From Nocardiopsis sp. FIRDI 009 (GTDB taxonomy: Bacteria; Actinomycetota; Actinomycetes; Streptosporangiales; Streptosporangiaceae): a stretch of DNA of 64,000 nucleotides. Both the position numbers and the translations under genes were made by a program. Of the stretch, positions 1 to 64,000 are shown one piece after another. How positions within the stretch are numbered: the stretch's first letter is position 1; each line of letters starts with the position of its first letter. Under the pieces are notes generated by a model. It was not told where the DNA came from. It saw only the letters and a program-made list of their open reading frames with translations, and made no database searches. Location of the stretch: positions 62,001 through 126,000 of the forward strand of contig NZ_QPNC01000006.1 of the NCBI RefSeq assembly GCF_003386285.1, given 5' to 3'.

Positions 1-123
1 GCTCCAACCCCACCTTCACCGTGCTCACGTGCGGTGCCACGGCGGAGGCCCAGGTGGCGGCGGTCTCGATGTCGTCGGCGTCGATCGCGACGGCGATCGG
101 CGCGGGCGCGGTGGGCGCGGTCA
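1..123 (-). CDS. pyrF: Orotidine 5'-phosphate decarboxylase, N-terminal part only
   Basis: This is the last enzyme of UMP synthesis, decarboxylating OMP to UMP. Only the first 41 codons lie in the window and the gene continues beyond base 1. The start ATG at 123 follows a purine-rich GAGGGGA. The visible N-terminus contains IAVAIDADDIETA and ends in STVKVGLE, which matches the first beta strand (substrate Asp) and the KVGLE lysine strand of PyrF proteins. It is the last gene of the pyr cluster in this window, but 317 bp separate it from pyrD, so it may also have its own promoter. The assignment rests on a short stretch plus context. Confidence 0.85.
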
Positions 124-177
124 TGTCGGTTTCCCCTCTTCGTCCGACACCGTACAGTCGGTGTCAGCACCTGCACC

Positions 178-201
178 TGTGCTTACGAATGTGCTTACGA
201 A
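178..201. repeat. 12-bp perfect tandem repeat
   Basis: TGTGCTTACGAA occurs twice head to tail. The second copy overlaps a 6-bp stem, 4-nt loop palindrome at 191-206. Together they lie about 55-80 bp upstream of the pyrF start and could be protein-binding sites. Confidence 0.7.
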
Positions 202-425
202 AGCACTAGCCAATGCACGTTCACTGTCATGTGCACACACCAAAGTGTGCGATTCCCCGGATGAGGCGCTTCATGCGCCCCAGTCATGTCACTTCCCCGT
301 AACGGCTGCCGAGACGGCCGTGAGCGGGCCTTTCTCCGGATCGGATCGCGGAGTGCCGGATGCGCTCCCCCGGCCGGAGAACGCCGTCTGAGCGCCGTCC
401 AGCCCGGTCGGGGCGGTGCGCACCC

Positions 426-440
426 GGCCCGTGCCGGGCC
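426..440 (-). terminator. Short hairpin after pyrD
   Basis: GGCCCG (426-431) and CGGGCC (435-440) form a 6-bp GC stem directly after the pyrD stop codon. There is no U tract, so terminator function is uncertain. Confidence 0.3.
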
Positions 441-1382
441 TCAGGCCCCCATCCCCGCCCCGTGGGCCGCGCCGACCAGGTCGGCGGCCCGCTCCACCCC
501 GCGCGCCTCCAGCGCCTCGGTGAACTGCCGGAGCACGCGCGCGCACGCGGACGGATCGGAGAAGTTGGTCGTGCCCACCGCGACGGCGCTCGCCCCGGCC
601 GCCATGAACTCGACCACGTCCTCGCCCGTGCGCACCCCGCCCATGCCCACGATCGGCACGTCGGGCAGGGCCTCGTGCACCCGGTAGACGCAGCCCACCG
701 CGAGCGGGCGGATCGCCGGACCCGACAGCCCGCCGATCCCGCCCGACACGGCGGGGCGCAGCGTCCGGGTGTCGATCGCCATACCGCGCACGGTGTTGAT
801 CATCGACAGTCCGTCCGCCCTGGCCTCCACGCACGCCGTGGCCAGCGCCACGACGTCGGGCACGTCGACGGAGAGCTTGGCCAGGACCGGGACGTCCGAC
901 CGGGCGTGCGAGCGCACCGTGCTCACCACCGCCGCCGCGCTCGCGGGGTCGTCGACGAAGTACCGCCCGGCCGGGTCGGCCGGGTCCGGGCAGGCGAGGT
1001 TGACCTCGACCGCGATGACGCCGTCGGCCTCGGAGACGCGTCGGGCCAACTCCCCGAACTCACCCATGCCCGTCCCGGCGATGGACACGATCGCCCGTCC
1101 GCCGTGGGAGAGCAGCCAGGGCAGGTCGCGTTGGAGGAAGACGTCGATCCCGGGCCCCTGCATGCCGGTGGTGCTCAGCATCCCGCTGGGCGTCTCGGCC
1201 ATCCGCGGCGCGGGGCGCCCCGCACGCGGTTCCAGCATCACCGACTTGGTGGTGACCGCGCCGATCGTGGAGACGTCGAAGAAGCGCGCCAGTTCGCGAC
1301 CGGTTCCGGCGCACCCGGCGGCCGTCACCACCGGGTTGGGCAGCTCGGCGGCGCCGAGCAGGATCCTCAGGTCCGTGTTCAC
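441..1382 (-). CDS. pyrD: Dihydroorotate dehydrogenase class 1B, catalytic subunit
   Basis: It oxidises dihydroorotate to orotate in the cytoplasm using FMN and hands electrons to PyrK. The 313-residue product fits the family. Class 1 identity is seen in VNLACPDP, where Cys131 is the catalytic base (class 2 enzymes use Ser), and in the TKSVMLEPRAGRPAPR substrate/FMN segment followed by GMLSTTGMQGPG. The GTG start at 1382 was chosen because AGGAG precedes it by about 6 nt; the open frame extends upstream without family similarity. Having pyrK as neighbour agrees with the NAD-dependent 1B type, whereas Streptomyces is usually described with a quinone-linked class 2 enzyme. The gap to pyrK upstream is unusually long (450 bp). 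Confidence 0.92.
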   Translation of the reverse strand: MNTDLRILLGAAELPNPVVTAAGCAGTGRELARFFDVSTIGAVTTKSVMLEPRAGRPAPRMAETPSGMLSTTGMQGPGIDVFLQRDLPWLLSHGGRAIVSIAGTGMGEFGELARRVSEADGVIAVEVNLACPDPADPAGRYFVDDPASAAAVVSTVRSHARSDVPVLAKLSVDVPDVVALATACVEARADGLSMINTVRGMAIDTRTLRPAVSGGIGGLSGPAIRPLAVGCVYRVHEALPDVPIVGMGGVRTGEDVVEFMAAGASAVAVGTTNFSDPSACARVLRQFTEALEARGVERAADLVGAAHGAGMGA

Positions 1383-1832
1383 GTCATCTCCTGCAGGACG
1401 CCCCGGTCCTCGGACCGGGGAGGAAATCGGAACCCCCGGTCCACGGGAGGACGGCGGCCGGACCGCCCTCGGGCGGCGCGTCGTCCGCCCATGCCCGGGA
1501 CGGGATGACTCACACAGGTCAAAGCTCCCCTCCTCTGTCGTGGGTTCCCGCCAGATCGCCGAACGCGACGGCACCACGGCAGAGGGGCGAGAGGCCCGGC
1601 AACGCCGGGGCACCGCCCGTACACGGACCAGGAACTCCGCACACGTGATACCGGACCGGGCGGGTCTGTGCCCGGCCGGTGTCGAGGGCACAGGAGCCGA
1701 GCGGCCGCAGGACGTTCGGGCCGCCTGAGCCAGGAATCCCCGCGCGTCTCATGGCGGGAGGGGACTCAGCCAAGGGTCTCCTTCCTTCGGAAAGGGGAGC
1801 GGTCGGGTTCCCACCCTCCAGGTGCGTGTCAC
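1383..1832. other. 450-bp gap between pyrK and pyrD with a strong hairpin
   Basis: No gene with family resemblance was recognised. On the minus strand the region ends in a hairpin CCCCGGTC/GACCGGGG (1401-1420, 4-nt loop) just upstream of the pyrD ribosome-binding site. Another GC-rich inverted repeat lies near 1470-1485. I saw no known riboswitch consensus. It may hold a separate pyrD promoter or a structured leader. Confidence 0.4.
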
Positions 1833-2732
1833 TCAGGCGATGTCGCGCGCGGACTCGGCCGCGCGGGCGACCTTGGAGCCCTTCCAGCCCGGCGCGCCCA
1901 GGGCGTCGAAGGGGATGGAGCCGACGTCGTCGAAACGCACCCGCTCACCCCGGAAGACCGGGCCGTCGACGCAGGAGCGCACCATGCGGGTGACGCCGTC
2001 CTCGCCCACGACGGGGATCACGCAGGTCATGCAGATCCCCGTGCCGCACGCCATCGTCTCCTCCACCGACACCTGGACGGGCAGCCCGTGCGCGCCCGCC
2101 ACCGCCGTGACCGCGCGCAGCATGGGCATGGGACCGCAGGCGTACACCGCGTCGGACCGGGCCTCCTCGATGACCCGACCGAGCACGTCGGTCACCCGGC
2201 CGCGTGTGCCGAAGGAGCCGTCGTCGGTGGTGAAGACGGCCGTCTCGGCGACCCGGCGGGCGGTGATGGCGCTGAACACACGGTCGGAGGAGGCCGCGCC
2301 CAGGACGAAGTCCACGCGGCAGCCCCGCCTGCGCAGGGCCTGGGCGAGCGGGAACAGCGGGGCGCCGCCCGACCCGCCGCCCACGAGCACGCAGTTGACC
2401 GGGTCACGCGGCAGCGGGAAGGGGCGGCCCAGCGGTCCGACCACGTCCAGCAGGTCGCGCGATCTTCGTTCGGACAGCCAGGCGGTGCCCGTCCCCCGCA
2501 CGGCGAACAGGAACTCGACGGTGCCCCCGTAGTCGGGCTTGACGTCGTGGATGGCGAAGGGGCGGCGCAGCAGGGTGCTGGAGTGGTCGCCGCCCACCCC
2601 CACCGCGACGAACTGCCCGGAGCGGAAGCGCTCGGCTATGCCCGGCGCGACCACGGTGATGGCGTAGTAGGCGTCCACCCTGCGTACGTTCAGCACGGGG
2701 CACCTGATCTGCACCGGTCCGTTGTCGCTCAT
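1833..2732 (-). CDS. pyrK: Dihydroorotate dehydrogenase electron transfer subunit
   Basis: This FAD and [2Fe-2S] protein passes electrons from PyrD to NAD+. Of its 299 residues, the N-terminal half carries the FAD motif RRPFAIHD, and the middle has the nucleotide-binding VLVGGGSGGAPLFPLA. Near the C-terminus the cysteine cluster ACGTGICMTC, followed by a fourth Cys in VRSCVDGP, is the iron-sulfur ligand set. ATG 2732 is chosen because the protein begins MSDNGPVQIRCPVL at the expected place and AGGA precedes it. It lies downstream of carB after a large hairpin. Confidence 0.92.
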   Translation of the reverse strand: MSDNGPVQIRCPVLNVRRVDAYYAITVVAPGIAERFRSGQFVAVGVGGDHSSTLLRRPFAIHDVKPDYGGTVEFLFAVRGTGTAWLSERRSRDLLDVVGPLGRPFPLPRDPVNCVLVGGGSGGAPLFPLAQALRRRGCRVDFVLGAASSDRVFSAITARRVAETAVFTTDDGSFGTRGRVTDVLGRVIEEARSDAVYACGPMPMLRAVTAVAGAHGLPVQVSVEETMACGTGICMTCVIPVVGEDGVTRMVRSCVDGPVFRGERVRFDDVGSIPFDALGAPGWKGSKVARAAESARDIA

Positions 2733-2761
2733 GGTGTCCTGGAGCCTTCCTCGCCTCGGCC

Positions 2762-2800
2762 GTGCGTTCGCCGCGGGCACGCGGCCCGCGGCGAACGCAC
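2762..2800 (-). terminator. Large hairpin inside the pyr operon, between carB and pyrK
   Basis: A perfect 16-bp stem (2762-2777 with 2785-2800) and a 7-nt loop lie in the 100-bp gap between carB and pyrK. No U tract follows on the minus strand. It could be a partial terminator, an RNA-processing or stability element, or a transcript end with pyrK re-initiating separately. Confidence 0.5.
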
Positions 2801-2832
2801 TCTACTGCGTCCGAGCCCGGTGTCCGGCCCGG

Positions 2833-6135
<3,303 letters not shown>

Positions 6136-6147
6136 GCTCTTCCTCTA

Positions 6148-7293
6148 CTACTGCTTGGCAGCCGGTGCGGGCTGGGCGGACATCAGGTCGCAGAACTCGT
6201 CGAAGAGTCCGGCGGCGTCGTGGGGGCCGGCGGCGGCCTCCGGGTGGAACTGGACGCTGAACGCGGGGCGGTCCAGCAGCCGCAGGCCCTCGACGACCTG
6301 GTCGTTGAGGCCGACGTGACTGACCTCGGCCCGGCCGTACGGGGTGTCGAAGGGGGCGTCGAGCGGAGCGTCGACGGCGAACCCGTGGTTCTGGCTGGTG
6401 ATGGCGACCTTGGTGGTACGGGTGTCGCGCACCGGCTGGTTGACGCCCCGGTGACCGAAGGTCAGCTTGTAGGTGCCCAGCCCCAGGGCGCGGCCCAGGA
6501 TCTGGTTACCGAAGCAGATGCCGAAGAGCGGCTTGCCGGCGTCCAGGACGCCGCGCATGGCGGCGACGGGGCCGTCGGCGGTGGCGGGGTCGCCGGGACC
6601 GTTGCTGAAGAACACGCCGTCGGGGTCGAGGGCGAGGATGTCCTCGGCGGTGGCGGTGGCGGGCAGCACGGTGACGCGGCAGCCGCGCTCGGCCAGGCGC
6701 TGGGGCGTCATGGCCTTGATGCCGAGGTCGACGGCGGCCACGTGGAAGCGGGTCTGGACGCCCTCGGGCGGCAGGACCTCGTACGGGGCGTCCGTGCTGA
6801 CCTCGGCGGCCAGGGCGGACCCGGCCATGGGCGGCTGCTGCAGGATGCGGGCCAGCAGCGCCTTCGGGTCGGTCTCGACCGTGCTGATCGCGGCGCGCAT
6901 GGCGCCCCGGTCGCGCAGGTGGCGGGTGAGGGCGCGGGTGCCCCTGAGGGCGATGCCGATCACGCCCTGGCGGCGCAGCTCCTCGTCGAGGGTGCGCTGG
7001 GCGCGCCAGTTGGAGGGGATGCGCGCGGGCTCGCGGACGACGTACCCGGCGACCCAGATCCGGCCGGACTCGGGGTCGTCGTCGTTGACGCCGGTGTTGC
7101 CGATGTGCGGCGCGGTCATGGCGACGATCTGGCGGTGGTAGGAGGGGTCGGTGAGGGTCTCCTGGTACCCGGTCATGCCGGTGTTGAAGACGGCCTCGCC
7201 GAAGGTCTCCCCGGTGGCGCCGAAGGAGCGGCCGTGGAAGACGCGGCCGTCCTCAAGCACCAGAATCGCCGGTCCGCCGGTTTCCTCGGACAC
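6148..7293 (-). CDS. carA: Carbamoyl-phosphate synthase small subunit (glutaminase)
   Basis: This subunit hydrolyses glutamine and channels ammonia to CarB. Its 381 residues fit the family. The N-terminal CarA domain is followed by a class I glutamine amidotransferase domain with nucleophile Cys260 in LFGICFGNQ and the His/Glu pair in QFHPE near residue 355. The GTG at 7293 (VSEETGG) is preceded by GGGGGAGA at good spacing. Frames upstream of it run into pyrC and are not used. It sits between pyrC and carB. Confidence 0.97.
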
Positions 7294-7343
7294 GTTCTCC
7301 CCCTCTACCGAACCAGTGTTGACCTGGGTGTTCGCTGTTGTGT

Positions 7344-8645
7344 TCAACTGATCTTCCCCTCCAGGACGGTGGGAACCCCGCGCAGGAAGGTCGCGCGGAC
7401 CCGACCGGGCAGGGTCATCCCGCGGAAGGGGGTGTTGCTGCTCTTGGTGACCATGGCCGCGCCGTCGACCTCGATGGGGGCCGCCGGGTCGTACAGGACG
7501 ACGTTGGCGGGCTCCCCGGCGGCCAGGGTGCGGCCGTGCCCGTGGACGCGGCCGATGCGGGCCGGCGCCGCGGACATGCGGTCGGCGACCTGGTCCCAGG
7601 TGAGCAGGCCGGTGTCGACCATCGTGCGCTGGACGACCGCGAGGGCGGTCTCCAGGCCGACCATGCCCATGGCGGCGGTCGACCACTCGGTCTCCTTGGC
7701 CTCCACGGGGTGGGGGGCGTGGTCGGTGGCCACGATGTCGATCGTGCCGTCGGCCAGTCCCTCGCGCAGCGCCTGGACGTCCTCGGCGGTGCGCAGCGGC
7801 GGGTTGACCTTGTAGACCGGGTCGTAGCTCTCCACCAGGTCGTCGGTGAGCAGCAGGTGGTGGGGGGTGACCTCGGCGGTGACGTCGCAGCCGCGGGCCT
7901 TGGCCCAGCGGATGATGTCGACGGACCCCTTGGTGGAGACGTGGCACACGTGCAGGCGGGAGCCGACGTGTTGGGCGAGGAGGCAGTCGCGGGCGATGAT
8001 CGCCTCCTCGGCGACCGCGGGCCAGCCGGGCAGGCCCAGACGGTCGGAGACGCAGCCCTCGTTCATCTGGGCGCCCTCGGTCAGACGGGGTTCCTGGGCG
8101 TGTTGGGCGACGACGCCGTCGAACGCCTTGACGTACTCCAGGGCGCGGCGCATGAGCAGGGCGTCGGAGACGCAGACGCCGTCGTCGGAGAACACCCGGA
8201 CCTGGGCGGCGGAGTCGGCCATGGCGCCGATCTCGGCGAGGCGCTCACCGGCCAGGCCGACGGTGACGGCGCCGACGGGGCGCACGTCGCAGTACCCGGC
8301 CTCGCGGCCCAGGCGCCAGACCTGCTCGACGACCCCGGCGGTGTCGGCGACGGGGTCGGTGTTGGCCATGGCGTGGACCGCGGTGTAGCCGCCCATCGCG
8401 GCGGAGCGGGAGCCGGTGGCGACGGTCTCGGCGTCCTCACGGCCGGGTTCGCGCAGGTGGGTGTGGAGGTCGACCAGGCCGGGCAGGGCGATGAGGCCGT
8501 CGGCGTCGACGGTCTCGGCGCCCTCGGGGGCGGCCAGGTCGGGGCCGACGGCCTCGATGCGACCGTCGGCGAGCAGGATGTCGACGGGGTCGCCGCCGAG
8601 CGCGCGGGCGCGGCGGATCAGGTGCGGTCCGTGGGTGTCGGGCAT
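7344..8645 (-). CDS. pyrC: Dihydroorotase
   Basis: It cyclises carbamoyl aspartate to dihydroorotate. The product has 433 residues, typical of the class I (long) dihydroorotase found in Gram-positive bacteria. The metal-binding HTH (His61, His63) is in [13 protein letters not shown]. Further metal ligands are in HVCHVSTKG and TPHHLLL, and the catalytic Asp is in IVATDHAPH. The gene sits between pyrB and carA, 145 bp downstream of pyrB with a repeat-filled gap. Confidence 0.96.
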
Positions 8646-8690
8646 CGCTGTGTGGATTTCCTCGTGTTCGGTGTGCGGAAGGCAGGTGTG

Positions 8691-8733
8691 CGGGCGCGGC
8701 GGAGCGCGGGCGCGGCGGAGCGCGGGCGCGCGG
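8691..8733. repeat. 16-bp tandem repeat between pyrB and pyrC
   Basis: CGGGCGCGGCGGAGCG occurs at 8691-8706 and 8707-8722, with a partial third unit to 8733. It lies in the untranslated gap upstream of pyrC. Confidence 0.75.
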
Positions 8734-8758
8734 CCCTGCGGGCACCGGTCAGGCGCCG

Positions 8759-8800
8759 TAGGGCGGCGGTCAGGAGCCGTGGGGCGGCGGTCAGGAGCCG
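8759..8800. repeat. 21-bp duplication spanning the pyrB stop codon
   Basis: Two 21-bp units (8759-8779 and 8780-8800) differ at one base. The second contains the last codons and stop of pyrB, and a degraded third unit precedes them at about 8748-8758. Each unit carries the same TCA trinucleotide that reads as TGA on the minus strand, so the gene end has been copied tandemly. Confidence 0.75.
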
Positions 8801-9699
8801 CCGAGCAGCAGGTAGAGGACGGCCATGCGCAGGCTCACGCCGTTGGCGACCTGTTCGGTCACGGTGCAGCGCGGGGAGTCGGCGACCTCGGCGGAGATCT
8901 CCATGCCGCGGACCATCGGGCCCGGGTGCATGACGATGGCGTCCTCGGGCATGCGCGCCAGGCGTTCGCCGTCCAGTCCGTAGTTGCGGCTGTACTCGCG
9001 CACGGACGGGAAGTAGGACTCGGTCATGCGCTCGGCCTGCACCCGCAGCATCATCACCACGTCGGACTTGGGCAGGACCCCGTCGAGGTCGTAGGAGACC
9101 TCGCAGGGCCACGTGCGCACCGAGACCGGCAGCAGGGTGGGCGGCGCGACCAGGGTGACGTGCGCGCCGAGGGTGGTCAGCAGGAGCACGTTGGAGCGGG
9201 CGACGCGGCTGTGCAGGATGTCGCCGACGACGGCGACCCGCAGCCCCTCCAGGCGGCCCAGGCGGGAGCGCATGGTGAAGGCGTCCAGGAGGGCCTGGGT
9301 CGGGTGTTCGTGGGTGCCGTCGCCCGCGTTGAGCACGGAGCCGTCGACCCAGTTGGCGAGCCGGTGGGCGGCGCCGGAGGCGCTGTGGCGGATGACGACG
9401 CCGTCGGCGCCCATCGCCTGGAGGGTCAGGGCGGTGTCCTTGAGGCTCTCGCCCTTGGAGACGCTCGACCCCTTGGCGGAGAAGTTGATGACGTCGGCGG
9501 ACAGGCGCTTGGCCGCGAGCTCGAAGGAGGTGCGGGTGCGGGTGGAGTCCTCGTAGAAGAGGTTGACGACGGTGCGTCCGCGCAGGGTCGGCAGCTTCTT
9601 GACCGACCGGTCGCTGACCTGGGCGAGCTCCTCGGCGGTGTCCAGGACGAGCGTGGCCTCGTCGCGGGTGAGGTCTCCGGTGGAGAGCAGGTGGCGCAT
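8791..9699 (-). CDS. pyrB: Aspartate carbamoyltransferase, catalytic subunit
   Basis: It transfers the carbamoyl group to aspartate, the committed step of the pathway. The 302 residues fit the catalytic chain. The carbamoyl-phosphate motif STRTR (52-56) is in [13 protein letters not shown], and [10 protein letters not shown] and HPGPMVRG are present. The ATG at 9699 shares one base with the pyrR stop (TGATG), indicating coupled translation. No regulatory subunit gene (pyrI) is seen. The 3' end is embedded in a tandem duplication. Confidence 0.97.
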
Positions 9700-10334
9700 C
9701 AGGAGTTCCCCTCCGTCGTACCGGGGCGCTGCCGCGCGGGGCCGAGCAGGACCGCGTCGTGACCGTCGGTCTCGGTCAGACGGACGGTGACGTTCTCGCG
9801 CAGGGAGGTCGGCAGGTTCTTGCCGACGTAGTCCGCGCGGATGGGCAGTTCCCGGTGACCCCGGTCGACGAGGACGGCGAGCTGGACGGCGCGGGGGCGG
9901 CCGAGGTCGCCCAGGGCGTCCAGGGCGGCGCGCACGGTGCGGCCGGAGAAGAGGACGTCGTCGACCAGGACGACGACGCGGTCGTCGAGGCCGCCCGCGG
10001 GGATCTCGGTCCTGCCGAGCGCGCGTGCGGGGGCCATCCGCAGGTCGTCGCGGTACATGGTGATGTCGAGGGACCCCGTGGGCACCCTCAGGTCCTCCAC
10101 GCGTTCGATCCGCTGGGCCAGGCGCTGAGCGAGGGGGACGCCGCGCGAGGGGATGCCCAGCAGGGTGACGTGGTGGCCGCCCTTGGTGCGTTCGAGCACC
10201 TCGTGGGCGATACGGGTGAGGGCCCGGTTGATCTCGGCCCCGTCGAGGACGGCCCGGCCGCCCTCGGGTGTGTCGGGGGACGCCGCGGGGTCGATGGACC
10301 CGGCGTCACCCCTCGTCTGGTTCTGCGCACGCAA
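9699..10334 (-). CDS. pyrR: Pyrimidine operon regulator PyrR / uracil phosphoribosyltransferase
   Basis: PyrR binds pyr mRNA in response to UMP and PRPP and often has uracil phosphoribosyltransferase activity. The 211-residue product has the PRPP-binding loop [14 protein letters not shown] (about 120-132) and the typical N-terminal segment [20 protein letters not shown] at residues 29-48. The likely start is TTG 10334, because AAGGGG lies about 8 nt upstream and no in-frame ATG or GTG is better placed. That puts some 28 residues before the conserved core. The ribosome-binding site forms the 3' side of the PyrR-type RNA loop. Confidence 0.9.
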
Positions 10335-10340
10335 AGTAGT

Positions 10341-10369
10341 GACCCCTTCCCTGCCTCACGGGACAGGTC
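10341..10369 (-). promoter_or_regulatory. PyrR-binding RNA loop overlapping the pyrR ribosome-binding site
   Basis: On the minus strand, GACC...GGTC closes a stem with inner pairs CTG/CAG. The top carries TCCCGTGAGGCA, fitting the PyrR anti-antiterminator consensus UCCNKNGAGGNU except for the last base. The purine-rich 3' side GGGAAGGGG is also the Shine-Dalgarno of pyrR. A -10 like TAGCGT (10398 to 10393) would start the RNA about 17 nt before the loop. PyrR binding would block translation, as described for Mycobacterium smegmatis. Confidence 0.75.
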
Positions 10370-10484
10370 GTTAAAGGATGTCGATCGGGCTCACGCTACC
10401 AGCGACGACCGGGAACCCTCCAGAGGCGTCCGACACCAGCCGGTCACGAATGTGACTCTCATCACATCAAGAGTGGGCGCTTAA

Positions 10485-10498
10485 TCACCCAAGGGTGA
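10485..10498. promoter_or_regulatory. 14-bp palindrome in the pyrR-bldD divergent region
   Basis: TCACCCAAGGGTGA is a perfect palindrome. It resembles a BldD box but with one extra central base. A second interrupted repeat, CAGATC/GATCTG, lies at 10556-10584. The rest of this 498-bp divergent region is unusually AT-rich for the window and shows no gene. Confidence 0.45.
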
Positions 10499-10672
10499 CC
10501 GTTTCATGACTGACCGGATTGGCCCCATGAGTAGGCAAAACGTGAAAACGCCTGTCAGATCGGGCTTTTCGGCCACCTGATCTGCCCCACTCGCACCGAT
10601 CAGTACAGAGATGAGAGGTGTCTCACTTACGCACGGTTTGGCCACTGATTCGTCGCGTTTCACACCAACGGC

Positions 10673-10714
10673 TTGACCTGGAAGCCAGACCCCCCTAGCG
10701 TCACTGTCTGTAAC
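10673..10714 (+). promoter_or_regulatory. bldD promoter with BldD-like box at the start site
   Basis: TTGACC (10673-10678), a 17-bp spacer and TAGCGT (10696-10701) make a good vegetative promoter, with transcription expected near 10707. Over that position lies GTCACTGTCTGTAAC (10700-10714). It keeps the TnAC-N5-GTnA half sites of the BldD recognition sequence, but the two inner bases are not consensus. Autoregulation is known for Streptomyces bldD. Confidence 0.6.
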
Positions 10715-10832
10715 CATTGCCGGGTGGGGTTGCACCCCGTGACCACCGATGGACCGCCTCGGCGGCCCGCCGAGGACGAGCGGACGTCTCCCCCACCACG
10801 CCAGCCACCGTCACGGCCGGGAGCGACAGAAA

Positions 10833-11327
10833 ATGCCATCCGAATACGCGAAGTCCCTCGGTGCGCGGCTGCGTGCCATCCGCACCCAGCAGGGCCTGTC
10901 CCTGCACGGGGTGGAGGAGAAGTCCCACGGACGCTGGAAGGCCGTCGTGGTCGGCTCCTACGAGCGTGGCGACCGCGCCGTCACCGTCCAGAAGCTCGCC
11001 GAACTGGCCGACTTCTACGGCGTTCCCATGTCGGAGCTGCTGCCCGGCGGCGCCGCCCCCACCCCCCTCGGCCCGACGCCCAAGCTGGTCATCGACCTGG
11101 AGCGCATGCAGCAGCTGCCGCAGGAGAAGGCGGGCCCGCTCTCCCGCTACGTGGCCACCATCCAGAGCCAGCGCGGCGACTACAACGGCCGCGTGCTGTC
11201 CATCCGCCAGGAGGACCTGCGCTCACTCGCGGTCATCTACGACAAGTCGCCGTCGGACCTGACCGAGGAGCTCATCAACTGGGGCGTCCTGGACCCCGAG
11301 GCGCGCCGCGCGGTCGACGCCTTCTAG
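10833..11327 (+). CDS. bldD: Developmental regulator BldD, c-di-GMP responsive
   Basis: BldD is the DNA-binding repressor that holds back sporulation genes in filamentous actinomycetes and dimerises on tetrameric c-di-GMP. The product is 164 residues, close to the Streptomyces protein. An N-terminal helix-turn-helix (about 5-70, SLGARLRAIRTQQGLSLHGV) is followed by the C-terminal domain with the c-di-GMP signature RGD (114-116), eight residues, then RQED (125-128); the Streptomyces form is RQDD. ATG 10833 starts at MPSEYAKSLG, the conserved beginning. The gene is divergent from the pyr operon and followed by a terminator. Confidence 0.95.
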   Translation: MPSEYAKSLGARLRAIRTQQGLSLHGVEEKSHGRWKAVVVGSYERGDRAVTVQKLAELADFYGVPMSELLPGGAAPTPLGPTPKLVIDLERMQQLPQEKAGPLSRYVATIQSQRGDYNGRVLSIRQEDLRSLAVIYDKSPSDLTEELINWGVLDPEARRAVDAF

Positions 11328-11360
11328 GAACCGACGCACCGCCCGACCGGGCACGCACGA

Positions 11361-11395
11361 GAACCGGCGATCCACGGGACGCCGGTTTCTTGTGT
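11361..11395 (+). terminator. Rho-independent terminator of bldD
   Basis: The stem AACCGGCG (11362-11369)/CGCCGGTT (11380-11387) has a 10-nt loop and is followed by TCTTGTGTGT. It lies 34 bp after the bldD stop. Confidence 0.75.
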
Positions 11396-11615
11396 GTCCG
11401 GGTCCCTCGCACCGCCCGCGACCGGTCCGGCGGGCCACCCCGGACGAGGGCGGCGCGGCCGGGCATGGGGCTTCCCCTCCCCAACCCGGCCGCGCCGCCG
11501 ACCGCCGGGACGATTCGGCGGACCGAGATCGAACACCAGTTCGATCGAACACCAGTTAACCCCAGCCCGCAGAACGCGTCAAGCGTCTCGGGCGCCCCGG
11601 CACTAGGCTTACGGA

Positions 11616-12221
11616 GTGGTAGCCGACACCGAACTGCGCGAACTCGCCCCAGCGGCCTTCACGCACGCCGTCCCCGCCCTCCTGGAGGTGTACGAGGCGG
11701 CCATGCACCCCCCGACCGAGCAACTGCCCGGCCGGGCCTCCGTCATGAACGGCCACGCCCACTACCCCGGCTTCCGCTCACTGGTGGCGGTCCGCGGGGA
11801 ACGCCCGATCGGCTTCGCCTACGGGTTCCACGGCCAGGACGGCCAGTGGTGGCACGACGTCGTCACCGACGCGCTGCACGCCCGCGGCCGGACCCGGCTG
11901 GCCCGCCGGTACCTGTCCGACCCCCTGGAGATCGCGGAGGTCCACGTCCACCCGGACGCGCAGAACCAGGGCGTCGGCAGGGCGATGCTGCACGCCCTGT
12001 GCGAAGGCAGGCCGGAGCGCACCGCGGTGCTGTCCACACGCCGGGGCCCGACCGCGGCGCGCCACCTGTACCGCTCGTGCGGGTTCACCGAACTGCTGGC
12101 GGACCTCTCCTTCCCCGGCAGCCCGGATCAGCCCTTCTCGATCATGGCCGCGCGGTTGCCCCTGCGGAACTCCGGGGCGCGACCTCCCGGTAGATCTCCC
12201 TGGTGGCGGTGGACTGGTTGA
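11616..12221 (+). CDS. GNAT-family N-acetyltransferase
   Basis: It is probably an acetyl-CoA dependent acyltransferase; the substrate is unknown. In the 201 residues, the motif A region [25 protein letters not shown] carries the QNQGVG acetyl-CoA loop (Q/RxxGxG/A), and [10 protein letters not shown] is the typical motif B end. The GTG at 11616 has no separate ribosome-binding site, but TAGGCT at 11604-11609 lies 6 nt before it, so the mRNA is probably leaderless. The last 80 bases overlap the 3' end of metF on the other strand; the C-terminal [13 protein letters not shown] is probably not conserved. Confidence 0.8.
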
Positions 12222-13092
12222 AGGTGATGAAGTGGATGCCCGGCGCACCCTCCTCGAGCAGCCGCTCGCACATGCGCTGGGCGTACTCGATACCGAAGGC
12301 ACGCACGGCCTCGGGGTCGTCGCCGAGGCTCTCGTACCGCCGCGCCAGCTCGGGCGGGAAGGGGGCCCCGGACAGCTTCTCCGAGTGCGGGATCGAGGCC
12401 AGCTTCACCACGGGGAACACCTCGGGGATGATCGGCACCTCGCAGCCGCGCGCGGCCACGCGGTCGCGCAGCCGCAGGTAGTCCTCGACGTCGAAGAACA
12501 TCTGCGTGATGGCGTAGTCGGCGCCGGCCTCGCACTTGCGCACGAAGTAGTCGGTGTCGGTCTCGATGTCAGCCGACCGGGGGTGCTTGTACGGGAAGGC
12601 CGCCACACCGACGCTGAAGTCACCGCTGTCCTTGAGCAGCCGGACCAGTTCCTCGGCGTAGGTCAGCCCCTCCGGGTGCCGGACCCACTCGCCCGTCGGG
12701 TCGCCGGGCGGATCGCCGCGCACGGCCAGCATGTTGGACACGCCCGCGTCGGACAGCCGCCCGATCAGGTGCCGCAGCTCGGCCACCGAATGGTCGACCA
12801 GCGTCATGTGCGCGACCGGCAGCAGGGTGGTGTCGGTCGCGATGCGCTCGGTGGTCTCCACCGTGAGGTCGCGCGTGCCGCCGCCCGCGCCGTAGGTGAC
12901 CGAGACGAAGGAGGGGCCCAGAGCCTCGATCTCACGGATCGCGCGCCAGAGCCGCGCCTGGGACTTGGGCCCGCGCGGGGGGAAGAACTCGAAGGAGAAC
13001 ATCGGTTCGCCCGAGTCGAGCAGTTCCCGGATCTGACGCGGCCGGGTGGCCGGGTTTCGGAGCCCCGCGGGGCGTGTCGGTGCTGCCAGCAT
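12142..13092 (-). CDS. metF: Methylenetetrahydrofolate reductase
   Basis: It reduces 5,10-methylene-THF to 5-methyl-THF with a flavin cofactor, supplying methionine synthesis. The 316 residues match the bacterial enzyme. [11 protein letters not shown] near residue 31, [22 protein letters not shown] and the C-terminal [17 protein letters not shown] are family hallmarks. The start ATG 13092 was chosen because TAAGGT lies exactly 7 nt upstream, a leaderless arrangement; the much longer open frame upstream is only a GC shadow. The 3' end overlaps the convergent acetyltransferase by 80 bp. Confidence 0.95.
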
Positions 13093-13230
13093 GCGTACAA
13101 CCTTAGGTGAGCCCCCCTCACCCCTCGGAAGAGGATCCCACTCCGTGAGACGGCGAACGCGAAATGTGTCCGGGCGCACCCTCCCGAACCCGGGTGCGCC
13201 CGACGGCGCCACGCCTGCGATCATCGGCCG

Positions 13231-14034
13231 ATGGCGACCACACTCCCCCCACCCCGGCACCTGCTCTCCCAGCTCCTGCGGTTCGCCTGGCTCCAGGCGC
13301 GGGCGTGCGCCTTCGCGGTGTGCATGTTCGCCGGCATGGCGGCGTCCACGGCGGTGCCCCTGCCCCTCCCCCGCTACGACGCGCTGCTGCTGTACGCCGT
13401 GGCCGTGACGGCGGTGTTCTGGGGGCTGCGGCTGGAGAGCGGCCGGGAGATCGCCGCGATCGCGGGGTTCCACGTCGTGGGGCTGGCCTTCGAACTGGCC
13501 AAGGTGCGCCTGGGGTCGTGGTCCTACCCCGAGCAGGCGTGGACGGTGCTGTGGGGCGTGCCCCTGTACAGCGGGTTCATGTACGCGGCCGTGGGCTCCT
13601 ACATCGTGCGGGCGTGGCGTCTGCTGGAGCTGTCGCTGGTGGACTACCGGGCCCGGGCCACCACCGCGGTGGCGATCGCGATCTACCTCAATTTCCTCAC
13701 CCACCACTGGCTCCCCGACTTCCGCGTGCTGCTGACGGTCGCGCTCATCGCGGTGACGTGGGGGACGTGGGTGCACTTCACCGTGGGTGAGGCGCGTTAC
13801 CGGCTGCCGCTGTCCCTGTCGTTCCTGTTGATCGGGGTGTTCCTGTGGGTGGCGGAGAACGTGTCCACCCTGTTCGACGCCTGGCGTTACCCGCACCAGG
13901 CGCAGGGGTGGGAGTTCGTCCACGTCGCCAAGCTCGGCGCGTGGGCGCTGCTGGTGACGGTGTCCTTCGTCCTCGTCGCCAGCTGGCACCGGACCCGTGG
14001 CGGCGCGGAGGAGCGCGTCGCGAAGGTCCGTTGA
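13231..14034 (+). CDS. DUF817 family membrane protein
   Basis: This is a predicted integral membrane protein of 267 residues with about seven to eight hydrophobic segments. The block [13 protein letters not shown] followed by [16 protein letters not shown] is what I recognise from DUF817 proteins, whose function is unknown. ATG 13231 is used; no clear ribosome-binding site precedes it, and GATCAT lies 6 nt upstream, so it could also be leaderless. The polyprenyl synthase gene follows about 70 bp downstream with its own promoter-like box. Confidence 0.75.
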
Positions 14035-14101
14035 GCGCAGGCCGGCGGGAGATCCCGCGAAAGCGGACCGCCCGTTCCGACCAGCCACTAGTGTGCTGGG
14101 T

Positions 14102-15190
14102 ATGGCCCTTTCCCCTTCCTCAGCCACGTCCGTCTCGCCCGTCTCCGTGATCCGCTCCGCCGTGGACGGCGAGCTGACCGCGTTCTGCGCCACGCACCGG
14201 GCGCGGCTCCTGGAGATCGGCGCCGAGCTGGCCCCGGCCATGGACGCCCTGGAGGCGATGCTCTCCGGCGGCAAGCGCCTGCGCCCCACCTTCTGTTACT
14301 GGGGGTGGCGCGGCGCGGGCGGCGCCGAGGACGACGGGCGGATCGTGCGCGCCGCGGCGTCCCTGGAGTTCCTCCAGGCGTGCGCGCTGATCCACGACGA
14401 CGTGATCGACCGCAGCGACACCCGGCGGGGTCTGCCCGCCACGCACAGGCGGCTGGCCGCCCTGCACGCCGAACAGGGGTGGAGCGGCGACAGCGAGGGG
14501 TTCGGGCAGGGCGCGGCGATCCTCATCGGCGACATCTGCCTGGCCTGGTCCGACGAGATGTACCAGGCGAGCGGGTTCGGCCTGGAGACCCTCCAGGCCG
14601 GTCGGCCGCCCTTCGACGCGATGCGCACCGAGGTGATGGCGGGACAGTACCTCGACACCCTGGAGCAGGTGCGGGGCACCGGCACCCGAGAGGCCGCGCT
14701 GCGCGTGATGCGCTACAAGTCCGCCAAGTACACGATCGAGCGCCCCCTGCACCTGGGCGCGGCGCTGGCCGGACGCCTCGACGCGCTGGAGGGCGTCTAC
14801 ACCGACTACGGCCTGCCCCTGGGGGTGGCCTTCCAGCTGCGTGACGACGTCCTCGGGGTGTTCGGCGACCCCGGCACCACCGGCAAGCCCGCCGGGGACG
14901 ACCTGCGGGAGGGCAAGCGCACCCTGGTCGTGGCCGAGACCCTCGCCCGCGCCGGGAGGGCCGACGCCGACCGGTTCCGCTCGCTGTTGGGCACACCGGA
15001 GCTGTCGACGGAGTCGGTCGAGTGGATGTGCGCGCTGATCACGGACTCCGGAGCGCTCAAGGCGTGTGAGGCCCTCATCGAGGAGTACGCCGGACAGGCC
15101 CTGGAGGCCCTGGAGAGCCCCGAGCTGGACGCCGCCGCCCGGGAGCCGCTGCGCCGGCTGGTGGTGGCCGCCACGTCCCGGACGCACTGA
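14102..15190 (+). CDS. Polyprenyl diphosphate synthase (GGPP synthase type)
   Basis: It condenses isopentenyl diphosphate with allylic diphosphates, likely making geranylgeranyl or similar diphosphate for quinones, carotenoids or carrier lipids. The 362-residue product has the first aspartate-rich motif DDVID (99-103, in [12 protein letters not shown]) and the second in [21 protein letters not shown] is present near residue 57. ATG 14102 has TAGTGT 7 nt upstream (14089-14094) and so is probably leaderless; upstream codons in frame are not conserved. The corresponding place in M. tuberculosis holds idsA2. Chain length cannot be told from sequence alone. Confidence 0.88.
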
Positions 15191-15313
15191 CCGTCTCGGG
15201 GCGGTCCCCGGGACGCGTGTCAGGGACGGACTGGACGAAAGTGGGTTGTCCCCACGCCTGTCCCCCCGGTTGAATCGGCGGCAGTCGTACCACGCGCACG
15301 GGGAGGCGTCGTC

Positions 15314-16585
15314 ATGTCCGCGAGAACCGCGTCGAGGGGGCCGACGGGGGCGGGTGAGCGTGCGCTCGCGCCGGACCTGGCACGCGGTTTCATGCTGCTG
15401 TTCATCGCGCTCGCCAACACGGTCTGGTACCTGTGGGCGGCTCCGGTGGGCGACCTGACCGCCCACCCGGAGCCCGAGGGACCGCTGGACTCGGCCGCGC
15501 AGTTCTTCACCGTGGTGGCCGTGGACTCGCGCAGCTACCCGATGTTCGCGTTCCTGTTCGGGTACGGCATCGTGCAGCTGGCCACCCGCCAGGAGGCGGC
15601 CGGGGCCGCCCCGAAGGACGTGTCCGCCCTGCTGCGGCGGCGCAACCTGTGGCTGCTGGCCTTCGGCTTCGTCCACGCCCTCCTGCTGTGGTTCGGCGAC
15701 GTCCTGGGCGCCTACGGGCTGGCCGGTCTGGTGCTGTGCTGGCTGTTCCTCCGCCGCAGGGACACCACACTGCTGGTGTGGGCCGGGGCGCTCACCGGAA
15801 TCATGGTGCTGTCGTCCGCGGTCGGCCTGCTGGGGCTCGTGCTGTCGGATCCGGGCGCGGGGGCCTCGACCGCGGACTTCATGGACCAGCTGGCCGGCAA
15901 CATCGAGAACCCCTTCGTGCTCGGCGCCGCCCTGGGCCGCGTCACGGTCTGGCCCGTGGTCGTGCTCGGCCAGGGGCTGTTGGGGTTGGTGGTCCCCACG
16001 GTGATGCTGTTCGGGTTCTGGGCCGCGCGCCGCCGGATCCTGGAGGAGCCCGGGCGGCACCTCCCCCTGCTCCGTCTGGTCGCCTACGTCGGGATCCCCG
16101 TGGGCTGGCTGGGCGGCGCGCCGACGGCCCTGGCGCAGATCGGGGTCTGGGACACGTCGTCGGGGGAGGCGTTGGCCTTCCTGGACCTGACCACGGGGAT
16201 GGCGTGCGGCCTGGGCTACGTCGCGCTGATCGCGCTGATCGCCCACCGGATCCAGCGGCGCGGTCGCGAGCCGGGCGTGGCGCTGACCGCGCTGACCGCC
16301 ACCGGGCGGCGCTCCCTCTCCTGCTACCTCGCGCAGTCGGTGCTGTGCGCGCCGCTGCTCGCCGCCTGGGGGCTCGGCCTGGGCGCGTCCCTGACCTCGT
16401 GGAGCATGTTCCTGTTCGCCGTCGGGGTGTGGCTGGTGACGGTGGTGTTCGCCTACGCGCTGGAGCGCGCGGGCCGACGCGGGCCGGCCGAGGTCCTGCT
16501 GCGCCGCCTGTCCTACCGGCGCCCCCTCCGAGGGCGGGCCGCGGGGCCCTCCGACGGCACGGACCAAGAGCGCACCACCCGCTGA
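15314..16585 (+). CDS. DUF418 domain membrane protein
   Basis: This 423-residue membrane protein has roughly ten hydrophobic segments. The start ALAPDLARGFMLLFIALANT and the C-terminal block LTATGRRSLSCYLAQSVLCAPLLAAWGLGLG are characteristic of DUF418 proteins, which resemble membrane acyltransferase-fold proteins and have no settled function. ATG 15314 follows GGGGAGGCG at a proper distance. A charged tail (RGRAAGPSDGTDQERTTR) ends the protein. Confidence 0.8.
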   Translation: MSARTASRGPTGAGERALAPDLARGFMLLFIALANTVWYLWAAPVGDLTAHPEPEGPLDSAAQFFTVVAVDSRSYPMFAFLFGYGIVQLATRQEAAGAAPKDVSALLRRRNLWLLAFGFVHALLLWFGDVLGAYGLAGLVLCWLFLRRRDTTLLVWAGALTGIMVLSSAVGLLGLVLSDPGAGASTADFMDQLAGNIENPFVLGAALGRVTVWPVVVLGQGLLGLVVPTVMLFGFWAARRRILEEPGRHLPLLRLVAYVGIPVGWLGGAPTALAQIGVWDTSSGEALAFLDLTTGMACGLGYVALIALIAHRIQRRGREPGVALTALTATGRRSLSCYLAQSVLCAPLLAAWGLGLGASLTSWSMFLFAVGVWLVTVVFAYALERAGRRGPAEVLLRRLSYRRPLRGRAAGPSDGTDQERTTR

Positions 16586-16653
16586 CCGGAAGCCGCAAAA
16601 ACGCGCGTGCCGTTCGGCGCCCGGCCCGCTCCCATCCCTCAGGATGGGGTGTC

Positions 16654-17547
16654 ATGGGCGACGATCACATGACAAACCACACCATAGGGGTGACCGGGGC
16701 GACCGGGGCGATCGGTGGCCGCGTCGCGGCCCGGATCGCACGACTCGGGCTGACGCAGCGGCTCATCGTCCGCGACATCAACCGGGCCCCCGAGTACCCC
16801 GGCAGCAGCGCCGCCATGGCGGCCTACGAGGACACCACGGGCTTCGAACGGGCCTGCCGCGGGGTGGACACGCTGTTCCTCGTGTCGGCGACCGAGTCGG
16901 AGGACCGGATCGACGCGCACACGAGCGCGGTGGACGCGGCGGTGCGGGCGGGGGTGTCGCGGATCGTCTACCTGTCCTTCCTGAACGCCGGTCCCGCGGC
17001 CACCTTCACCTTCGCGCGGACCCACTTCTTCACCGAGGCGCACATCCGACTGTCCGGGGTGACGCACACGTTCCTGAGACCCAGCCTGTACCTGGACCTG
17101 CTGCCGCGCTGGGCGGACGAGCACGGTGTGGTGCGCGGGCCCGCCGGTGACGGCCGTGTCGCCTGGGTGTCCCGCGACGACGTGGCGGACGTGGCGACCG
17201 CCGTGCTGACCGACCCCGCGGTGGTCGCGGTGGCGTCGAACGCGACCTACGACGTGACCGGACCGGAGGCGCTGACCCTGGGCGCCACGGTGGACCGGCT
17301 GTCCTCGCTCACCGGGCGCACCATCCGGTACGTGCCCGAGACCTGGGAGGAGGCGTTGGAGTCGCGCCGTGCCGGGGGGGCGCCCGAGTGGGCGATCGAG
17401 GGGTGGGCGTCGTCGTACGCGGCGATCGCCACCGGGGAGATGGACGTGGTCGCGCCCACCGTGCCGAAGCTGACCGGGCACCCGGCCCAGTCCATCGAGG
17501 GTTTCCTGCGGCGCCACCCGAGCGCGCTGTCGCACGTGGCCGTGTGA
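16654..17547 (+). CDS. NmrA-like NAD(P)-binding protein
   Basis: This is a short-chain-reductase-fold protein of the NmrA/atypical SDR type. The N-terminal dinucleotide motif is GVTGATGAIGG, beta strand 4 carries LFLVSA, and IVYLSFLNAG follows. The classical catalytic Tyr-x3-Lys is not evident, so it may sense NAD(P) or act on quinone-like substrates. Two starts are possible: ATG 16654 (297 residues, GGGG close upstream) or ATG 16669 (292 residues, directly before NHTIGVTG). It converges with thiE; a hairpin lies between. Confidence 0.8.
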   Translation: MGDDHMTNHTIGVTGATGAIGGRVAARIARLGLTQRLIVRDINRAPEYPGSSAAMAAYEDTTGFERACRGVDTLFLVSATESEDRIDAHTSAVDAAVRAGVSRIVYLSFLNAGPAATFTFARTHFFTEAHIRLSGVTHTFLRPSLYLDLLPRWADEHGVVRGPAGDGRVAWVSRDDVADVATAVLTDPAVVAVASNATYDVTGPEALTLGATVDRLSSLTGRTIRYVPETWEEALESRRAGGAPEWAIEGWASSYAAIATGEMDVVAPTVPKLTGHPAQSIEGFLRRHPSALSHVAV

Positions 17548-17548
17548 C

Positions 17549-17574
17549 CCTCCCCGGGTGGCGCCCCGGGGAGG
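17549..17574. terminator. Terminator between NmrA-like gene and thiE
   Basis: CCTCCCCGGG (17549-17558) pairs with CCCGGGGAGG (17565-17574) around a 6-nt loop, in the 33-bp gap between two convergent genes. It can serve both strands. Confidence 0.7.
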
Positions 17575-17580
17575 ACACCG

Positions 17581-18243
17581 CTACGCGCGGGCGGTCAGCC
17601 GGGCGCGCAGTTCGGCCGCGGCCGCCCGGGGATCCTCCGCCTCCGTGATCGCGCGAACGACCACGACCCGGCGGGCCCCGGCGTCCAGGACACGGTCGAT
17701 GTTGGACAGATCGATGCCGCCGATGGCGAACCACGGCTTGTCGGTGTCCAGGGTCGCGGCCCGTTCGACCAGCTCCAGTCCGGCGGCGGGCCGTCCCGGC
17801 TTGGTCGGGGTGGCCCAGGTCGGGCCGACGCAGAAGTAGTCGCTGCCGAGCTCGGCCGCGGAGGCGGACGCGGCCTCGATGTCGTTGTTGGAGCGGCCGA
17901 TGATCGGGTCGGCTCCGATGATGTCCCGGGCCATGGGGACGGGCAGGTCGCGCTGGCCCAGGTGCAGGATGTCGGCGCGTACCGCGCGGGCGATGTCGGC
18001 GCGGTCGTTGACGGCGAGCAGGGCGCCGTGCCGCTCGCAGACCTCCCGGAGCACCTCCAGGGCCGCGATCTCCTCTCGGGCCTCCAGGTCCTTGTCGCGG
18101 AGCTGGATGATGTCCACGCCCCCGGCGAGGGCGGCGTCGGCGAACTCGGCGAGATCGCCGCGCCCACGCCGGGCGTCGGTGCACAGGTACAGAAGGGATG
18201 CGTCCAGGCGCTTGCGCAGGCTGGTTCCGTGGCTGGTCCTCAC
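17581..18243 (-). CDS. thiE: Thiamine phosphate synthase
   Basis: It joins HMP pyrophosphate and thiazole phosphate to thiamine monophosphate. The 220-residue TIM barrel shows IIQLRDKD (substrate diphosphate site), [22 protein letters not shown] and [16 protein letters not shown], all hallmark strands. The GTG at 18243 has TAGGGT 7 nt upstream, so the mRNA is probably leaderless and not under the TPP riboswitch that controls thiO-thiS-thiG. Confidence 0.94.
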
Positions 18244-18350
18244 GGTGCCCACCCTAGGGCCTGTGCTGTGGGTCACCCAAGGGGAACCCCCCACGGCGGC
18301 GTGCCCCGGACACGGGCGTCGGCGCGGCGGGGCCCACCGGCGAACACGGG

Positions 18351-18710
18351 TCAGAAGGCCAGCCCCTGGGCCCGGCGGCGGACCTCGGTGCCCCGGTTCT
18401 CGCGCATCGCCTGGATCGGCGTCCCCGGCAGGGAGTCGTCGGGCGTGAACAGCCAGCGCAGAGCCTCCTCCGTGGAGAACCCCGCGTCGCTGAGCAGGAC
18501 CAGGGTCCCCGGCAGGCCCTTGACGAGGTCGTCGCCGTCGAGGAACGCGGCCGGGATCGACAGCTCCCCGGAGCGGACCACGCCCATCATGCGGTTCTCG
18601 CGGATCAGCTGCTTGATCCGGTTCGGGCTCACGCCCAGCGGCGCCGCCGCCTCCTTGAGGGTCAGCCACTCGCCGACCAGGGCGTCGATGTCGGGTTCGT
18701 GTCGTGTCAC
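18351..18710 (-). CDS. Rv2175c-family DNA-binding protein
   Basis: This small DNA-binding protein (119 residues) has an N-terminal helix-turn-helix ([22 protein letters not shown]) and a C-terminal domain of the Rv2175c type ([22 protein letters not shown]). In M. tuberculosis Rv2175c is phosphorylated by the adjacent kinase PknL, which alters DNA binding. A PASTA kinase gene lies here about 2.7 kb away, with thiOSG between them. GTG 18710 is chosen since the conserved part starts there; no ribosome-binding site is seen and CAGATT lies 6 nt upstream, so it may be leaderless. Confidence 0.8.
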
Positions 18711-18812
18711 ACCACTAATCTGCCACACCGACGTGGGGTGCGGACACCGTCGCGGCACGAGTCCCCGCGCCGCCGGGGAGATCCCCGTCACCGCCCCCGA
18801 GGCGGGGTCATC

Positions 18813-18932
18813 TAGGATGAACACGGAAGTAAACGTCCCGCGGGAGCCGGGTGGACCCGGCTGAGAGGGAGGCTGGTCCGGCCTCCGACCGCACGAACCT
18901 GATCCGGGTCATACCGGCGAAGGGAGTGGAAC
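18813..18932 (+). promoter_or_regulatory. TPP riboswitch (THI element) with upstream -10 box
   Basis: The conserved THI-box pieces are present in order: GAGCCGGGTGG (18844-18854), GGCTGAGAGGGA (18859-18870), then GAACCTGATCCGGGTCATAC and CGAAGGGAGTGGAA ending at 18931. A -10 like TAGGAT (18813-18818) would start transcription about 10 nt before the aptamer. TPP binding should hide the thiO start region 9 nt downstream, shutting off thiO-thiS-thiG. Confidence 0.95.
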
Positions 18933-18940
18933 CCGGCGCC

Positions 18941-20163
18941 ATGCGCACATCGAGCGATCCCCACCCCGCGACGAGTCGTCCTACCAATGCCGGCGACCGG
19001 GTGGTCGTGGTCGGCGGAGGTCTCGTCGGACGGGTCACCGCCTGGCGCGCCGCCCAGCGCGGACTGTCCGTCACCCTGGTCGAGCCCGACCCCGTCGACG
19101 AGCCGCGGCGCGCCCGGGCCTCCTCGGTGGTCGCCGCGGGCATGCTCACCCCCGCCACCGAGGCGGCGTTCGGGGAGGAGCGGCTCGTGGAGCTCGGGGT
19201 CCGTTCCGCCGGGCTGTACGCCGACTTCGTGGCCGAGCTGGAGGAGGCCAGCGGCGTTTCGGTGGGCCACCGCGCCACCGGCACCCTCCTGGTCGCCTTC
19301 GACCGGGACGACCTGGCCGTCCTCGACGACCTCCACGGCCTGCAGCGGCGCATCGGCGTCACCGGCGAGCGGTTGACCAGCCGCGAGTGCCGACGTCTGG
19401 AGCCCATGCTCGCCCCGTCCGTGCGGGGCGGCCTGCTCGCCCCCGATGACCACTCCGTGGACCCGCGGCTGCTGCTGCGCGCCCTGGCCGCGGCGGGCGC
19501 CCGGGCGGGCGTGGCCGAGGTGGGCGACCGGGTCGAGGAGGTCGACCGCTCCACCGGCGACGCCCGGCTGGGCGTGCGCCTGGCCGGGGGCGACGTCCTC
19601 CCCGCCGACCAGGTGGTCCTGGCCGCGGGCTGCTGGAGCGAACGGATCGCGCTCCCCGAGCCGGTGGTGCCGCACCTGCGCCCGGTCAAGGGCCAGCTGC
19701 TGCGGATGCGTCCACCCGCGGGCGAGCCGCCGATCGTCTCCCGCACGGTCCGCGGGCTGGTCCGGGGGTTTCCCGTCTACTTCGTGCCCCGCGAGGACGG
19801 CGAGGTCATCGTCGGCGCCACCCAGGAGGAGCTGGGCTACGACACCGCGCTGACCGCCGGGGGGCTCTGGCAGGTCCTGCGCGACGCGCGCGAACTCGTC
19901 CCGGGGGTGACCGAGCTGGAGATCACCGAGACCTGCGTCGGCCTGCGCCCGGGTTCCCCCGACAACGAACCGCTCCTGGGTCCCACCCGGATCCCCGGGG
20001 TGCACCTGGCGGGCGGACACTACCGGCACGGCGTCCTGTTGACCCCGGTCACCGGCGAGGTCATGGGCGAGGTCCTCGCCGACGGCACGCTGCCGGAGTA
20101 CGCGCGCCCCTTCGCCGCCGACCGCGAGCCGGGCGGCGACCACACGAGCACGTGGGAGAAGCA

Positions 20164-20173
<10 letters not shown>
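18941..20173 (+). CDS. thiO: Glycine oxidase ThiO
   Basis: This FAD enzyme oxidises glycine to iminoacetate (dehydroglycine), the glycine-derived precursor of the thiazole ring. The 410-residue product has the Rossmann motif VVVVGGGLVG (21-30), the ATG sequence QVVLAAGCWS and the C-terminal FAD segment HLAGGHYRHGVLLTP of D-amino-acid-oxidase-like proteins. ATG 18941 directly follows the riboswitch; the open frame continues upstream through the riboswitch but is not protein-like. It overlaps thiS by 10 bp. Confidence 0.93.
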
Positions 20174-21152
<979 letters not shown>

Positions 21153-21166
21153 CGACGCGCGGTGGG

Positions 21167-21189
21167 CGCCGCCGGGGCCTCCGGCGGCG
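21167..21189 (+). terminator. Terminator of thiO-thiS-thiG
   Basis: A perfect 9-bp stem CGCCGCCGG/CCGGCGGCG with loop GGCCT lies 14 bp after thiG. The rest of the 264-bp gap to the kinase shows a GTGTCG/CGACAC repeat near 21336 and nothing else recognisable. Confidence 0.65.
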
Positions 21190-21416
21190 TCACGTACGGT
21201 GGTGGGGTGAGCGGTGCGCCCGGAGCGGCACCGCACGACTGACGACGACCCAGGCGCGAACGCCTCCCGCACCGGCGGTGCGGGGCGGCGCCACAGCGAT
21301 CCGCGGGGCGGTCCGGGCACGAGCTTCCGCTATCGTGTCGGTTCGACACCCGGTGTCGGGTACGCGCCTCCGGCCGCGAACGCCCGCGCTCCCCGCAGCA
21401 AGGACACTACTCCGCC

Positions 21417-23402
21417 GTGGACATGACGACTTCCGATCCCCTCGTAGGCGCGACGCTGGACCGACGCTACTTCGTCGAGTCCAGGATCGCCGGTGGCGGG
21501 ATGGCGACCGTCTACGTCGCCCACGACCTGAGGCTCGACCGGCGACTGGCGCTGAAGGTGATGCACCCGTCGCTCGCGCAGGACCCCACGTTCGTCCAGC
21601 GCTTCATCAACGAGGCCCACTCCGTCGCCAAACTCTCCCACCCCAACGTGGTCCAGGTCTTCGACCAGGGCGAGGACCAGGGCCACGTCTTCCTGGCCAT
21701 GGAATACGTGCCGGGCCTGACCCTGCGCGACCGGCTGAGGGCCGCCGGGCGGCTGCGGCCGCGTGAGGCCCTGCACGTGATGGCCTCGGTGCTGGCCGCG
21801 CTGGGCGCCGCCCACCAGGCGGGGATGATCCACCGGGACGTCAAGCCGGAGAACGTCCTCATCACCCAGGAGGGCATGGTCAAGGTGGCCGACTTCGGGC
21901 TGGCCCGGGCCGTGGAGCAGTCCAACCAGGGCCTCACCCGCACCGGCACCCTCATGGGTACCGCCGCCTACCTCGCGCCCGAGCAGATCGAGCAGGGTGT
22001 GGCCGACGCGCGCACCGACGTCTACGCCGCGGGCATCATGCTCTACGAGCTGCTCACCGGCGGGCAGCCGCACACCGGTGAGACGCCGATCGCCATCGCC
22101 TACCAGCACGTGACCGAGGACGTCCCGCGTCCCTCGCACTTCCTGCCGGGACTGCCCCCGGAGGTCGACGACCTGGTCACCAAGGCCACCGAGCGCGACC
22201 CCAGGTACCGGCCGAGCAACGCCGGACAGTACCTGGCCAAGGTTCTGGAGGTCCTCAACCGGCTGCCCGAGGACGGGGAGCCCGCCGGGGGGCCGCTGTC
22301 CCCGGTCGCCCAGCCGGGCGCCGCGACGGCCGCCGTGACCGCTCCGCAGCTCATCGCGGGCGGCGCGGGCCCGGGCACGGAGAACGCCACGATGGTCGTG
22401 GACATGAGCGGCGCGGACCTGGACGGCGGCGGATACGACGACGGGGGCTACGACGACGGTTACGTCGAGGACGACGCCGACGCGCTGCGCAGACGGCGCA
22501 GGCTCCTGCTCGGGATCGGCGGCGCGATCGTGGCGATCGTCGTGTGCGTCGCCGGGTGGTGGCTGTTCCTCGGCCGCTTCGAGAGCGTTCCCGACGTGAG
22601 GGGCGACAGCGTCGACGCGGCCCGCGCCGCGGTCCGGGCCGAGGGCCTGATCCTGGTGGAGGCGGCCGAACCCGTCTACAGCGACTTCGAGGCCGGGGCG
22701 GTCGCCCGGACCGAGCCGGGGGCCGGGGAACGGCTGTCGCCGGGGGACGAGGTCACGGCGTACGTGTCCCAGGGGCCGCGGGTCGTGGAGATGCCGGACC
22801 TGGTGGGCGAGGAGAGCACCAACGCGATGGCGGCGATGGAGGAGCTCGGCTTCGGCCCCGACAACCTCCAGGAGGAGGTCGTGGACGCCGAGGACGTGCC
22901 GCCCGGCCAGGTGATCTCCACCGACCCGGCCGCCGGGGAGGACGCCGACCGCGAGGAGACCGTCACCATCCAGGTCAGCCGGGGTATCCAGGTGCCCGCG
23001 GTGGCCGGCCAGGAGCTGGAGGAGGCACAGCGGACCCTGGAGGAGCTGGGCCTGACCGTCGAGGTCGTCGAGGAGGAGAGCGAGGACGTCGACGAGGGCG
23101 TGGTCATCACCCAGGACCCCGACAACGGCAGCACGGTGGGCGCCAACGCCACCGTCACGCTCACCGTGTCCACCGGACCGCCCGGGATCGAGATCCCCGA
23201 CGTCCTGGGCATGCGTGTCGGCGAGGCCCGCAAGGAACTCGAGGAGGCCGGGTTCAAGGTGAAGGTCGAGCGCATCGCCGGGGGGCGGACCGTGGCCCGG
23301 CAGTCCCACACGGGGGAGGCCCCGGAGGGCACGGAGATCGAGATCGTCGCGACGCCCGGCGGCATCGACTTCGGTGACTTCGGCGATTTCGACGACGACT
23401 GA
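21417..23402 (+). CDS. Ser/Thr protein kinase with four PASTA domains (PknL/PknB type)
   Basis: This is a membrane receptor kinase that senses cell-wall fragments outside and phosphorylates cytoplasmic targets. Of 661 residues, the kinase domain spans about 10-280 with a Gly loop IAGGGMATVY, Lys47 (LALKVM), HRD Asp141 (IHRDVKPENV), DFG 159-161 and YLAPEQ. An acidic Gly/Tyr/Asp-rich linker follows, then one membrane helix (about 363-385) and four PASTA repeats to the C-terminus. The GTG at 21417 or the ATG two codons later are both possible. In M. tuberculosis PknL lies beside its substrate Rv2175c; here the Rv2175c-like gene is close by on the other strand. Confidence 0.93.
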   Translation: MDMTTSDPLVGATLDRRYFVESRIAGGGMATVYVAHDLRLDRRLALKVMHPSLAQDPTFVQRFINEAHSVAKLSHPNVVQVFDQGEDQGHVFLAMEYVPGLTLRDRLRAAGRLRPREALHVMASVLAALGAAHQAGMIHRDVKPENVLITQEGMVKVADFGLARAVEQSNQGLTRTGTLMGTAAYLAPEQIEQGVADARTDVYAAGIMLYELLTGGQPHTGETPIAIAYQHVTEDVPRPSHFLPGLPPEVDDLVTKATERDPRYRPSNAGQYLAKVLEVLNRLPEDGEPAGGPLSPVAQPGAATAAVTAPQLIAGGAGPGTENATMVVDMSGADLDGGGYDDGGYDDGYVEDDADALRRRRRLLLGIGGAIVAIVVCVAGWWLFLGRFESVPDVRGDSVDAARAAVRAEGLILVEAAEPVYSDFEAGAVARTEPGAGERLSPGDEVTAYVSQGPRVVEMPDLVGEESTNAMAAMEELGFGPDNLQEEVVDAEDVPPGQVISTDPAAGEDADREETVTIQVSRGIQVPAVAGQELEEAQRTLEELGLTVEVVEEESEDVDEGVVITQDPDNGSTVGANATVTLTVSTGPPGIEIPDVLGMRVGEARKELEEAGFKVKVERIAGGRTVARQSHTGEAPEGTEIEIVATPGGIDFGDFGDFDDD

Positions 23403-23410
23403 CGGCCGAC

Positions 23411-23456
23411 CGAACGAAGGGGCGGGGGGTGCGCGCACCCCCCGCCCCTTCGTTCG
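23411..23456. terminator. 46-bp perfect palindrome terminator
   Basis: Bases 23411-23433 are exactly complementary to 23434-23456, a 23-bp stem with no built-in loop. It sits 8 bp after the kinase stop and 30 bp before the next gene. It would form a very strong hairpin in RNA and could work in both directions. Confidence 0.85.
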
Positions 23457-23486
23457 CGTGCCCCCGTCCGGGATAGGCTCGCCCGC

Positions 23487-24149
23487 ATGGCGAGCGAGGC
23501 GGTCCGGGTACTGGTGGTGGACGACCACCCGATGTGGCGTGACGCGGTGGCGCGCGATCTCGACGAGGCGGGGTTCGAGGTGGTGGGGACGGCGGGCGAC
23601 GGCGCCAAGGCGCTGCGGATCGCCCCGGCCGCCCGGCCCACGTTGGCCGTCGTGGACCTCAACCTGCCCGACATGACCGGGGTGGAGCTCACCTCGGGCC
23701 TGGTGGCCCTGGCCGAGCCGCCGCGCGTCCTGGTGCTCTCGGCCAGCGGCGCCGGTGACGACGTCCTGGCCGCCGTCAAGGCGGGCGCGACGGGTTACCT
23801 GGTCAAGTCGGCGGGCCGGGAGGAGCTGCTGGACGCGGTGCGCCGCGTGAACACCGGTGAGGCGGTCTACACCCCGGGGCTGGCGGGCCTGGTCCTGGGT
23901 GAGTACCGGCGCCTGTCGTCGACCGGGTCCCCGGGCACCGCCGACACGGGTCCGCCGGTGCTGACCCCCCGCGAGACCGAGGTCCTGCGGCTGGTGGCCA
24001 AGGGGCTGGCCTACAAGCAGATCGCGCGACGGCTGTCCATCTCCCACCGGACGGTCCAGAACCACGTCCAGAACACCCTCACCAAGCTGCACCTGCACAA
24101 CCGTGTCGAACTGGTCCGATACGCCATCGACCAGGGTCTCGACGATTGA
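23487..24149 (+). CDS. LuxR/NarL-family response regulator, MacR-like
   Basis: This is a two-component transcription factor. Of 220 residues, the receiver (5-125) has the acid pair VVDDHP, phosphorylation site Asp57 (VVDLNLPD), and Lys in GYLVKSAG. The LuxR-type HTH (about 150-215) has LTPRETEVLRLVAKGLAYKQIA. The start ATG 23487 has TAGGCT 7 nt upstream (leaderless). The order beside pfk and DAHP synthase recalls S. coelicolor macRS. A MacS-like kinase lies 5 kb downstream on the other strand, so the pair is split here. The pairing is inference. Confidence 0.85.
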   Translation: MASEAVRVLVVDDHPMWRDAVARDLDEAGFEVVGTAGDGAKALRIAPAARPTLAVVDLNLPDMTGVELTSGLVALAEPPRVLVLSASGAGDDVLAAVKAGATGYLVKSAGREELLDAVRRVNTGEAVYTPGLAGLVLGEYRRLSSTGSPGTADTGPPVLTPRETEVLRLVAKGLAYKQIARRLSISHRTVQNHVQNTLTKLHLHNRVELVRYAIDQGLDD

Positions 24150-24174
24150 ACGGACGGTGAATTCCCGCACGGGG

Positions 24175-24214
24175 TTGGCCTGGGCTCCGTCCGGACACTA
24201 TGGTCTAGACCATA
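24175..24214 (+). promoter_or_regulatory. pfk promoter with DasR-type operator over the -10 box
   Basis: TTGGCC (24175-24180), an 18-bp spacer and TATGGT (24199-24204) form the promoter. The -10 is part of the perfect 16-bp palindrome TATGGTCTAGACCATA (24199-24214), whose core TGGTCTAGACCA is identical to the core of the DasR-responsive element of Streptomyces. Binding of a GntR-type repressor here would block transcription. Confidence 0.75.
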
Positions 24215-24259
24215 TGGCGGCAGGCGCCGTCCAGACCCACAATGTCGAGGAGAAGTCGC

Positions 24260-25285
24260 ATGCGAGTCGGTGTTCTGACCGGTGGTGGAGACTGCCCCGG
24301 TCTCAACGCGGTCATCCGCGCCGTGGTGCGCAAGGGCATCAAGGACCACGGCTACGAGTTCGTCGGCTTCCGGGACGGGTGGCGCGGCCCCCTCGAGGGC
24401 GACACCATGACGCTGGACGTGGAGGCCGTGCGCGGCATCCTGCCCCGTGGTGGGACCATCCTCGGCTCCTCGCGCACCAACCTGATGAAGATCGAGGGCG
24501 GCGTCGAGCGGGTCAAGGACAACATGGCCGGTCTGGGCGTGGACGCCCTGGTCGCCATCGGCGGCGAGGACACCCTGGGTGTGGCCCGCCAGCTCCACGA
24601 CCGCGGCGTCAACGTGGTGGGCGTGCCCAAGACCATCGACAACGACCTCAACGCGACCGACTACACGTTCGGTTTCGACACCGCCGTGAACATCGCGATG
24701 GAGGCGATCGACCGCCTGCACACCACGGCGGAGTCGCACCACCGGGCGCTCGTGGTCGAGGTCATGGGCCGCCACGCCGGATGGATCGCGCTGCACTCGG
24801 GCATGGCCGCGGGCGCCAACGTCATCCTCGTCCCGGAGCGCCCGTTCGACATGGACGAGGTCGTCAAGCACGTCGAGAGCCGGTTCCGCACCCAGTACGC
24901 GCCGATCATCGTCGTCGCCGAGGGCGCCCACCCCAAGGAGGGGCAGATGGAACTGGCCACCGGCGAGAAGGACGCCTTCGGCCACGTCCGCCTGGGCGGT
25001 ATCGGCCAGCGCCTGGCCGACGAGATCGAGCACCGCACCGGCAAGGAGGCCCGCTCGGTCGTGCTCGGCCACGTGCAGCGCGGCGGCACCCCCACGGCCT
25101 TCGACCGCGTCCTGGCCACCCGGCTGGGCCTGCACGCGATCGACGCCGTCGCCGACGGCGCCTTCGGGAAGATGGTCGGACTCCGGGGCACCGACATCGT
25201 CCGCGTCGACCTGGCCGAGGCCACCGACACCCTCAAGACCGTCCCGGCCGGGCGCTACCAGGAGGCCGAGACCTTCTTCGGCTGA
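24260..25285 (+). CDS. pfkA: 6-phosphofructokinase, PPi-type residues
   Basis: It phosphorylates fructose 6-phosphate. The 341-residue protein begins MRVGVLTGGGDCPGLN and shows the sugar-phosphate motifs PKTIDNDL, MGRHAGWIA and GHVQRGGTPTAFDR. At the donor-discriminating positions it has Asp104 (in GGEDT) and Lys124 (in VPKTID), where ATP-dependent E. coli-type enzymes have Gly. This combination is typical of PPi-dependent enzymes such as that of Amycolatopsis methanolica, so PPi as donor is likely but not certain. ATG 24260 follows AGGAGAA. A DasR-type palindrome covers its promoter. Confidence 0.92.
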   Translation: MRVGVLTGGGDCPGLNAVIRAVVRKGIKDHGYEFVGFRDGWRGPLEGDTMTLDVEAVRGILPRGGTILGSSRTNLMKIEGGVERVKDNMAGLGVDALVAIGGEDTLGVARQLHDRGVNVVGVPKTIDNDLNATDYTFGFDTAVNIAMEAIDRLHTTAESHHRALVVEVMGRHAGWIALHSGMAAGANVILVPERPFDMDEVVKHVESRFRTQYAPIIVVAEGAHPKEGQMELATGEKDAFGHVRLGGIGQRLADEIEHRTGKEARSVVLGHVQRGGTPTAFDRVLATRLGLHAIDAVADGAFGKMVGLRGTDIVRVDLAEATDTLKTVPAGRYQEAETFFG

Positions 25286-25318
25286 CCGGGGACCGTTCCG
25301 GCGCCGGAGGAGACCGCT

Positions 25319-25351
25319 CCGCCCGCCGTCGCCCCGTGGCGCGGCGGGCGG
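25319..25351 (+). terminator. Terminator after pfk
   Basis: CCGCCCGCCG (25319-25328) pairs with CGGCGGGCGG (25342-25351) around a 13-nt loop, 33 bp after the pfk stop. No U tract is present. Confidence 0.55.
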
Positions 25352-25502
25352 GGCGTCCGCGCCCCCGTGTGGCCGGTACCCCCCGGAAAACGGCTGGAGC
25401 GGTGGGCCCGGTGTTCGATACTGGAGGGGGACGGCGGGTGTGCCCGGTCCCGCCGCCGTCGCATCCACGTCGCACCGGGGCGCATCCACCGGAGGTAGCA
25501 CC

Positions 25503-26786
25503 ATGTCCGCGTCGCTTGAGTCCGCGCCGCTCCCCGCAAACCCGGCCGGAGCCGACGCCGGACTGGGCGAGCTCTGCGTTCTGATGAAGCTCGGGGAGAT
25601 CGTCCTCAAGGGCTCCAATCGCAAGCTGTTCGAGCGGCGGCTGCACAACAACATCCGCAACTCGGTACGCGATCTCGGCGAGATCCGGCTCTCCCAGCGC
25701 GGTTCCGGCGTGATCATCGTCCGCAAGCCCGGCGCCTCCGACATCGAGGTCGCCGAGATCGCCGACCGCATGGCCAACGTCATGGGTGTCGTGTGGGTGC
25801 ACCTGGTCCGCCGGGTCGCCAAGGACCTGGACGCGGTCACCGACGTCGCGGTGCGCTCGATGGCCGACCGCGACGGGACCTTCGCCGTGCGGGCCCGCCG
25901 CCGCGACAAGCGCTTCGAGATGACCTCCGCCGAGCTGGCCGGCTACCTCGGCTCGAAGATCATCGAGGCGCACGGGTACACCGTCAACCTCAAGCACCCC
26001 GACAACACCCTGTACGTCGAGGTGGACAAGGACGAGGCGTTCGTGTTCACCGACGGCGTCCCCGGCCAGGGCGGCCTGCCCGCCGGGATGAGCGGGCGCG
26101 GCCTGGTCCTGATGTCCGGCGGGATCGACTCCCCCGTCGCCGCGCACCGGATGATCCGGCGCGGGCTCAAGGTCGACTTCCTGCACTTCTCCGGGATGCC
26201 GTTCACCGGCCCCGAGTCCATCTACAAGGCGTACAGCCTCGTGCGCCAGCTCGACCGCTTCCAGGTGGGTTCGCGGTTGTTCGTCGTGCCCTTCGGCAAG
26301 GCGCAGCAGCAGCTCAAGAGCTCCGGGATCGAGCGGCTCCAGATCGTCGCCCAGCGGCGGCTGATGCTCAAGACCGCCGAGGCCCTCGCCGACGACCTGG
26401 GTGCCGAGTGCCTGATCACCGGGGACGCGCTCGGCCAGGTGTCCAGCCAGACGATGACCAACATCACCGCCCTGGACGACGCGGTGGACATGCCGATCCT
26501 GCGCCCGCTCATCGGAATGGACAAGACCGAGATCATGGACCAGGCCCGCCGGATCGGCACCCTGGCCATCTCGGAGCTGCCCGACGAGGACTGCTGCACC
26601 ATGCTGACGCCGCGCCAGGTGGAGACCGCGGCCAAGATCCCGGACCTGCGGCAGATCGAGAAGCGGCTCGACGCCGAGGAGCTGGCCGAGTACCTGGTCG
26701 GCACCGCCCAGCTCCACAAGCCGAGCTTCCTGGGCGAGGAGGCCCCCGCCCGGGTGACGGGCCGGACGGTCACCACCAGCGCCTGA
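25503..26786 (+). CDS. thiI: tRNA 4-thiouridine synthase ThiI, without rhodanese domain
   Basis: It adenylates U8 of tRNA for sulfur insertion. The 427-residue product has the N-terminal ferredoxin-like region with MKLGEIVLKGSNRKLFERRL, a THUMP domain, and the PP-loop adenylation motif MSGGIDSPVA near residue 205, with catalytic-type cysteines in LPDEDCCTML. The E. coli enzyme carries a C-terminal rhodanese domain (482 residues); it is absent here, so a role in thiazole formation is unlikely and sulfur must be delivered by another protein. ATG 25503 follows GGAGG. Confidence 0.92.
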   Translation: MSASLESAPLPANPAGADAGLGELCVLMKLGEIVLKGSNRKLFERRLHNNIRNSVRDLGEIRLSQRGSGVIIVRKPGASDIEVAEIADRMANVMGVVWVHLVRRVAKDLDAVTDVAVRSMADRDGTFAVRARRRDKRFEMTSAELAGYLGSKIIEAHGYTVNLKHPDNTLYVEVDKDEAFVFTDGVPGQGGLPAGMSGRGLVLMSGGIDSPVAAHRMIRRGLKVDFLHFSGMPFTGPESIYKAYSLVRQLDRFQVGSRLFVVPFGKAQQQLKSSGIERLQIVAQRRLMLKTAEALADDLGAECLITGDALGQVSSQTMTNITALDDAVDMPILRPLIGMDKTEIMDQARRIGTLAISELPDEDCCTMLTPRQVETAAKIPDLRQIEKRLDAEELAEYLVGTAQLHKPSFLGEEAPARVTGRTVTTSA

Positions 26787-26806
26787 CCGGCTGACCGGCG
26801 ACCCCC

Positions 26807-26856
26807 GGGCCGGACCGTCCCCGTGACGATGGTCCGGCCCGCGCCTCGGCCGAGGC
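26807..26856. terminator. Convergent terminators between thiI and aroF
   Basis: GGGCCGGACC (26807-26816) pairs with GGTCCGGCCC (26831-26840) around a 14-nt loop. The 14-bp palindrome GCCTCGGCCGAGGC (26843-26856) lies next to the aroF stop. The two can end transcription from both sides. Confidence 0.6.
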
Positions 26857-27903
26857 TCAGAGAGCGGCGAGCTGACGGCCCGGGGCCGGGGTCAACTCAC
26901 GGCCGCCGAGGGCGGCCAGGGTGCCCGCCACGTCGCGCAGCTCGGCCAGGTCCTCCTCCAGGAGCGCCTGGGGACCGTCGCACAGCGCGTTCTCCGGGTC
27001 CGGGTGCACGTCCACGATGACACCGTCGGCGCCGATCGCGATGGCCGCGCGCGAGAGCGGCAGGACCAGCTCGCGCTTGCCGCCCGAGTGCGACGGGTCC
27101 ACGATCACCGGCAGGTGGGACAGGCTCTGCGCGACCGGGACCGCGCTGATGTCCAGGGTGTTGCGGGTGGCCTTCTCGAAGGTGCGGATGCCGCGCTCGC
27201 ACAGGACGATGTCGAGGTTGCCGCGCTGGGCGATGTACTCGGCGGCCATCAGCCACTCCTCGATAGTGGCGCTCATGCCCCGCTTGAGCAGGACCGGCTT
27301 GCCCGCGTCACCCACCGCCTGGAGCAGGGCGAAGTTCTGCATGTTGCGGGTGCCGACCTGGAGCATGTCGGCGTAGGAGGCGACGAGCTCGACGTCGGCG
27401 GCGTCGACGACCTCGGTCACGATCGGCAGCCCGGTCTCCTCGCGCACGTCGGCCAGGATCCGCAGGCCGTCCTCGCCCAGCCCCTGGAAGGCGTACGGGG
27501 AGGTGCGCGGCTTGTAGGCGCCGCCCCGCAGCAGGGACGCACCCGCGGTCAGCGCCATGCGCGCCGCCTCCAGGGTCTGCTCCGGCGTCTCGACGGCGCA
27601 CGGGCCCGCGATGACCGTCATGTGGTCGCCGCCGATGGGCACGCCGCGCACGCTCACCACCGACCGGCTGCTGTGGTTCTCCCGGCTGACCAGCTTGTAC
27701 GGGGCGGAGATGCGCAGAACGTCGCTCACCCCAGGCTTGGCGGCCAGTCCCAGGTCCTGGAAGCGCTCGACGTCGCCGACCAGGCCGATGATCGTACGGC
27801 TCACGCCGCGTGTCACGTAGGCCTCGCCCCCGGCGGCGGAGACGAGTTCGACGAGATCGTCGATGTTGTCGGAGGTGGCGTCCGGTGCCATCACGATGAC
27901 CAT
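26857..27903 (-). CDS. aroF: 3-deoxy-7-phosphoheptulonate (DAHP) synthase, type I-beta
   Basis: It condenses PEP and erythrose 4-phosphate, the first step of aromatic amino acid synthesis. The 348-residue protein has an N-terminal ferredoxin-like regulatory domain (MVIVMAPDATSDNIDDLVEL...), then the barrel with IAGPCAVET, RGGAYKPRTSPYAFQGLG, KRGMSATIEEWLMAAEY, CERGIRTFE and DPSHSGGKRELV. ATG 27903 is used. An aromatic-rich leader peptide and a hairpin lie between promoter and gene, pointing to attenuation by charged Phe/Trp/Tyr tRNA in addition to feedback control by the N-terminal domain. Confidence 0.95.
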   Translation of the reverse strand: MVIVMAPDATSDNIDDLVELVSAAGGEAYVTRGVSRTIIGLVGDVERFQDLGLAAKPGVSDVLRISAPYKLVSRENHSSRSVVSVRGVPIGGDHMTVIAGPCAVETPEQTLEAARMALTAGASLLRGGAYKPRTSPYAFQGLGEDGLRILADVREETGLPIVTEVVDAADVELVASYADMLQVGTRNMQNFALLQAVGDAGKPVLLKRGMSATIEEWLMAAEYIAQRGNLDIVLCERGIRTFEKATRNTLDISAVPVAQSLSHLPVIVDPSHSGGKRELVLPLSRAAIAIGADGVIVDVHPDPENALCDGPQALLEEDLAELRDVAGTLAALGGRELTPAPGRQLAAL

Positions 27904-27981
27904 GTGCGTTGTCCCTGCTAGTCGTATGGGTGACTGAGCCGCGCGGCGGACGCGCTTCACCGGGTGGCCGGTCCGGAACGC

Positions 27982-28017
27982 CAAGGAGCCCCGGACCATC
28001 CGGCCCGGGGCTCCTTG
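27982..28017 (-). terminator. Attenuator hairpin upstream of aroF
   Basis: A perfect 13-bp stem (27982-27994 with 28005-28017) and 10-nt loop begin 14 nt after the stop codon of the leader peptide and 78 bp before aroF. It sits where a terminator of a ribosome-mediated attenuator is expected. A long U tract is missing, as is common in very GC-rich genomes. Confidence 0.7.
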
Positions 28018-28031
28018 TGAGGTCTTCTCTG

Positions 28032-28106
28032 TCAGCGCAGCGCTCGACAGGCGACCGTCCGAGGATCGGGCCGGTAGCCATAAAAGCGCCAGAAGTTCCG
28101 CTGCAT
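28032..28106 (-). CDS. Aromatic-rich leader peptide controlling aroF
   Basis: This 24-codon frame starts at ATG 28106 and reads MQRNFWRFYGYRP..., with two Phe, one Trp and two Tyr in a run of eight residues (NFWRFYGY), then ends at TGA 28032-28034. It lies directly before the attenuator hairpin and aroF. The box TATAGT (28119 to 28114) lies exactly 7 nt before the ATG, so translation would begin at the mRNA 5' end. Ribosome stalling at the aromatic codons when charged tRNA is scarce should prevent hairpin formation and let aroF be transcribed. A similar phenylalanine-rich leader is known for aroF of Corynebacterium glutamicum. Confidence 0.85.
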   Translation of the reverse strand: MQRNFWRFYGYRPDPRTVACRALR

Positions 28107-28113
28107 GTGAGCG

Positions 28114-28119
28114 ACTATA
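28114..28119 (-). promoter_or_regulatory. -10 box of the aroF leader
   Basis: TATAGT on the minus strand, 7 nt before the leader ATG. No convincing -35 hexamer was found at 17-18 bp. Confidence 0.6.
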
Positions 28120-28289
28120 GCGCACAGCCGGCGATCCGCCACACAACCGGGGGGAGTGACGTAGCTCTCGTGTCGGCCTGGCAGGATGGCCAGATGTCGA
28201 CCTTTCCCCACAGGACGGGAGGACCCGCCCACCAGGGGCGGACACGAGAGCGGGGCCGACAGGCCGGAACCAGACGAACGGAGGACGGT

Positions 28290-28925
28290 GTGTCCGACGG
28301 AACGGGGGACGGTGACCGGGGGGACACGCGGGCGGCCCGGCTGCCGCCGGGCCAGGCGCTGCGGGGCGAGCACAAGGCCCTGCACTACGGGCCAGTGCCG
28401 ACCTTCCGGCCGCACAGGTGGGATTTTCGGGTGATGGGGGCGACCGAGACGCTCGGCAGCCACCGGTGGACGTGGGAGGAGTTCGGACGGCTGCCCGTGA
28501 CCGACTCGGTGAGCGACTTCCACTGCGTCATGCGCTTCAGCGTCCCGGACGTGCGCTGGCGGGGGGTGCGCGCGGTGGACCTGGTCCGGGTGGCGCCGCC
28601 CGGGCCCGAGGTCACGCACGTGATGGCCTGGGGCGAGTACGGCTACAGCGCCAACCTGCCACTGGACGTCTTCCTCGGTGAGGACGTCGTTCTCGCCACG
28701 CACCGGGGCGGTGAGCCGCTGGCCCCGGAACACGGCTTCCCGCTGCGGCTGGTGGTGCCCAGCCTGTACGGGTGGAAGAGCGTGAAGTGGCTGCGCGCCG
28801 TGGAGTACATGACCAAGGACCGGAGGGGTTTTTGGGAGGAGCGCGGCTACCACAACCGCGCCGACCCCTGGAATGAGCAGCGGTTCTCCTACCAGGAGGA
28901 GCCCGGGCACGGCCCGCCGCTGTAG
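28290..28925 (+). CDS. Molybdopterin-dependent oxidoreductase, YuiH/sulfite-oxidase-like
   Basis: This is a stand-alone oxidoreductase molybdopterin-binding domain of 211 residues. Cys79 in DFHCVMRFSVPDVRWRGV is the expected molybdenum ligand, and VPSLYGWKSVKWLRAVEYM is a typical late segment of sulfite-oxidase-fold proteins. The substrate is unknown. GTG 28290 is preferred over an ATG at 28194 because GGAGG lies 5 nt before it. No Tat signal is visible, so it should be cytoplasmic. It converges with the MacS-like kinase gene, 11 bp between stops. Confidence 0.82.
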   Translation: MSDGTGDGDRGDTRAARLPPGQALRGEHKALHYGPVPTFRPHRWDFRVMGATETLGSHRWTWEEFGRLPVTDSVSDFHCVMRFSVPDVRWRGVRAVDLVRVAPPGPEVTHVMAWGEYGYSANLPLDVFLGEDVVLATHRGGEPLAPEHGFPLRLVVPSLYGWKSVKWLRAVEYMTKDRRGFWEERGYHNRADPWNEQRFSYQEEPGHGPPL

Positions 28926-28936
28926 GGCGGCGCCGG

Positions 28937-30148
28937 TCAGGCGCTCCCCCGCGCACGGTCGCGGGGGAGCCGCAGTTCGACCTCGGTGCCCTCACCGGGT
29001 TCGCTCACGACCCCGGCCGTCCCGCCGAGGTCGCGCATCCGGCCCAGAACCGACTGCGCGACGCCCAGTCGGCCCTCCCGGCGCGCCTCCTCGAGTCTGC
29101 CCGGCGCGATGCCGGGCCCCTCGTCCCGGACCGACACGGTCACCGCGTCGCCCTCGTCCTCCACCAGGACCCAGACGGGGGTGCCCTCGGGGCAGTGCAG
29201 CGCCACGTTGTCCAGGGCCGCCGCCACGGCCGCGGCGAGCTCCCGCGCCGCCCGGCTCGGCAGGAGGACCGGCGTGGCGGGCGCGGACACGGACACGTGC
29301 ACCGACTCCCCTCGGCGCACCAGGTCGCGCAGATCGAGCGTGCCGGCCCCGTCCGCACTCCCGGCCCCGGGGTTTCCGGCCGCGGCGGCGCCCACCGCAC
29401 CCCCGGCGGCCCCGTCGTCGACGAGCCCGTCGGTGAACAGGGAGCGCAGCCGCACCTCCTGCTCTCCGGCCATCCGACCCAGTTCGGCGGCCTCTCCCCC
29501 GGCTTCGGCGCCGCGCCTGCTCACCAGGGCCAGCACCTGGAGCACCGAGTCGTGCACGGAGCGGGCCAGCTGTTCGCGCTCGCGGATGCGCGCCTCCAGG
29601 GCCACCGCCCGGGCCAGGCGCTCCTCGGCGCGTTCGGCCACCTGTGCCATGTAGCCGACGGCCAGTCCGGTGAGCAGGAGCAGCACCACGCCCCGGACGG
29701 TCGCGTCGGTCACGGCGGCGCCCATGAGGACACGCAGGGTGATGTCGGCGAAGCCGTAGAGGAGGGCGACCGCGGCCGCGCCGCGGCGGCCCCGGATGAC
29801 GCTGGCCGACAGCGCGGCCCCGGCGAACCAGTAGCCGCTCAGCGGCGGGGCCTGGGTGAGGTAGTGGGCGGTGGCGGCCGGGGCCGTGGCGAAGAGGCAG
29901 GTGAAGGCCACGCCGAGGTCGGCGGCCAGGAGGCGCCGTGTACGCCGCGCGGGCCGGGCGTAGGCGCGGGTGGTCACCGCGGTCCACACGATCATGAGGG
30001 CGAGCACCGACCAGGCCACCCAGGGACGGCTCAGGTACGCGTGGTGCTGCACGACCAGGACGACGGAGTAGACGAGGGAGGCGGCGCGGAAGACGGCGAT
30101 CGCGCGCCAGAGGGGGACGTCGAAACCGCTCCTACGGGTGTCGGCCAT
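28937..30148 (-). CDS. Sensor histidine kinase, MacS-like
   Basis: This membrane sensor is 403 residues long. The N-terminal part (about 15-165) contains about five to six membrane segments. The dimerisation/phosphoacceptor motif is LARSVHDSVLQVLALV with His199, followed by an HATPase domain (ALDNVALHCPEG, VRDEGPGIAPG, GVVSEPGEGTEVELRLP). This matches the NarL-type kinase class that pairs with LuxR regulators. ATG 30148 follows AGAGGG. Likely partner: the regulator at 23487, as in S. coelicolor MacRS, although they are not adjacent here. The loop between H box and ATPase domain is Gly/Ala-rich and unusually long. Confidence 0.85.
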   Translation of the reverse strand: MADTRRSGFDVPLWRAIAVFRAASLVYSVVLVVQHHAYLSRPWVAWSVLALMIVWTAVTTRAYARPARRTRRLLAADLGVAFTCLFATAPAATAHYLTQAPPLSGYWFAGAALSASVIRGRRGAAAVALLYGFADITLRVLMGAAVTDATVRGVVLLLLTGLAVGYMAQVAERAEERLARAVALEARIREREQLARSVHDSVLQVLALVSRRGAEAGGEAAELGRMAGEQEVRLRSLFTDGLVDDGAAGGAVGAAAAGNPGAGSADGAGTLDLRDLVRRGESVHVSVSAPATPVLLPSRAARELAAAVAAALDNVALHCPEGTPVWVLVEDEGDAVTVSVRDEGPGIAPGRLEEARREGRLGVAQSVLGRMRDLGGTAGVVSEPGEGTEVELRLPRDRARGSA

Positions 30149-30437
30149 GCTCGACCCTCTCACTCTGAGCCGGTCCGTGCCGGCGGCCCCGCGAACGGGC
30201 TTCGGGGCCGTGGGACGGCACGAGCTGGCCGCGCGGGCGTAGCCGGGTCCTGCCACCCCTGACGGGTGTGCCCGGTGTCCCGCGTGGGCCCGTGGTCCCG
30301 CGCGCCCTGGGGCGCGCCGTCCGATCGCCGCCGACGCGCGAAGCCACGGCGGCGAAGGAGCTGGGGGCGGCGGGACGGTTCGCTCGGACACGGCCGGAGG
30401 GTGACCGGCACGACGGGGAACAGCTCCCGACCAGGGT

Positions 30438-31298
30438 TCAGACCACCGCCCCGTCGTCGGGACCGTCGCCTCCGGGCCTGCTGTCGGTCATCCGCAGGAT
30501 GAGTACGACGAAGCTGACGAGGAAGGCGGCGATCGCCACGAACATCAGCCAGTTGGGCAGCGTGATCCCGGCGAAGGCGGCCCCGAAGAGCAGGGCCGGT
30601 CCGCCCAGGAGGCCGAACCAGGCGGCGATGCCCACACGGTCGCCCTGGAGCAGGGGCGGCGGGGGCGGGGGTTCGTAGTGGCCCTCGCGGTCGGCCTCGG
30701 CCCTGCGGCGCGCCTCCTCCTCGGCGGCCTCGCGGGCCAGCGCGTCACCGCGGTCGAACGGCGGCCCGTCCGCGAGCAGGTCGCCGAACGGTGGTTCGTC
30801 CCGCCCGTCGGGGACGCTCAGGTTCTCCGCGTCGGGCCAGGCGGCCCGGCGCCGGGCCGCGGCGGTGTCGCCCTCTCCCTCGTAGAACCGGGCGACCAGA
30901 TCGTCCCAGACCTCGTCCTCGTTCGGGGGCTCCGCGGGGGGCGCGTCGGGGTCGCCGTGGGCGGGCGGCCCCTCCAACAGGTCCCCGCCGCGCGGTGGGT
31001 CGGGGGTCTCGGCGGCGGGAACGGCGCCGCTCCGACCGCCGAGGTCGGGCAGCTCCGATCCCAGCACGCGCTCGGCCGCGGCGCGTTCCTCGGCGTCCAC
31101 GTACAGGTGGTCCGTGGGCGGGTCCTCGGTCTCTCCCCCGCCGCCCGGTTCGAGGACGTCCTCCTCCAGGGGCACGGCGTAGGCGGCGATACCGCTGCGA
31201 CGCAGCGCCTCCAGCATCCGGTCGGCGTGGGAGGGCGCGAGCAGGACCAGGGGGACGTAGGCATCGGCGAGCAGGCCGTTGCCCCGACGCTGTGTCAT
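30438..31298 (-). CDS. Conserved membrane-anchored protein with N-terminal DUF2007-like part
   Basis: I do not recognise a function. The 286-residue protein begins with a segment like the DUF2007 signal-transducing fold (VPLVLLAPSHADRMLEALRRSGIAAYAVPLE, then DHLYVDAEERAAAERVL). A long acidic, Pro-rich low-complexity region follows (about 90-225), then two hydrophobic segments near the C-terminus (AWFGLLGGPALLFGAAFAGI and NWLMFVAIAAFLVSFVVLIL). ATG 31298 overlaps the esterase stop in ATGA and is preceded by GGAAGGAG, so both genes form one unit. Confidence 0.7.
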   Translation of the reverse strand: MTQRRGNGLLADAYVPLVLLAPSHADRMLEALRRSGIAAYAVPLEEDVLEPGGGGETEDPPTDHLYVDAEERAAAERVLGSELPDLGGRSGAVPAAETPDPPRGGDLLEGPPAHGDPDAPPAEPPNEDEVWDDLVARFYEGEGDTAAARRRAAWPDAENLSVPDGRDEPPFGDLLADGPPFDRGDALAREAAEEEARRRAEADREGHYEPPPPPPLLQGDRVGIAAWFGLLGGPALLFGAAFAGITLPNWLMFVAIAAFLVSFVVLILRMTDSRPGGDGPDDGAVV

Positions 31299-32092
31299 CG
31301 GACGGCTCCTTCCCCGCTTCTCCTCTGCTCTCGCACGAAGGCGAGGCTTCCGTCGAAGATCTCGGCGGCGTCGTGGTCGAGCGTCGCCACGTGGTAACTG
31401 TCGTGGAGCAGGTGGATCGTCAATGACGCGTTGACCGCCCTCCTGGCGAGCATACGCAGACTCCGCGGTCCGACGACATGGTCCTGGGTGCTCCGGTAGG
31501 CCAGGATCGGCGCTCGCAAAGCGGACATGCCCTCCTGAACCGTGCGCCACAGCTTCGGGAGTGTCGCGGCGGCGGCCGTGGGCGTGCGCGTGTATCCGCC
31601 CTCCCTCTCCCCCGGTTTGGCCACGTCGCTCGTCAGTCCCGGTGTGGAGGGCATGACCCGTCTGACCAGCCCGCGGAACGGAGCCACGATCGGGAGCCGG
31701 AGATCCTCCACCACGAGGGAGGGGTTGACGAGCACCGCGCCGCGCACGAGGTCGGGATGTTCCTGGGCCAGGCGCAGGGTCAGGGCGCCGCCCATCGAGA
31801 GCCCCATGACGAACACCTCCTCGCACCGCGCCGCCAGGTCCAGGAGCGCCCGTTCGACGGCGGCGTACCAGTCGTCGCTGGTGGTGAGGTTCATGTCCTG
31901 CCAGGTGGTGCCGTGACCCGGCAGCAGCGGAACCTCCACACTGTGCCCGGCGGCCGCCAGGTGCTCCGCCCAGGGCCGCATGGAGTAGGGCGACCCGGTG
32001 AAGCCGTGGCAGAGGAGGACACCGACCTCGGACCCCCGGTGGCTGTACGGTTCGGCGCCCGGCAGCAGGGGGGTGGCGGCGGTCGGTCTCAT
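31295..32092 (-). CDS. Alpha/beta hydrolase (carboxylesterase / monoacylglycerol lipase type)
   Basis: This is a serine esterase of 265 residues. GVLLCHGFTGSPYSMRPWAEHLA is the oxyanion-hole region, the nucleophile elbow is GLSMGG, and the acid and His lie in RSTQDHVVGPRS and HDSYHVATLDHD. This pattern is that of carboxylesterase Est30/lipase-like enzymes acting on short or medium acyl esters. ATG 32092 is used with GGAG about 8 nt before. It is translationally coupled to the following membrane protein gene and divergent from the acyltransferase gene. Confidence 0.88.
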   Translation of the reverse strand: MRPTAATPLLPGAEPYSHRGSEVGVLLCHGFTGSPYSMRPWAEHLAAAGHSVEVPLLPGHGTTWQDMNLTTSDDWYAAVERALLDLAARCEEVFVMGLSMGGALTLRLAQEHPDLVRGAVLVNPSLVVEDLRLPIVAPFRGLVRRVMPSTPGLTSDVAKPGEREGGYTRTPTAAAATLPKLWRTVQEGMSALRAPILAYRSTQDHVVGPRSLRMLARRAVNASLTIHLLHDSYHVATLDHDAAEIFDGSLAFVREQRRSGEGAVR

Positions 32093-32559
32093 GGAGCGGC
32101 TCCAGGGGCTCGTGCGGTACGGGCGCGGGTGACGGCAGGCCCCCGGCTTCAGGCGTGAGGTTAGTCGTTCACCGTTCCGTTCGCCATCGAGGGTCCGCCC
32201 CGCCGTCCCGTGTCCTGGCGGACGCGCGCCGGGGTCCCGCCCGCGCACAGCCGTGGCGCCGTGTGTCGGCGCTGTTCGTCAGCGTGTTCACGGGCGGCGG
32301 GGGGTGCGGCCGGTTTCGTGTGGTTCGGCCGACACCGGCCGATCACGCGGGAACGGTATCCTTTACCGGGCCGGGCGTCGCCGTCCGTTTGGCGGCGCTT
32401 TGGCAGTTGCCCCCGTGCGATGGGAGGATGGCGCACGTCAGGTAACGCTCCTCCGCCCCCGTCGGGCGGAGGCGTTCGCGACCTTGTTGGCCGAGCGGGA
32501 CAGTGAGCCGTGGCAGACCCTGCCCAGGACTCCCCGCGTGTGCAGGGGTGATCTCAACG
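32093..32559. other. 467-bp divergent promoter region with leader hairpin
   Basis: No gene could be supported; short frames here have shadow-like composition. A -10 like TATCCT lies near 32357. A hairpin with stem CTCCGCCC/GGGCGGAG extended by AACGC/GCGTT (32444-32476) lies in the leader of the acyltransferase gene, about 85 bp before its start. Confidence 0.45.
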
Positions 32560-33411
32560 ATGTTCTACTGGGTGGTCAAGGCGATCCTGGGGCCGATCCT
32601 GGCCGTTCTGTGGCAGCCGCGGGCCGAGGGCGTGGAGAACGTGCCGCGGCGGGGCGCGGCGATCATGGTGAGCAACCACCTGTCCTTCTCCGACCACTTC
32701 TTCGGGCCCCTGCCGCTGCCGCGCAAGATCACCTTCCTCGCCAAGTCCGAGTACTTCACCGGAACCGGGGTCAAGGGGCTGGTCAGCCGGGCGTTCTTCA
32801 CCGGCGTGGGTCAGATCCCGATCGACCGCTCCGGCGGAAAGGCCAGTGAGGCGGCGCTGCGCACGGGTCTGCGCGTGCTCAAGCGCGGCGACCTGCTGGG
32901 GATCTACCCCGAGGGCACCCGGTCCCCCGACGGCCGCCTCTACCGCGGCCGTACGGGTGTGGCGCGCCTGGCCCTGGAGGCCAAGGTGCCGGTGGTGCCG
33001 ATGGCGATGATCAACCTGGAGAAGATCATGCCGCCCGGCCGGACCATCCCGAAGCTGGGTGTGCGTCCCAAGGTGGTGTTCGGCGAGCCGCTGGACTTCT
33101 CCCGCTACCACGGGATGGAACGCGACCCCCGGGTGCTGCGCGCCGTCACCGACGAGATCATGTACGCGCTGATGTCGCTGTCCGGCCAGGAGTACGTGGA
33201 CCGGTACGCCCAGTCGGTCAAGGCGGAGCTGGAGGCCGAGGCCAAGGAGGCACGGCGCGAGCAGCACGCCGGTGACAAGGACCGCAGGCGCGCCGAGCGG
33301 GCCAAGCGCAAGGAGGAGCGCCGCGCCCGCAGGGAGCAGAAGCGGGCCGAGCGCAGGGCCGCCAAGGAGCGCGCGAAGAAGGGCGGGCAGTCCCCGGACT
33401 CCGAGGACTGA
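32560..33411 (+). CDS. 1-acylglycerol-3-phosphate acyltransferase family protein (PlsC-like)
   Basis: It likely transfers acyl groups in phospholipid synthesis at the membrane. The 283 residues contain the HX4D motif as NHLSFSD (His40, Asp45), the FTGVGQIPIDRSG region and YPEGTRS (115-120 region). From about residue 225 the protein ends in a highly charged Lys/Arg/Glu/Ala helix (EAKEARREQHAGDKDRRRAE...), not part of the catalytic fold. ATG 32560 begins at the hydrophobic MFYWVVKAILGPIL; an upstream GTG at 32548 is possible. M. tuberculosis has a related gene (Rv2182c) in the same neighbourhood. Confidence 0.88.
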   Translation: MFYWVVKAILGPILAVLWQPRAEGVENVPRRGAAIMVSNHLSFSDHFFGPLPLPRKITFLAKSEYFTGTGVKGLVSRAFFTGVGQIPIDRSGGKASEAALRTGLRVLKRGDLLGIYPEGTRSPDGRLYRGRTGVARLALEAKVPVVPMAMINLEKIMPPGRTIPKLGVRPKVVFGEPLDFSRYHGMERDPRVLRAVTDEIMYALMSLSGQEYVDRYAQSVKAELEAEAKEARREQHAGDKDRRRAERAKRKEERRARREQKRAERRAAKERAKKGGQSPDSED

Positions 33412-33428
33412 GACCCGCCCGCACACGA

Positions 33429-33464
33429 GGGGCGCGGCCGCGGTGATCACCGCGGCCGCGCCCC
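33429..33464. terminator. 36-bp perfect palindrome between convergent genes
   Basis: Bases 33429-33446 are fully complementary to 33447-33464, with centre TGATCA. It lies 17 bp after the acyltransferase stop and 123 bp before the glucokinase stop on the other strand, and should act as a bidirectional terminator. Confidence 0.8.
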
Positions 33465-33587
33465 GTTCGCTTCGGGCCCGCGCTTCGCCTCGGACCGTGT
33501 CCGGGCGCCCGGGAACCGGGGATTCCTCCTCCTCGGCGGCGCCGGGACGCAACTCTCTCGGGGAGCCGCCCCGGCCGGGGATCCGGG

Positions 33588-34535
33588 TCAGTGGCGGGCG
33601 AGGTCTCCGGCGCCGACGATCCCCGCCTCGCCGCCGAGCTCGGCCAGGCGCACCTCGGCCAGGCGGCGGTTGGGGCGCCCGGACACGTGGCGGGCGAACG
33701 AGGCGCGGACCGGGTCCAGCAGGATCGCCCCCGCGTCGGACACACCGCCGCCGAGGACGAAGCACTCCGGGTCGAGGATGGCGGCGAGGTCGGCCAGTCC
33801 CAGCCCCGCCCACTCGCCGACCGCGGCGAAGCACTCCAGGGCGGCCGCGTCGCCCTCCAGCGCGGCCTGGGCGACGATCGGTCCCTGGAGGCGCTCCACG
33901 CTCCCGTCGGCGAGTTTGAGCATGCGCTCCGCCTTCCGGGGGTCGGTACGGGCGCGGTCCTGGGCCTCGGCGACCAGGGCGCGTCCGCTGGCGTACTGCT
34001 CCCAGCAGCCGTGGTTGCCGCAGGGGCACCGCCGGCCGAAGGGCACCATCCGGTAGTGGCCCACCTCCGCGGCCACCCCGAAGCGGCCCCGGTACAGGGC
34101 GCCGTCCAGGACCAGGCCGCCGCCGATACCGGTGCCCAGGGTCACGCAGACGATGTGGCCGCTGCCGCGCCCCGCGCCGAAGCGGGCCTCGGCCCAGGCG
34201 GCGGCGTTGGCGTCGTTCTCGACCACGACGGGCAGCCCGACGCGCTCCTGAACGCGGTCCCGGAGGGGGTGGTCGCGCAGGCCGAGGTTGACGGCGACCT
34301 GGACCGTGGCGCGGTCCTCGTCGACGAACCCGGCCACCCCCACGCCGACCGCCCCGCAGTCCTCCTCGGGGCTCCGGTCCCGCAGTTCGCGGACGGCGCG
34401 GGCGACGACGTCGGCGAGGGCCTCGGGGTCATCGGCCGGGGTGGGGTACTTGACCTTGTCCAGGATCTTCCCGTCGAGGTCGACGACCCCGGCGGCGACC
34501 TTGGTCCCACCGATGTCTACGCCGATGGTGAGCAT
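33588..34535 (-). CDS. glk: ROK-family glucokinase
   Basis: It phosphorylates glucose. In actinomycetes this enzyme is also tied to carbon catabolite repression. The 315-residue protein has the ATP site VDIGGTKVAAG, catalytic Asp108 in VENDANAAAW, TLGTGIGGG, and the ROK zinc motif CPCGNHGCWEQ (Cys170, Cys172, Cys177). ATG 34535 starts at MLTIGVDIGG and follows GGAGGAG. The upstream 94 bp are AT-rich, with a possible promoter TTGTAC-N17-TGTCAT on the minus strand. Confidence 0.95.
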   Translation of the reverse strand: MLTIGVDIGGTKVAAGVVDLDGKILDKVKYPTPADDPEALADVVARAVRELRDRSPEEDCGAVGVGVAGFVDEDRATVQVAVNLGLRDHPLRDRVQERVGLPVVVENDANAAAWAEARFGAGRGSGHIVCVTLGTGIGGGLVLDGALYRGRFGVAAEVGHYRMVPFGRRCPCGNHGCWEQYASGRALVAEAQDRARTDPRKAERMLKLADGSVERLQGPIVAQAALEGDAAALECFAAVGEWAGLGLADLAAILDPECFVLGGGVSDAGAILLDPVRASFARHVSGRPNRRLAEVRLAELGGEAGIVGAGDLARH

Positions 34536-34677
34536 GGGGGCGACTCCTCCGTACTTACGCCCGAACTCTGACATAAGTAACAAGGTTCATGACAGAGATC
34601 TTGCAAATGGGGTACAAACCATTCGATTAAACCAGCCCGCAACCCCTGGGAACACCCCTTCGGCGAAACCCGTGGAT

Positions 34678-35109
34678 CTAGCCCGCTCCGCCCCCTGTGA
34701 CCTGCTTGTCCGTACCAGACGTGGCGGATCCGCCACGTTCCGACCCCGGAGCGTCGTTACGGGTCTGCTCCAGGGAGCGCTCGACCACGTCCCAGGTGCG
34801 CCCGAGCGCGTCGGCCACGACCAGCCCCGCCCGACCCAGGTGCCCGGCGAGCTCCGGCGCGCTCGTGCGCACGATGTCGAGGACCTCGCTGAGCGGTCGG
34901 CGCTCCGACTCCGTCTCCAGCCGGATCGCCTCCGACCACACGTCCTCCCTGGCGGGCGGCGCGGTGACCGCGCTGACCCCGCGCCGAACTCCGGCCGCCA
35001 GCAGCTTGCGTTGGAGGCCGTCGACCAGCCGCAGCGCGTCGTCGACGAGGTCGGGCGCGGGCGCGCGGCCGTCGGAAGCCCCCTCGCCCCGACCGTTGTT
35101 CTCCGTCAT
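34678..35109 (-). CDS. Conserved actinobacterial protein, possibly DUF5304
   Basis: The function is unknown. The 143-residue soluble protein is mostly helical and charged, with a conserved-looking core DLVDDALRLVDGLQRKLLAAG, then AGHLGRAGLVVADALGRTWDVVERSLEQ. Its ends are low complexity. ATG 35109 has a perfect AAGGAGG upstream. A protein of this size lies next to glucokinase in Streptomyces as I recall, which suggests DUF5304; I could not verify this. The downstream gene on the same strand is glk. Confidence 0.65.
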   Translation of the reverse strand: MTENNGRGEGASDGRAPAPDLVDDALRLVDGLQRKLLAAGVRRGVSAVTAPPAREDVWSEAIRLETESERRPLSEVLDIVRTSAPELAGHLGRAGLVVADALGRTWDVVERSLEQTRNDAPGSERGGSATSGTDKQVTGGGAG

Positions 35110-35413
35110 GTCAGACCTCCTTGGAACCGGCTTGCCGTCGGCTTCACGTTAACCGGGCCCGGAGCCGGCCCACAGGGCCCTGTGGGCCGAATCAGGGATG
35201 AACCAGGGGTGCCCCGGGGCCGCAGGCGCAGCCGGGCCTCCGGGCCGGAGAAAACGACATTTCACGCGCTCTTCACGTCGGGTGCACGAACACCACGCAG
35301 GCGATAGTGTCGCGTGCGCGGGAGGAGGAGTCGGGACGAACCGTCCGCCCCACGCGTCCACCCACGTCAGACACCGGGTTCGGTCACCGTTGGATACCGA
35401 ACGGCTCACCGTT

Positions 35414-35430
35414 CTACTCACGAGTAGCAT
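35414..35430 (+). promoter_or_regulatory. Palindromic operator at the acyl-CoA ligase promoter
   Basis: CTACTCACGAGTAG (35414-35427) is a 14-bp palindrome with a 2-bp centre, and it overlaps a -10 like TAGCAT (35425-35430). Two direct copies of TCACCGTT lie upstream (35384-35391 and 35406-35413). The arrangement suggests a TetR-type repressor site, perhaps acyl-CoA responsive. The gap 35110-35493 holds no gene. Confidence 0.55.
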
Positions 35431-35493
35431 GGTGTTGTTACGGTCGTCACGTCCCCGCACATCAAAACCCCGTACATGCCCAGGAGCCACAAC

Positions 35494-37299
35494 GTGCGCG
35501 AATACAGTTCTCCCGCGAAAGCTGAGATCTCCGACGACGCGCGACTGACCGACACGCTCTACGCGCGCGCGGCCAGCGAGCCCAACGCCGTCGCCGCCCG
35601 CCGACTGGAGTCCGGACAGTGGCGCGACGTCACCGTCGCCGAGCTGCACGGCGACATCACCGCGTACGCCAAGGCGCTGATCAACGCGGGAATCGAGCAC
35701 GGTGACCGGGTCGCCCTGATGTCGCGCACCCGCTACGAGTGGACGGTCGTCGACTACGCGATCTGGTCCGTCGGCGGCGTCACCGTCCCGATCTACGAGA
35801 CCTCCTCCGCCGAGCAGGTCGAGTGGATCCTCTCCAACTCCGGGGCCAAGGCCGCCTTCGTGGAGACCGACGCCCACGCCGAGCGGGTCGAGTCGGTCCG
35901 CGCGAACACCCCCGACCTGGGCAACGTGTGGCGGTTCGACGGCGAGGACCTCGCCTCCCTGCGCGCCAGCGGCGCCGAGGTCGACGACGAGACCCTCGAC
36001 AAGCGCCGCACCGCGGTCAAGGTCGACGACCTCGCCACCCTCATCTACACCTCCGGCACCACCGGCCGTCCCAAGGGCTGCAAGCTGACCCACCGGAACT
36101 TCCTCTTCATCGCGCACTCGGCACTGGAGGGCCCGGCCAAGCAGATCCTCCAGGACACGGACCGGTCGAACGCCTCCACCCTCCTCTTCCTGCCGCTGGC
36201 GCACGTGTTCGCGCGCTTCGTCCAGGTGATGGTGATCGAGGGCAAGGCGATCCTGGGCCACTTCTCGACAGCCGGCCCCGAGCTGATCGACCAGTTCTCC
36301 GTCTTCAAGCCCACCTTCATCCTCGCCGTCCCGCGCGTGTTCGAGAAGGTCTACACCAAGGCCGAGCAGAAGGCCACCGCCGAGGGCAAGGGGAAGATCT
36401 TCACCGCCGCCGCGAACACCGCGATCGACTACAGCAAGGCGCTCGCCACCGGCCAGGTGCCCTTCGGCCTCAAGCTCAAGCACGCCGTGTTCAAGAAGCT
36501 CGTCTACGGCAAGCTCATGGACCGCCTGGGCGGCCAGTGCGAGTACGCCGTCTCCGGCGGCTCGGCCCTCGGCGACCGTCTGGGCCACTTCTTCCGGGGC
36601 GCGGGCCTGACCATCATCGAGGGCTACGGCCTGACCGAGACCACGGCGCCCACCACGGTCAACAGCCCCGCCTTCAACAAGATCGGCACGGTCGGCCAGC
36701 CCCTGCCGGGCACCAGCGCGCGGATCGGCGAGGACGGCGAGATCCTCGTCAAGGGCGACCACATCATGGTCGGTTACTGGGACAACGAGAAGGCCACCAA
36801 GGAGGCCTTCACCGAGGACGGCTTCTACCACACCGGCGACCTCGGCACCCTCGACGACGACGGCTTCCTCAGCGTCACCGGCCGCAAGAAGGAGATCATC
36901 GTCACCGCGGGCGGCAAGAACGTCGCCCCCGCGGTCCTGGAGGACCGGATCCGGGCCCACGCCCTGGTCAGCCAGTGCATGGTCGTCGGCGACAACCGCA
37001 AGTTCATCGCCGCCCTGATCACGATCGACCCCGAGTCGTTCGAACAGTGGAAGTCCGACAAGGGCAAGACCGGTGAGATCGCCGACCTCACCGAGGACCC
37101 GGACCTCAACGCGGCCATCCAGGAGGCCGTGGACAACGCCAACAAGGCCGTGTCCAAGGCGGAGGCCATCAAGAAGTTCCGCATCCTGCCCAGCGACTTC
37201 ACCGAGGAGAGCGGCCAGCTCACCGCCTCCATGAAGGTCAAGCGGCACGTGGTGAGCAAGAACTGGAGCAAGGAGATCGACGAGATCTACAACGTGTGA
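35494..37299 (+). CDS. Long-chain fatty acid-CoA ligase (FadD15-like)
   Basis: It activates long-chain fatty acids to acyl-CoA via an acyl-adenylate. The 601-residue AMP-forming enzyme has the P-loop IYTSGTTGRPKGCKLTH (near residue 185), GYGLTETTAPTT, YHTGDLGTLDDDGFLSVTGRKKEII and a C-terminal lysine region GQLTASMKVKRHVV. The GTG at 35494 is chosen because AGGAGCC precedes it; an ATG six codons earlier has no such site. M. tuberculosis fadD15 (Rv2187) is in the same neighbourhood next to pimB'. A palindromic operator covers its -10 box and a palindromic terminator follows. Confidence 0.95.
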   Translation: MREYSSPAKAEISDDARLTDTLYARAASEPNAVAARRLESGQWRDVTVAELHGDITAYAKALINAGIEHGDRVALMSRTRYEWTVVDYAIWSVGGVTVPIYETSSAEQVEWILSNSGAKAAFVETDAHAERVESVRANTPDLGNVWRFDGEDLASLRASGAEVDDETLDKRRTAVKVDDLATLIYTSGTTGRPKGCKLTHRNFLFIAHSALEGPAKQILQDTDRSNASTLLFLPLAHVFARFVQVMVIEGKAILGHFSTAGPELIDQFSVFKPTFILAVPRVFEKVYTKAEQKATAEGKGKIFTAAANTAIDYSKALATGQVPFGLKLKHAVFKKLVYGKLMDRLGGQCEYAVSGGSALGDRLGHFFRGAGLTIIEGYGLTETTAPTTVNSPAFNKIGTVGQPLPGTSARIGEDGEILVKGDHIMVGYWDNEKATKEAFTEDGFYHTGDLGTLDDDGFLSVTGRKKEIIVTAGGKNVAPAVLEDRIRAHALVSQCMVVGDNRKFIAALITIDPESFEQWKSDKGKTGEIADLTEDPDLNAAIQEAVDNANKAVSKAEAIKKFRILPSDFTEESGQLTASMKVKRHVVSKNWSKEIDEIYNV

Positions 37300-37312
37300 C
37301 CCCTCCTCCTGA

Positions 37313-37354
37313 AGGAAGCCGGCCGTCCCCGCGCGCGGGGACGGCCGGCTTCCT
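37313..37354. terminator. 42-bp perfect palindrome after the acyl-CoA ligase gene
   Basis: Bases 37313-37333 are fully complementary to 37334-37354, beginning 13 bp after the stop codon. It is followed by CGTGGG, with no U tract. Confidence 0.8.
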
Positions 37355-37470
37355 CGTGGGTGCGGTCCCCTCCCCGGCGGCGTCGCGCCCACGTGCCTCC
37401 CCGCCCCGGTCCGGCCCGCTCCCCCGGTTCCGCCCGCCCGTGTGCCGCCGGGGACGCCCGGACACACGCG

Positions 37471-37504
37471 ACGGGCCCGGCCGCAGAAGCACGGCCGGGC
37501 CCGT
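37471..37504 (-). terminator. Terminator of the ctaE-qcrCAB operon
   Basis: A 13-bp stem (37471-37483 with 37492-37504) with an 8-nt loop lies 21 bp after the qcrB stop on the minus strand. Confidence 0.75.
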
Positions 37505-37525
37505 CACCATCGGGCACGCGCGTCG

Positions 37526-39169
37526 TCAGTGGACGGCGGACTCCTTCTCCTCGGCGGAGTGGTGCAGGTGGTGGCCGCTGTGCGGCTCCACACCCTCGAA
37601 GGACACGTTGTCCTTCGTGTACCAGTGCGCCAGGGCGCGGCGGAGCCTGCCCATCGGCTTGCGCTTGTGGGGACTCTCCACACCCTTGTCGTCGACCTCC
37701 TCCTCCAGGACGGTGGAGGTGATCGTCGGCTTGCTCAGGAGAGCGTCCACGGTGTCCTGCGAGCTCTCCTTGTGCACCTCGATGAACTCACCGCTGGGCA
37801 GCTGCTGGATGACGCCGCTCTCGTAGCCGTGCTCCAGGGTGTCGCGGTCACGCCGCTGCAGACCCAGGCAGATCCGCTTGGTGACGATGAACGCGATGAT
37901 CGGCCCGACGATGATCGACGCACGGAAGATGTACGTCGTCAGGTACAGGTCGATGGAGAACGTCTCCGACAGGATGTCGTTCGACCCGGCGAGCCACATG
38001 ACACCGTAGGCCGTGACACCGGCGACGCCCAGGGCCGTGCGGACAGGGGCGTTGCGCGGCCGGTCGGCCACGTTGTGCGCGCGCCTGTCCCCGGTGATCC
38101 ACGCCTCCAGGAACGGCCACACGGCCAGGCCGCCGAAGAGCAGGCCCATCACGCCCAGACCGGGCACGAGGACCGCGGTCGGGATCGCGTACCCGAAGGG
38201 CGAGAGGTCGAACGTGTTCGGGAAGATACGCAGCGACCCCTCCAGGAAGCCCATGTACCAGTCCGGTTGGAGACCGGAGGTGATGGAGGTCGGTGTGAAC
38301 GGCCCGAACAGGTGGATCGGGTTGACCTGCACGAACCCGGCCAGGCCGGCGGACACCGCGAACGTGAAGAAGAAGAACCCGCCCGCCTTGACCGCGAAGC
38401 CCGGGAACATGGGCGTTCCCACCACGGTCTTGTTCGTCTTGCCCGTACCCGGGTACTGGGTGTGCTTCTGGTGCCACAGGATCATGAAGTGCGCCACGAT
38501 CAGCGCGAGCAGCAGAGCCGGCAGCAGCAGGATGTGCAGCATGTACAGGCGCGTGATGATCACGTCGCCGGGGAACTCCCCGCCGAACAGGAACATCGAG
38601 ATGTAGGTCCCGACCAGTGGCAGGGCCATGATCACACCCTGGAGGATGCGCACGCCCATGCCGGAGGGCAGGTCGTCCGGCAGCGAGTAGCCGAACAGGC
38701 CCTCGACGATGGCGATCGTGAAGATGCCGACGCCGATCAGCCAGTTGATCTCGCGCGGCTTGCGGAACGCACCGGTGAAGAACACACGGAGCATGTGCAC
38801 CACCAGCGAGGCCACGAAGATCAGCGCGGCCCAGTGGTGGATCTGCCGGACGAGGAACCCGCCGCGAACATCGAAGTCGATGTACAGGGTCGAGGCGTAG
38901 GCCTCACTCATCTCGACGCCCTGGAGGCGCTCGTAGGAGCCGTCGTAGACGATCTCCGCCATGCTCGGCTTGAACCACAGGGTCAGGAAGACACCCGTGA
39001 CGAGCAGGATGATGAACGAGTACAGCGCGATCTCGCCGAGCATGAACGACCAGTGGTTCGGGAAGACCTTGCGCAGGTTCTTCTCACCGGTCTTGGCGAG
39101 GTGGAAGCGGTCGTCGATGAAGTTGCCGACGCCGCGCAGCGCCTTGGGTGCTTGCGTGGTCTTACTCAT
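37526..39169 (-). CDS. qcrB: Cytochrome bc1 complex cytochrome b subunit
   Basis: This is the menaquinol-oxidising core of complex III in the bc1-aa3 supercomplex. The 547-residue protein has eight or more membrane helices, the paired haem histidines in RQIHHWAALIFVASLVVHMLR and LHILLLPALLLALIVAHF, and the Qo-site motif PDWY (GLQPDWYMGFLEG; PEWY in mitochondria). As in other actinobacteria, the C-terminus extends well beyond the mitochondrial size (about 410-547), ending in a His-rich segment. ATG 39169 is 3 bp after the qcrA stop. Confidence 0.97.
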   Translation of the reverse strand: MSKTTQAPKALRGVGNFIDDRFHLAKTGEKNLRKVFPNHWSFMLGEIALYSFIILLVTGVFLTLWFKPSMAEIVYDGSYERLQGVEMSEAYASTLYIDFDVRGGFLVRQIHHWAALIFVASLVVHMLRVFFTGAFRKPREINWLIGVGIFTIAIVEGLFGYSLPDDLPSGMGVRILQGVIMALPLVGTYISMFLFGGEFPGDVIITRLYMLHILLLPALLLALIVAHFMILWHQKHTQYPGTGKTNKTVVGTPMFPGFAVKAGGFFFFTFAVSAGLAGFVQVNPIHLFGPFTPTSITSGLQPDWYMGFLEGSLRIFPNTFDLSPFGYAIPTAVLVPGLGVMGLLFGGLAVWPFLEAWITGDRRAHNVADRPRNAPVRTALGVAGVTAYGVMWLAGSNDILSETFSIDLYLTTYIFRASIIVGPIIAFIVTKRICLGLQRRDRDTLEHGYESGVIQQLPSGEFIEVHKESSQDTVDALLSKPTITSTVLEEEVDDKGVESPHKRKPMGRLRRALAHWYTKDNVSFEGVEPHSGHHLHHSAEEKESAVH

Positions 39170-39172
39170 CGA

Positions 39173-40354
39173 CTAGTCCTTCGCGTAGTCCCAGAACGTC
39201 GGCCCGGGCGCTTCGGGGAAGTCGCCGGTCGCGATGAGGTAGCCCTCGTCGTCGACGCCGATCGGCAATTGGGGCAGGGGACGGTGCGCCGGACCGAACA
39301 CGACCTCGGCGGCGTTGGAGGCGTCGAAGGTCGACTGGTGGCACGGGCACAGGATGCGGTGCGTCGTGCGCTCGTACAGCGCCGCCGGGCAGCCCACGTG
39401 GGTGCAGATCTTCGAGTAGGCGACGATCCCGTTGTGCGTCCAGTTGAGCCGGGTCCGCTCCTCGCCGTCGACCGTCTCGACGACCTCGTTCATCCCCGAC
39501 TTGAAGTCGCCGTCCGGCATCTTGATCAGCATGATGACGGACTTGGCCTTCTCGTTGAGGCTGAGGTGGAAGTCCTCCTCGGTGTACTCCCCCTCCTCGC
39601 CCTCGCCGTGGCCGTCACCGTGCGGCACGAAGGGCAGCGCGGTGATCATGCCGTTGGGCGAGTTCTCCAGGTCCTCGGCCTTGATGAAGCGGTGGGTGCC
39701 CTCGACGACCATGCGGACGCCGTTCTCCCAGGCCGTGTTCTTCAGCTTGTCCCCGGGCAGGGGGCCGGTGTCGCGCAGCAGCACGATCGGGGCCAGGCCC
39801 AGCGGGAGCATGGCGGCGATGAGCGTCCGCCGCATCAGCGGGCGCCTGGTGAAGCCGCTCTCGTCTGCGCCCTTCATGAAGAAGGCGCCGAAGGAGCTCT
39901 TCTCCTCCTCGCTGGAGGGAAGCTCGTCGTAGGGCGAGGCGACCTCGTAGTGGGGCATGACGCTGCGCGCCCACACCGTCATACCGGCGCCGATACCGAA
40001 CAGCGCGATGGTGAGCGTGCCACCGAGGAGCATGTTCGAGTACTGGCCGATCTGCGGGTCCGCGATCGCCGGGACGTCCTCCGCGTTCGGCGGGAAGAGG
40101 AAGTAGGAGACCAGGAATCCGATACCGCCCAGGAAGGCGATGACGAACCACAGCGAGGCGATCTTCTCACCCCGGCGCTGGACCTCCTCCGGGTGCGCGT
40201 GGGTCTCGGAGGCAGGGTAGGGGCCCTCGTGCTCGGCCTCGGTGGAGGCGCTGGAGACCACGCTCTCCTCGGCCTCGGAGGACGGGGTGCCGAGCACGCG
40301 CTCGGGACCGCCCGTTCCGGCCTCGGTGTTGTCGTTGTTGTTGTTCTCAGTCAT
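39173..40354 (-). CDS. qcrA: Rieske iron-sulfur subunit of the bc1 complex
   Basis: It carries electrons from quinol to cytochrome cc. The 393-residue protein has an acidic N-terminal region (about 1-60), three predicted membrane helices (near 67-85, 110-128, 178-195), and the Rieske cluster ligands in CTHVGC (317-322) and CPCHQS (336-341). An actinobacterial insertion rich in Gly/Glu/His (HGDGHGEGEEGEYTEEDF) precedes the cluster domain. The start is ATG 40354 (8-nt overlap with qcrC); GTG 40360 is an alternative. Confidence 0.95.
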   Translation of the reverse strand: MTENNNNDNTEAGTGGPERVLGTPSSEAEESVVSSASTEAEHEGPYPASETHAHPEEVQRRGEKIASLWFVIAFLGGIGFLVSYFLFPPNAEDVPAIADPQIGQYSNMLLGGTLTIALFGIGAGMTVWARSVMPHYEVASPYDELPSSEEEKSSFGAFFMKGADESGFTRRPLMRRTLIAAMLPLGLAPIVLLRDTGPLPGDKLKNTAWENGVRMVVEGTHRFIKAEDLENSPNGMITALPFVPHGDGHGEGEEGEYTEEDFHLSLNEKAKSVIMLIKMPDGDFKSGMNEVVETVDGEERTRLNWTHNGIVAYSKICTHVGCPAALYERTTHRILCPCHQSTFDASNAAEVVFGPAHRPLPQLPIGVDDEGYLIATGDFPEAPGPTFWDYAKD

Positions 40355-41336
40355 GTGCACGCTGCTTCGCGGTGATCCAGATCGCGCAGGCGATGATCAG
40401 TGCCAGGCCGATGGTCCACGAGATGAAGCCCTCGGCGACCTGTCCGACGCGCGCCAGGTCGAAGACGCCACCGGCGTTCGGCTCGTCCTGCAGGGTCTTC
40501 ACGTACGAGATGAGCTCCTGCTTCTCGTCGGGCTCGATGACCGTGTCGGCGAACATCGGCATGGCGCCGGGGCCGCTGACCATGGCCTCGTAGATCTCAC
40601 GAGGGCTGGCGTCGCGGATCTCGGGGGCCCAGCGGCCGTCGGTGAGGGCGCCGCCGCCACCGGACCAGCTGTGGCAGTGCGCACAGTTGGTCAGGTACAG
40701 CTTCATGCCCATCTCGGTGTCCTCGGCACCGGCGATGTAGGCCTCGTACTCCGCCTCGTACTCCTCGAGCGCGGCCTCGTACTCGGCCTCGGCCTCCTCG
40801 ACGGCCTCGTGGTACTCCTCCTCGGAGTCGAAGTCGGCGCGGTTGACGCTGAACTCGTCCCGCTGGGGGGCGGTGTCCGGAACGTCGTAGGGGATGTCCG
40901 CGCCGCTCCGGCCCTCCCTGATCTCCGCGTTGTAGTACGCGATCAGGTTGACCAGGTCCTCCTCGGACATGGCCATGGGCTTGCGCGGCATCTGCGCGTC
41001 CGGGTTGGCCGACGGCATCCGGCCGGTGCTGACCTGGAAGTCGACCGCCGCGGGACCGACCTCACGCAGGTCCGGACCGATGACGCGGCCGTCCTCGGTC
41101 CTCATGCCGGAGCCGTCGTAGTTGTGGCACGTGGCACACGTCTGGTCGAAGATCTTGCGGCCCTCGGCGACGTCGACGTCCTCGGGGGACGGCGCGTCAG
41201 CGGCGAGGGTCTGCGCCTGCGCCTGGTCGGTGGTGGGGGCCAGTGCGGCGTACCCCACCCCGAACAGGGCTAGCGCGAGGATGACGACGACATACCCCGC
41301 CAGGGGATGCCGTCGCCGCGCGGTAATCCATTTCAC
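40347..41336 (-). CDS. qcrC: Dihaem cytochrome c subunit of bc1 complex, with acidic insertion
   Basis: This protein links complex III directly to the aa3 oxidase. Of 329 residues, there is an N-terminal membrane anchor (about 12-33), haem sites CATCH (67-71) and CAHCH (218-222), and a C-terminal anchor (about 303-323). Between the haem domains lies an acidic, helical stretch (about 160-207; SEEEYHEAVEEAEAEYEAAL and on) that I do not remember from other QcrC proteins; the product is about 60 residues longer than the Streptomyces form. GTG 41336 begins VKWITARRRH after a GGGGAAA site. Confidence 0.93.
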   Translation of the reverse strand: MKWITARRRHPLAGYVVVILALALFGVGYAALAPTTDQAQAQTLAADAPSPEDVDVAEGRKIFDQTCATCHNYDGSGMRTEDGRVIGPDLREVGPAAVDFQVSTGRMPSANPDAQMPRKPMAMSEEDLVNLIAYYNAEIREGRSGADIPYDVPDTAPQRDEFSVNRADFDSEEEYHEAVEEAEAEYEAALEEYEAEYEAYIAGAEDTEMGMKLYLTNCAHCHSWSGGGGALTDGRWAPEIRDASPREIYEAMVSGPGAMPMFADTVIEPDEKQELISYVKTLQDEPNAGGVFDLARVGQVAEGFISWTIGLALIIACAIWITAKQRAHD

Positions 41337-41353
41337 GGTTTCCCCGTTTCGGG

Positions 41354-41980
41354 TTACTGGATGAAGTAGATGGTGAAGAACAAAGCGATCCAGACCACGT
41401 CGACGAAGTGCCAGTAGTAGGACACGACGATCGCGCTGGTCGCCTGCTGGTGGGTGAAGCGCTTCGCGGCGTACGTGCGTCCCAGCATGATGAGGAACGC
41501 GATCAGCCCACCGGTGACGTGAAGCCCGTGGAAGCCCGTGGTCAGGTAGAACATCGACCCGTAGGCGCTGGACTGGAGAGTCAGGCCCTCGTGCGCGATG
41601 AGCACGTAGTACTCGTAGGCCTGTCCGAGAACGAAGAACAGGCCCATGAAGAACGTCAGGTAGAACCACGCGCGCAGCTTCTTGACGTCACCGCGCTCGG
41701 CGGCCCAGACGCCGGCCTGCGCGGTGAAGCTCGAAGCCACGAGCACCACGGTGATCGCGGTCGCCCACGGCACGTTGAGGTGCGTGTCCGGCCACGGCCC
41801 CAGTTCGGGGTTCCCGTTGGTCACCGATCGGATGGTGAAGTACATCGCGAACAGCGCTGCGAAGAACATGAGCTCGTTGGCCAACCACACGATGGTGCCA
41901 ACGCTCACCAGGTCAGGACGCTTTGCCGCACCATGCTCTGGTGTCGGTGTTGTTTTGAGGTTCGCGGTTGCTGTCGCCAC
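41354..41980 (-). CDS. ctaE: Cytochrome c oxidase subunit III
   Basis: This is subunit III of the aa3 oxidase. The 208-residue protein has five membrane segments, the conserved [16 protein letters not shown] and the end [20 protein letters not shown] typical of the family. GTG 41980 is chosen because family similarity begins soon after ([16 protein letters not shown]) and the AT-rich stretch TAATAAT lies just upstream. It is the first gene of the ctaE-qcrC-qcrA-qcrB operon, the standard actinobacterial order. Confidence 0.95.
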
Positions 41981-42462
41981 GGGAGCATTATTACGGCATC
42001 TCGCGGAGACCCGTACTCGACCCCCCGTAAGGGGGCGGATCAGTACCGGTTTCAACCAACCAAGCGCCCCGGACCGGGGCGTTCACCGTGACTCGGGCGT
42101 TACTGTACCGACTCGGCCGCCGGCCGCGCGCCAGCGACCCGCCCACAGCCGCCGACAGGCGTGATCCTGGGCGGCTGAGGCGATCCGTACCCCGGCGGAA
42201 ACCCCCTCAACCCACCTCGGCCAACGCGCAGGTATCGAAACGGTCACCGTTGCACAACGCCGCGCGCGGGGCCGGTGGGCGCACCCCTCGGAAGTGCTGG
42301 CATCCTGGGAGTGTCGAAGGTCTCAACCCCGCGCTCCGATCCCGTGGAGGCTCTGGGCACCGGGACCGCGAGGCAATAGAGTCGACGACGAGAGAACCAA
42401 CGAACGCCCGGCCGCGCCCCCTCGACGGCGGCCGAGGACCGACGTGATGGGACGGTTGCGCG
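41981..42462. other. 482-bp divergent region between ctaE and the receiver gene
   Basis: No gene is supported. It contains a hairpin CGCCCCGG/GGGGCG near 42063-42080, the 13-bp palindrome AACGGTCACCGTT (42239-42251), which shares CGGTCACCGTTG with the acyl-CoA ligase promoter, and a -10 like TAGAGT near 42377 pointing toward the receiver gene. Confidence 0.45.
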
Positions 42463-42900
42463 ATGGTGGTCAGCGGTACGGACACGGGTGCCCGGATGCG
42501 CGTGCTGGTCTACAGCGACAAGGCCGAGACCCGCGAGCAGGTGCGCATGGCCGTCGGCCGCCGCCCGGCCGCCGACGTGCCCCGCGTGGAGCTGGTCGAG
42601 TGCGCGACCGCCCCCGTCGTGATCCGCAGGCTGGAGTCGACCGACCCCGCCGAGCGCATCGACGTGGCGATCCTCGACGGCGAGGCCGCCCCGGTCGGCG
42701 GCATGGGCCTGTGCCGCCAGCTCAAGGACGAGATCTTCCGCTGCCCGCCGATCCTGCTCCTGGTGGGCCGCCGCGACGACGGCTGGCTGGCGACCTGGTC
42801 CCGGGCCGAGCAGGTGGTGAGCCACCCCATCGACCCCGTCGCGCTGGCCGAGTCCCTGGCGGAGCTGATGCGTCAGCGCGCCGCAGCCCTCAGCGGGTGA
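42463..42900 (+). CDS. Stand-alone, degenerate response-regulator receiver domain
   Basis: This is a CheY-like fold of 145 residues without output domain. MRVLVYSDKAETREQV is strand 1, where only one acid (Asp) replaces the usual pair. VAILDGEAAPVGGMGLCRQLKDEIF carries a candidate phospho-Asp. The conserved strand-5 Lys is replaced by His in VVSHPIDPVALAESLAELM. It is therefore probably not controlled by ordinary phosphorylation. ATG 42463 is used; an ATG at 42496 directly before MRVLVYSD is a real alternative. It is followed by trpD on the same strand. Confidence 0.75.
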   Translation: MVVSGTDTGARMRVLVYSDKAETREQVRMAVGRRPAADVPRVELVECATAPVVIRRLESTDPAERIDVAILDGEAAPVGGMGLCRQLKDEIFRCPPILLLVGRRDDGWLATWSRAEQVVSHPIDPVALAESLAELMRQRAAALSG

Positions 42901-43128
42901 CCCCGGTGGGCGCCCCCACGACTCTGAGCGACCGCGAGAACGCCGACAGGGAGATGCGTCGGCGTTCCGTCGTGCACGGAGCACTCAACCACGGTGCGGA
43001 CACCGGGCGATGGCGTGGCCACGCCCTGTCCCGTCCCCTGGGGCGTTGAGCGCCGGTCGGCCGCCGTCGCGCGCCGCCGTCCCCGCACGCCCCCACGCCC
43101 GAACCCGCACCGTGGAGCCGAAGAGAAG

Positions 43129-44217
43129 ATGAACACCGTCCCCGCCCACCCCTCCGACGACCGGTCCGCCGTCACCGAGCGGACCTGGTCCAACCTGATC
43201 ACCGCCCTCCTGGGCGGGGTGACGCTCAGCGCCGCCGACACGACCTGGGCGATGAACGAGATCATGTCCGGTTCGGCGACCGACGCCCAGATCGCCGGGT
43301 TCGCCGTCGCGCTGCGCGCCAAGGGCGAGAGCGTGTCCGAGGTGACCGGCCTGGCCAGGGGCATGCTCGACAACGCCGTCCGCATCAGCGTCCCCGGACC
43401 GACCCTGGACATCGTCGGGACCGGCGGTGACCGGGCGCACACCGTGAACGTGTCGACGATGGCCGCGATCGTGGCGGCGGCGGCGGGCGCGCGCGTGGTC
43501 AAGCACGGCAACCGCGCGGCCTCCTCCTCCTGCGGGACCGCGGACGTCCTGGAGCGGCTCGGCGTGGTCCTGGACCTGCCGCCGGAGCTGACCGCCCGGG
43601 TGGCCGAGGAGGCGGGCATCACCTTCTGCTTCGCGCCGCTGTTCCACCCCTCGCTGCGCTACGCGGCCAAGCCGCGGCGTGAGCTGGCCGTGCCGACGGT
43701 GTTCAACTTCCTGGGTCCGCTGACCAACCCGGCGCAGCCCACCACCTCGGCGATCGGGGTGTTCGACGAGCGCATGTGCGAGGTGATCGCGGGGGTCTTC
43801 GCCGGTCGCGGCGCCTCGGCGCTGGTGTTCCGCGGTGACGACGGCCTGGACGAACTGACCACCTCGACCACCTCCACGGTCTGGGTGGTCCGTGACGGTG
43901 CGACGCGGCGGGAGCGGCTGGACCCGGCGGAGCTGGGGATCGAGCGCTCCGCGCCGGACGCGCTGCGCGGGGGCGACGTGGAGTTCAACGCCCAGGCCGT
44001 GCGCGACCTGCTCGCGGGTCAGCGGGGTCCGGTGCGGGACGCGGTCCTGCTCAACGCGGGCGCCGCGCTGGCGGCCGTGGACGGTGTACGGGGTTCCCTG
44101 GTGGAGTCCGTGCGTGCGGGCTACGAGCGTGCCGCCGCCGCCGTGGACAGCGGGGCCGCCGAGCGGGCGCTGGCCGCGTGGGTGGAGACCAGCCAGGGCC
44201 TGGCCAAGCAGCTCTAG
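43129..44217 (+). CDS. trpD: Anthranilate phosphoribosyltransferase
   Basis: It attaches PRPP-derived ribose phosphate to anthranilate in tryptophan synthesis. The 362-residue protein shows [22 protein letters not shown] (PRPP site), [58 protein letters not shown], and GDDGLDELT for metal binding. ATG 43129 follows a GA-rich stretch. It is separate from other trp genes; M. tuberculosis also has trpD (Rv2192c) beside ctaE-qcrCAB. Confidence 0.96.
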
Positions 44218-44227
44218 AGCCCACGCC

Positions 44228-44382
44228 CGAGCCCGCGAGGCCGTGTGAACAGCGAGGGGCGTACGGGGTTCTGCAGGGCGAGGCAAGCCGCCAGCGAGGA
44301 ACGAGCCAGGCGCCGCCGAGGATGAAGAACCCCGTTCCCCGCGCCCCGAGCCCCGGCCGAGCCCGCGAGGCCGTGTGAACAG
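44228..44382. repeat. MITE-like element flanked by 25-bp direct repeats
   Basis: A 25-bp sequence recurs exactly at 44228-44252 and 44358-44382 (begins CGAGCCCGCGAGGCCG). Between them is an inverted repeat ACGGGGTTCT (44263-44272)/AGAACCCCGT (44326-44335), enclosing a core that begins CGAGGCAAGCCG and is found again at 53047-53099. It has no coding capacity. It lies 10 bp downstream of trpD. Confidence 0.75.
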
Positions 44383-44431
44383 GGCGCGGAACCGGCCGGT
44401 GCCGGATCCGCGCCCCCAGCGTCTCCCGGGG

Positions 44432-44707
44432 CTACCAGCCCAGGGCGAAGGCGGACTCCAGGTCGTGCTTGGAGTAGGTCTGGAAGGAGATGTGGGTGTC
44501 GGAGGAGATGACGCCGGGCACCTTGTTCACCCGCCCCGGGATCACCTCCGCCAGGTCCTCGTGGCGGCGGACCCGCACCATGGCGATGAGGTCGACGCCG
44601 CCGGTGACCGAGTAGACCTCGCTGACGCCGTCGATGTCGGCGATCGCCTCGGCGACCTCGGGGATGCGGTGGACGTCGGCCTTGATCATGACGATCGCGG
44701 TGATCAC
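44432..44707 (-). CDS. Lrp/AsnC-type ligand-binding (RAM) domain protein, no DNA-binding domain
   Basis: A stand-alone alpha-beta effector domain of 91 residues (VITAIVMIKADVHRIPEVAEAIADIDGV, VTGGVDLIAMVRV, SSDTHISFQTYS), as in the C-terminal half of Lrp/AsnC regulators. The helix-turn-helix half is absent, so it may bind amino acids or modulate other Lrp proteins. GTG 44707 follows GGAGG with good spacing. The next gene upstream on this strand encodes a rhomboid protease. Confidence 0.88.
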   Translation of the reverse strand: MITAIVMIKADVHRIPEVAEAIADIDGVSEVYSVTGGVDLIAMVRVRRHEDLAEVIPGRVNKVPGVISSDTHISFQTYSKHDLESAFALGW

Positions 44708-44760
44708 GGTGCCTCCATTGGCGGGTCGGCGCGGGACGGGCCCCGGTCGGGGGCGCACCA

Positions 44761-45525
44761 TCAGTAGACGTCGGACAGCCGCGTCCCGGAGCGCCATCGC
44801 AACCGGTAGACCACCAGTCCCGCGGCCACCCCGGCGAGGAATCCGTACACGTGCGCCGCGTAGGCGACGTTGGACCCGCCTCCCGGGGTGGTGGAAGTGG
44901 TGACGTAGAGAAGATACTGAACCGCGAAGTAGCTGCCCACCAGGGCCCACCCGGGCAACCGCATCGGGATGACGACGAACACCAGCGTGGTCACCCTGCT
45001 GCGGAACTGCACGACCAGGTAGGCGCCGAGCACGCCGGAGATCGCCCCGGAGGCCCCGACCATGGGGATGGTGCCCCCGGTGTCCACCAGCGCGTGCCCG
45101 TAGGCGGCGGCCAGGCCGGTGACCAGGTACAGGACGAGGAAGCGGACGCGGCCGATCCGGTCCTCGACCACGGGGCCGAAGACGAACAGGTACACCATGT
45201 TGCCCAGCAGGTGCGCCGCGCCGCCGTGGACGAACATCGCGGTGAACACCGAGAGCCAGACGGACTTGCCGTCGAGTCCGCCGCACTCGGGGGTCATCGG
45301 GGGCGCCAGGTCGGTGCGGCCGAGCATCTCGTCGGGGATCGCGCCCCAGCGCATGAAGTAGTGGTCGATCGCGCAGAACCGCTCGGCGAGTTCGACCGGG
45401 TACCAGACCGCGGTCATCGCCAGCGGGGACGCCAGGTAGACGAGCACGTTCACCGCGATCAGCGTGTAGGCGACCACGGGGGCGCGGCGGACCGGGTAGT
45501 CGTCATTCAGCGGAAGCGCGGCCAT
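44761..45525 (-). CDS. Rhomboid-family intramembrane serine protease
   Basis: This membrane protease of 254 residues has about six or seven hydrophobic segments. The catalytic serine motif is GASGAISG, the catalytic His is in AAHVYGFLAG, and HGGAAHLLGNMVYLFVFG is the conserved oxyanion region with Asn. The region before, with CAIDHYFMRWGAIPDE and a Cys in TPECGG, is an extracytoplasmic loop. ATG 45525 overlaps the end of the upstream exonuclease gene by 23 bp. The substrate is unknown. Confidence 0.92.
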   Translation of the reverse strand: MAALPLNDDYPVRRAPVVAYTLIAVNVLVYLASPLAMTAVWYPVELAERFCAIDHYFMRWGAIPDEMLGRTDLAPPMTPECGGLDGKSVWLSVFTAMFVHGGAAHLLGNMVYLFVFGPVVEDRIGRVRFLVLYLVTGLAAAYGHALVDTGGTIPMVGASGAISGVLGAYLVVQFRSRVTTLVFVVIPMRLPGWALVGSYFAVQYLLYVTTSTTPGGGSNVAYAAHVYGFLAGVAAGLVVYRLRWRSGTRLSDVY

Positions 45526-47263
45526 GCGCCCAGTGTGTCATCCCGGTGTGGGCCTCCGCGCCGCGCAACGGGCAGGTCCACTCACCCTCGATCTCGACCA
45601 AACGGGCGGTGGGGTGGGCGAGCCAGTCGAGGATCAGCTCGGTCTCCTCGGCGGTGGCCCGCGGTGTGGGGCCGACACCGGCCGGGACGCGTTCGGCGGT
45701 GGCCGTGAGCGAGGTCAGGAAGGCCGCCGGGTCGGTACCGGGTCGGAGGACGGCGCTGGCGGCCAGGCGGCCGTGGCGGACCACGCAGGTCTCCCATCCG
45801 GTGCCGCCGGGGCGGGTGGCGACCAGGTGCGGGACGGCGGCGATGGCGGACAGACGCTGCGCGCGCCTGGCCCCGCGCAGGAACGCCGCGAGCCGGTCGC
45901 GGTGGGTGGCGGCCTCCTCGTAGCGCAGGTCGGCGGCGAGTTCGGTGATGCGGGCGGTGTGGGAGGTCACGACGGCGCCCGGGTCTCCGGTCATCGCGGA
46001 GCGGACGGCGTCGGCGTGGACGGTGTAGTCGGCGTGGCTCTCGGTGCCGTCGCACGGGGCGCCGCACCGGCCGAGTTGGGCGAGGACGCAGGGCTCGACC
46101 AGCCGCTCCCCGGTGCGGGAGGCCACCGGCCGCCCACCGGGGACCGGGGTGAACACGTGGGTGCACTGGCGCAGCGGGAACGCGTGCAGGAGCGCCTCCC
46201 TGGCCCGTTCGGCCTCCTTGGCGGAGGCGTAGGGGCCCACGTGGGCCGCCCCGTCGTCGCGGACCGCGCGCACCACCGACAGCCGGGGGTAGGCGTCGGT
46301 GGTGAGTTTGACCCAGAAGGCCCGTTCGGGGTTGCGCGACCTGCGGTTGTAGGGCGGTTTGCGCTCGGCGATGATGCGCAGTTCCCGGACCGCGGCCTCC
46401 AGCTCGGTCGTGCAGACGATGGGGGTGACGCCCTCCACGAGCGCGGTCATCTCCCGGATGCGCTGGCGGTTCTCGGCCGCGGTGAAGTACGACCGCACAC
46501 GACGGCGCAGGTTGACGCTCTTGCCGACGTAGAGGGTGGCGCCGCGCGCGTCGGTGAAGACGTACACCCCCGGTTCCTCGGGCAGGTCCTCGGCCAGGTG
46601 GCGCCGGGCCCGCTGGGCGCGGCTGGCGGGCTTGGTGACCGCGCGCAGCTCCTCCAGGCTCTGCACCCCGGCGGGGGCGAGGCGGTCGATGAGCCCGTGC
46701 AGGACGCCGACGGTGGCCCGGGCGTCGTCCAGGGCTCGGTGGGTGGGGGTGGCGGCCACGCCGAAGTACGCGGCGAGCGTGCCGAGGCGGTGGTTGCGGA
46801 CCTGGCCGCGGTCGAGCACGGCACGGGCCAGGCGCAGGGTGTCCACGACCGGGGGGTCGGGCCACCGCTGGCCCAGCCGTTCGCAGGCGGCGCGGAGGAA
46901 GCCGGTGTCGAAGGCCGCGTTGTGCGCGACGAACGCGGTGTCGGGGTCGGCGGTCAGCAGGGCCAGCAGGTCGGGCAGGACCTCCTCCAGGGAGGGGGCC
47001 GTGGCCACCATGGACTGGGTGATGCCGGTCAGGAGGGTGATGTTGGCCGGAATGAGGGTGCCGGGGTCGACCAGCGTGGAGTACTCGTCCAGGACCTTCC
47101 CGCCACGCGTGCGGACGGCGCCGATCTCGGTGATGCGGGACCGTGTGGCGCTGGTGCCGGTGGTCTCCAGGTCCACCACGACGAACGTCGTCGCGGCCAG
47201 CGGGGTGCCGAGGTCGACGATGCTCGTTTGGACGCCGGTGGACGCCGCTGACTGTGGAACCAC
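45503..47263 (-). CDS. DEDD 3'-5' exonuclease fused to a UvrC-like GIY-YIG nuclease
   Basis: This 586-residue DNA-processing protein has a DnaQ-type exonuclease domain (about 25-190: VVVDLETTG, HNAAFDTGFL, HRALDDARATVGVL) followed by a GIY-YIG domain (about 240-330: PGVYVFTDARGATLYVGKSVNLRRRVRSYF) and a UvrC-like region with paired cysteines (CVLAQLGRCGAPCDG). The same architecture occurs in mycobacteria (Rv2191). GTG 47263 is chosen because TACCCT lies 6 nt upstream (leaderless pattern) and VVDLETTG begins shortly after; the longer frame upstream is not protein-like. Confidence 0.9.
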   Translation of the reverse strand: MVPQSAASTGVQTSIVDLGTPLAATTFVVVDLETTGTSATRSRITEIGAVRTRGGKVLDEYSTLVDPGTLIPANITLLTGITQSMVATAPSLEEVLPDLLALLTADPDTAFVAHNAAFDTGFLRAACERLGQRWPDPPVVDTLRLARAVLDRGQVRNHRLGTLAAYFGVAATPTHRALDDARATVGVLHGLIDRLAPAGVQSLEELRAVTKPASRAQRARRHLAEDLPEEPGVYVFTDARGATLYVGKSVNLRRRVRSYFTAAENRQRIREMTALVEGVTPIVCTTELEAAVRELRIIAERKPPYNRRSRNPERAFWVKLTTDAYPRLSVVRAVRDDGAAHVGPYASAKEAERAREALLHAFPLRQCTHVFTPVPGGRPVASRTGERLVEPCVLAQLGRCGAPCDGTESHADYTVHADAVRSAMTGDPGAVVTSHTARITELAADLRYEEAATHRDRLAAFLRGARRAQRLSAIAAVPHLVATRPGGTGWETCVVRHGRLAASAVLRPGTDPAAFLTSLTATAERVPAGVGPTPRATAEETELILDWLAHPTARLVEIEGEWTCPLRGAEAHTGMTHWAHGRASAE

Positions 47264-47396
47264 GCGGTCAGGGTAGTCGGAGCCACCGACCGAACGGCCG
47301 ACGAATACGGCCTGACCTGCCCGACATGGAAAGATGGGGGTGAAGGGGCGGAAGTGCCCTTGCGTCCCGGGATGAGCACGATCGAAGGAGGAAACC

Positions 47397-47678
47397 GTGG
47401 GGATCGCGATGCCGGGTGACAGTGAGCGGTGGCGGTGCACCGGGTGCGGCAACCTCACGCGGTTCGACGTGACCCGTACGGTCCGCTCCGAGGACTTCGT
47501 CCACCAGGACCTGGCCGGTCGGGGTCTGGTCGAGGAGCGTTCGGTGCTCACCGAGACGGTGGAGCGGGTCCGGTGCCGCTGGTGCGGCGCCACGGACAGC
47601 GTGGAGATCGTCCCCCGCCCCGACGCCGACAGCTCGGTCCCCGAGTCCTCGGCCGAGGGTACGACGGGTCGGGCATGA
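47397..47678 (+). CDS. Small zinc-ribbon protein
   Basis: This 93-residue protein has two CxxC pairs, RWRCTGCGNLTRFDVTR and RVRCRWCGATDSVEIV, consistent with one structural zinc. The function is unknown. Similar small proteins in actinobacteria sit before the NYN-domain gene. GTG 47397 follows GGAGGAAACC, a strong ribosome-binding site. The stop overlaps the next start (ATGA), so both proteins are translated together and probably work together on RNA. The C-terminal 20 residues are low complexity. Confidence 0.8.
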   Translation: MGIAMPGDSERWRCTGCGNLTRFDVTRTVRSEDFVHQDLAGRGLVEERSVLTETVERVRCRWCGATDSVEIVPRPDADSSVPESSAEGTTGRA

Positions 47679-49075
47679 GCGCCCGCCCGGAGACGGGCGG
47701 CGACTCCGACGCCGCGGAGCCGCTCGGCCCGGATGAGGGGGCGGCCCAGGACGGGCGGGACCGCGCCGAGGACGAGCGGCTGCGCAGACCCCTGCCCGAG
47801 CAGGTACGGGCGAGGGTGGTCGAGTACGGCTCCGACGTGCTCGGCGGCATGCCCGCGGGTGAGCTGCCCCCGCTGCTGCGACGGGTGGCCCGGTTCGAGC
47901 CGCGCCGCCGTGCCCGGCTGGCCGGACCGCAGATCGCCGCGCAGTTGGAGACCGACGACGACTTCCGCGGACGGGTGGCCGCCCGTGTGGACCAGGTCTG
48001 GCCCGAGCTGGCCGAGGGGCTGCGCTCGGGTGTCGTCCCGCCCGCCGCCGACCCCGTGGCGGTGGCGGCCTGCGCCTACCTGCTGCGCCCCCGGGGGTGG
48101 TCGGAGATCATCGAGGGCGTCCACGCCGAGTTGGAGCGCCAGAGCAGCGTGAAGGAGGCCGACGAGGCCGTCGAGGCGCTGGACTCGGTGCGTCGGCAGC
48201 TGGACGAGACCAGGCACAGCCATCAGGCCGACCTGGAGCGGCTGCGCGGTCAGATCCGGGATCAGCGCGCCGAGATCTCCGAACTCCGACGCAAGGTCCA
48301 CACCGAGCGCCAGCGCGCCAAGGAGGCCGTGGCCAGGGCCGAGCGCGCCCTGACCGAGACCGCCGACCGGGAGAGCGAGTCGGCGACACAGGTCAGTGCC
48401 CTGGAGGCGGAGAACCGGCGGCTGCGCTCCCGGTTGGCGGAGGCCGAGGCCCAGGTGGAGAGCGCCCGCCGCGCGGTGCGCTCGGAGCGCAACGCCGACG
48501 AGGCGCGGCTGCGCGTGCTCCTGGACGTGCTGGTGGAGGCCTCGCACGGGCTGCGTCGCGAGCTGGCCCTGCCCACGTCCCTGGACAGCCCCGCCGACCA
48601 CGTCACCGAGGCCGGTCGGGAACAGCGCCGTGCGCCGTTGGTCGGGCTGCCCGACGACGACCCGGGACTGTTGGAGCACCTCCTGACCGTGCCGCGCGTG
48701 CACCTGCTGGTGGACGGCTACAACGTCACCAAGACCGGATACGGGACACTGCCGCTGGCCGACCAGCGCACCCGTCTGCTGGGCTCCCTGGAGGGGCTGG
48801 CCAGCCGGACCAAGGCCGAGATCACGTGCGTGTTCGACGGCGCGGACGTCGACACACCGCCGGTCATCGCCAAACCGCGCCGGGTGCGGGTGCTGTTCAG
48901 CGCGTCGGGGGAGACCGCCGACGAGCTGATCGTGCGGCTGGTGCGCGCCGAGCCCCCGGGGCGGCCGATCGCGGTCGTGACCTCGGACCGGGAGATCGTG
49001 ACGGCCGTGCGCGCGGCCGGGGCGCGGGCGGTGCCCTCACCGATCTTCCTGCGCGGATTGGAGCGGCGGGGCTGA
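47675..49075 (+). CDS. NYN-domain (YacP-like) RNA-binding/nuclease protein with coiled coil
   Basis: A 466-residue protein. After a variable acidic N-terminus and a helical domain (about 35-150), a long coiled coil spans about 160-290 (LDSVRRQLDETRHSHQADLE and on). The C-terminal NYN/PIN-like domain (about 340-465) starts HLLVDGYNVTKTGYGTLPLADQR, followed by CVFDGADVD, FSASGETADELIVRLV and VVTSDREI. The spaced acids fit a PIN-type metal site. It is coupled to the zinc-ribbon gene. It is likely an RNA-processing enzyme; the substrate is unknown. Confidence 0.88.
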   Translation: MSARPETGGDSDAAEPLGPDEGAAQDGRDRAEDERLRRPLPEQVRARVVEYGSDVLGGMPAGELPPLLRRVARFEPRRRARLAGPQIAAQLETDDDFRGRVAARVDQVWPELAEGLRSGVVPPAADPVAVAACAYLLRPRGWSEIIEGVHAELERQSSVKEADEAVEALDSVRRQLDETRHSHQADLERLRGQIRDQRAEISELRRKVHTERQRAKEAVARAERALTETADRESESATQVSALEAENRRLRSRLAEAEAQVESARRAVRSERNADEARLRVLLDVLVEASHGLRRELALPTSLDSPADHVTEAGREQRRAPLVGLPDDDPGLLEHLLTVPRVHLLVDGYNVTKTGYGTLPLADQRTRLLGSLEGLASRTKAEITCVFDGADVDTPPVIAKPRRVRVLFSASGETADELIVRLVRAEPPGRPIAVVTSDREIVTAVRAAGARAVPSPIFLRGLERRG

Positions 49076-49110
49076 CGGGGTCGACGGCGTTCCGACGACC
49101 GCACAGGTTC

Positions 49111-49247
49111 GTTACCCTTTCGTGACAGCGATCCGCGCGCGTGTGTCTGCCTGGAACAACACCGCTGGTGAGGTTCGGGTGGCCGCGTGCGCGGTTCCGT
49201 GTGCACCGGGCCCGGTGGTTGAGGGGGGAGGTACGGTCCGCTAGGTT
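49111..49247 (+). promoter_or_regulatory. MtrA-like box and promoter of the first NlpC/P60 gene
   Basis: GTTAC-N6-GTGAC (49111-49126) is a pair of GTnAC half sites at 11-bp spacing, like the motif described for MtrA, a regulator of cell-wall hydrolases. A promoter TTGAGG (49219-49224), 17-bp spacer, TAGGTT (49242-49247) follows, leaving a leader of about 160 nt. No c-di-AMP riboswitch consensus was found in the 336-bp gap. Confidence 0.5.
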
Positions 49248-49411
49248 CTTCCCGGAGCGTGAGTGCTCTACCGGGTAGAACGCGACACCTGTGCCCGCGG
49301 CCCGGCCCGATCCCCCACTCACGCGCGCCCGCGTCCCCGCGCGGGCGGTCTCCCCCGTTGTCTTCCCAGCACCCCGTGCGGATGTCCCTACCCCAAGGAG
49401 CGTGGACCGCC

Positions 49412-50413
49412 ATGAAGAACCCCGGTGGTCGGCGTACGGCTCGCCGACTCGCGACGACCGGCCTCGGTGTGGTCGTCGCCGGAACCCTGATCTCCCCCGG
49501 AACCGCCCACGCGGAGCCGACCCAGGAGGAGGTCGAGGACCGCATCGAGGAGCTCACCCAGGAGGCGGACGCCGCGGTCCAGGCCTACAACGAGGCCGAG
49601 GAGGACTACGAGACCGCCAAGACCCAGTACGAGGAGCTGGACGAGCAGGTAGGCGACGAGGAGGAGCGCTACGAGGAGCTTCGCCAGCGCGTCCAGCAGT
49701 TCGCCAGCGCCGCCTACCAGTCGGGCGACCTGGACTCCACGGCCAACATTCTGACCTCGGAGGGTCCGGAGTCCCTCCTGGAGCAGAACGACGACCTGAA
49801 CTACCTGTCGGAGCAGCAGCTCGCCCAGCTGGACGAGTTCGGCGAGTCCTCCGAACGCCTGTTCTCGCTCAAGGACGAGGCAGAGAAGGCCCTGGAGGAG
49901 ACCGAGGAACTGCTGGAGGAGGCCGAGGAGGCCAAGGAGGAGGCCGAGGAGGCCCTCGCCGAGCAGGAGGAGCTGCTGGCCACCTTCCCCGGTGCGAACC
50001 CCGCGGCCGAGGGTTCCAACAGCAACCCCGGTACCTCCTACACCGGCCCGGCCTCGGGCAACGCGCGCGCCGCGCTGGACTTCGCCTACGCTCAGATCGG
50101 CGACAACTACGTGATGGGCGGCACCGGCCCCGATGTGTGGGACTGCTCCGGGCTCATCCAGGCCGCCTGGCGCCAGGGCGGCGTGAACCTCCCGCGCACC
50201 ACCTACACGCAGGCGAACGCGGGCCAGCGCATCTACGACATGAGCGCGCTCCAGCCCGGCGATATCATCTTCTTCTTCGGCCACCTCGGCCACGCGGGCC
50301 TCTACGCGGGCAACGGCCAGATGGTGCACGCTCCGAGTTCGGGCAAGCAGGTCGAGGTCGTGAACCTGGCCAACTACTGGGCGAGTGAGTTCCAGTTCGG
50401 TGTCCGTCCCTGA
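49412..50413 (+). CDS. Secreted NlpC/P60 peptidoglycan endopeptidase (first paralogue)
   Basis: It cleaves peptide bonds in peptidoglycan outside the cell. Of 333 residues, a signal peptide (1 to about 34, ending TAHA before EPTQEE) is followed by a long acidic coiled coil (about 35-200) and a C-terminal NlpC/P60 domain with catalytic Cys245 (VWDCSGLIQAAW) and His in GHLGHAGLYAG, with a further conserved site at MVHAP. This architecture is that of RipA/RipC-like and Streptomyces Swl-type hydrolases. ATG 49412 is preceded by AAGGAG at a somewhat long distance. M. tuberculosis has Rv2190c at this place. Confidence 0.94.
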   Translation: MKNPGGRRTARRLATTGLGVVVAGTLISPGTAHAEPTQEEVEDRIEELTQEADAAVQAYNEAEEDYETAKTQYEELDEQVGDEEERYEELRQRVQQFASAAYQSGDLDSTANILTSEGPESLLEQNDDLNYLSEQQLAQLDEFGESSERLFSLKDEAEKALEETEELLEEAEEAKEEAEEALAEQEELLATFPGANPAAEGSNSNPGTSYTGPASGNARAALDFAYAQIGDNYVMGGTGPDVWDCSGLIQAAWRQGGVNLPRTTYTQANAGQRIYDMSALQPGDIIFFFGHLGHAGLYAGNGQMVHAPSSGKQVEVVNLANYWASEFQFGVRP

Positions 50414-50430
50414 CGGCGTCCCCGGTCCTC

Positions 50431-50472
50431 CGCGAGGGCCGTCACCCGTTCCTCCGGGTGGCGGCCCTCGCG
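50431..50472 (+). terminator. Terminator between the two NlpC/P60 genes
   Basis: An 18-bp stem with a single G-U pair (50431-50448 with 50455-50472) and a 6-nt loop, 17 bp after the first gene. Confidence 0.8.
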
Positions 50473-50531
50473 TCGTCCGTGCTGCGGTCCACCGCAGCAT
50501 ATTTCGGACACTCATCGTGATCCGCTAGAAG

Positions 50532-50573
50532 GTAACGAATCAGTTGAGAGTGGGACGACGAATGCACTAGTGT
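50532..50573 (+). promoter_or_regulatory. MtrA-like half site and promoter of the second NlpC/P60 gene
   Basis: GTAAC (50532-50536), six bases, then GTTGA (50543-50547) resembles the GTnAC direct repeat before the first paralogue, the second half being imperfect. It overlaps the -35 of a promoter TTGAGA (50544-50549), 18-bp spacer, TAGTGT (50568-50573). The leader is about 165 nt. Confidence 0.5.
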
Positions 50574-50746
50574 TCATCGCCGAGCGCGGTCGCTCCTCTT
50601 CACCGCCCCCTGGTGGTGACGACCGCGTCCTGGTCGGGCACACCCCCACACCGTTTCGGCTGGCGCCGTTCACTGCCCGAGACCCGCCCGGTTCAACCCT
50701 TGGTCCCCCGAACGAACGGGGCCGAGGGGAGAAAGGTGTCCCCATC

Positions 50747-51787
50747 GTGTCTGGTTCCCCTCGTGCCAGCGGCCGCCGCGTCGCGATCGTCTCCTCCCTC
50801 ACCGCCTCCGTCCTCCTCGTTCCCACCGCCGCCCTCGCCGAGCCGTCCGTCGAGGACGTGCGCGAGGAGATCGAGGCCCTGGACGAGGAGTTCGGCCGTC
50901 TCAACTCCGACTACAACGAGGCGCAGGAGACCCACGAGGCCGCCGAGGCGCGGCTCGAGGAGATCAGGGACGACCTGGAGAACACCCGCGACACCGTCGA
51001 CGAGCTCGGCCGGAGTGTGCGGGCGCTGGCCAACCTCACCTACACGGGCGTCGACCTGACCTCCCCCACGCAGCTCCTCGGGGCTCGCGGCCCCGAGGGC
51101 GTCCTGGCGCACGAGGCCGATCTGGCCTACCTGTCCGAGCACAACGACCGGGACCTGGCGGCCTACGTCGAGGAACTGGAGTACCTGGAGTCGCTGGAGA
51201 CCGAAGCCGTCGCGACCGAGGAGGAGGCCGCCCAGGCTCTGGAGGAGGCCGAGGAGGCCAAGGAGGAGGCCGAGGAGGCCATCGCCGAGCAGGAGGCGCT
51301 CCTGGAGGAGCTGACCGCCGAACAGCGCGCCGAGGCCACCCAGAACACCGTCAGCGGCGGAGCGGGCTCGTCCGGCGGAGGGAGCACGGGCTCGTCCGGC
51401 GGCGGCGCCACCTACACCGGTCCGGCCTCCGGCAACGCGCGCACCGCGTTGAACTTCGCCTACGACCAGATCGGGAAACCCTACGTCTGGGGCGGTACCG
51501 GCCCCGGCGGCTACGACTGCTCCGGGCTCGTCCAGGCCGCCTGGGGGGCGGCGGGCGTGCGTCTCCCCCGCACCACCTACGACCAGGTCAACGCGGGCAC
51601 CCGGGTCTCCTGGGACAACATGCAGCCCGGTGACCTGATCTTCTTCCGGGGCCCCAACCCCACACACGTGGGCATGTACGCGGGCGACGGCATGATGGTG
51701 CACGCCCCGAACTCGAACAGCACCATCTCCGAGGTGAGCCTCGGCAGCCACTACAGGTCGATCTTCTACACCGCGGTCCGCCCGTGA
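50747..51787 (+). CDS. Secreted NlpC/P60 peptidoglycan endopeptidase (second paralogue)
   Basis: A tandem paralogue of the preceding gene, 346 residues. The signal peptide (about 1-33, ending AALA before EPSVED) is followed by an acidic coiled coil (35-210), a Gly/Ser linker (GGAGSSGGGSTGSSGGGAT) and an NlpC/P60 domain with catalytic Cys258 (GYDCSGLVQAAW), His in NPTHVGMYAG and MVHAPNSN. The hinge EEAEEAKEEAEEA is shared almost base for base with the first copy, showing a local duplication. The GTG at 50747 begins VSGSPRASGRRVAIV; AAAGG lies about 11 nt upstream. Confidence 0.93.
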   Translation: MSGSPRASGRRVAIVSSLTASVLLVPTAALAEPSVEDVREEIEALDEEFGRLNSDYNEAQETHEAAEARLEEIRDDLENTRDTVDELGRSVRALANLTYTGVDLTSPTQLLGARGPEGVLAHEADLAYLSEHNDRDLAAYVEELEYLESLETEAVATEEEAAQALEEAEEAKEEAEEAIAEQEALLEELTAEQRAEATQNTVSGGAGSSGGGSTGSSGGGATYTGPASGNARTALNFAYDQIGKPYVWGGTGPGGYDCSGLVQAAWGAAGVRLPRTTYDQVNAGTRVSWDNMQPGDLIFFRGPNPTHVGMYAGDGMMVHAPNSNSTISEVSLGSHYRSIFYTAVRP

Positions 51788-51838
51788 CCGGGTGCGCCCC
51801 CGCGGCGCGGAGCGAGCCGCGACCCTAGACTCGCCTCC

Positions 51839-52978
51839 GTGCCGCGAACCCTGATCATCACCAACGACTTCCCGCCGCGCCCCGGGGGGATCGAGTCCTT
51901 CGTCCACGAACTGGCCCTGCGCCGCCCGGACGACTCGGTCGTCGTGTACTGTTCCTCCCCCGCCGAGCGCGACGCCCGGGCCGACCCCGACTTCGACCTG
52001 CGCCAGCCCTTCCCCGTCGTGCGCGACACCGCCCGCGTCCTCCTGCCCACCCCCCGGGTGGCGGCGCGGGCCCGTGCCATCGCCGATCTGGAGGGGTGCG
52101 ACGCTGTCCTGTACGGCGCGGCCGCCCCTCTCGGCCTGATCGCGGACACCCTGCGCGGACACGGCACCGTGCGGCGCCAGGTGGCCCTCACCCACGGCCA
52201 CGAGTCCGGCTGGTCGGCGCTGCCGGGGGCCCGTGAGGCGCTGCGGCGGATCGGCGACACCACCGACACCGTCACCTACCTGGGCGAGTACACCCGCCGC
52301 CGACTGGCCCGCGCCCTGTCCCCGAGCGCCGCCGACCGCATGCGCCGCCTCGCTCCCGGCGTGGACACCGCGCGCTTCCACCCCGGAGCGGGCGGCGAGG
52401 AGATCCGCGCCCGCCACGGGCTGGGCGGGCGACCGGTGGTGGTGTGCGTGTCGCGGCTGGTGCGGCGCAAGGGTCAGGACACGCTGCTGCGTGCCTGGCC
52501 GCGTATCCTGGCGGACGTGCCCGACGCCGCGCTGCTCATCGTCGGGGACGGACCCGACGCGGGGCGGCTGCGGTCGGCGGCGCGCGGCATGGACTCGGTG
52601 GTCCTCACCGGCGCTGTGCCCGCGCAGGAGCTGCCCGCCCACTACGACGCGGGCGACGTGTTCGCCATGCCGTGCCGGACCCGGCGCGGCGGTCTGGACG
52701 TCGAGGGGCTCGGCATCGTCTACCTGGAGGCGTCGGCCACCGGGCTGCCCGTCGTCGCCGGTGACTCCGGCGGGGCTCCGGACGCGGTCCTGACCGGTGA
52801 GACAGGGTACGTCGTCGACGGCTCCCTTCCCGGGCCCACCGCCCGGGCGCTCATCCGCCTGCTGCGCGACCCCGACCGGGCCGCCCGGATGGGCGTGCGC
52901 GGCCGGGAGTGGGTGTCCCGGGAGTGGAGCTGGGAGCGGATCTCCCAGCGGCTCGACACGCTGCTGAGCGCCCCCTGA
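51839..52978 (+). CDS. pimB: Phosphatidylinositol mannoside mannosyltransferase (PimB'-like GT4)
   Basis: It likely adds the second mannose to phosphatidylinositol monomannoside at the inner membrane face. The 379-residue GT-B enzyme shows ITNDFPPRPGGIESFV at the N-terminus, LAPGVDTARFHPG, CVSRLVRRKGQDTLLRAW and the donor-binding EGLGIVYLEASATGLPVVAGDSGG (the EX7E motif). GTG 51839 has TAGACT 7 nt upstream (51826-51831), a leaderless pattern. Position next to an NlpC/P60 gene matches M. tuberculosis pimB' (Rv2188c) and Rv2190c. Confidence 0.9.
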   Translation: MPRTLIITNDFPPRPGGIESFVHELALRRPDDSVVVYCSSPAERDARADPDFDLRQPFPVVRDTARVLLPTPRVAARARAIADLEGCDAVLYGAAAPLGLIADTLRGHGTVRRQVALTHGHESGWSALPGAREALRRIGDTTDTVTYLGEYTRRRLARALSPSAADRMRRLAPGVDTARFHPGAGGEEIRARHGLGGRPVVVCVSRLVRRKGQDTLLRAWPRILADVPDAALLIVGDGPDAGRLRSAARGMDSVVLTGAVPAQELPAHYDAGDVFAMPCRTRRGGLDVEGLGIVYLEASATGLPVVAGDSGGAPDAVLTGETGYVVDGSLPGPTARALIRLLRDPDRAARMGVRGREWVSREWSWERISQRLDTLLSAP

Positions 52979-53046
52979 TCCCCGGGGCCGCACAGCGGAG
53001 GTCCCAGGGGGTCGCCCGTTCGGGCGCTGGCAGGGTGCCGCAAGTC

Positions 53047-53099
53047 GAGGCAAGCCGCGTAGCGAGGAACGAGCGACAGGCGCAGCCGAAAGAAGAACC
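53047..53099. repeat. Second copy of the dispersed repeat core
   Basis: Starting CGAGGCAAGCCGCG, this 53-bp sequence is nearly identical to the core at about 44279-44332, including AGCGAGGAACGAGC and GAAGAACC, with small insertions. It lies downstream of pimB. The 25-bp flanking repeats of the first copy are not seen here. The rest of the 232-bp gap shows nothing else. Confidence 0.7.
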
Positions 53100-53210
53100 G
53101 CGCCGTAGGCGTCCGTTGAGGGTGGTGGAGGGCGACGGGCGGGCAGGCATCCCTGCCTTCGGGGCGCCCGAACACGGGCCAAAGCGAAGCGGAGGCCCCG
53201 AAAAACACAG

Positions 53211-54554
53211 CTACAGGTCGTCGCCGTGGACGGAGCCCGGGGTGCCGGAGCCGTCGGTCACCTGCGGTTCACCCGTGACGCTGTGCTCCAGCCACTCCTC
53301 CCACGAGCGCTGGTAGAACCCCCAGCCGTTGTCCCACTCCAGCTCGCGGGAGGTTCCCGTGGTCACCAGCAGGTCGCCCATGAGGGACCGTTCGTAGAAC
53401 CACCGGGCGTCGGCCACCGACATGTTCGTGCAGCCGTTGGAGGCGTTGGCCCGGCCCAGGTTGCCGGCGTTCCACGGTGCGGCGTGGACGAACTCGCCGC
53501 TGTTGGACGTGCGCACCGCCCAGTCGACGTCGAGGCGGTAGTACCCGGGCGAGCCCTTGGGGATGCCGACCGTGGCCGAGTCCATCACCAGCGTCGCGTA
53601 CTTCTCCATGGTCACGTGGATGCCGGACGTGGTGGTGTTGAAGCGGCGCAGGCCCTTGCCGTTGCTCACCGGGATGGTGCGCACGGTCTCACCGTCCACC
53701 GCCACCTCCATGCGGTGGTCGGGCACGTGCATGGTGGCGACCAGTTCACGGCCGACCTCGAACTCGATCCGCCGGTCACGCGTCCCGTACACCCCCTCCG
53801 CCGCCTCCACGCCCGCCAGGCGCAGGTCGACGCTGACGCTCTGGTGGGGCTCCCAGTACTCGCGGGGCCGGAAGACGGCGGTCTCGTCGTCGAGCCAGTT
53901 CCAGGCGCCCTCGGTCACCTCCTCCGAGGTGACCTCCATGGAGTTCTCCACCTGCCGCTTGTACTCGACCGGCTGGTCGAAGGTGACCACCACGGGCATG
54001 CCCACACCCACGACGTCACCCGTCCGGGGAAGGTTCGCGGCCAGTTCGAGCCGGTGCTCCCCGTCCACGTCCGCGGTGGAGAACTGGGAGACCACCTCGG
54101 TCTCGCGCCCCGTCCCGTCCTCCGCCGTGGCGTACACGCGCACCAGGGCGCCGGGGCGCAGGTTCCAGTCGCTCACCCAGAGGGTCCGGTCCGCGCCGAA
54201 CTCCCCCTCGGCCGCCGCGGACGTCTCCTCCCCGTCACCCGCGGACACCGTCCGCGCGGTCCCGGACCCGGCCAGTTCCTCGTGGGCGACCTGCTCGATC
54301 CGCACGTCGGTCACGGTCCCGTCCTCGACCGAGACGCGCACCGGGGTGTTCGGCGGCACGGAGGTCTCCCCCGGGGCCGGGGTCACGGTGATCCGCGGCC
54401 CGCCTCCGGCGCCGGGTCGCTCTCCGGCCCCTCCCCCCGTGGTGCAGGCCGTCGCCACGAGGACGGCCAACGCCGTTGCGGCCAGGGCGCGCGCGGCGCA
54501 CCGTGCGCGCCCTGGCGGTCGACGCACCGCCGCCCCGGAAACTCGACCGTTCAC
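53211..54554 (-). CDS. L,D-transpeptidase lipoprotein (YkuD, Ldt type)
   Basis: It forms 3-3 crosslinks in peptidoglycan outside the membrane. The 447-residue product has a lipoprotein signal with lipobox VATAC near residue 38, two Ig-like domains (about 55-300), and a YkuD domain carrying HAAPWNAGNLGRANASNGCT, where Cys375 is the nucleophile. The start is GTG 54554, 7 nt after GGGAGG; a longer frame with an upstream ATG is less likely. The architecture equals mycobacterial LdtMt2-like enzymes. It is downstream of ctaF but separated by a strong terminator. Confidence 0.93.
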   Translation of the reverse strand: MNGRVSGAAVRRPPGRARCAARALAATALAVLVATACTTGGGAGERPGAGGGPRITVTPAPGETSVPPNTPVRVSVEDGTVTDVRIEQVAHEELAGSGTARTVSAGDGEETSAAAEGEFGADRTLWVSDWNLRPGALVRVYATAEDGTGRETEVVSQFSTADVDGEHRLELAANLPRTGDVVGVGMPVVVTFDQPVEYKRQVENSMEVTSEEVTEGAWNWLDDETAVFRPREYWEPHQSVSVDLRLAGVEAAEGVYGTRDRRIEFEVGRELVATMHVPDHRMEVAVDGETVRTIPVSNGKGLRRFNTTTSGIHVTMEKYATLVMDSATVGIPKGSPGYYRLDVDWAVRTSNSGEFVHAAPWNAGNLGRANASNGCTNMSVADARWFYERSLMGDLLVTTGTSRELEWDNGWGFYQRSWEEWLEHSVTGEPQVTDGSGTPGSVHGDDL

Positions 54555-54609
54555 GCCAGGACCTCCCGCCTCACGAAGGGGTCGCCGCAACGCCGCCGCA
54601 CAAGGCGAA

Positions 54610-54660
54610 CCCCGGTGGCCGGACGGGTTCCGCTGACACGGAACCCTCCGGCCACCGGGG
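54610..54660 (-). terminator. Terminator of ctaC-ctaD-ctaF
   Basis: A stem of about 22 bp interrupted by one bulged base (54610-54632 with 54639-54660), with a 6-nt loop. It separates the oxidase operon from the L,D-transpeptidase gene. Confidence 0.75.
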
Positions 54661-54731
54661 CGGCGACCTCTATATCCTACCCTCGGAGATGATCCAAGTA
54701 CAGAAGGTGATCATCCGGGCGGGTCAGGACA

Positions 54732-55157
54732 TCAGTGCTGGAACTCCTTGCGGTAGTACTCGAAGACCCAGCCGATGGCGGTGAGGGTGACGGCCAGGGC
54801 GCCGATGAACACCATCCACCAGCCGATCGCCACGCCCACCGCCATGAAGGCGATGGCCAGCGCGACGAACAGCGGCCACCAACTGTGCGGGCTGAAGAAG
54901 CCGAACTCGCCGGCGTTCTCGGCGATCTCGCCGTCCAGCCGCTCCTCCGCGGGCAGACCGTGGAAGTGCTCGCTGCGGCGGGCCGCCTGCCAGAGCCAGA
55001 AGCCGATCATCCAGCCGAAGCCGATCGAGACCACCAGGGCGGTCGAACCGGTCCACTCGATGGTGCCCGTGTCCTGGTAGGACCAGTACATGTACAGCAG
55101 GGCGGCCAGACCGAAGAAGGTCGATACGCCCATGAACAGATAGGCCTGCATCTTCAT
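54732..55157 (-). CDS. ctaF: Cytochrome c oxidase subunit IV, actinobacterial type
   Basis: A small subunit of the aa3 oxidase specific to actinobacteria. The 141-residue protein has four membrane segments (about 4-24, 36-57, 92-112, 114-134) and the conserved pieces GEFGFFSPHSWWPLFVA and GWVFEYYRKEFQH. ATG 55157 is 12 bp after the ctaD stop, within the ctaC-ctaD-ctaF operon. Confidence 0.94.
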   Translation of the reverse strand: MKMQAYLFMGVSTFFGLAALLYMYWSYQDTGTIEWTGSTALVVSIGFGWMIGFWLWQAARRSEHFHGLPAEERLDGEIAENAGEFGFFSPHSWWPLFVALAIAFMAVGVAIGWWMVFIGALAVTLTAIGWVFEYYRKEFQH

Positions 55158-55169
55158 CGTGAGCTCGCC

Positions 55170-56843
55170 CTACTCCTTCGTGACGCCCACCGGGACGGCG
55201 CCCGGGGCGGCGGCGTGCGGGTGGTTCAGGTCGAACGCGGGGCGCTCGGAGCGGATCCGCGGCAGCGACGTGAAGTTGTGCCGCGGCGGCGGGCAGGACG
55301 TCGCCCACTCCAGGGAGCAGCCGTAGCCCCACGGGTCGTCGACGGTCACCTTCGGCGCCTTCTTGGCCGTGACGTAGATGTTCCAGAAGAAGATCAGCGT
55401 CGAGGCGCCCAGCACGAACGACGACACCGAGGAGAACTGGTTCAGGTCGGTGAAGCCGTCCGTGGGCAGGTAGTCGGCGTAGCGGCGGGGGAAGCCCATC
55501 GCGCCGAGCCAGTGCTGGACCAGGAACGTGCCGTGGAAGCCCAGGAACAGCAGCCAGAAGTGCACCTTGCCCAGCCTCTCGTTGAGCATCCGGCCGGTGA
55601 ACTTGGGCCACCAGAAGTAGAAGCCCGCGAACATCGCGAACACCACCGTGCCGAACACGACGTAGTGGAAGTGGGCGACCACGAAGTAGGAGTCGGTGAC
55701 GTGGAAGTCGATCGGCGGGGAGGCCAGCAGCACCCCGGTCAGCCCGCCGAAGAGGAAGGTGACCATGAAGCCGATGGTGAACAGCATCGGCGTCTCGAAG
55801 CTGAGCTGGCCGCGCCACATCGTGCCGATCCAGTTGAAGAACTTCACCCCCGTCGGGACCGCGATGAGGAAGGTCATGAACGAGAAGAACGGCAGCAGCA
55901 CCGCGCCGGTCGGGAACATGTGGTGCGCCCACACGGTCACGGACAGGCCGGCGATGGCGATCGTCGCGCCCACGAGGCTCTTGTAGCCGAAGATCGGCTT
56001 GCGGCTGAACACCGGCAGGATCTCGGTCGCGATGCCGAAGAACGGCAGCGCGATGATGTAGACCTCGGGGTGGCCGAAGAACCAGAAGAGGTGCTGCCAG
56101 AGGATCGCGCCGCCGTGTTCGGGGTTGAAGACCTGTGTTCCGACCATGCGGTCGGCGCCCAGGGCGATCAGGGCCGCGGTCAGGACCGGGAACGCGATGA
56201 GCACCAGGACGCTGGTGAGCATCGTGTTCCAGGAGAAGATCGACATGCGGAACATCGTCATGCCGGGGGCGCGCATGCACAGGCCGGTGGTGATGAAGTT
56301 GACCGCCGCCAGGATGGTGCCCAGACCGGACACCGCCAGGCCGAGGATCCACAGGTCGCCGCCCAGACCCGGGGAGCGGACCGCGTCCGACAGCGGCGTG
56401 TAGGCGAACCAGCCGAAGGCCGCAGCGCCGCCGGGGGTCAGGAACCCGCTGACGACGATGAGGCTGCCGAACAGGTACAGGTAGTACCCGAACAGGTTCA
56501 TCCTCGGGAACGCCACGTCCGGGGCGCCGATGTGCAGCGGCATCATGATGTTGGAGAACCCGACGAACAGCGGGGTCGCGAACATCAGCAGCATGATCGT
56601 GCCGTGCATGGTGAACAGCTGGTTGAACTGCTCGTTGGTCATGAGCTGCATGCCCGGGTAGAGCAGCTCGGCCCGCATGAGCAGCGCCAGGACGCCGCCG
56701 AAGAGGAAGAAGCCGAACGAGGTGATCAGGTACATGTACCCGATGACCTTGTGGTCGGTCGACGTCAACCAGTTGACGATGATCGACCCCTTGCGCGACG
56801 GTGCCTGAGCGTCGGTGCGCGCCTTACTTACGGTCGTGGTCAT
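55170..56843 (-). CDS. ctaD: Cytochrome c oxidase subunit I
   Basis: The haem a/a3-CuB catalytic subunit. The 557-residue protein has twelve membrane helices; the haem ligand is in [11 protein letters not shown], the CuB/Tyr crosslink in [17 protein letters not shown], and AHHMFPTG and [10 protein letters not shown] are present. This is an A-type haem-copper oxidase (the Glu-containing HPEVY). ATG 56843 overlaps the ctaC stop (ATGA). Confidence 0.98.
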
Positions 56844-57847
56844 GACTCGTCATTCTCCTCGGAGTCGGCCGACCCGGTGTCGCCCTCGGTGTCCTCCACC
56901 TCGGCCTCGTCACCCTCGTCGGTCGCCTCGGCCTCCTCCTCGGCGGCCTCGGTGCCCTCAGCGGCCTCGCCAGCGCTCGCGGCCTCGGCCTGCGCGGCGG
57001 CCTCCTCCAGCTCGGCCGTCTCCTGCTCGGCCAGGGCGGCCTGCTCCGCGGCCCACGCGTCGTAGTCCTCCTGGGACAGAACCTCGACGTTGAAGAGCAT
57101 GCGGGTGTGGTCGGCGCCGCACAGCTCGGCGCAGCGACCGACGTACTCTCCGGTGGTGCCCTCCTGGAGCTGGACCTGGAAGGCGTTGTCCCGGCCGGGG
57201 ATGACGTCCATCTTGAACGCGAACTCGGGGATCCAGAACGAGTGGATGACGTCCGTCGCCCGGAGGTCGAAGTGCACGACCGCACCCTCGGGAAGGACGA
57301 GGGTGGGCTGCGTCGAGGGGTCGGCGGTGCCGGCCGGGTCGGGGGTGCCGACCTCGGAGAACTGCACCTCGCCGCCGTTGTCCAGCGTGTCGTCCAGGTA
57401 GTTGAACTGCCAGGCCCACTGGAAGGCGACGACCTCGACGTGGACGTCGGCCGGCTCGTCGGTCTCCAGCAGGTAGGCCTGGTCGCGCGCGGTGAAGTAG
57501 AAGAGCACCGAGATGACGACGATCGGCAGGATGGTGTAGAGCGCTTCGATGGGCATGTTGTACCGCACCTGCGGCGGCAACTGCTCAGAGCGCTTGCGGT
57601 GGAAGATGACCGACCAGATGATCAGTCCCCACACGAGAATGCCGACCGCGAACGCCGCCACCCAGGAGCCCTGCCAGAGCGAGAGAACCCGCTCGGCCTG
57701 CTCGGTGATCGGCTCCGGCATGCCCAAACGAGTGAGCTCGTTCGACGCGCAGCCGGTCGCGGCCAGCCCCAGCACGGCGAGCGCGGCGCCGCGTGGTGCC
57801 CATCGGCGCGTCTTGGAGCGCCGATTCTCTTGGCGGGTCGGACTCAC
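56840..57847 (-). CDS. ctaC: Cytochrome c oxidase subunit II with acidic C-terminal tail
   Basis: It carries the CuA centre that accepts electrons from QcrC. Of 335 residues, the signal sequence has lipobox AATGC (Cys33), two membrane helices lie at about 63-83 and 103-120, and the CuA ligands are His202, Cys239, Cys243, His247 and Met250 ([14 protein letters not shown]). From about 265 to 335 the protein ends in a very acidic Ala/Glu/Asp tail that faces outside and is not part of the known fold. GTG 57847 follows GGGAAGG. A perfect hairpin lies in its leader. Confidence 0.95.
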
Positions 57848-57869
57848 GGATTGCCTTCCCAGCGGTGAA

Positions 57870-57890
57870 GCCCGCGGATCGTCCGCGGGC
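57870..57890 (-). promoter_or_regulatory. Leader hairpin of ctaC
   Basis: A 9-bp perfect stem GCCCGCGGA/TCCGCGGGC with a 3-nt loop, 23 nt before the ctaC start. The remaining region to tusA (394 bp in all) includes an AT-rich stretch near 57895-57935 with a -10-like GATAAT on the minus strand; no gene is supported there. Confidence 0.5.
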
Positions 57891-58241
57891 GGCCTAAGTA
57901 TCCAAAGCTTGTCAGGGGGAAACATTATCGCGAACCGTCCAGCGTCCTGTTCACGGGCTGACCTGGTCAGCGTGTTGCCGGACAACCCATACGGGACGCG
58001 CGGCGGCACGCGGAGCCGGGCCCGTTCGCCCTCGGAGGATGATCCTCCCGGCTGGCTACGAGGCGCGGCCCGGCGCGTCCCCCCGGGCCTCCGTCCGCGA
58101 TCGTTCGCCGTCGACCGGCGCGCGGTGCGCGAGGCGGAACCAAGGTGAGCGTATCGCTGGGTTTACGACACCCTTAACCGGGTTCGCCTTAGCCGGCGGG
58201 AAGGGTCAAGATTGGGACACAGGACGACAACACCACGGGGG

Positions 58242-58496
58242 ATGACCGTGCCCGAGTACCCGAACGAGCGGCCTCTGGTGACCGTGGAGGCGGTCGGCCG
58301 CAAGTGCCCGATCCCGATCCTCATGCTCGCGCAGCGGCTGCACGAGGTGCCCATCGGCTCCGTCATCGCCGTCACCGCGGACGATCCCGCCGCGAAGGCG
58401 GACATCCCCGCCTGGTGCCGGATGAAGATGCACGACTTCGTCACGGAGGAGCCCCTGGCCCGGGGTAGCGCTTATCACATCCGCCGCAGGTACTGA
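58242..58496 (+). CDS. Sulfurtransferase TusA family protein
   Basis: A small sulfur-relay protein of 84 residues (TusA/SirA fold). The persulfide cysteine is Cys22 in VGRKCPIPILMLAQRL, and the rest (GSVIAVTADDPAAKADIPAWCRMKMHDF) follows the family. It may supply sulfur to ThiI, which here lacks its own rhodanese domain; that is speculation. Start: ATG 58242; GTG 58248 has better spacing to the GGGGG stretch and could be the true start. Confidence 0.88.
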   Translation: MTVPEYPNERPLVTVEAVGRKCPIPILMLAQRLHEVPIGSVIAVTADDPAAKADIPAWCRMKMHDFVTEEPLARGSAYHIRRRY

Positions 58497-58552
58497 AAGA
58501 CCGGACGCGGTCGCGGTTGCGTTGCGATAACGATGTGGGGCCCTCCGGGGCC

Positions 58553-58563
58553 GGGGGGGGGGG
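58553..58563. repeat. Homopolymer of eleven G
   Basis: G11 in the non-coding gap after tusA. It may be a slippage-prone tract or a length error of sequencing. Confidence 0.9.
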
Positions 58564-58589
58564 TGGCGCACACCACGCCGTGGACGCGC

Positions 58590-58628
58590 CAGAGGCCGCG
58601 CGGACGGTGAACGTCCGCGCGGCCTCTG
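58590..58628. terminator. Bidirectional terminator between tusA and rpsD
   Basis: A 17-bp perfect stem (58590-58606 with 58612-58628) and a 5-nt loop, in the convergent gap. Confidence 0.8.
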
Positions 58629-58704
58629 TCCGACTCGGGCCCCGCAGGGGCCGCCGCGTCGTCGTTCGGGCCGCCGCGAGGCGAGGGCCCGGAACAGGCG
58701 CTGC

Positions 58705-59316
58705 CTAGCGAGCGTAGAACTCGACGACGAGCTGCTCGTCGAAGGGCACCGGGATCTGCTCGCGCTTGGGGCGGTCGACGACCGCGATGCGCAGGTCCTG
58801 GTGGCTCACGGCGAGGTGGCCGGCGATCTTGTCGTCGGCGTGGACGCCCTCGGCGGCCTCGACGAACGGGACCATCTGGCGGGACTTCTCCCGCACGCTG
58901 ACGATCTGGCCCGGCTTGACCTGGTAGGAGGGGATGTCGACCTTCTTGCCGTCCACGGTGATGTGGCCGTGGTTGATGAACTGGCGGGCGGCGTAGATCG
59001 AGGCGGCGAAACCGGCGCGCAGCACGACCGTCGCCAGGCGCAGCTCCAGCTCGGCGAGCATCTCCTCACCGGTGCGGCCGGAGCGCTTCTTGGCGTTCTC
59101 GTAGACGCGCAGCAGCTGCTTCTCGGTCAGGTCGTAGTACCAGCGCACCTTCTGCTTCTCCGCCTGACGGACGGCGAAGTCGCTGCTGTTGCGGCGAACA
59201 CGGCGGCCGTGCTCACCGGGCGGGTACGGACGCTTCTCGAAGTAGCTGACCGCCTTACGGGTCAGCGGGGTGCCGGCGCGCCGGGACAACCGCACCTTCG
59301 GTCCGGTGTAGCGCAT
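58705..59316 (-). CDS. rpsD: 30S ribosomal protein S4, cysteine-free form
   Basis: A primary 16S rRNA-binding protein of the small subunit. The 203-residue protein has the N-terminal S4 part (MRYTGPKVRLSRRAG, EKRPYPPGEHGRR) and the S4 RNA-binding domain (LRAGFAASIYAARQFINHGHITVDGKKVDIPSYQVKPGQIV). No cysteines occur, so it is the zinc-independent form. It stands alone, not in an rpsM-rpsK-rpoA operon. ATG 59316 follows AAAGGA; a start five codons earlier is less likely. The leader is long and structured. Confidence 0.95.
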   Translation of the reverse strand: MRYTGPKVRLSRRAGTPLTRKAVSYFEKRPYPPGEHGRRVRRNSSDFAVRQAEKQKVRWYYDLTEKQLLRVYENAKKRSGRTGEEMLAELELRLATVVLRAGFAASIYAARQFINHGHITVDGKKVDIPSYQVKPGQIVSVREKSRQMVPFVEAAEGVHADDKIAGHLAVSHQDLRIAVVDRPKREQIPVPFDEQLVVEFYAR

Positions 59317-59588
59317 GCGTAGTCCTTTCACAGTGAATCAGGGAATCCCAGGTAAGGCTGGCCTAGATCTGGGAGGCGCCTGCGGCGCCCGAGTCCCGCC
59401 GGTGGTGCGGCTGGACGGGTTCCCACCGTCGCGGCGACCCCGCGCGGACGGCTTGGGCTCGGAAGACCCCGGCACGCGTTTCAGCGCACCGGGTGGCACG
59501 GGGCTCCCCGTGCGGGTCGGCGGAGGCCGACCGTCGGGCAGCGGCCCGGTTCGGGACCGGGTCGTGCGGGTCGCGGCTTACTACTCTA
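59317..59588 (-). promoter_or_regulatory. Promoter and long leader of rpsD
   Basis: A -10 like TAGAGT (59588 to 59583, minus strand) would give a leader of about 260 nt containing several GC-rich inverted repeats, for example GGCGCC/GGCGCC near 59374-59388. No match to a known S4-binding leader was recognised, but autoregulation by S4 is plausible. The whole 324-bp gap has no gene. Confidence 0.45.
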
Positions 59589-59607
59589 CGGGCTCACGGA
59601 CACCGCC

Positions 59608-59634
59608 CCGACCAGGACGGCGCGGTCCGGTCGG
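59608..59634 (-). terminator. Terminator of the PfkB kinase gene
   Basis: CCGACC-a-GGAC pairs with GTCC-GGTCGG (10 bp, one bulge, 6-nt loop), directly after the kinase stop. Confidence 0.55.
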
Positions 59635-59640
59635 CCCGGA

Positions 59641-60612
59641 TCACAGGAACGGGGCGACCTCGGCCGCGGCCTCGGAACCGTAGGAGCGTTCCAGTCGCTC
59701 GGTCAGGGAGGCGGCGGTCAGGGAGTACTCCTGGGGGCCGTCCGCCTCCAGGCAGTGCACGGCGGTCGCGTTGCCGACCTGCGCGGCGCGCTCCAGGGAC
59801 AGACCCCAGGAGTGGGCCGCGAGGAAACCGGCGCGGAAGGCGTCGCCCATCCCCGTGGGGTCGACGAGTTCGCCGACGACCGCGGAGGGGACGTGCACGC
59901 TCGGCTCGCCCCTGCGGTCGATCCGCGCCCCCTTGGCGCCCAGGGTCGTGACGCGGGTGCCGACCCGGTCGAGGACCTCCTCGTCCGACCAGCCGGTCTT
60001 CTGCTCGGCGAGCGCCTTCTCGTACTCGTTGCTGAACAGGAAGGCCGCCCCCTCGATCAGGGAGCGGACCTGGTCGCCCTCCATACGGGCGAGCTGCTGG
60101 GAGGGGTCGGCCGCGAACGGGATGGCGCGCGACCGGCACTCCTCGCTGTGGCGGACCATGGCGGCCGGGTCGTCGGCGCCGACGAGGACGAGGTCGAGAC
60201 CCCCGACGCGGTCGGCGATGGGCTGGAGTTCGATGTTGCGGGCCTCGGACATGGCGCCCGCGTAGAAGGAGGCGATCTGGTTCTGGTCGAGGTCGGTGGT
60301 GCAGATGAAGCGGGCGGTGTGCCGCAGCTCGGAGATGTGGACCGCGGAGGTGTCGACACCGTGACGGTCCAGCCAGGCGCGGTACTCCTCGAAGTCGGCG
60401 CCCGCCGCTCCCACGAGCACGGGGTTGAGGCCGAAACCGCCCATGCCGAAACAGATGTTGGCGGCGACCCCGCCGCGTCGCACGTCCAGCTCGTCGATGA
60501 GGAAGGAGAGGGACAACTGCTGGATCTGGTCGGGGATGATCTGTTCGGAGAACCGACCCTGGAAGGTCATCAGGTGGTCGGTGGCGATGGATCCGGCAAC
60601 CGCGATACGCAC
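59641..60612 (-). CDS. PfkB-family carbohydrate/adenosine kinase (Rv2202c-like)
   Basis: A sugar or nucleoside kinase of 323 residues. RIAVAGSIATDHLMTF begins the fold, RRGGVAANICFGMGGFG is the substrate-binding Gly region, and VDPTGMGDAFRAGFLAA is the PfkB signature with catalytic Asp. The closest family I recall is mycobacterial Rv2202c, an adenosine kinase, and the neighbourhood (ctaC, iscA, glxK) agrees. GTG 60612 has AAGGAG about 10 nt upstream. The substrate cannot be fixed from sequence alone. Confidence 0.9.
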   Translation of the reverse strand: MRIAVAGSIATDHLMTFQGRFSEQIIPDQIQQLSLSFLIDELDVRRGGVAANICFGMGGFGLNPVLVGAAGADFEEYRAWLDRHGVDTSAVHISELRHTARFICTTDLDQNQIASFYAGAMSEARNIELQPIADRVGGLDLVLVGADDPAAMVRHSEECRSRAIPFAADPSQQLARMEGDQVRSLIEGAAFLFSNEYEKALAEQKTGWSDEEVLDRVGTRVTTLGAKGARIDRRGEPSVHVPSAVVGELVDPTGMGDAFRAGFLAAHSWGLSLERAAQVGNATAVHCLEADGPQEYSLTAASLTERLERSYGSEAAAEVAPFL

Positions 60613-60746
60613 GGGACGAGGGCTCCTTGCTGGGGAGGCGTCAGTCGGTGTCGACTTGGTGGGCGCGGTCGCGCCCGTTCGGACTGCCCCAGGGTATACA
60701 GCGACCCACCGTTCTCGGACGGAGACCGGCCGGAACCGGACACGGC

Positions 60747-60778
60747 GGAGGGGAGGGCGGTCGTGACCGCCCTCCCCT
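60747..60778 (-). terminator. Terminator of iscA
   Basis: A 15-bp perfect stem (60747-60761 with 60764-60778) around GT, about 58 bp after the iscA stop on the minus strand. Confidence 0.75.
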
Positions 60779-60835
60779 CGGGTACCGCGCCCCGACCGGT
60801 GCCGGGGGCAGGGGGATCGCCGTGTGGCGTGGTGC

Positions 60836-61183
60836 CTAGTTGAAGGAGTCTCCGCAGGCGCAGGAGCCGGTCGCGTTGGGGTTGTCGATGGTGAACCCCT
60901 GCTTCTCGATGGTGTCGACGAAGTCGATCGTGGCACCGACGAGGTAGGGGGAGCTCATCCGGTCGGTGACGACCTCGACCCCGCCGAAGTCGGAGACCAC
61001 GTCCCCGTCGAGGTCGCGCTCGTCGAAGTAGAGCTGGTAGCGCAGCCCCGAGCAGCCGCCGGGCTGAACGGCGACGCGGAGACGCAGGTCGTCACGGCCC
61101 TCCTGCTCCAGGAGCGCCCGGACCTTGGCGGACGCCTCGTCGGTGAGGATGATCCCCTCGGTGACCTCGCTCTGAACCGTCAT
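60836..61183 (-). CDS. Iron-sulfur cluster insertion protein, HesB/IscA/ErpA family
   Basis: An A-type carrier delivering Fe-S clusters to apoproteins. The 115-residue protein has the three conserved cysteines Cys44 (GGCSGL), Cys108 and Cys110 (GSCACGDSF). ATG 61183 follows AGAGGAGC. M. tuberculosis Rv2204c is the equivalent next to the cta genes. Likely clients in this window include QcrA and PyrK; that is inference. Confidence 0.95.
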   Translation of the reverse strand: MTVQSEVTEGIILTDEASAKVRALLEQEGRDDLRLRVAVQPGGCSGLRYQLYFDERDLDGDVVSDFGGVEVVTDRMSSPYLVGATIDFVDTIEKQGFTIDNPNATGSCACGDSFN

Positions 61184-61447
61184 GTTGTAAAGCTCCTCTG
61201 GAAAGGGGTCGCGGCTGCCTGGCCACCCCGGGTGGCGTACGGGACGGGCCCGTCTCGACGGGTCCGGTCCTCCTCAACGGGTGTCAACGTCCGGGGCCGA
61301 TACCGCATTCCGCCGCGCGGCGGCTGTGTTCTCCCTGCCGCCGTGGCCCCTGGTCGTGGAGTGGCCACGGCTGCACACGGTGTCCGTGTGCGGTTCCAGG
61401 GTAGCCCTCCCACCCCTCGCCCGTCATCCGTCGGCCGCGGAGGCGCC

Positions 61448-62557
61448 TCAGCGCGACCAGCGGCGGGCGACGTCGGCCGCCATCGAGCGCAGCTCCTCGG
61501 CCGAGCGGCCCATCGCGGCCTCCACCGAACCCGCCGACTCCACCAGGGAGTAGGTCTCCGTGATCCCGGCCGCGGCCGCCTCGGCCCGGCCGACCTTGAC
61601 CACGCCGGCGGTCACCACACACGGGACCCCGTACTCACTGGCCATGCTGGCGACTCCGTGCGGGAGCTTGCCCCGCAGGGACTGCGAGTCGAAGGAGCCC
61701 TCCCCGGTGATGACGAGGTCCGCGTCGGAGAGGCGTTCGGCCAGGCGGACCGCGCCCAGGACGCGCCGGACGCCGGACTCCACGGTGCCGCCCAGCAGGA
61801 GCAGGCCGAAGCCGAGGCCGCCCGCCCCTCCGGCACCGGGGGTGTCGCGGATCGCGCCCGTGGGGTCGACCCGGCCGGCGAACGCGGTCAGGGCGGCGTC
61901 CAGGCGCTGGACCTGGTCGGGATCGGCTCCCTTCTGCGGACCGAACACGGCGCTGGCCCCGTGGATGCCCAGGAGCGGGTTGTCGACGTCGGTGGCGGCG
62001 ATGAGGCGGACCCCGGACACGGCGCGGCGGGCCGGTTCGAGGTCGATGCCCTCGGGGGTGTCCACGAGGGGGCCGCCGCCGTGGCTGAGCGCGGCGGCCG
62101 GTCCGGCGCCGAGGGCGGCCAGCATGCCCGCCCCCGCGTCGTTGGTGGAGCTGCCGCCCAGACCGACGACGACGGTCGTGGCGCCCGCGTCGACCGCTCG
62201 AGCGATGAGTTCGCCGACACCGTGGCTGGTGGTCCGACCGGGGTCACGGTCGGCGGCCGGGACCAGGTGGAGCCCGCAGGCCTGCGCGCTCTCCACGTAG
62301 GCGGTGGCGGTCTCCGTGTCCAGAAGGTACTCGGCTGTCACGGGCGCGCCGAGGGGGCCGGTGACCCGGGCCTGGTACACCTTGCCGCCCAGGGCGGCGT
62401 GCAGGACCTCGACGAAACCCGGGCCGCCGTCGGAGAGCGGGAGCAGTTCGGTCGTGGCGGAGGGGTCGGTCCGGTGCCACCCCTCGGCGACGGCCTGGGC
62501 GGCCTCGACCGCGGAGAGGGTTCCGGCGAACTTGTCTGGGGCGATGACGATACGCAC
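61448..62557 (-). CDS. Glycerate kinase
   Basis: It phosphorylates D-glycerate to 2- or 3-phosphoglycerate. The 369-residue product is of the GlxK/GarK type: RIVIAPDKFAGTLSAVEAAQA at the start, LLPLSDGGPGF, VGLGGSSTNDAGAG, FGPQKGADPDQV and DLVITGEGSFDSQSLRGKLPHGVA. GTG 62557 has CACAAT 6 nt upstream (possibly leaderless). M. tuberculosis Rv2205c corresponds. A palindrome in an AT-rich stretch 55-88 bp upstream may control it. Confidence 0.92.
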   Translation of the reverse strand: MRIVIAPDKFAGTLSAVEAAQAVAEGWHRTDPSATTELLPLSDGGPGFVEVLHAALGGKVYQARVTGPLGAPVTAEYLLDTETATAYVESAQACGLHLVPAADRDPGRTTSHGVGELIARAVDAGATTVVVGLGGSSTNDAGAGMLAALGAGPAAALSHGGGPLVDTPEGIDLEPARRAVSGVRLIAATDVDNPLLGIHGASAVFGPQKGADPDQVQRLDAALTAFAGRVDPTGAIRDTPGAGGAGGLGFGLLLLGGTVESGVRRVLGAVRLAERLSDADLVITGEGSFDSQSLRGKLPHGVASMASEYGVPCVVTAGVVKVGRAEAAAAGITETYSLVESAGSVEAAMGRSAEELRSMAADVARRWSR

Positions 62558-62611
62558 GTGGCCATTGTGCCGGTCGTCCCTCGGCCACACCAGACCTTCG
62601 GAGCAAATTTA

Positions 62612-62645
62612 TCCGTTTTGTGGATTTCTGATTCCACATAACGGA
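62612..62645. promoter_or_regulatory. Palindromic operator-like site upstream of glycerate kinase
   Basis: TCCGTTTTGTGGA (62612-62624) faces TCCACATAACGGA (62633-62645): 12 of 13 positions pair, with an 8-bp spacer. The stretch 62600-62660 is strikingly AT-rich for this genome. It looks like the binding site of a dimeric regulator, upstream of the glycerate kinase promoter. Confidence 0.6.
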
Positions 62646-62654
62646 ATCTCTGTT

Positions 62655-63263
62655 CTAGGGGTGCAGCCCCGGCGCCCCGTAGACCGGGAACCAGCGGGAC
62701 CGGTCGCGCTCGACCGGCAGGTCGGCGCCGATCGCGGCCTCGACCTGGAGTTCGAGCGCGTTGTCCCGCCGCTGCCCGCCCAACGGCGCGAACGGGTAGA
62801 AGGTGCCGCGCTTGTACAGGTAGACCAGCCCCAGCGCGCGGCGCCGCGTGTCGGTGAACCCCACGAGCGAGCACAGCAGCGAGGGGCCGTAGCCGTTCGC
62901 CTCCAGCGTCGAGTTGACCGCGTGCAGGTCGGTGACCAGACCGGAGATGTCGGGGTCGGTGACCTCGCCCTCCCCCGGTCGCGCGTCCGCCGCGCGGATG
63001 ACCAGCCAGGTGTAGCCGTAGTCGTCGGCCACCTGCTCCACGGGCGACCCGCCGCCCGCGCCGAGCAGCGCGGTCACGTCCCGTTCCAGGTCGGCGAAGG
63101 CGGCGCCCTCCGCCGACCGGAAGGCCACCGACCCGGTGCCGGTGGGCGAGAAACCCGCCGACGCCCGCAGGGTCAGGGCCGCCGAGGGCAGCCCGAACAG
63201 CGCGTCCAGGTCGGGGCGCGCGGGCTCGGACCGGCCCAGGATCGCACGCCAGAGTCTCTTCAC
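62655..63263 (-). CDS. pspAB: PspA-associated protein PspAB
   Basis: A conserved actinobacterial protein of 202 residues linked to the phage-shock/envelope-stress system. The recognised segments are MKRLWRAILGRSEPARPDLDALFGLPSAA, GYTWLVIRA, DLVTDLHAVNSTLEANGYGPSLLCSLVGF and LVYLYKRGTFYPFAPL, as in PspAB proteins. Its molecular role is unknown. The downstream-encoded order htpX then pspAB on the same strand, 32 bp apart, is the usual pairing. Confidence 0.85.
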   Translation of the reverse strand: MKRLWRAILGRSEPARPDLDALFGLPSAALTLRASAGFSPTGTGSVAFRSAEGAAFADLERDVTALLGAGGGSPVEQVADDYGYTWLVIRAADARPGEGEVTDPDISGLVTDLHAVNSTLEANGYGPSLLCSLVGFTDTRRRALGLVYLYKRGTFYPFAPLGGQRRDNALELQVEAAIGADLPVERDRSRWFPVYGAPGLHP

Positions 63264-63295
63264 GGGTGCCTCGCCTCGGTGTCGTGGAGTGGTGG

Positions 63296-64000
63296 TCAGG
63301 ACCCCTGGCCGAGTTGCCGGGAGATCTCGGCCAGCTGGGCCAGGCGCTGGTCCACCGGAGGATGCGTGGCGACCAGGCGGCTCATGCTGAAGCCCTTCCG
63401 GGTGAGGGCGGGGGCGAAGAAGAAGGCGTTGAACGGTTCGGCCTGCCGCAGGTCCCGGGTGGGGATGCGGGCCATGTCACCGGTGATCCTGGTGAGCGCG
63501 CTGCCCAGCGCCGACGGACGACCGGTCAGGTAGGCGGCGGAGCGGTCCGCCGACAGCTCCCGGTAGCGGGACAGCGCCCGGGTCAGCAGGAAACTCAGCG
63601 CCCACGCGACCGCGCTGACCAGCACCACCAGGAGCGCGATCACCGCGGGCGCCGGCCCGCCGTTGTTGCTCCGCCCCCCGGCGGCCCCGCTGAACGCGGC
63701 GAAGCGCAGGCCCGCCTGGGTCAGGAAGCCCGCGACGATGCCGAGGAACCCGGCGACGGTCATGACCATGACGTCGCGGTGCGCCACGTGGGACAGCTCG
63801 TGCGCCAGGACCGCCTCCAGCTCCCGGCCCTCCAGGCGCCGGAGGAGCCCGGTGGTCACACAGATCACGGAGCTCTTCTCGCTGTGCCCGGTCGCGAAGG
63901 CGTTGGGCACGTCGGAGTCGGCGATCCCGACGCGCGGTTTGGCCATGTCGGCCATGGCGCACAGCCGGTCGATCACGGCGTGCAGCTCGGGCGCCTGCTG
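63296..64000 (-). CDS. htpX: Zinc metalloprotease HtpX, C-terminal part
   Basis: A membrane protease degrading misfolded membrane proteins. The visible 234 residues (gene start lies beyond base 64000) contain the zinc site HELSHVAHRD, the preceding conserved IADSDVPNAFATGHSEKS, two membrane segments (VMVMTVAGFLGIVAGFL and AVIALLVVLVSAVAWALSFLL) and the third ligand region RYRELSADRSAAYLTG. The end SRLVATHPPVDQRLAQLAEIS is typical. It forms one unit with pspAB. Confidence 0.95.
   Translation of the reverse strand, partial: QQAPELHAVIDRLCAMADMAKPRVGIADSDVPNAFATGHSEKSSVICVTTGLLRRLEGRELEAVLAHELSHVAHRDVMVMTVAGFLGIVAGFLTQAGLRFAAFSGAAGGRSNNGGPAPAVIALLVVLVSAVAWALSFLLTRALSRYRELSADRSAAYLTGRPSALGSALTRITGDMARIPTRDLRQAEPFNAFFFAPALTRKGFSMSRLVATHPPVDQRLAQLAEISRQLGQGS

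Follow-up and report, generated by a model that had tools for sequence, protein, structure and literature searches.

The ilv and thr leaders of Escherichia coli each read more than one amino acid of a shared pathway. For the first step of aromatic biosynthesis, one of the closest described systems is the aroF leader of Corynebacterium glutamicum, which, in the available portions of the reports, specifies a Phe-Tyr-Phe peptide and mediates attenuation in response to Phe limitation (PMC11802643, PMC4046766). The uORFC-13-1 motif, known from Acholeplasma and environmental DNA, is described in the accessible part of its source as a predicted upstream ORF and terminator before aroF (PMC8632094). 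Leaderless leader peptides, among them trpL1, trpL2, ilvL and leuL, have been catalogued in Streptomyces lividans, and eight are listed in the section available (PMC8079986). A 2005 survey of the Actinobacteria, in the excerpt available, reports that genes belonging to other pathways had no conserved structures ahead of them.

In the window (the whole 64,000-nt stretch of DNA analysed), aroF lies on the minus strand (nt 27903-26857) and encodes a class Ib DAHP synthase with a ferredoxin-like N-terminal domain (NF006421 and TIGR01361 above cut-off; PF00793, PF18152). We take the attenuated DAHP synthase of C. glutamicum to belong to a different subclass. The gene is the sole class Ib match in the whole genome, which carries one class II DAHP synthase gene elsewhere, and the closest AroF among the named loci is that of Nocardiopsis lucentensis (97% identity). 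Upstream of aroF, and also on the minus strand, a -10 promoter box (TATAGT, nt 28119-28114) stands 7 nt ahead of the ATG of a leader ORF, MQRNFWRFYGYRPDPRTVACRALR, of 24 codons plus TGA (nt 28106-28032), that is kept in relatives. The putative control codons are Phe5 (TTC), Trp6 (TGG), Arg7, Phe8 (TTT) and Tyr9 (TAT) (nt 28094-28080), and Tyr11 (TAC, nt 28076-28074) follows this run. After a gap of 14 nt from the stop codon comes a hairpin with 13 perfect outer pairs, which extends to 16 with one G.U further in, and a further 78 nt (27981-27904) separate it from the aroF ATG at nt 27903. The initial annotation had given the frame, the box, both spacings and the 13-bp hairpin correctly to the base. 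The arms of the hairpin, a putative terminator, are called here region 3 (5' arm, nt 28017-28002) and region 4 (3' arm, nt 27997-27982, followed by GCGTTCCG), and both were identified from sequence and covariation. Region 2, the putative antiterminator strand CCGGCCCG (nt 28074-28067), lies within the ORF and is a perfect 8-bp complement to CGGGCCGG (nt 28007-28000), which consists of the 3' part of region 3 and two loop bases. A candidate protector hairpin, P1 (nt 28079-28050), proposed from the minimum free energy (MFE) fold and the stall profile, would sequester region 2.

The leader region as a whole (nt 28113-27890, 224 nt) gives a folding z-score of -3.45. The neighbour on the other side is a plus-strand gene (nt ~28290-28925) with only sub-cut-off matches to sulfite dehydrogenase; as it diverges from aroF, the hairpin terminates no gene. 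Directly upstream of the -10 box, the motif TGCGC (nt 28124-28120) is conserved, and no conserved -35 element was recognisable upstream of the leader box. The end of the ORF, UGCGCUGA (nt 28039-28032), is nearly invariant, and at one locus (L042) it is retained outside the ORF. No pairing partner for UGCGCUGA was found; the pairing with the 5' end that appears in the MFE fold is absent from the covariation-scan helices printed.

An AroF relative is present in 337 of the 345 genomes of the window's order. The loci sampled in this order number 89, namely 29 relatives and 60 loci chosen, among the matches listed, mostly from the best-scoring rows. Of these, 88 carry a leader with box and hairpin; at the exception, L156, there was no candidate. 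Loss of the small frame in relatives would have refuted the initial annotation, but the frame is kept, together with the promoter spacing and the hairpin, at almost every locus sampled in the order. Among 80 named DAHP synthase loci, 41 carry the leader; 71 of the 80 reached the detector described below, and the other nine had no candidate ORF or usable start. The leader-bearing loci include Nocardiopsis, Streptomonospora, Planotetraspora, Microbispora, Actinomadura, Microtetraspora, Herbidospora, Nonomuraea, Spirillospora, Sphaerisporangium, Actinoallomurus and some Nocardioides. The leader was undetected at the named loci of, for example, Amycolatopsis pretoriensis, Actinophytocola, Actinomadura macrotermitis, several Nocardioides and the Firmicutes, and at two loci (L096 and L102) aromatic small ORFs are present but failed the detector.

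The collected leaders form 119 distinct rows (69 non-redundant), chosen for a box, at least three aromatic residues and a hairpin. Phe, Trp and Tyr occur together in 111 of them, Phe and Tyr only in seven, and Phe and Trp only in one. The distance from box to start, in a set selected for the box, is 7 nt in 95, 6 nt in 16 and 8 nt in eight. Three Nocardioides DAHP synthase leaders (L065, L070, L075) contain Phe and Tyr without Trp.

High-GC DNA is rich in frames and hairpins, and the layout could in principle be a chance aromatic frame in intergenic DNA beside an unrelated terminator. The detector required TANNNT 6-8 nt before an ATG or GTG, an ORF of 12-30 aa, at least three aromatics within 10 residues and, no more than 75 nt away, a hairpin of 8 bp or longer. 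Applied to dinucleotide shuffles, it reported 0 hits in 5,000 versions of the window's 300-nt aroF upstream region, 0 in 3,520 shuffles of relatives in the window's order (88 loci) and three in 2,840 shuffles of the named loci (71 loci). A chance frame is at odds with these counts, with the divergent flanking genes, which leave no gene end at the hairpin, and with the retention of the leader across the order; its probability is negligible, and the conservation refutes it. Rfam covariance models (trp and other leaders, riboswitches) gave no match to the leader at gathering score, and four sRNA matches were all far below threshold. A riboswitch or other known RNA family was accordingly rejected for the leader, since the one match in the window to reach the gathering score was a TPP riboswitch at another position (RF00059, 64.3 bits, nt 18830-18942, plus strand).

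A de novo helix scan of the first alignment (119 rows) returned two top helices, the terminator and a pairing of the codons after the aromatic run with the terminator 5' arm. Both were then scored in an alignment of 59 sequences (A1), which leaves out ten divergent or misassigned leaders (L024, L063, L065, L068, L070, L071, L075, L078, L091 and L101). The antiterminator columns (43-49/135-141) are paired in 89.3% of cells, with changes on both sides in 28 cells and at five of the seven pairs (8.5 ± 2.2 cells in shuffles, 0/500); these cell counts overstate the number of independent events, since many of the sequences are related. Sliding the helix by one column lowers pairing to 52-54%. The terminator is paired in 96.1% of cells, with both-side changes in 79 as against 24.8 in shuffles (0/500). 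The shared strand is informative at column 139, where 14 sequences, mostly of one leader type, have U: all 14 have A at column 150, and 13 have A at column 45, while the 14th has G, giving a G.U pair. Triple changes confined to single sequences occur in L136, L164 and L042. Such coordinated changes of region 3 with both of its partners are the mark of two exclusive structures on one shared strand.

The ends of the antiterminator helix are less regular, being unpaired in 13 of 58 sequences at column 43, 10 of 58 at column 44 and 19 of 59 at column 49. By an alignment-free measure, a complement of at least 7 bp is present in 76 of 109 leaders and in 11% of shuffles, a modest signal for any one sequence (median p 0.07); among the ten leaders that A1 omits, the region 2/3 complement is no better than in shuffles (median p 0.59). 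Covariation thus supports the mutually exclusive pairing anticipated in the initial annotation, in which the codons after the aromatic run would pair with the 5' arm of the hairpin and so exclude it. Like the conservation and the layout, this exclusion rests on comparison among related loci.

A stall profile was computed in silico by masking the ribosome footprint at each codon, with its 3' edge 12 nt past the first A-site base, and folding the rest. Codons are numbered relative to the antiterminator-strand proline (Pro13 in the window), and the antiterminator values apply to the stage before region 4 is made. By position of the A site, the mean antiterminator value is 0.99-1.00 at -8 to -5, 0.83 at -4, 0.71 at -3 and 0.60 at -2, falls to 0.26-0.45 from -1 to +4, and is high again from +6, including a ribosome near the stop codon; without a ribosome it is 0.85. 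P1 averages 0.47-0.57 at -8 to -6, 0.26 at -5, 0.07 at -4 and 0 at -3, and 0.70 without a ribosome. The antiterminator is therefore predicted to be open to form, and P1 closed off, when the ribosome stalls at -5 or -4. These two positions carry an aromatic residue in 97% (-5) and 99% (-4) of 106 leaders, and the codons used there are strongly skewed: TTT in 73 and TTC in three at -5, TAT in 90 and TAC in one at -4. Elsewhere these codons are rare, with TTT at 1 of 41 and TAT at 0 of 29 positions in six window genes, and neither is ever used in 33 pooled aroF genes.

The region is very probably a ribosome-mediated transcription attenuator of aroF, as the initial annotation had proposed from the layout, and the conservation and the covarying exclusive pairing support that proposal. 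We infer stalling, the P1 step, termination and the response to amino acids to proceed as follows. Transcription would start at or adjoining the leader AUG, and the leaderless 5' end would load a ribosome at once; a box 6-8 nt from the start leaves no room for a Shine-Dalgarno (SD) sequence. When charged aromatic tRNA is scarce, the ribosome would stall on the Phe, Trp or Tyr codons, blocking the 5' side of P1 and leaving region 2 at least partly free to pair with the terminator 5' arm, so that RNA polymerase could continue into aroF. When aromatics are abundant, the ribosome would cover and pass region 2, P1 would refold behind it, and the terminator would form and halt transcription before aroF. 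The P1 step is the weak one: compared with synonymous shuffles, P1 shows no excess of stability (median z +0.46; 5.5% of 109 below -1), and its role as protector is accordingly only a proposal. Because the ribosome-free fold also favours the antiterminator, the off state would have to depend on timing and on region 4 prevailing.

The attenuator may sense all three aromatic amino acids at once, as the initial annotation proposed. The predicted switch point of the window leader, though, is formed by the codons for Phe8 (-5) and Tyr9 (-4), and Trp6 lies upstream at -7, where P1 still averages 0.57; a stall at Trp6 is thus predicted to be a weaker trigger than one at Phe8 or Tyr9. The attenuator may answer to Phe (and Tyr) only, with the Trp codon incidental, as in the aroR leader of C. 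glutamicum, which is reported, in the part of the source available, to respond to Phe and not to Tyr (PMC11802643). The seven DAHP synthase leader rows that have only Phe and Tyr speak for such a restriction. Against it stand the joint presence of Phe, Trp and Tyr in the great majority of distinct leaders, the placement of Trp at -5 itself in 27 (20 belonging to the FWYGDGP type), and the absence of Trp from the chorismate mutase leaders of Nocardiopsis described below (Fisher p 1e-7, for sequences that are not independent). Overall, a restriction to Phe and Tyr has a substantial chance of being correct, somewhat short of an even one.

TnaC exemplifies a different kind of sensor, in which the nascent chain itself arrests the ribosome. 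By analogy, the leader peptide could respond to a free aromatic amino acid and not to slow codons, and the exact sequence FWRFYGYRP recurs in 63 of the 119 leader rows. Residues vary in other leaders (FWYGDGP, VYFFWFDQPG), where the aromatic class, position and pairing are kept, and the rare TTT and TAT codons suggest selection at the level of the codon; arrest by the peptide is very unlikely.

If the region is a transcription attenuator, its hairpin should terminate, and in the window the stem is strong but the U-tract is poor: two of the 8 nt that follow are U, against three or more in 84 of 109 relatives. In Streptomyces clavuligerus, Term-seq data (as given in the available part of PMC8269248) divide 535 highly structured 3' ends at three uridines in eight into 182 U-rich and 353 U-poor ends, the latter with more read-through. 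Since the weak U-tract means that termination in the window is not guaranteed, control could instead be translational, with translation of, or stalling in, the leader opening or closing the aroF ribosome-binding site, or with reinitiation at aroF; by a loose pattern, an SD-like motif accompanies each of the 109 aroF starts examined. The distance between the hairpin and the start of aroF runs from 17 to 106 nt (median 63), with no fixed spacing, and this variability argues against direct control of the ribosome-binding site. Moreover, the conserved exclusion involves region 2 and the terminator arm. Translational control is thus improbable, only slightly less so than peptide arrest, and transcription attenuation remains the preferred reading.

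Searches with a model of the leader (R1) returned full-length matches in another genus (g87, probably Streptomyces). At 13 loci there (E 3e-17 to 3e-9), leaders such as MLTHPTFLFTYGNRPTG follow a CATACT box, and by protein pattern a chorismate mutase gene lies downstream at 12 of the 13 (L213 is unmatched; L211 was confirmed by NF005894). Trp codons are found in the aromatic cluster of one leader (L220) and later in the ORF of two (L210, L211), and are absent from the other ten. By eye, a chorismate mutase leader was recognised in another family (L226, R1 E 1.0e-8), and in two further families leaders stand ahead of class Ib DAHP synthase genes (L222, L223). Three other matches (L224, E 1.0e-9; L225; L227) have no such leader at their loci. 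R1 matches weaker than about 1e-9 are thus partly false, and the totals of 338/345 and 272/394 at E 0.01 are not leader counts.

In the window genome itself, the chorismate mutase gene (PF01817) is preceded by a putatively leaderless small ORF, MIHRYFVFSQPTVPSAADT, and a hairpin (L236:1246-1305, on G000:C60). DNA matching this stretch is present in 34 of 40 genomes of the Nocardiopsis genus; at 27 of 30 Nocardiopsis chorismate mutase loci read, a box and small aromatic ORF were found, with a hairpin of at least 7 bp at 25. These 27 leaders contain 43 Phe, 26 Tyr and no Trp codons. Chorismate mutase supplies only Phe and Tyr. The g87 leader was shown through R1 to be homologous to the aroF leader; the Nocardiopsis chorismate mutase leader is a comparable leader and at most a candidate homologue. 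A second CM_2 match in the genome (L235, G000:C31) has a signal-peptide-like N-terminus by eye and is possibly a secreted chorismate mutase.

In the same genome, a TrpE gene (matching TIGR01815 and NF010081 above cut-off) has a putatively leaderless WW-type small ORF, MRTETTLHTQWWRRS (L239:2234-2281, minus strand, G000:C21), 121 nt upstream of it, likely a Trp attenuator. Among the three trpE-type loci in the genome, this leader stands only at the one with the weakest PF04715 match, and no leaderless small ORF was found at the other two (L237, L238) or at the class II DAHP synthase locus (L002). The class II gene adjoins the anthranilate-synthase-like gene of L238 (G000:C11:330859-333378), and the pair is perhaps part of a secondary-metabolite cluster. 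Across these loci the aromatic content of the leader tracks the branch fed by each gene, as expected of an attenuator; the three Nocardioides DAHP synthase leaders without Trp run against this pattern.

Taken together, we tentatively suggest, with a little more doubt than confidence, a modular actinobacterial family of attenuators. It would have a common leaderless chassis (aromatic codons, an antiterminator strand within the ORF and a GCCCCGGGCC terminator) that is retuned for each branch, to Phe, Trp and Tyr for DAHP synthase and to Phe and Tyr for chorismate mutase, with all three aromatics sensed through a two-codon switch of rare TTT and TAT. The attenuator itself offers a testable account of how inflow into the shikimate pathway is controlled in a large group of actinomycetes, and it connects the set of amino acids that a leader reads with the branch its gene feeds. 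It extends DAHP synthase attenuation from a few reported cases to an order-wide RNA family unmatched by Rfam, indicates chorismate mutase as a further attenuated step, and offers, in the rare-codon switch point, a clean target for relating codon choice to attenuator sensitivity. A literature search, with most subscription papers lying outside it, returned nothing on a leader family in these taxa, and no earlier report was found of the RNA family, its order-wide reach or the retuned chorismate mutase copy. Attenuation, leaderless starts and leaders reading several amino acids are each already known individually.

The E. coli ilv and thr leaders share with the present one the reading, here proposed, of several amino acids, but serve another pathway and are not leaderless. 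The trp attenuators of actinobacteria (PMC1262725), as far as the available text describes them, have in common with it the leader codons, the antiterminator, a GC-rich (here putative) terminator and a conserved triple complementarity; unlike the window leader, they read Trp only. The S. lividans leaders, in the section available, are leaderless ORFs of a high-GC actinobacterium, as the window leader is predicted to be, several of them followed by a terminator, but none of the eight listed precedes a DAHP synthase or chorismate mutase gene. The uORFC-13-1 motif, compared by its description in the part of the source available, belongs to a different phylum and has a ribosome-binding site and a run of U that encodes one or more Phe, whereas the window leader is predicted to be leaderless and has mixed aromatics. 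In aroR-aroF of C. glutamicum, also an actinobacterium, a leader peptide with aromatic residues likewise precedes, in the reports as available, a DAHP synthase gene that is under attenuation, as is proposed here; its peptide is Phe-Tyr-Phe, whereas the window leader has Phe, Trp and Tyr. The initial annotation had suggested that the mixed aromatic peptide and the leaderless start would make the locus a distinct version; as such, leaderless leader peptides and DAHP synthase attenuators were already known.
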